Source of the DNA: a virus
Virus record (IMG/VR): IMGVR_UViG_3300032087_004734
Span: 1 to 20,223 of that record
Direction: 5' to 3' (one strand)
Length of the DNA: 20,223 nucleotides
In this document: in pieces, positions 1-20,223 of the stretch
Numbering within the stretch: the stretch's first letter is position 1
Layout of the letters: every line of letters begins with the position of its first letter
Translations under genes and position numbers: made by a program
Notes under the pieces: generated by a model
Seen by the model: only the letters and a program-made list of their open reading frames with translations
The model's database searches: none
Told to the model about the DNA's origin: nothing

Positions 1-119
1 ACTTGAACAACGAACGAAAGGGAGCTTGGACGCAAAAGTGGATGTTGCGACCCGTAGCAAACTGCTGTCGTGGTAGCAGTATCGTGCGGGTAGCGCCCGC
101 ATTCCAAAGGAGATAAAAA
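1..119 (+). other. Upstream leader/tail region with three adjacent hairpins
   Basis: No complete gene is visible before the protease start at 120. Two frames are open from the window edge: one stops at a TAG at 74-76 and the other at a TAA at 114-116. Either could be the last codons of an upstream gene (portal or core genes precede gene 21 in T4), but I recognise no family. The stretch is about 50% GC, richer than the genes after it. Three small stem-loops lie nearly end to end: TTGC/GCAA at 45-60, ACTGCT/AGCAGT at 61-80, and TGCGGG/CCCGCA at 85-101. No T-run follows the last, so it is not a standard terminator. A Shine-Dalgarno AAGGAGA follows at 107-113. Confidence 0.4.
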
Positions 120-713
120 ATGACTAAGAAATACGTACTACAAGAGTTTATGAACCTAGATTACAGCGACGATCTTCTCACAGAAGAAGAGCGTGAAGGT
201 AATCGCCAAGGGATACACCTTATTGTAGCAGGGAAGATACAGGCTGCCGGCAAAAAGAACGGCAACGGGCGTATTTACCCCCGACCAATCCTCGAAAGAG
301 AGATGAAGAACTACGAAAAGCTTGTTCGTGAGGGTCGTGCTATTGGTGAACTAGACCACCCAGACAGTTCAGTCGTAGAATTGAAGAATGCTAGCCATCT
401 AATCACACAAGTGTGGTGGGAAGGTGACGATGTCATGGGCAAAATGAAGATTTTGGATACTCCAGCGGGTCAGATCGCCAAACAACTAGTAGAAGGTGGC
501 GTTCAGTTAGGTATTTCAAGTCGTGGTCTTGGCTCAACTCGCCAACAAGGCGGAGTTACCATGGTTGAAGACGATTTCCAACTACTTTGCTTCGACTTGG
601 TATCAGAACCAAGCACAACAGGTGCCTTTTTGGTTGCTGAAAGTCAAGTTAAGACACACTTAACCAAGGCTGACCGAATCAATCGTGCCTTGAACGACAT
701 TTTGGGCGACTAA
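120..713 (+). CDS. 21: Prohead core protease (T4 gp21-like, peptidase S80 type)
   Basis: This is the serine protease that sits in the prohead core and trims scaffold, capsid and internal proteins before DNA packaging. The 197-residue length is close to T4 gp21 (about 212). Visible family signatures are GRIYPR near residue 50-55, GELDHP at 76-81 carrying the probable catalytic His80, and GISSRG at 131-136 carrying the nucleophile (Ser133 or Ser134). The C-terminal part includes FDLVSEPS, also typical. The ATG at 120 is preceded by AAGGAGA with 6-7 nt spacing. The next gene starts 2 nt after the stop, so the two are probably translationally coupled. The T4 family cuts after (L/I)-x-E before A/G/S, and several proteins in this window carry such sites. 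Family assignment is confident; the exact nucleophile is inferred. Confidence 0.93.
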   Translation: MTKKYVLQEFMNLDYSDDLLTEEEREGNRQGIHLIVAGKIQAAGKKNGNGRIYPRPILEREMKNYEKLVREGRAIGELDHPDSSVVELKNASHLITQVWWEGDDVMGKMKILDTPAGQIAKQLVEGGVQLGISSRGLGSTRQQGGVTMVEDDFQLLCFDLVSEPSTTGAFLVAESQVKTHLTKADRINRALNDILGD

Positions 714-715
714 TA

Positions 716-1732
716 ATGGCTGGCGCTGGATTTGCAGTAGATAACAACAGTGGCGGATATGCTTTTAAAGTAGATCCCGACGGAAACGTTAAAGTTGGAG
801 ACGAATCCAGTGATCTTCTAGAGATTACAGGCACCCTTAATGTAAATGGTCCTACTGTATTTAACGAAGCGGGTTCTACCACTGGAGATTTTCGTGTAGA
901 GAGCAACGCATCAGAGAATATGCTCTTTGTTGATGCAAGTTCTAATCGCATCGGTATTGGTACAGCCTCGCCACTTTTTACAATTGATGTCCAAGAACGA
1001 ACAGGTATTGAAGCCTGTCTTCGCCTAAAAGGTACTGGCGATGTTGGAATCCGACTCCAAGCTGATAGCGACGGCGCTGGGGGAGAAAATGATAATCCTT
1101 ACATAGATTTTTATCAAGACACGGCAAATTCTAACACCCGTGCTCAGAGACTAGCTTCGATCGGCATGGAAGGCGATGCAGGAGCAACCTTTACAGATTC
1201 TCTGGATAATACTTTTTTTATGGATGCGGCATATCCAACTACCCTAGGTTCCAATCTACGAACACTTCAGCTTGCTAACGATTCCAAAAACAATGGACAT
1301 AAGGCTCGCATCACACTTGAGGGAAATAATGGCTATGTCGGCATTCACACAAATGCCCCAACAACACCTCTAGAAATTGAGGGCACAACTAAATCTACAG
1401 AATATGCTACTGCTGTTGGGACACAGGACCTTGGAACTGGAACAAGCAGCACATTATCTTTAGACGCTGGTATTATGCTTTTGGACGCTGACTCCATCAA
1501 CGGAACTGATATGGGTGGCTATGAAGTTCACACCCTAAACATTCCTAACGGCTCTACAAGCGGACAAAGACTTACCATCATCGCCCAGAGCACAACAAAC
1601 AGTACAACTATTATGCCTGCTGGAAGTATTAACGGCTCCTTCGGAAGCCTTAGTGATGCTAGCGGCACAACAGCATTAGAATTCGTATGGATTTCCGAAG
1701 GCAGTATTTCAGCCTGGTATCAAGTGAGTTAA
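716..1732 (+). CDS. Fibre-like structural protein with GIG-type modules
   Basis: This 338-residue protein is rich in Gly, Ser, Thr, Asn and Asp and looks like a beta-structured trimeric fibre. It carries two copies of a short module of the form N-x-(V/I)-G-I-x(4)-P-x(3)-(L/I)-x-(V/I): around 77-91 (NRIGIGTASP) and 204-222 (GYVGIHTNAP). Similar modules occur in the protein at 2891-4462, so the two are related by domain content. The N-terminus has LEITGTLNVNG, a pattern common at the start of phage fibre proteins. The C-terminal third (about 236-338) is a separate beta-rich domain ending in EFVWISEGSISAWYQ, a typical fibre tip or capping end. Its place between protease and scaffold genes suggests a head-attached fibre or decoration, but a tail fibre cannot be excluded. 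There is only a weak ribosome site; translation probably couples to the protease stop at 711-713. Confidence 0.7.
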   Translation: MAGAGFAVDNNSGGYAFKVDPDGNVKVGDESSDLLEITGTLNVNGPTVFNEAGSTTGDFRVESNASENMLFVDASSNRIGIGTASPLFTIDVQERTGIEACLRLKGTGDVGIRLQADSDGAGGENDNPYIDFYQDTANSNTRAQRLASIGMEGDAGATFTDSLDNTFFMDAAYPTTLGSNLRTLQLANDSKNNGHKARITLEGNNGYVGIHTNAPTTPLEIEGTTKSTEYATAVGTQDLGTGTSSTLSLDAGIMLLDADSINGTDMGGYEVHTLNIPNGSTSGQRLTIIAQSTTNSTTIMPAGSINGSFGSLSDASGTTALEFVWISEGSISAWYQVS

Positions 1733-1744
1733 GAAGGGAAACAA

Positions 1745-2140
1745 ATGAAAAAATCGGAACTCAAAAATATTATTAAAGAATGTGTCCGTGAGGTAATCTT
1801 TGAAGAAGGTATGCTATCAGGCATCATCTCAGAGGTTGTACGAGGCATGGGAACAACCTTGGTACAGGAAGCTAGAACAGCACCTGTCTCACAACCATCA
1901 AAAGCCTTTTCGGAGAGCAAAAAGCAAGTTCTTGATGCTATTGGTAAGAACTCCTACGAAGATGTGAAGAAGAAGTTCTCTAACCCAGAACTTTTTGAAG
2001 GTACCCGACCTATCGCTGAATCTAAGAGCGCTAAGGGCGGAGCACTATCTGGCGTAGCACCTAGTGACCCAGGTGTAGACATTTCAAATATTCCCGGCTT
2101 TGGAAGCTGGTCTGCTGTTGCGAGCGCAACAAGAAAGTAA
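1745..2140 (+). CDS. Small protein with prohead-protease-type cleavage motifs
   Basis: I do not recognise a named family for this 131-residue protein. The N-terminus (MKKSELKNIIKECVREVIFE) is a charged amphipathic helix, resembling in style the N-terminal capsid-targeting peptides of T4 internal head proteins. The sequence contains two good matches to the T4 gp21 cleavage rule (L/I)-x-E before A/G/S: LFE|G at residues 83-86 and IAE|S at 90-93, plus the near match VQE|A at 40-43. The C-terminal part is Gly/Ser/Pro-rich and low in structure. The ATG has an AAGGGA ribosome site about 6 nt upstream. Lying between protease and scaffold genes, it may be an internal prohead core protein processed during maturation; this role is inference. 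Confidence 0.75.
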   Translation: MKKSELKNIIKECVREVIFEEGMLSGIISEVVRGMGTTLVQEARTAPVSQPSKAFSESKKQVLDAIGKNSYEDVKKKFSNPELFEGTRPIAESKSAKGGALSGVAPSDPGVDISNIPGFGSWSAVASATRK

Positions 2141-2147
2141 TTTAAAA

Positions 2148-2426
2148 ATGAGAAAAAACAAAAGAAATAAACAACTAATTGAACCTTGTGTTACCGTTCG
2201 AGCGGAAGATCATAGAGGCGATCCAGAAAGAATGATACGGAAGTTTCGCAAACTCGTAAAAAACGAAGGAATCATTGAGGAATGCCGCAGTCGAAGTTAT
2301 TTTGTATCTGAAAGTGAAATCAGAAGGCAAAGAAAAGAAGACAAACAAAGACTGATTGACAAGGTAAATAGAAGAAGAGATGAACTACTTAAGCCTAGGG
2401 ACAGGTTTATAAAGAGGAGAAAATAG
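2148..2426 (+). CDS. rpsU: Ribosomal protein bS21 homologue, phage-encoded
   Basis: The 92-residue, strongly basic product aligns by eye to bacterial bS21. Residues 15-66 follow the family pattern: VTVR near the start, then DPERMIRKFRKLVKNEGII matching the E. coli segment around ALRRFKRSCEKAGVL, then EECRSRSYFVSESEIRRQRK matching EVRRREFYEKPTTERKRAK. A further basic helix (67-92) extends past the usual 60-70 residue length. bS21 sits on the 30S platform beside the 3' end of 16S rRNA and helps translation initiation. bS21 genes are known from some marine phages, including Pelagibacter myophage HTVC008M. The ATG at 2148 is the only sensible start; an in-frame TTG at 2100 lies inside the previous gene. 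No Shine-Dalgarno sequence is visible, unlike most neighbours. Whether it enters host ribosomes is inference. Confidence 0.8.
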   Translation: MRKNKRNKQLIEPCVTVRAEDHRGDPERMIRKFRKLVKNEGIIEECRSRSYFVSESEIRRQRKEDKQRLIDKVNRRRDELLKPRDRFIKRRK

Positions 2427-2427
2427 T

Positions 2428-2871
2428 ATGGCGATTTCCCCAGATACTACGAATTATCAAATAACTTCAGGGCATCGACCTGGTCTTGCAAGTGTAGGTC
2501 AGTACCAATCAGCAGGACATCCCTATGTAACAGGGTCAGAAACACTCAATGATGGTGCGGAACATCAGATTACCTTCCCCACTGTCACTAAGTCTATAAC
2601 TGTAATTAATAGACCATCTGGATCAGGTGACGCTCCTGACATAAGAGTTCATTTTGCAGCTACAGGGAGTGGAAACGTAGTAGGAGGTCAACACTATATT
2701 CTGCTTACTTCGAACAAAGACAGTATGACAATGAATGTCAAATGTAGCCGACTTTATATTTCAAGGGATGATGCGACTGCCGGCGCTGCTTCTTATACGG
2801 TGTTTGCAGAGTGTACGGGGATTGATCCAATAGAGATGTATCCTCTAACTGGTTCTGGTATAACTGAGTAA
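2428..2871 (+). CDS. Beta-rich probable virion protein, unknown
   Basis: This 147-residue protein has no catalytic motif that I can identify. It is Gly/Ser/Thr-rich with alternating hydrophobic strands (HQITFPTVTKSITVIN; DIRVHFAATG; YILLTSNKDSMTMNVKC; ASYTVFAECTGI), suggesting a small beta-sandwich such as a head decoration or fibre-base protein. It has no signal peptide or membrane segment. The start is well supported: AGAGGAGA at 2412-2419 lies 8-9 nt before the ATG, and only one base separates it from the bS21 stop. It is followed 19 nt later by the larger fibre-like gene, so the two may be co-translated and structurally linked. Location in the head-gene cluster supports a virion role; the exact role is unknown. 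Confidence 0.65.
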   Translation: MAISPDTTNYQITSGHRPGLASVGQYQSAGHPYVTGSETLNDGAEHQITFPTVTKSITVINRPSGSGDAPDIRVHFAATGSGNVVGGQHYILLTSNKDSMTMNVKCSRLYISRDDATAGAASYTVFAECTGIDPIEMYPLTGSGITE

Positions 2872-2890
2872 ATAGAAGAGGGAGATTGTC

Positions 2891-4462
2891 ATGGGCGGAT
2901 TTAAGCCATCTAGAAGTGATATAGCAGGTAGCACAGTTGTAGGGTCAGACAAGGATGTCGATTCACATCAGTTTACTGGCTCCGTTGACATTACTGGTTC
3001 CCTTCTAATTAACGGGGTTCAAATTACACAAAACGGCGGCGGTGGCGGCGGTGGCAGCCCTGGTGGATCAAATACTCAAATACAATACAATGATGGAGGT
3101 GCTTTTGGTGGAGCCTCTTCTTTAGTTTATGATGATGTTAATAATCATGTTGGCATCGGGGTTACAGACCCAGATGTTATCTTAGAGGTTCTTGACACCT
3201 CCACACAACAAAAGTGGTCTTATGATGCAGATAGTTTTGCAACTCTGACTGTTGAAGATGATAGTAATACTACACTAGCAACTGGAGAAAACGGAAACAT
3301 AACACTTCATGCTGGACCAGCAGGCGACATTTTTCTAGTAGCAGATGGGGGACAGGTCAACCTTCAAAACCCCGCTGGAACTAATAAATTAGCATTTGAT
3401 GTTGAAAATGCAGGTGGACTAGCATATATTTCTAATGTAAGAAATAACGATTTAATCTTTAGAGTTGGCACAAATGTCAAAGAGGTCTTCCGACTTGACC
3501 AAAGCGAAGGTGCTTTGTTGATGTCTGGTAACTTTGCTGAACCAGGCGGCTTCGCCCCAATTCACTTTAGAGACACAGCAACTAGCATTCACTCACCAGG
3601 TTCTAACCGACTAGCCATAACTGCTCCAACCTTGGAAGTCACAGGGACACTGAGCGTTGAGAAAGATACTGATGCAACCGCAATTGTTGGCAGAGCTAAC
3701 GTTGGTGCAGTGCCTGGTGGCGCCTCTGATTATGCTTATTTTTCTCATATAGACCAAGCTGGTGTTAACACTTACGCTTTGGAACAAAGAGCCAACGGGA
3801 CTACCAGTGTTAATGCACCATCAGGCGGTCAGATTTATTTTCGCCTTGGTAATGTCTCAACTGCTATGATAATTGATGGTACCAGCAACAACAATATTGG
3901 CATCAATGGAACACCATCTGCAAGACTTCACGTACAGACAAATTCGCCTGAAAAAGACGTATTCCGTTGCGACGGCGACGAAGACCATATCTTGTTTGTA
4001 TCTGGATCAGGGCGTGTGGGTATTCTCTCCGCAGCCCCAGCCCAAACACTTTCAGTTAGCGGTAGCGCTGCTTTTTCTGGCACATACGGCTCAACAGCGG
4101 TTGAGACAGTAAGCACAAGCCTTAGTACACTTACAGCAACTGATGGTGTGGCTATTATTGATTTGACTTCCGCAGCAACTAACACAAGCTTTGCTTTCTT
4201 TATAAACAACGGAACATACATTGGGCAAGAAAAAATTGTTTATGTAAAAACAATTGTTGGTGCTGATGGAAACAATTCAAACGATGCTGCACTACAGGGA
4301 AGCAATATTGATAGCCCCCTTGGAAACGCAAATGGGACACTATCCCTTAGTGCGTCTGATCAAGGCGAAGGCTTTTTTGGCATGAACCGTGGAGCAGCAA
4401 GGCTTTTGTGGGATGGCACTGACTGGGCACCAATATCAGTAACAAACCTTAACTGGTCGTAG
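2891..4462 (+). CDS. Large fibre-like structural protein with Gly7 linker
   Basis: The 523-residue protein has clear fibre architecture. Residues 1-48 form an N-terminal attachment-like region with HQFTGSVDITGSLLINGVQI. Residues 49-55 are seven consecutive glycines, followed by SPGGSNTQIQYNDGGAFGG, a hinge found in many phage fibre proteins. Three copies of the GIG module follow: 84-100 (HVGIGVTDP), 333-348 (NNIGINGTP) and 373-389 (RVGILSAAP). The C-terminal 400-523 domain ends with a Trp-rich tip (LLWDGTDWAPIS). The same module occurs twice in the protein at 716-1732. The gene has a GAGGGAGA ribosome site before the ATG. Position among head genes suggests a head fibre or capsid-surface adhesin; a tail fibre placed here by rearrangement is the alternative. 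Confidence 0.75.
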   Translation: MGGFKPSRSDIAGSTVVGSDKDVDSHQFTGSVDITGSLLINGVQITQNGGGGGGGSPGGSNTQIQYNDGGAFGGASSLVYDDVNNHVGIGVTDPDVILEVLDTSTQQKWSYDADSFATLTVEDDSNTTLATGENGNITLHAGPAGDIFLVADGGQVNLQNPAGTNKLAFDVENAGGLAYISNVRNNDLIFRVGTNVKEVFRLDQSEGALLMSGNFAEPGGFAPIHFRDTATSIHSPGSNRLAITAPTLEVTGTLSVEKDTDATAIVGRANVGAVPGGASDYAYFSHIDQAGVNTYALEQRANGTTSVNAPSGGQIYFRLGNVSTAMIIDGTSNNNIGINGTPSARLHVQTNSPEKDVFRCDGDEDHILFVSGSGRVGILSAAPAQTLSVSGSAAFSGTYGSTAVETVSTSLSTLTATDGVAIIDLTSAATNTSFAFFINNGTYIGQEKIVYVKTIVGADGNNSNDAALQGSNIDSPLGNANGTLSLSASDQGEGFFGMNRGAARLLWDGTDWAPISVTNLNWS

Positions 4463-4497
4463 TAGAGAAACATTTCTAGTCGTTTACATTTTTAATC

Positions 4498-4506
4498 TAC
4501 TATTTA
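4498..4506 (+). promoter_or_regulatory. Candidate late promoter motif TACTATTTA (before scaffold)
   Basis: TACTATTTA, extended as TACTATTTATT, lies in the 81-nt gap before the scaffold gene, 37 nt upstream of its ATG. The same core recurs before five other genes or gene groups in this window. It is not the T4 late promoter TATAAATA on this strand. Assignment as a promoter rests on recurrence and position only. Confidence 0.4.
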
Positions 4507-4509
4507 TTT

Positions 4510-4527
4510 TTGATGTAATATCATCAA
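4510..4527 (+). other. Small hairpin in leader of scaffold gene
   Basis: TTGATG (4510-4515) and CATCAA (4522-4527) form a perfect 6-bp stem around the loop TAATAT, just downstream of the TACTATTTA motif and just before the AGGGG ribosome site at 4531-4535. It could protect or modulate the leader of the scaffold mRNA; there is no T-run, so it is not a terminator. Confidence 0.3.
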
Positions 4528-4543
4528 TTAAGGGGATTAATCT

Positions 4544-5524
4544 ATGTCTACTATGTTAGAACAAGCAATCGTTGACGCAAAGGCTCTTCGTGAAGCCGCT
4601 GTTAAAAGTGCTGAAGCCGCTATCGTCGAAAAATACAACGACGAAGTAAAAGATGCTGTAAGCAAACTTTTGGAACAAGATGATGAAATGGATCTTGGGA
4701 TGGATTCTGGCGCAGAGGCAGAGATTGATACTACTGCTATGGAGCAAGTCCCAATGGCTCATCTTTCAGATGAAGACGAAGACATCGTTGTCGTAGACCT
4801 TGATGACATTATTGCCGCTGCTGAGTCCGAAGAGGGCGACGAGCTTGATGAGCCTATGCTTGATAGAGAAGAGATAGCAGATGAAATTGGACTTCCTCTT
4901 GAGGACGACTTGCCTGCTAATCGTGATGACGAAATAGAAATTGAGGAAGACAGGCTAGTTGACCTATTCAAAGAAATGTTGACTGTAGACGTCCCCCAAA
5001 TTGAGCTTGACCGAGCCCAAGAGGAAATTGCAAACGAAAACAATGATAGAGTAGAGCAAGATGAAGATCCTGACTCTTTCTATACTGACGGAATGGACAA
5101 GGAAGATGTTGAAAATCTCCGCCGCTCCGAAGAACAAAACGAAAGCCTCCAGAAGGAAAATGCTGAACTCAAGCAACTTCTAGGGCAAGTAAAAGAAAAA
5201 CTACAAGAAATAAACTTGCAAAACGCAAGGTTATTATATGCGAACCGTGTGCTTGGAGATTCCTCCTTGAATGAGCAGCAAAAAGCTAAAATTGCTGAGT
5301 TAGTTTCTGGAGCACGTTCGGTAGAAGAAGCGAAGATGGTCTATGAGACTCTTCAAAAGACAATGGCGGGTATTCAAAAGAGCGCCCCACAATCGTTGTC
5401 TGAAGCTGTAACTAAGAGATCATCTGTCATTCTTAGTGGGAATCGTACAGAGGAACGCACTACCGAATCCAGTCCAACATATAGTCGTTGGGCAACTCTC
5501 GCAGCAATAAACAAGACAAAATAA
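4544..5524 (+). CDS. 22: Prohead core scaffold protein (T4 gp22-like)
   Basis: This 326-residue, very acidic, helix-rich protein directly precedes the major capsid gene, as gene 22 does in T4. It forms the inner core on which the capsid shell assembles and is then destroyed by the prohead protease. The N-terminus (MLEQAIVDAKALREAAVKSA) is typical of gp22 proteins of marine T4-like phages. Residues 50-180 are dominated by Asp and Glu, and 190-230 form a clear coiled coil (RRSEEQNESLQKENAELKQL). Two canonical protease sites are visible: LRE|A at 15-18 and LSE|A at 285-288. The C-terminus ends RWATLAAINK, likely the conserved tail of the family. An AGGGG ribosome site at 4531-4535 fits the ATG. 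Assignment rests on composition, sites and synteny. Confidence 0.88.
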   Translation: MSTMLEQAIVDAKALREAAVKSAEAAIVEKYNDEVKDAVSKLLEQDDEMDLGMDSGAEAEIDTTAMEQVPMAHLSDEDEDIVVVDLDDIIAAAESEEGDELDEPMLDREEIADEIGLPLEDDLPANRDDEIEIEEDRLVDLFKEMLTVDVPQIELDRAQEEIANENNDRVEQDEDPDSFYTDGMDKEDVENLRRSEEQNESLQKENAELKQLLGQVKEKLQEINLQNARLLYANRVLGDSSLNEQQKAKIAELVSGARSVEEAKMVYETLQKTMAGIQKSAPQSLSEAVTKRSSVILSGNRTEERTTESSPTYSRWATLAAINKTK

Positions 5525-5544
5525 TATTTTAAGGAGAAATAAAA

Positions 5545-7296
5545 ATGTCTGTAATTAACACACTCACCGAAGGCATTAGACAACGCTCTCTTGCCAATGA
5601 AGGTGAAGCTCTTCTTGAGAAGTGGCAGAAGACTGGACTCCTCGAAGGACTTGACGACCACAAAGCTGGTTCGATGGCTCGCCTTCTTGAGAACCAAGCC
5701 GCTCAGCTTCTTAAGGAACAATCTACAATGGCTGCCGGCGATGTCGAAGGTTTTGCCTCTGTTGCTTTCCCAATCGTTCGTCGTGTATTCGGCAACCTTA
5801 TCGCACAAGACCTAGTCTCAGTGCAACCAATGTCTCTACCAAGTGGACTCATTTTCTTCCTTGACTTTGTGTTCTCTGTTGATGGTGGCATGGTTGATCC
5901 AACAGACGGCACCGACGGCTTCCGCCTAGGTCAGAGACAAGACACCTCTGTTTACGGTGGTGGCAAAGTTGGTTCTGGCATCATTGATGGCGTCGATCTA
6001 GGTGGCAACAACGGTCAGCTTTCTGCTTACAGCTTGAATAACGGCTACTCTAGTCCAACAGGCTCTCAGACAGGTGTCGTTGAAGTTCTCGCCTCTGGTA
6101 CTTTCGGCGACGTAGCTTCTATTCACGACTGGGCCGACGTTCTTCACAGTGATCCAGTATTTACCTCTGGTACATCTGGTTACCTCGTTGGTAAAATTCC
6201 AACACCTTCTAGCCTTAACAAGGATGACTTGGTAGCTGTTACCTTGTCTAGTTCTCTTGGTAACGCTGGTCTATTTGACGGCGGCGCTCGAAGCTGTTTC
6301 CAAGTACGTCGCTTGACACAGTTCTCTGGTACAGCCGAAGACCACCTACTAGTTGTTTTGGCTCAGCCAACAATAGCTACTGCTGATGACGCACACACAA
6401 TTCTTAGTGCTGCTGCCGGTGAGGTTGGTTCTAGCACCTTCCCAATTGTTGATGGCTTCAACAACGGCGGCGCTATTGGTTCTATAGTTGGTGAGGCAAC
6501 TTGGGGTCTTGAAGCCCAAGCCGGCATCCCAGAAATCGACATCAAGGTTGATTCTACTGCCGTAACAGCTATCACCAAGAAGCTTAAGGCTAAGTGGTCT
6601 CCAGAGCTAGCTCAAGACTTGAATGCTTACCACAACCTCGACGCTGAAGTTGAGTTGACAAGCATCCTTTCTGAGCAAGTTGCTCTTGAAATCGACCAAG
6701 AAATCCTTGAAGATCTCGTCAAGGGTGCTACCGCTGGTACATTGTACTGGTCTCGCAGCCCAGGTAAGTTCCTCAACCGTGAAACAGGTCGTCGTCTTGT
6801 CGGCACCACATACCCTGACTTCACAGGTACTGTCTCCGAATGGTACGAAACACTTCTTGAAACAGTCAACGAAGTAAGTGCTCGTATTCACCGTAAGACA
6901 CTTCGTGGCGGCGCAAACTTTGTTGTTTGCTCTCCAGAAATGGCTAACATTCTTGAATTCACAAGCGGCTTCCGTGCCAACGTCAACGTTGATGCTGACG
7001 GCTCTTGGGGTGCTATGAATGTCGGTTCTATTAGCCGTAAGATGGACATTATTGTCGATCCTTACTTTACCCGTAACTTGCTCCTTGTCGGTCGTAAGGG
7101 CTCTAGCTTCCTCGAAAGTGGATATGTTTACGCTCCTTACGTCCCACTACAAGTCACACCAACCATCTTTGGTACAGAAGATTTCGTGCCCCGCAAGGGC
7201 GTCATGACTCGCTATGCCAAGAAGATGGTGCGTCCTGACATGTACGGACTAGTTATTTGTCAAGATTTGGTCTCTAACGTCGATCATGCGTCGTAA
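5545..7296 (+). CDS. 23: Major capsid protein (T4 gp23-like, HK97 fold)
   Basis: This is the main shell protein. The stretch FPIVRRVFGNLIAQDLVSVQ (residues 75-94) followed by PMSLPSG matches the conserved T4 gp23 region around VRRAIPNLIAFDICGVQPMN. The N-terminus carries GSMARLLENQAAQLLKE (42-58), typical of gp23-like proteins, and this propeptide is removed by the protease. At 583 residues it is longer than T4 gp23 (521), with a Gly-rich insertion after about residue 115. Possible cleavage sites are LTE|G (7-10) and LLE|G (32-35); neither lies where the T4 cut would align. The ribosome site AAGGAGA is strong. Codon choice is more C-ending than in nearby genes, as expected for a highly expressed gene. 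A terminator follows 52 nt after the stop. Confidence 0.95.
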   Translation: MSVINTLTEGIRQRSLANEGEALLEKWQKTGLLEGLDDHKAGSMARLLENQAAQLLKEQSTMAAGDVEGFASVAFPIVRRVFGNLIAQDLVSVQPMSLPSGLIFFLDFVFSVDGGMVDPTDGTDGFRLGQRQDTSVYGGGKVGSGIIDGVDLGGNNGQLSAYSLNNGYSSPTGSQTGVVEVLASGTFGDVASIHDWADVLHSDPVFTSGTSGYLVGKIPTPSSLNKDDLVAVTLSSSLGNAGLFDGGARSCFQVRRLTQFSGTAEDHLLVVLAQPTIATADDAHTILSAAAGEVGSSTFPIVDGFNNGGAIGSIVGEATWGLEAQAGIPEIDIKVDSTAVTAITKKLKAKWSPELAQDLNAYHNLDAEVELTSILSEQVALEIDQEILEDLVKGATAGTLYWSRSPGKFLNRETGRRLVGTTYPDFTGTVSEWYETLLETVNEVSARIHRKTLRGGANFVVCSPEMANILEFTSGFRANVNVDADGSWGAMNVGSISRKMDIIVDPYFTRNLLLVGRKGSSFLESGYVYAPYVPLQVTPTIFGTEDFVPRKGVMTRYAKKMVRPDMYGLVICQDLVSNVDHAS

Positions 7297-7348
7297 GAAT
7301 CGGTAAGTCGATGACATAATCTTTGTTCGAATGAATAAAGATATAGGG

Positions 7349-7377
7349 AACCCCGTCCTTGTGGCGGGGTTTTCTTA
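7349..7377 (+). terminator. Rho-independent terminator after major capsid gene
   Basis: AACCCCG (7349-7355) pairs with CGGGGTT (7365-7371) around a 9-nt loop, followed by a T-rich tail TTTTCTT overlapping the stem end. This is the only clear intrinsic terminator in the window and separates the head transcript from the neck genes. Confidence 0.85.
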
Positions 7378-7404
7378 TTAGTGGGATAAAATAAGAAAGT
7401 CTAA

Positions 7405-7415
7405 AACTATTTATA
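7405..7415 (+). promoter_or_regulatory. Candidate late promoter motif AACTATTTATA (before neck genes)
   Basis: AACTATTTATA matches the TACTATTTA core with one difference at the first base. It lies downstream of the capsid terminator and 17 nt before the ATG at 7433, where a fresh promoter for the neck genes would be expected. The ribosome site GAGG is at 7422-7425. Confidence 0.4.
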
Positions 7416-7432
7416 CAAAGCGAGGAAGTTAG

Positions 7433-8683
7433 ATGCCAACTAATCTACAACCAGTTAGCACCACAAGTGCTGTTGTTCTGCCTTCGACAGGGACCCACTC
7501 CGATGTAGAGTCTGCTTTGTCTTATGGTGTGTATACCACAGATGCATTCATTAGTGGTGCAGTAGATCAAGTATCTTATACCTACAATAAGTTAGGTGGT
7601 AGAGTTCTTGATTTAGAAATAACACCAGAAATAGTTTATAATGCATATGAAGAAGCGTGCTTAGAGTATTCTTACTTGGTAAACACACACCAAGCTAAGA
7701 ATGTCCTTTCTGACATGCTAGGTAACACTACAGGGTCTTTTGACCAGGACGGTGAGTTTACTGAATATGCTAATGGCACAGATGTAAAGCCAAATTTGAA
7801 ATTTCCTCGTTTTCAGCTTGGGTATGCCACCCATGTTGGGCGTGGGAGTAGCGTCCATGCCGGCATAGGTGCATCACAAACAGTTTATTCTGCTTCTTTT
7901 GTTCCTCGAAACGACGTTCAAGACTATGATCTTCAGGCAATCATATATTCTGCCTCATTAGAAGCAGATTCACCATTCCAAGATGCCGTAGGCAGAAGTG
8001 CAATAACAATACAGAGAGTGTACTATCGGACACCACAGACAATGTGGAGCTTTTTTGGAGGATATTCCATAGGGGCAGTTGGCAACCTGTCAACTTATGG
8101 GATGTATGCGGATGATAGTGCATTTCAGCTAGTACCAGCATGGCAAAATGTCCTACAGGCTTATGCTTTTGAAGAAGACATGAATGTCCGTGCATCACAT
8201 TACTCTTTTAGGATCAATAATAATAAACTAAGAATTTTCCCAACCCCTGACGGACTAAATCCCGATAGATTTTGGGTAGACTTTAGAGTATCTGAAGACG
8301 CTTTCCAGGAAGAGTTTGATAGAAAATATGGTGCTGATGGTGTTAATAATATGAATACACTTCCATTTCCAAATGTACCATATAAAAATATCAATAGCAT
8401 TGGCAAGCAGTGGATTAGAAGATTCGCTCTATCTCTATCTAAAGAAACTCTGGGACAAGTTCGTTCAAAGTTGGCTAGTATACCAATACCTGGAAACGAG
8501 GTAACCCTAAACGGACCATCTTTAATATCAGAAGCAAAAGACGAGCAAAATGCTCTCAGGGATGAATTGAAGACTGTTCTTGATGAGATGGCTTATGGTG
8601 CCCTCATGGAAGGTGATGCACAATTGCAAAACAACTTGTCTGAAGTAATCAAACATGTGCCAACTGGCATATACGTAGGATAA
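7433..8683 (+). CDS. 13: Neck / head-tail connector protein (gp13-like)
   Basis: The 416-residue protein is the first of three neck genes between capsid and sheath. The segment LDLEITPEIVYNAYEEACLE (about 60-79) is a helical motif of the sort seen in head-tail adaptor proteins. Near the C-terminus, LGQVRSKLASIPIPGNEVTL followed by NG resembles the end of gp13-type neck proteins of marine T4-like phages, followed by a charged helix (EAKDEQNALRDELKTVLDEM). T4 gp13 is shorter (309). It would bind the portal ring after packaging and prepare the head for tail joining. The start has a GAGGAAG ribosome site. The next gene begins 4 nt after the stop. The neck role is well supported by context; the exact T4 equivalence is recalled from family patterns. 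Confidence 0.7.
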   Translation: MPTNLQPVSTTSAVVLPSTGTHSDVESALSYGVYTTDAFISGAVDQVSYTYNKLGGRVLDLEITPEIVYNAYEEACLEYSYLVNTHQAKNVLSDMLGNTTGSFDQDGEFTEYANGTDVKPNLKFPRFQLGYATHVGRGSSVHAGIGASQTVYSASFVPRNDVQDYDLQAIIYSASLEADSPFQDAVGRSAITIQRVYYRTPQTMWSFFGGYSIGAVGNLSTYGMYADDSAFQLVPAWQNVLQAYAFEEDMNVRASHYSFRINNNKLRIFPTPDGLNPDRFWVDFRVSEDAFQEEFDRKYGADGVNNMNTLPFPNVPYKNINSIGKQWIRRFALSLSKETLGQVRSKLASIPIPGNEVTLNGPSLISEAKDEQNALRDELKTVLDEMAYGALMEGDAQLQNNLSEVIKHVPTGIYVG

Positions 8684-8687
8684 TTAG

Positions 8688-9203
8688 ATGGCTTCACGAA
8701 ACAGATGGACTCAACCTAGCTCGCCACCACCACCTCTTTTTGTTGGAAAAGCAGAGCGTGACTTTGTTAAGCAAATAAATGACGAAATAATAGAACACGT
8801 CATAGGTCAGCAGTTATTGTATTTTCCAATCGATAGAAATAGAACAAATTATAATGAACTATATGGAGAAGCAATAGACAAGACTTTTCTTCCTCCTATT
8901 AGAGTTTATAGCTTGGTAGAGTTCAATGGTTCTGATAGAAAACAGGAAGAATATGGCTTTGACAACCTCTATAACATAACAGTTCACTTTCACAAAAGAA
9001 GATTGACACAAGATCAAAATTTATTTGCTCGTCTCGGAGATTTCGTGCAATATGATGGAATGTACTTTGAGATAGTAGATATTTCTGAACCAAGATATCT
9101 GTTCGGACAGGACAGTGATTTTGCCGACGGCACTTCTTTGGAAATCTCAGCAGTCTGTAGACAAGCTAGAAAAGGTTTATTCAATCCTGGAAAAAACATT
9201 TGA
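8688..9203 (+). CDS. 14: Neck / head-closure protein (gp14-like)
   Basis: This 171-residue protein contains LLYFPIDRNRTNYNELYGEA (about 43-62), the pattern of phage head-closure or neck proteins in which a YGEA segment precedes a beta-barrel. Later segments (YNITVHFHKRRL, LGDFVQYDGMYFEIVDISEP, LEISAVCRQARKGLF) fit a small barrel with a C-terminal strand. T4 gp14 is longer (256), so this is a compact version if orthologous. Its role would be to plug or extend the portal-adaptor channel and dock the tail. Context is strong: it sits between the gp13-like and gp15-like genes with spacers of 4 and 12 nt. The ribosome site is a modest AGGA. A generic stopper protein is the alternative name for the same job. 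Confidence 0.65.
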   Translation: MASRNRWTQPSSPPPPLFVGKAERDFVKQINDEIIEHVIGQQLLYFPIDRNRTNYNELYGEAIDKTFLPPIRVYSLVEFNGSDRKQEEYGFDNLYNITVHFHKRRLTQDQNLFARLGDFVQYDGMYFEIVDISEPRYLFGQDSDFADGTSLEISAVCRQARKGLFNPGKNI

Positions 9204-9215
9204 GGAAAATAGCCA

Positions 9216-10106
9216 ATGCCTAAGAGAACAGATTTAAATGAAAAATTAGAGTCTGAATATCCTTTCTCACCGTCTACTCTGGAGAGTATCGATAAAGCTC
9301 TTTATAATTTTATAAACGATGATCTAAATGTATCCTGTGACACTAACAGTGGCTTCAAGAAAGTACCAATAATCTTTGCTACTCCAGAAAGGGCATTTCA
9401 AATAAAAGACATACCAGATGAGGGCAGCATCAGAACGGATGGTAGGGTCCTAGAGTACCCCTTGATTTCGATTATTCGAACCAATCTTGTAAAGAACCCT
9501 CAAAACAAAGCAAAATACGGAGTACACATACCTCCATACTACGATTTCTATAAAAAGGGTGGCTCTATCCCAATAGCTAGAAGGGTGGTACAGGACAAAA
9601 CAAGAAACTTTGCCAATGCTGAGGCTAAAAAAAGGTTCGGAGCAAGTACAAACGAAAATTATGACAACTTTCCGTTCCAAAATAAAGAGGTTGTGTATGA
9701 AACATTGTATGCACCAATGCCTACCTATGTCGAAGTCAACTATGACATTAAAATGATCTCTAACTACCAGCAACAAATGAACCAAATGCTGGCTCCTTTC
9801 CTAGCCAGGTTCTCAACGCCAGCCGTTTTTAACATTTATCATGAAAAAAACACATATGAGGCTTTTGTGGAGCAAAACTTTAACAACGAGAGCAATAATG
9901 CGGGATTACAGACCGACGAAAGGATCTTTAGGACCACTGCTAATATTAAAGTTTTGGGATATCTTGTCGGGGAGCAGGAAAATCAAGAGACACCCGCTGT
10001 AATTGTCCGTGAATCTGCTGCGAAAGTTACTATTGGCAGAGAAAGAGTTGTTGTTGGTGACGAACCAGAATTTCACGCAGGAAGAAAAGATAAATATAGA
10101 CGATAA
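9216..10106 (+). CDS. 15: Tail terminator / sheath terminator protein (gp15-like)
   Basis: The 296-residue product fits T4 gp15 (272), the hexamer that caps tube and sheath and joins the tail to the head. Shared layout: VPIIFATPERAF near residues 49-60 corresponds to gp15 VPITYASKEHF; LEYPLISIIRTNL near 79-91 corresponds to the gp15 segment around LPRINLHLVDF; and VNYDIKMISNYQQQMNQML with PFLARFSTPAVF near 172-204 corresponds to the gp15 region MIYELSIFTRYEDDMFQIV with LPYFQPHF. A final strand pair (RIFRTTANIKVLGYLVG) matches the gp15 barrel end. The C-terminal tail is basic. GAGGA precedes the ATG. It lies directly before the sheath gene. By-eye alignment and synteny agree. Confidence 0.8.
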   Translation: MPKRTDLNEKLESEYPFSPSTLESIDKALYNFINDDLNVSCDTNSGFKKVPIIFATPERAFQIKDIPDEGSIRTDGRVLEYPLISIIRTNLVKNPQNKAKYGVHIPPYYDFYKKGGSIPIARRVVQDKTRNFANAEAKKRFGASTNENYDNFPFQNKEVVYETLYAPMPTYVEVNYDIKMISNYQQQMNQMLAPFLARFSTPAVFNIYHEKNTYEAFVEQNFNNESNNAGLQTDERIFRTTANIKVLGYLVGEQENQETPAVIVRESAAKVTIGRERVVVGDEPEFHAGRKDKYRR

Positions 10107-10133
10107 TCTAGTAGGGAGTTTGGAAATACGACC

Positions 10134-10144
10134 TACTATTTATT
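10134..10144 (+). promoter_or_regulatory. Candidate late promoter motif TACTATTTATT (before sheath)
   Basis: TACTATTTATT is identical over 11 bases to the copy before the scaffold gene. It lies in the 99-nt gap between the tail terminator and sheath genes, 61 nt before the sheath ATG. A TATAAACC at 10159-10166 is an alternative -10-like element in the same gap. Confidence 0.4.
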
Positions 10145-10205
10145 ATTGGTGTTTAGTGTATAAACCCTGCGAATATTTTATGCTAACCGAGGAGAAAACA
10201 TTTCG

Positions 10206-13200
10206 ATGGCTGATAACTCTTCCAGAAAATTTAAGTTTATATCACCTGGTGTCTTCATTAAGGAGATCGACAACTCAGAGCTTCCTGCTGTACCAGCAGA
10301 AGTTGGTCCTCTTCTAATAGGAAGAGCCAGGAAAGGTCCGGCTAACAAGCCAGTTCAAATAACCTCATACTCTGACTTCGTTCAGACTTTTGGTAACCCA
10401 TCTGCTGGTAATGAAGGTGGTGATGTTTGGCGTGTTGGTGATTTTAATGCTCCAACCTATGCTCCTTTTGCAGCAAAAGCGTGGCTTGCTAGCAGCAATC
10501 CAATTACTTATATCAGAGCGCTTGGTGATGAGTCAGAAGGATATACTGCTGCAACTGGTCGAGCCGGGTGGAACCTAGATGCTACACAAGGGACGTCTTT
10601 AGCTCAAGGTGGTGCCTATGGTCTTCTTGTTTTCCCAAGTGGCAGTGGAACTGAGAATTTGACTGGTACTCTTGCAGCACAGTTTTACTGCCAAGACAGC
10701 CGAGTTCTTTTGTCGGGTAGTGTTAGAGGTACTGATAATGGCGGTTCGTTTGGTTCTACCCTGATTGATTTGGGTACAAACCTAGATAGCATTCCTTTGG
10801 TGTTTACTGGTAGCGATATGAACCATAAAGAGTTTGTTAGTTTTAACGAAAGCAAACCAAATTATATTCGTAGGGTTCTCAATACAGACCCAACAGTCAC
10901 AAACAGTACAATTACAAACAGTGAAACTCAAACATTTTATCAAGGCGGAAAGTACTTTCTTGGAGAAACATACGAGAACCGTATTGGTGAGGGTTCTTCT
11001 ACATCACTAGGTCTTTTGAATGTTGGCGGTGGTGTTAGTAAATATTATGGTGCCATTGTTCCAATGGTAACTAAAACTGCTGCTACAACATTTACTAACG
11101 ATCAGGCTAATTTCTTGGGCGCAGCAAGAAAAGCATCTACAGGATGGTTCTTCTCTCAAGACCTCGGATCAAACCCAGCCGCATACGCACACAAGAACAT
11201 GCAGAGGTTGTTCCGTATTGAAGCATTAACCGCTGGTGAAAACTTCAATAGAGATGTAAAGATTTCTATCGCAAACATTAAAGCAGGCAGAGGAGACTTC
11301 CAACCTTATGGCAGCTTCTCTCTTCTAGTTCGTTCCTTGAATGACACTGATAACAATCAAGTTATCTTGGAAAGATATGACAACTTGAACTTGAATCCTG
11401 CTTCTCCAAATTATATCGCTGCTCGAATTGGTGATAAATATCAAGTCTATTCTCAGGCAGAGAAGAGATCCACAGAATACGGTGAATTTGAAAATAGATC
11501 AAATTATATTAGAGTTGTAATGGATCCTGATATCGCTGCTGGTATTGGTGAGACTAGGTTGCTACCTTTTGGTGTTTTTGGACCACCTAAATATCGAGAC
11601 GTAACAATTACCTCTGGTTCAACAGGTTTGCAAAATCTTGCTTCAATACCCGATGGAGACCCAGTAACAGCGGCAGGTCCACTTTCTGCTCTAACCATGA
11701 TTGCTCCTGGCGCTTCAGCATCTTTTGGCGCTGACGGTCACGATATTCAAGATAAAGGAACATATGTTGCTGCACCTCTTCTTATGAGATATGCTGATGA
11801 TCGAGCCAGAGGGGATGTTCTTACAACTAAATTTACAGGTTCAATTAAATTCCCAGCACCTGTTTGCAGAGCCAGTTCTTTACAAGGTTCTCCAAGGTCT
11901 CTAGATAACACATTCTGGGGTGTCTGGACTGGTAAAGCCTGGAACAACGCTCAATATAATCATGAGATGTCTGACTATCTTAGACCAAGAAACTTTGACG
12001 CATCTAGCGAGTCTTCTGTTTATGATCCAGCACAGGATGTTGATGGTGAGACCACAAATAGTGGCTCTAGCCCTCTTGTTCTTTCATACGCATTCTCTCT
12101 TGATGATGTTGCTGGAACTCTCAATGGCACCGCACTTAGCGGCGCTGCTACTTGGGCCAGCGGTAACAGAGCCGGCTCAACTAGTATTAGTGCAAACTAC
12201 AGCTACACTGGCACACTAGATGCAGGTATAGATAGGTTCACCACAGTTCTTGCTGGTGGGTCTGATGGCTATAATAAAACTGAGCGTGATCCATTTGCAA
12301 ACAAAGATATGGATGGGAAAACAGAACAAACATCTTATGGGTTGTTCTCCCTACGCAAGGCTGTAAACATTGCATCTGATCCCGAAGTGGTCCAGATGAA
12401 TGCAATATCAATTCCAGGCGTTTGGGCTCCAGGAGTAACAAATTATGTTCTTGACACAGCAGAGTCAAGAGGTGATGCTCTTGCAGTGGTTGATTTGCAG
12501 TACGGCTGGACTCCTCAAGCCGAAACAAATGACGATCCAGTTACAGCAAACGCAGGAAACACTCCAAAAGCTGCTGCTGATGCTCTTGCTAATAGAAGCA
12601 TAAACAACAGTTACGGTGCTGCATACTATCCATGGGTACGCATCTATGATGATAACTCAGATAGATCTTTGTGGGCTCCACCTAGCGTCGCAGCTTTGGG
12701 TGTTCTATCTAACACAGATAGGCTTCGTGCCCCATGGTTCGCTCCCGCTGGATTCACCAGAGGTGGGCTTTCTGAGGGTGCTGCTGGTATTCCTGTTACA
12801 GATGTAACTCGTCGCTTGACTTCTGACGATAGAGACTTGTTGTATGACAACAACATTAACCCTATCGCCAAGTTCCCTGCTGAAGGAATTGTTGTTTTCG
12901 GTCAAAAGACCTTACAACAGACAGCATCAGCCCTTGATCGAATCAATGTTCGTCGCTTGATGATCTACTTGAAGCGTGAAATTTCATTCATCGCCTCAAG
13001 ACTATTGTTCGGTCCAAATACCTCAGTAACCTGGGATACCTTCAAGGGGCAGGCTCTTCCAATCCTTAGAGATGTGAAGACAGATTTTGGTATTGAAGAC
13101 TTCAAGTTGATTTTGGACGAATCTACCACTACGCCTGACTTGGTTGACAGAAACATAATCTATGCTAAGTTGCTAGTAAAACCAACTCGTGCAGTTGAGT

Positions 13201-13253
13201 ACTTTGCTATTGACTTCGTAGTCACAAATAGTGGAGCATCTTTCGAGGATTAA
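10206..13253 (+). CDS. 18: Tail sheath protein (T4 gp18-like), enlarged
   Basis: This is the contractile sheath subunit. The N-terminal motif FISPGVFIKEIDNS (about 11-24) followed by VPAEVGPLLIGRARKGP is the standard start of T4-like sheath proteins. The C-terminal domain (about 890-1015) carries RINVRRLMIYLKREISFIAS, then FGIEDFKLILDESTTTPDLV and VKPTRAVEYFAIDFVVTN, all typical of the conserved core that holds the sheath on the tube. At 1015 residues it is much longer than T4 gp18 (659); the surplus lies in the middle, where sheath proteins carry surface-exposed insertion domains. The GAGGAG ribosome site at 10189-10194 supports the ATG. The tube gene follows, as in T4. Identification is confident; the insertion boundaries are estimated. 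Confidence 0.95.
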   Translation: MADNSSRKFKFISPGVFIKEIDNSELPAVPAEVGPLLIGRARKGPANKPVQITSYSDFVQTFGNPSAGNEGGDVWRVGDFNAPTYAPFAAKAWLASSNPITYIRALGDESEGYTAATGRAGWNLDATQGTSLAQGGAYGLLVFPSGSGTENLTGTLAAQFYCQDSRVLLSGSVRGTDNGGSFGSTLIDLGTNLDSIPLVFTGSDMNHKEFVSFNESKPNYIRRVLNTDPTVTNSTITNSETQTFYQGGKYFLGETYENRIGEGSSTSLGLLNVGGGVSKYYGAIVPMVTKTAATTFTNDQANFLGAARKASTGWFFSQDLGSNPAAYAHKNMQRLFRIEALTAGENFNRDVKISIANIKAGRGDFQPYGSFSLLVRSLNDTDNNQVILERYDNLNLNPASPNYIAARIGDKYQVYSQAEKRSTEYGEFENRSNYIRVVMDPDIAAGIGETRLLPFGVFGPPKYRDVTITSGSTGLQNLASIPDGDPVTAAGPLSALTMIAPGASASFGADGHDIQDKGTYVAAPLLMRYADDRARGDVLTTKFTGSIKFPAPVCRASSLQGSPRSLDNTFWGVWTGKAWNNAQYNHEMSDYLRPRNFDASSESSVYDPAQDVDGETTNSGSSPLVLSYAFSLDDVAGTLNGTALSGAATWASGNRAGSTSISANYSYTGTLDAGIDRFTTVLAGGSDGYNKTERDPFANKDMDGKTEQTSYGLFSLRKAVNIASDPEVVQMNAISIPGVWAPGVTNYVLDTAESRGDALAVVDLQYGWTPQAETNDDPVTANAGNTPKAAADALANRSINNSYGAAYYPWVRIYDDNSDRSLWAPPSVAALGVLSNTDRLRAPWFAPAGFTRGGLSEGAAGIPVTDVTRRLTSDDRDLLYDNNINPIAKFPAEGIVVFGQKTLQQTASALDRINVRRLMIYLKREISFIASRLLFGPNTSVTWDTFKGQALPILRDVKTDFGIEDFKLILDESTTTPDLVDRNIIYAKLLVKPTRAVEYFAIDFVVTNSGASFED

Positions 13254-13262
13254 TTGAGATGC

Positions 13263-13271
13263 TACTACTTA
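13263..13271 (+). promoter_or_regulatory. Candidate late promoter motif TACTACTTA (before tube)
   Basis: TACTACTTA differs at one base from TACTATTTA. It lies in the 39-nt gap between sheath and tube genes, followed at once by AAGGAG (13276-13281) and the tube ATG at 13293. It would allow the tube gene to be transcribed separately at high level. Confidence 0.3.
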
Positions 13272-13292
13272 CTATAAGGAGCTAAAAAACAA

Positions 13293-13862
13293 ATGGCAAG
13301 TCTATTTTGGACCAATTCAAAAAGCGAACCAAAACGCAGGTACCGATTTGAACTGAGTTTTTCTTCTCGTGGTGACGAGACCAGGGGTTCTATTCCAGTC
13401 TGGACTGTGAAGACCGCTGCTAAGCCTCGTGCATCAGTCAATGTAGTAGAACATCAGTACATCGATCACACATTCAAGTACCCTGGAAGAGTAACCTGGG
13501 AAACCATCCAGGTAACATTGGTTGATCCTGTCAACCCTGACTTGTCATACTCTTTCCTTGATGTTCTAGGCGCTGCTGGTTACAAGTATCCAACCGACGC
13601 TGCTCTCTCTAAGAACAGCTTGAGCAAAGATGCTTTCAGAAGAGCCATTGGTTCTGTGTTCCTTAAGCAGCTTGACGACCAAGGTAGACCAATCGAAGAG
13701 TGGGAACTTATCAACCCATTCATCACCAGCATTGACTTTGGTGGAACTTTGAGCTATGAAGATGACATGATGAATGAGATCACCATTGAACTAGCGTTCG
13801 ATTGGGCTCAGTTGAACTTCACAACTCAAGGCGTCCCTAGTAGCACAGGACAGGGCGCATAA
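13293..13862 (+). CDS. 19: Tail tube protein (T4 gp19-like)
   Basis: The 189-residue protein matches T4 gp19 in size (163) and position, directly after the sheath gene. The region FKYPGRVTWETIQVTLVDPV (about 62-81) and the C-terminal WELINPFITSIDFGGTLSYE (about 142-161), followed by MMNEITIELAFDWAQL, follow the tube-protein pattern of a beta-barrel that stacks into hexameric rings. It forms the inner channel for DNA. The ribosome site AAGGAG at 13276-13281 is strong. The C-terminus ends in a Ser/Gly/Gln-rich tail. The gap that follows carries another copy of the intergenic motif. Confidence 0.9.
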   Translation: MASLFWTNSKSEPKRRYRFELSFSSRGDETRGSIPVWTVKTAAKPRASVNVVEHQYIDHTFKYPGRVTWETIQVTLVDPVNPDLSYSFLDVLGAAGYKYPTDAALSKNSLSKDAFRRAIGSVFLKQLDDQGRPIEEWELINPFITSIDFGGTLSYEDDMMNEITIELAFDWAQLNFTTQGVPSSTGQGA

Positions 13863-13887
13863 AAAATAAACAAATTTTCAATAGTGT

Positions 13888-13897
13888 AATACTATTA
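13888..13897 (+). promoter_or_regulatory. Candidate late promoter motif AATACTATTA (before gp26-like)
   Basis: AATACTATTA holds the TACTATT core, 22 nt before the ATG at 13920. The preceding AATAGT (13880-13885) can pair with ACTATT (13891-13896), so this copy also lies in a small inverted repeat. Confidence 0.35.
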
Positions 13898-13919
13898 GAA
13901 AAAAGAAAGGTTATAAAAT

Positions 13920-14783
13920 ATGAGTAGAAACCAGAATAGACTGGGAATTGAAGAAGAAAAATTCTTACAGGACGAGACACCCGCACCTTTCACAGGTCAG
14001 GAGTCTGGTCCTGCTTTTAATTGGTCTGTACCAACAGAACTAGTTGAACTACCTAGCAAGGGTCTGTTTTACCCAGCAAATCACCCTCTTCATAAACAAG
14101 AGACTGTTGAGATTCGCTACATGACAGCGAAAGAAGAAGATTTGCTAACTTCTAGAGCACTTCTCAGAGAAGGCGTAGCATTAGACCGTATGCTTGCTAA
14201 TCTCCTTGTAGATAGAAGCATTGATATCGGCACTTTGCTCCTCGGCGACAAAAATGCACTTTTAGTAGCTGCCAGAAGAACAGGGTACGGACCAGAGTAT
14301 GAGACCTCTGTCACCTGTCCTTCGTGCGAAGAGAAATCAGAATTCTCTTTTGATATCTCTGAACCAAAGTCTGTTGAGTTTGAAGAGCAAGCCAATGCAT
14401 GGGGTGTCTCTTATAGCGATGAGGGACATGTCAACATTAAGTTACCCATGACAAAGGCTGTAGTTACTTGTCGTTTGTTGACCTCAGAGGATGAAGTGAG
14501 GCTAGCAAAAGAGTTGCAGCGCAAAGAGAAGAAAAAAATAACATCCTCATCTACTACCGATACTCTAAGGGCAATTATCGTCGCAGTAAATGGAGACTCA
14601 GACAGAGTGACCCTAGAGTCTTTCATACAGGCTATGCCAGCTAGAGATGGTAGAACATTTCGAATGATTTATGGAGATATTACTCCAAACATTGATTTAA
14701 CCCAATTTTTTGAATGTGGCAATTGCGGTCATGGAGCGGACCTGGAGGTTCCGCTGGGTATTGACTTTTTTTGGCCTGGGTGA
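13920..14783 (+). CDS. 26: Baseplate hub assembly protein (gp26-like), two CxxC pairs
   Basis: The 287-residue protein follows the pattern of the T4 baseplate family that includes gp26: ELPSKGLFYP at 43-52, then VEIRYMTAKEEDLLTS at 63-78, LLREGVALDRMLANLLVDRS at 81-100, and a GDKNALLVAARRTGYG segment at 109-124. It is longer than T4 gp26 (208). Two Cys pairs, C133/C136 (CPSC) and C266/C269 (CGNC), could form one bipartite zinc ribbon. The protein lies between tube and tape measure genes, the place occupied by tail assembly chaperones in many long-tailed phages. It ends DFFWPG at a T7 run where another frame takes over; frame switching there would give an extended product. The ribosome site is a modest AAAGG. 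Confidence 0.8.
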   Translation: MSRNQNRLGIEEEKFLQDETPAPFTGQESGPAFNWSVPTELVELPSKGLFYPANHPLHKQETVEIRYMTAKEEDLLTSRALLREGVALDRMLANLLVDRSIDIGTLLLGDKNALLVAARRTGYGPEYETSVTCPSCEEKSEFSFDISEPKSVEFEEQANAWGVSYSDEGHVNIKLPMTKAVVTCRLLTSEDEVRLAKELQRKEKKKITSSSTTDTLRAIIVAVNGDSDRVTLESFIQAMPARDGRTFRMIYGDITPNIDLTQFFECGNCGHGADLEVPLGIDFFWPG

Positions 14784-14979
14784 TGACTATATCGAAGCTG
14801 TATACGAACAACTCTTCCAATTGAAATATTATGGCGGTTGGAGCTTCTTTGAATCATACAATCTGCCTGTAAGTGTTCGAATGTGGTTTTTAGAGCGATT
14901 GATAAAGCAAAAGCAAGACGAGAATGAGGCAAGCAAGAAAGCATCATCCTCTTCTCGTGGCAAATCCTTTAGAACGTGA
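14731..14979 (+). CDS. Small conserved protein overlapping gp26-like gene; gp51 position or frameshift extension
   Basis: The recognisable part begins GLGDDYIEAVYEQLFQLKYY at the overlap, then GGWSFFESYNLPVSVRMWFL, a Trp/Phe-rich motif pattern I associate with the small protein after gp26 in T4-like phages. It ends in a charged, Ser-rich tail. In T4, gene 51 follows 26, but T4 gp51 is much larger. The frame is open from 14701, after a TAA at 14698-14700. Start choices are poor: TTG 14710, GTG 14716, ATG 14731 (the only ATG, with no ribosome site) and TTG 14761 (GGAGG at 14744-14748, 12 nt upstream). Homology-like sequence begins right after the T7 run, so it may be made only as a gp26-like fusion, as with lambda gpG-GT. 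Coordinates use the ATG; the real N-terminus is uncertain. Confidence 0.65.
   Translation: MERTWRFRWVLTFFGLGDDYIEAVYEQLFQLKYYGGWSFFESYNLPVSVRMWFLERLIKQKQDENEASKKASSSSRGKSFRT
14766..14772 (+). promoter_or_regulatory. T7 run, candidate programmed frameshift site
   Basis: Seven T residues are read as TTT TTT T in the gp26-like frame, three codons before its TGA (14781-14783). A +1 or -2 slip here keeps TTT pairing and moves ribosomes into the overlapping frame that continues to 14979. A -1 slip reaches a stop after 12 further codons and is not productive. Programmed frameshifts at this gene position are well known in long-tailed phages. Confidence 0.45.
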
Positions 14980-14993
14980 TAATATTATTTAGA

Positions 14994-15002
14994 TACTATT
15001 TA
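14994..15002 (+). promoter_or_regulatory. Candidate late promoter motif TACTATTTA (before tape measure pair)
   Basis: An exact TACTATTTA lies in the 45-51 nt gap after the gp26/small-ORF pair, about 28 nt before the probable TTG start at 15031. It sits in an 11-nt palindrome CTATTTAATAG (14996-15006). Confidence 0.4.
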
Positions 15003-15030
15003 ATAGACGAGCTTTTATGAGGGTTTGTTC

Positions 15031-15372
15031 TTGAAGATTGATTTTGAAAATGAGATTCTCGATTTATCTGACTTTAAGAAGTTAGATGAGAATGAAGTAA
15101 TTAATGAAAACATTCTAAACGTCTTTGCTGCATGGCTTCAGTACCTCTTGTCTAAGATGTACAAAGGGCGTCGAATTCCTGTTCGTGTTCGAGGAAACAG
15201 AATAGAGGTTGAAAGATTCACTGATGCCTTGGTGAACGAAAAAAAGTATATGGATCTTATCAAGAAGTATGGTCTTGATGACCCCATGACATACAAGCAA
15301 AAAGCTAAACTTGATTTGGCTATCAAGAGATTCGAAAGAGAGTCAGGCATTACTTGGCCTATACGTCGCTGA
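15031..15372 (+). CDS. Unknown small protein with TTG start, before tape measure
   Basis: I do not recognise a named family for this 113-residue protein. It begins KIDFENEILDLSDFKKLDEN after the initiator. No ATG is available at the front. TTG at 15031 fits best because GAGGG at 15019-15023 lies 7 nt upstream; TTG 15025 is too close to that site. A central WLQYLLSKMYKGRRIPVRVR segment is followed by a basic, helical C-terminal half (YKQKAKLDLAIKRFERESGI). The gene sits between the gp26-like pair and the tape measure gene, 13 nt from the latter, so a role in tail initiation or hub assembly is likely (T4 has 27 and 28 here, neither of this size). No membrane segment or signal peptide is visible. 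Confidence 0.7.
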   Translation: MKIDFENEILDLSDFKKLDENEVINENILNVFAAWLQYLLSKMYKGRRIPVRVRGNRIEVERFTDALVNEKKYMDLIKKYGLDDPMTYKQKAKLDLAIKRFERESGITWPIRR

Positions 15373-15385
15373 AGGTAATTAAGTA

Positions 15386-17617
15386 ATGGCACGAGACCCA
15401 TCAGAGATAAAACGTGTAACTGATGCTATTGCAGCCGAAACCGCTGCACTAGATAGAGCAGCAAAAGCTCAAGAGAGAATGAATGCTGCCAAAGATCAGG
15501 GTAGCGACAGTTACAAGAAAGCCAAGCAGGACTATGACGACGCCACTGCTGCTGCGAAAAAGTACGGAAAAGAAATAGATAACATAAGGGGCAAAGCAGC
15601 AGAAGCTGGCGATGCGGTTACTACATTTGGTGCTGCAATTGCTTCAATGTCTCAAGAAGTAACCAGAAACATAGACATGGTTGCTGGGACAAGCATTACA
15701 AATCTTACTAGTGGCGTAGCTGGTCTCGCTGGGGAGATTAATAAGTATACTGTTGCTTTGGCTGATATGCAAACCGAAAGCCGACGAGCTACAGGCTTTC
15801 AACAAAGATATAATAGAGAATTCGTTCAGCTTAAAGGGCTTTTCCAAGCCATGGGTATCCCCATGGCAAACCTACAAAAAGCACAATTAGCACTCAACAA
15901 AGAGTTTGGAGCTTTTGACTTCCTGTCTGGAAATGCCCGACTTAACTTAACTACTTTAGTCGGACATTTTGGAGAGCTTGGCGCAGAGGCTGGCACAACA
16001 GCTAAAGCCATGGATTTGATGATGTTTTCATTCCACAAGAGCTATCAGTCAGCCAATGTGGCTCTTGCTGAAATGCAAGAATTTAGGAAAGAAGTCGGTC
16101 TTGGCATGGAGCAGTTATTGCAAAACTTCAATCAAATGGCTCCTGCTCTTGCAAGATTCGGAAATGCTGGAAAAGAGGTCTTTAAAGATCTTCAACGTTT
16201 TTCAAGGCAGTTCAACGTTGAAATTAAGAGCGCTTTTGATATTCAAGACCAGCTAGACACTTACAGGGGTGCATCAGAGATTGTAGGTAAGCTCCAGGCT
16301 CAGTTTGGGATGAGTCTAAACGCTGTTGAATTGATGAGGCAGCATGACCCGAGAAAGCGCCTTGAAATGGTTCAAAACGAGTTCTTTAGGCAAGGGCTTA
16401 CTATGGAGAGTATCGGCTATCGAGGGAGGCAAATGATAGCCGAAATCTTTACTAAAGGTGACGTGGACGCCGCCCAGAGAATATTCAGAAGGGGCATGGA
16501 CTTAAGAGCCGCTCAAGAAGATGTTGGAAGAGCAGATGACATGGGTGCCAAAGGTTTTGGTAAACGTTCCGATGAGATGACTGCACTTAATGAAATGCTT
16601 ATGGATAGTCTACAAAGAATTTTTGGCGGACACGAAGCTATTCTAGACGTCCAGTTAGCTATCTTGAGAGGGATGCAAAATAATATTGACTCTATTGCCC
16701 AGGCAACTGTTGGCGTTGCTGGTGCCAGATCAGGATTGGACCTAGCAGCATACGGTATCAGCGGTTATGTCGGTATCAAAGGGCTAACAGCCTTATTTAG
16801 GAATAAAGGTGTCGGCGGCGTAGTTGAGCAGATGGCTAAGGCTCCAGGTAGGATCGGGACCATCGGAAAAATACTCGCTGCTGTTGGTCTCGGCGGCGCT
16901 GCTGCCACCACAGTCATGACTAAAGGAGGTGGAGCGCAAGAGTTAGCGAAACAACTAGCAAAAGCATCAACTAAAGGACAGAGAATCCCAGTTGCAGGAA
17001 CCAGACCCAACACAGTAATTAATCCAAGAACAGGCGCTGACATCCAAAAAGGCGGCAATGCATTTAGAAAGATATTCGGGAAAAATAATGTCAATCCCAT
17101 TCAGGCAAATCCTGGTAACATTCCTGTAAATACTGCTTCACGCACCGCCGCTAAAGTCGCTGGAAAAGCAATAACAGGTGGTCTTAAGATGATCCCAGTC
17201 CTTGGAGCAGGAGCGAGTCTTTATGATGCATATCATAGGTTCCAACGAGGTGACAATATAGGGGCGGCAATGGAATTAGGGATGGCGGGTGTTAACCTGT
17301 TTGGCGGTAGCTTGGTTAGCACACTTGGACGAGCGGCTGTTACGAACGCTCTTGGATATGGTGGAATCATGGCTTATGATGCTTACGGAAATCCAACTCT
17401 TGCTACGCCTGCCACACAAGCGCCTGCTATGAATGTACCACCAGGAATTGACCCAGCCATTTTCAATGACCCCGCAGCCGCTCAAGGTCAAGGAGGAGTT
17501 CCAGGTGTGGTATATGTTGATGAGATGGTTTTGCCAATAACCTTCCAAGACAAAGATGGAACTCTTACAAAAACTGTAACCAGAGTCTTTAATCAAGAGC
17601 TTAGGTTTAATCAGTAG
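15386..17617 (+). CDS. Tape measure protein (T4 gp29 role)
   Basis: The 743-residue product has the classic tape measure layout. The N-terminus (about 1-75) is an Ala/Lys/Glu-rich coiled coil (DRAAKAQERMNAAKDQG), the middle is long and helical, and the C-terminal third holds hydrophobic segments around 448-472 (LDLAAYGISGYVGIKGLTAL), 490-512 (IGKILAAVGLGGAAATTVM), 594-612 (GLKMIPVLGAGASLY) and 625-652. These probably act in membrane passage during DNA entry. Tape measure length scales with tail length at about 0.15 nm per residue, giving roughly 110 nm here, similar to T4. It sets tube length and is ejected ahead of DNA. Position after tube and gp26-like genes and before baseplate genes supports the call. 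The ribosome site is a modest AAGG. Confidence 0.85.
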   Translation: MARDPSEIKRVTDAIAAETAALDRAAKAQERMNAAKDQGSDSYKKAKQDYDDATAAAKKYGKEIDNIRGKAAEAGDAVTTFGAAIASMSQEVTRNIDMVAGTSITNLTSGVAGLAGEINKYTVALADMQTESRRATGFQQRYNREFVQLKGLFQAMGIPMANLQKAQLALNKEFGAFDFLSGNARLNLTTLVGHFGELGAEAGTTAKAMDLMMFSFHKSYQSANVALAEMQEFRKEVGLGMEQLLQNFNQMAPALARFGNAGKEVFKDLQRFSRQFNVEIKSAFDIQDQLDTYRGASEIVGKLQAQFGMSLNAVELMRQHDPRKRLEMVQNEFFRQGLTMESIGYRGRQMIAEIFTKGDVDAAQRIFRRGMDLRAAQEDVGRADDMGAKGFGKRSDEMTALNEMLMDSLQRIFGGHEAILDVQLAILRGMQNNIDSIAQATVGVAGARSGLDLAAYGISGYVGIKGLTALFRNKGVGGVVEQMAKAPGRIGTIGKILAAVGLGGAAATTVMTKGGGAQELAKQLAKASTKGQRIPVAGTRPNTVINPRTGADIQKGGNAFRKIFGKNNVNPIQANPGNIPVNTASRTAAKVAGKAITGGLKMIPVLGAGASLYDAYHRFQRGDNIGAAMELGMAGVNLFGGSLVSTLGRAAVTNALGYGGIMAYDAYGNPTLATPATQAPAMNVPPGIDPAIFNDPAAAQGQGGVPGVVYVDEMVLPITFQDKDGTLTKTVTRVFNQELRFNQ

Positions 17618-17664
17618 CAAAAAGCATCTCAGCAACTAAATAAGTTTGTAGGAGATATACCACT

Positions 17665-18540
17665 ATGTCAACAGCTAATGGAAAATTCGGTTCTTCTGGA
17701 ATGCATGGAATGCTGCTGTACATACAGCATGTTCCAACTGGTCTTATAGTGGAGTTTCCCGCATTTTTAGAAAACTTCAGTGATCAGTATTCATCACACT
17801 GGAACAAGGAGCATGTTTTTGGTCGCATGGACCCAATTTCAACGTTTTCTCACACTGAAAGAAATTTATCTCTTGCGTGGCATGTTCCTGCTGAATCTTT
17901 CGAGGACGCACAAAGAAACTTAACAAAAGTAAACAAATTAATGTCTTTTTTGTATCCTCTATATGACTCCACATCTGCTGGTGGTGCAACAGCTATGAAT
18001 ATGGGACCGCTTTTGAGACTTAAGTTTGGAAACCTAGTCCAGTCTGCCAATGGCGGTGGTTTATTAGGTTGGGTTAACGGCTTTACTTTTGATCCAATGT
18101 TAGAATATGGTATGTTTCACAAAAAGTCTGACAAAGCAGCTACTGCGGGGAACAACACCTCAGCAGTACCAACAGCGGACGTAGAATATTATCCAAAAAC
18201 ATACAGACTAAACTGTGAATTGAATGTTTTACACGAGCATAAGCTTGGTTTTGAACCAAATAAGACATCAGGTTCCAAGAGTAAGTTTTCTTTACGATCT
18301 AGCAACGGCAAAGGCAACCAAAATAATTTTCCATATGAAGTGGGTAATGCACCACCACATACAGGCATTCTTAGCGCTCAGTGGAATTCAGAAAACAAAG
18401 GACCAGTAGAAGCCTCGGATCCAAATTACCAACGTGCCCTTGATCTAGCTATTCGCAGTAATTCTACACTTGGCGGGAGAGACAGGATCAGTGCTGCCGT
18501 AAACCAGACTATCTTATTCCCTTCCAAAGAGGAGAAGTAA
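17665..18540 (+). CDS. Baseplate / tube-initiation protein with GRMDPI motif (gp48/54-like role)
   Basis: This 291-residue protein carries VEFPAFLENFSDQYSSHWNK (29-48), VFGRMDPISTFSHTERNLSL (51-70) and PAESFEDAQRNLTKVNKLMS with FLYPLY (75-100), a pattern I recall from baseplate or hub proteins of many myophages. The arrangement of a strand pair, a helix ending in a YPLY-type motif, LLRLKFGNLV, then YYPKTYRLNCELNVLHEHKL fits the tube-like fold used by tail-tube initiators such as T4 gp48 and gp54. In T4 the genes after the tape measure are 48 and 54, which agrees. It would cap the baseplate and start tube growth. AGGAGA at 17650-17655 supports the ATG. The next gene starts on the base after its stop. 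Precise T4 equivalence is uncertain. Confidence 0.65.
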   Translation: MSTANGKFGSSGMHGMLLYIQHVPTGLIVEFPAFLENFSDQYSSHWNKEHVFGRMDPISTFSHTERNLSLAWHVPAESFEDAQRNLTKVNKLMSFLYPLYDSTSAGGATAMNMGPLLRLKFGNLVQSANGGGLLGWVNGFTFDPMLEYGMFHKKSDKAATAGNNTSAVPTADVEYYPKTYRLNCELNVLHEHKLGFEPNKTSGSKSKFSLRSSNGKGNQNNFPYEVGNAPPHTGILSAQWNSENKGPVEASDPNYQRALDLAIRSNSTLGGRDRISAAVNQTILFPSKEEK

Positions 18541-18882
18541 ATGACATACTCAAGGTACACTCGCCGTGAAATTTTTTTGAATGAAGATGAAGGATATAGA
18601 AAACAATTCTTTATCGACAGGGACATAGAACAAACTTTTCAGTATGAAATGCCAAAAATATCCTTCCCTTCGGAGGAAGTAATAGCTAGTCTCAATAATG
18701 TCCTGCAAGTCTGGGGATCGACAGATAAGCTTTATAATATTTCGAACAAATACTATGGTTCGCCAAATTATTGGTGGGTTATAGCGTGGTATAACGAAAA
18801 AGCATCTGAAGCAGAATTCAAGACAGGCGATCAGTATTATATACCACTGCCGCTAGACCAAGTATTGAGCTATATTGAATAG
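18541..18882 (+). CDS. 53: LysM-like baseplate protein (gp53-like)
   Basis: The 113-residue protein has a LysM-like C-terminal half: TDKLYNISNKYYGSPNYWWV (61-80), IAWYNEKAS, then FKTGDQYYIPLP (93-104), the pattern of a helix pair with a closing G-D-x-x-x-I-P strand. T4 baseplate wedge protein gp53 and P2 gpX share this fold and clamp baseplate subunits. T4 gp53 is longer (196), so this could be the minimal form. The N-terminal 40 residues are charged. The ATG follows the previous stop with no gap, and GAGGAG lies within the end of the previous gene. Position among baseplate genes agrees. A generic LysM-like tail protein is the alternative. Confidence 0.65.
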   Translation: MTYSRYTRREIFLNEDEGYRKQFFIDRDIEQTFQYEMPKISFPSEEVIASLNNVLQVWGSTDKLYNISNKYYGSPNYWWVIAWYNEKASEAEFKTGDQYYIPLPLDQVLSYIE

Positions 18883-18891
18883 AGGAAATGA

Positions 18892-20223
18892 ATGACTACA
18901 CCTCCAGTCAAGGACGATAAATATTGGAATAATGGAGAGGGTATTCATGACCCCGAAAATCCATATAATAGTCAAGACAACCTACCAGGATCCGACAATT
19001 ACGATCGGGAACTGGCTGCGATTGATGCTAACATAAGAAGACTAAGAAAGGACTTAAAAACAAGTCCTGCTAAAGAAGCAGCAGCATTAACTAAAGCTAT
19101 CCAAGCATTCGAAAAAAACGCTTACACTCGCCGCCAAGAAAGAGCGGGAAAAGAGACAGATTTACAAAGAAAAAAGAGAGAAAGAGCAGAATTCGAGGAT
19201 TCACCTTCTCGCCGCCGTGAAAGAGCGGTTCAGGCACAAAAAGATTTTCGAGATCTTAGTGATGAAAAGAGACTTCAATATTTTGATTCCTTGGTGCCAC
19301 TAGCGGGTGGTTATGTTAGGGACAAGAAAAATAATCTTTATTATGCGCTTGTCTATAAATCAGATCCAAACAGAATGTCTCCCAGAATTGAAATGTCTGA
19401 GGATGACACTGATAAACTATTAAAAGCAATTGTTAAGGCATTAAGCAGTGAAGGGGCGGATTTATACAAGCTTTTTAAAACAGGCGAATGGCCTGGTAGA
19501 TACGATGGCGACGGTCTTTACCGCACCACAGAACAAAATAGTAAAGCCCAGGTTCAGGTTGCCGAGGAGTCTCAAAAAGCAACACAAGAGCCACCTCCGC
19601 AATTACCAAAGTATATTCAGAACATACAAGCTCTTCTTATCAATGATATTGATACTATCTCTGAGAATTTTAGAAGATTTGATGCTAAGAACGGCGGAGT
19701 AAATAGTAAAGATATTTTAGCACTTGATAATCAATTTGAAGCAGGTGCTTTTATGAACAGAATGTCTGGATTTGCGACTCCTCACGGAATGATGTCTAGT
19801 TTCATACATGCAACACCAGCGCAGCTTAGTCTTTTGGTGCCAACAATGCGATTTTTCATGGTTGATTCTGAGGGCAAAGAAGAGGAAATATATTTTAGCG
19901 ATTATGGTGATGCAGAGCACATAAAGAAGATGGCGAAAATAAGACGTGATGGTTCAATTTATGAGTTTTTTGGTTCCAAGGCACAAAAAGGCGCACAAGC
20001 TGGAATAAGCAGTTTCGAATGGTCCATAAATACACTACACGAAGGACACTTCACATTTGACGCAACTTTAGACCTTTATTTTGGCTCTTTGGCTGAGTTA
20101 GCAAATAAAAATTATTTACAGTTTATATTCCCAACAGGACTTGAGGAACCCGAAGCACTTAAAGTTCAGGACCCGTACAGAAAACAATTTAGAGAAGCCG
20201 CAGGCGAAACGCCACGAGAAAAA
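18892..20223 (+). CDS. Large baseplate-region protein, unknown, cut by window end
   Basis: The frame is open from ATG 18892 through the last base, giving 444 residues without a stop; the true gene is longer. GAGGA at 18882-18886 precedes the start; an ATG at 18888 is in another frame. Residues 38-125 are a strongly charged, Arg/Lys/Glu-rich helical region with an internal repeat (TRRQERA at 79-85 and RRRERA at 107-112). Residues 225-245 are a Pro/Gln-rich linker. The rest (about 280-415) is folded and includes TPAQLSLLVPTMRFFMVDSE and FEWSINTLHEGHFTFDATLD, patterns I have seen in large myophage baseplate proteins without a firm name. It follows the gp53-like gene by 9 nt, so a hub or wedge role is likely. 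Confidence 0.75.
   Translation, partial: MTTPPVKDDKYWNNGEGIHDPENPYNSQDNLPGSDNYDRELAAIDANIRRLRKDLKTSPAKEAAALTKAIQAFEKNAYTRRQERAGKETDLQRKKRERAEFEDSPSRRRERAVQAQKDFRDLSDEKRLQYFDSLVPLAGGYVRDKKNNLYYALVYKSDPNRMSPRIEMSEDDTDKLLKAIVKALSSEGADLYKLFKTGEWPGRYDGDGLYRTTEQNSKAQVQVAEESQKATQEPPPQLPKYIQNIQALLINDIDTISENFRRFDAKNGGVNSKDILALDNQFEAGAFMNRMSGFATPHGMMSSFIHATPAQLSLLVPTMRFFMVDSEGKEEEIYFSDYGDAEHIKKMAKIRRDGSIYEFFGSKAQKGAQAGISSFEWSINTLHEGHFTFDATLDLYFGSLAELANKNYLQFIFPTGLEEPEALKVQDPYRKQFREAAGETPREK
19127..19228 (+). repeat. Imperfect in-frame 21-bp direct repeat
   Basis: Positions 19127-19147 and 19208-19228 are 21-bp copies, both starting CTCGCCGCC and ending GAAAGAGCGG, identical at 19 of 21 bases. They are 81 nt (27 codons) apart and encode matching Arg/Glu-rich segments in the charged helix of the terminal protein. 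Confidence 0.6.

Follow-up and report, generated by a model that had tools for sequence, protein, structure and literature searches.

The head-gene operon of a T4-like myovirus contains an intact gene for a homologue of ribosomal protein bS21, and we consider it likely that the phage protein enters the host 30S subunit late in infection and keeps initiation going on virion messages. The gene lies in a window of 20,223 bases (the whole stretch of DNA analyzed here), all of which recurs base for base within the 88-kb contig G001. Its reading frame was where the original prediction had placed it, running on the plus strand from an ATG at 2148 to a TAG at 2424-2426 and encoding 92 amino acids. In the proposed sequence of events, bS21 would be made from the head operon late in infection, the phage protein would take a place in the host 30S subunit next to the 16S rRNA 3′ end, either in exchange for host bS21 or in addition to it, and initiation would thereby be sustained on the abundant phage messages for virion proteins.

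The identity of the product, predicted from its residue pattern, was borne out by family searches. Pfam PF01165 (Ribosomal_S21) matched residues 23-68 with 35.9 bits (cut-off, 27 bits; E = 6e-9), and the protein also passed the curated cut-off of TIGR00030 (33.3 against 28.95 bits) and matched PHROG 21469, "ribosomal protein S21" (E = 1.1e-4). In a phmmer search of PDB sequences the top match was a chloroplast bS21 (E = 4.5e-5), with chloroplast and bacterial bS21 proteins nearest, and a profile built from 33 phage homologues found the bS21 chains of many bacteria among PDB sequences (best E = 4.2e-12). Every one of the 33 aligned phage homologues matched PF01165, which is a measure of consistency since they had been collected with PF01165 itself or with the window protein. 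Of four pairs compared with relatives, two had saturated dS; in the remaining two the dN/dS of bS21 was 0.09 and 0.11. Uniform membership of the family and the low dN/dS of the two unsaturated pairs together exclude a chance match, and the frame is confirmed as a true bS21 homologue that is intact and under purifying selection. A short TTG frame on the opposite strand (2175-2348) was unsupported and was rejected.

The predicted model of the protein (pLDDT of 81) has bS21-like helices at residues 26-40, 42-50, and 55-81. Foldseek returned a single, weak match in the PDB, a bS21 chain of Bacillus subtilis (E = 6.3; Z = 2.9; rmsd of 2.5 over 51 residues); the absence of a strong match says little, because the protein is short and helical. 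An extra basic helix at the C-terminus had been proposed, which the alignment with the 71-residue enterobacterial bS21 contradicts, as helix 55-81 falls mostly within the normal protein and the basic C-terminal stretch is already present in the full-length form. The window protein is longer by about 13 residues N-terminally and by a basic tail of 11 residues, with low model confidence in the tail from about residue 82. A tail resembling ELLKPRDR occurs in seven of the eight members of the window clade; the remaining 25 phage bS21 proteins in the alignment lack it. In many lineage members outside the clade, the alignment shows little or no N-terminal extension.

Protease, g2, g3, bS21, g5, g6, a putative scaffold gene, and the gp23 capsid gene follow one another in this order on one strand (Table 1), so that bS21 is the third gene after the protease and the fourth before the capsid gene. 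Its predicted location among head genes is supported by the Pfam matches to an S77 prohead protease before it and a gp23 capsid protein after it. For the neighbor that had been named as the scaffold, the position just before gp23 holds, but neither Pfam nor PHROGs gave a family match. In G001, terminase and portal genes lie ahead of the protease. Spacing around bS21 is tight, with seven bases between g3 and bS21 and a single base between bS21 and g5, whose Shine-Dalgarno (SD) motif AGGAG falls within the final bS21 codons.

Several neighboring genes have features of their own. In the alignment, g3 has a conserved start (MKKSEL...IKECxKEVxFEEG) and end (GALxGxDPxDPGVDIS). Its conserved [IL]xE-E/D-G near the N-terminus resembles a prohead-protease site, and g3 may be a processed head protein. 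Between the protease and capsid genes, g2 and g6 have fibre-like repeats of the type GIGTASP in common and may encode head-decorating fibres. The tail sheath gene (10206-13253) is very long (1,015 amino acids), with the sheath C-terminal domain at its end, and a long open reading frame at 18892-20223 continues past the end of the window, reaching 1,085 amino acids in G001 (38775-42032).

Table 1 Genes of the head operon in the window
Feature	Position	Strand	Evidence
Prohead protease (Peptidase_S77)	120..713	+	PF03420, E = 5.6e-28
g2, no confident family; between protease and g3, recognized in some relatives only	716..1732	+	Pfam, PHROGs
g3, conserved, no family match, precedes bS21	1745..2140	+	Pfam, PHROGs, alignment
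Phage bS21 (rpsU-like); S21 domain spanning residues 23-68, N-terminus longer by about 13 residues, 11-residue basic tail	2148..2426	+	Pfam, TIGR00030, phmmer, model
g5, immediately 3′ of bS21	2428..2871	+	
g6, no family match, recognized in some relatives only	2891..4462	+	Pfam, PHROGs
Putative scaffold, named by its position before gp23, no family match	4544..5524	+	Pfam, PHROGs
gp23-type major capsid protein	5545..7296	+	PF07068, E = 7.9e-69

Conservation of this arrangement was followed in the best 80 contigs from a capsid-protein search, which were taken as loci. PF01165 was found in 28 of 50 and 6 of 34 records (84 in all), corresponding to 30 of the best 80 capsid-found contigs. Within these 80, bS21 was upstream of the capsid gene and on the same strand in 30 of 30 cases, at distances of 1.3 to 14 kb. 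Where a contig extended 10 kb or more upstream of the capsid gene, bS21 was always present (19 of 19); with 5 kb or more it was present on 25 of 30. All 25 loci with a recognized protease also had bS21. The window and L002 do not differ at any of 20,223 bases and count as a single sequence, and L003 and L004, which share the same bS21 identity and upstream sequence, are not independent either. The next recognized gene before bS21 was g3 at 29 of 30 loci, with the 30th contig beginning at bS21; gene order in relatives was read with the window genes as queries, and other small genes may intervene. Presence on every sufficiently long contig and at every protease locus, along with the adjacency to g3, indicates that bS21 behaves like part of the lineage's core gene set. 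A bolder reading is that it belongs permanently to the head operon as a core gene, as opposed to an optional auxiliary one, and that together with g3 it forms a module linking head assembly to the composition of the ribosome or of the virion, bS21 being packaged in the head or having its amount set through coupling to g3 translation; we regard this as unlikely. One relative (L008) contains tandem capsid genes at 5396-7123 and 7210-7608, each with an SD motif, the second being cut by the contig end.

Late expression had been predicted from the position of the gene. The T4-type late promoter TATAAATA was absent from the plus strand of the window, and its one match on the minus strand is at about chance level. 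Sigma-70-like sites in positions 1-7400 numbered 15 against a mean of 10.8 (standard deviation of 3.4), little above chance. Late timing is thus taken from the neighboring genes only. That the protein serves bulk translation late in infection is plausible, and such a role has been published, with transcription data, for other phages (PMC9723584).

In order to describe translation signals, an SD motif was defined as a duplex of -4.5 kcal/mol or better. Such motifs preceded 12 of 17 genes in the window, 11 of 17 in Microcystis phage Mel-JY01, and none of 16 head-region genes in Flavobacterium phage immuto. With a simple gene caller, the SD fraction was 0.57, 0.57, and 0.54 in G001, G002, and G048 against 0.27, 0.30, and 0.23 in shuffled sequences, and 0.03 against 0.00 in 50 kb of immuto. 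In two huge phages the fraction near bS21 was 0.20 and 0.05 (shuffles, 0.16 and 0.02); the bS21 of these two is 58-61% identical to a flavobacterial bS21. Among the capsid matches listed for the lineage, all 83 scored starts (85 matches, less two whose 5′ end was cut by the contig) had an SD motif (shuffles, 13%), and the motifs were very strong. At the start of bS21 itself, a motif was found in 0 of 10 rows of the window clade (8 distinct) and in 15 of 19 other lineage members (shuffles, 24%), with 29 starts scored, 1 of 30 loci unscorable, and some starts outside the clade looking wrong (internal Met). Since the clade has no SD motif here and the start lies just after the g3 stop, bS21 translation is probably coupled to that of g3.

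The original prediction also held that a phage bS21 could retune initiation toward phage messages. Retuning through SD selection is not supported, since SD motifs are similarly frequent on replication and virion genes in G001 (5 of 6 and 15 of 19, respectively) and G002 (4 of 5 and 13 of 17), the picture being less clear in G048 (4 of 8 and 12 of 16), although another feature of the message might still allow retuning; these are small numbers, from a split made by homology to pelagiphage HTVC008M and immuto with GroEL counted as early and the first ATG taken as the start. At the column of Flavobacterium johnsoniae Tyr54, taken from the Flavobacteriaceae bS21 L127, none of the 33 phage bS21 proteins has an aromatic residue; the window protein has Arg68, and L087 has a His two columns on. 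SD-rich genes combined with the lack of a Tyr54-type aromatic suggest that the host probably uses SD signals in the normal way and that bS21 need not unmask them.

Much of the original prediction has precedent, and its main ideas are largely already published (PMC9723584). Chen et al. 2022 describe freshwater Bacteroidetes phages in which bS21 neighbors terminase, portal, protease, and capsid genes, report that in lake phages it is transcribed with late genes, describe preferential translation of phage messages, and propose that the protein substitutes in the ribosome late, with packaging in the particle as a possibility (PMC9723584). According to the same source, 310 of the 900 bS21 phage genomes published have a prohead protease no more than 10 genes from bS21, so that proximity to head genes is not unusual. 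Like those phages, the window and its relatives are myoviral with bS21 within a few genes of the protease and capsid genes. They differ in strand, as bS21 is reversed in the phages of Chen et al. and on the capsid strand in the window and in 30 of 30 relatives (best 80 contigs), and in residue 54, which is aromatic there and not here. Bacteroidetes, the hosts in that study, usually lack SD motifs (PMC9723584), whereas the present lineage is rich in them.

Other phages show how far the arrangement varies. Mel-JY01 (PP395634.1) has nearly the same order on one strand, with protease, one protein, RpsU, three proteins, and capsid, but its bS21 has 75 amino acids, is 28% identical to that of the window, and lacks the long tail. 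Its protein upstream of RpsU had no convincing link to g3 (hhalign probability of 2%), and a literature search on Mel-JY01 found no paper. Immuto (MW353176) has a related gp23 and a similar order of head genes, but no annotated bS21 in the head cluster. HTVC008M, like the window phage, is a marine T4-like phage with bS21, but its protein is 67 amino acids long and 23% identical, and its gene has CobS and Hsp20 nearby and the capsid gene about 16 kb away, which shows that linkage to head genes is not universal among phages. S21 has been termed core to pelagimyophages (PMC7029224). Among ribosomal proteins of uncultivated viral genomes, bS21 dominates (88%), and E. coli 70S ribosomes take up the bS21 of a pelagiphage (PMC6375957, Mizuno et al. 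2019). Ribosomes purified with the tagged pelagiphage protein were about 5% active (PMC6375957), so no benefit is apparent even there.

One scan of genome contigs for a cellular relative of the window bS21 gave a single hit, itself on a phage contig in a Flavobacteriaceae metagenome-assembled genome (MAG). Assignment of a host from cellular bS21 was dropped; some 50 alignable residues and a small number of cellular sequences are also too little for a bS21 phylogeny. The MAG's own bS21 is separate from the phage contig and has the Tyr54-type residue. The phage contig L123 (PAAD01000063.1), binned in a Flavobacteriaceae MAG, has the order protease, g3, bS21, g5.

Alternative roles for the protein differ in whether it changes the choice of message, the supply of bS21, or the virion. 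A bS21 without a Tyr54-type residue might unmask the anti-SD of an SD-blind, Bacteroidia-like host and so favor SD-rich late messages. This would fit the uniform lack of an aromatic residue at that column, the very strong SD motifs of the capsid genes, the location of one relative (L128) in a Flavobacteriaceae MAG, and the reported three- and fivefold increases in translation of a strong-SD message when F. johnsoniae bS21 carries Y54A or is truncated (PMC9976891). However, SD motifs are present on the replication genes too (G001 and G002, less clearly G048), the MAG contig is a phage contig that may be misbinned, and immuto, which does infect Flavobacterium, has neither SD-bearing genes nor an annotated bS21 in its head region. 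We therefore rejected this as the main account and consider it very improbable. If message choice is unchanged, the phage could instead simply supply extra bS21, which may be limiting or lost once host synthesis stops, which would accord with the ordinary core domain and with SD motifs being alike in replication and virion genes. The clade-specific N-terminal extension and the ELLKPRDR-type tail suggest more than supply, and a pure dosage effect appears doubtful.

The gene's position in the head operon and its fixed neighbor g3 would also suit a protein that is packaged in the head with the DNA, delivered at injection, and active from the start of infection, as has been proposed to be possible (PMC9723584). 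"Virion proteome" was absent among the matches listed in a literature search. Packaged internal head proteins of the T4 type have an N-terminal targeting peptide with the protease site [LI]xE. Such a conserved peptide was not found in the bS21 clade, where [LI]xE, read off the alignment, stands just before the PC/G-V motif of the N-terminal extension in only two of eight members, although this is the T4 motif and other routes into the head are possible. The extension is also short or missing in many other members of the lineage. Packaging finds no support in the sequence and seems rather improbable. Tight pairing with g3 could further indicate an RNA- or DNA-binding basic protein recruited with g3 to head assembly outside the ribosome, but selection has conserved the S21 domain, which gives no sign of drifting out of its family, and such a role is quite improbable. 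Entry of the late-made protein into the host 30S subunit remains the reading we prefer.

The present data add a broad lineage in which bS21 accompanies SD-bearing genes and is present on 19 of the 19 contigs (best 80) with at least 10 kb upstream. This combination suggests that phages gain from bS21 in other hosts than SD-blind Bacteroidetes, and that the gain does not lie mainly in SD unmasking. Should entry into the ribosome be demonstrated, the lineage would offer a naturally occurring example of viral change to ribosome composition in favor of late messages. In the 349-kb Vibrio phage 2.275.O (L122), genes annotated as IF-3, bS21, and an L7/L12- or ClpS-like protein lie side by side at 31702-32933, a possible translation-initiation module.
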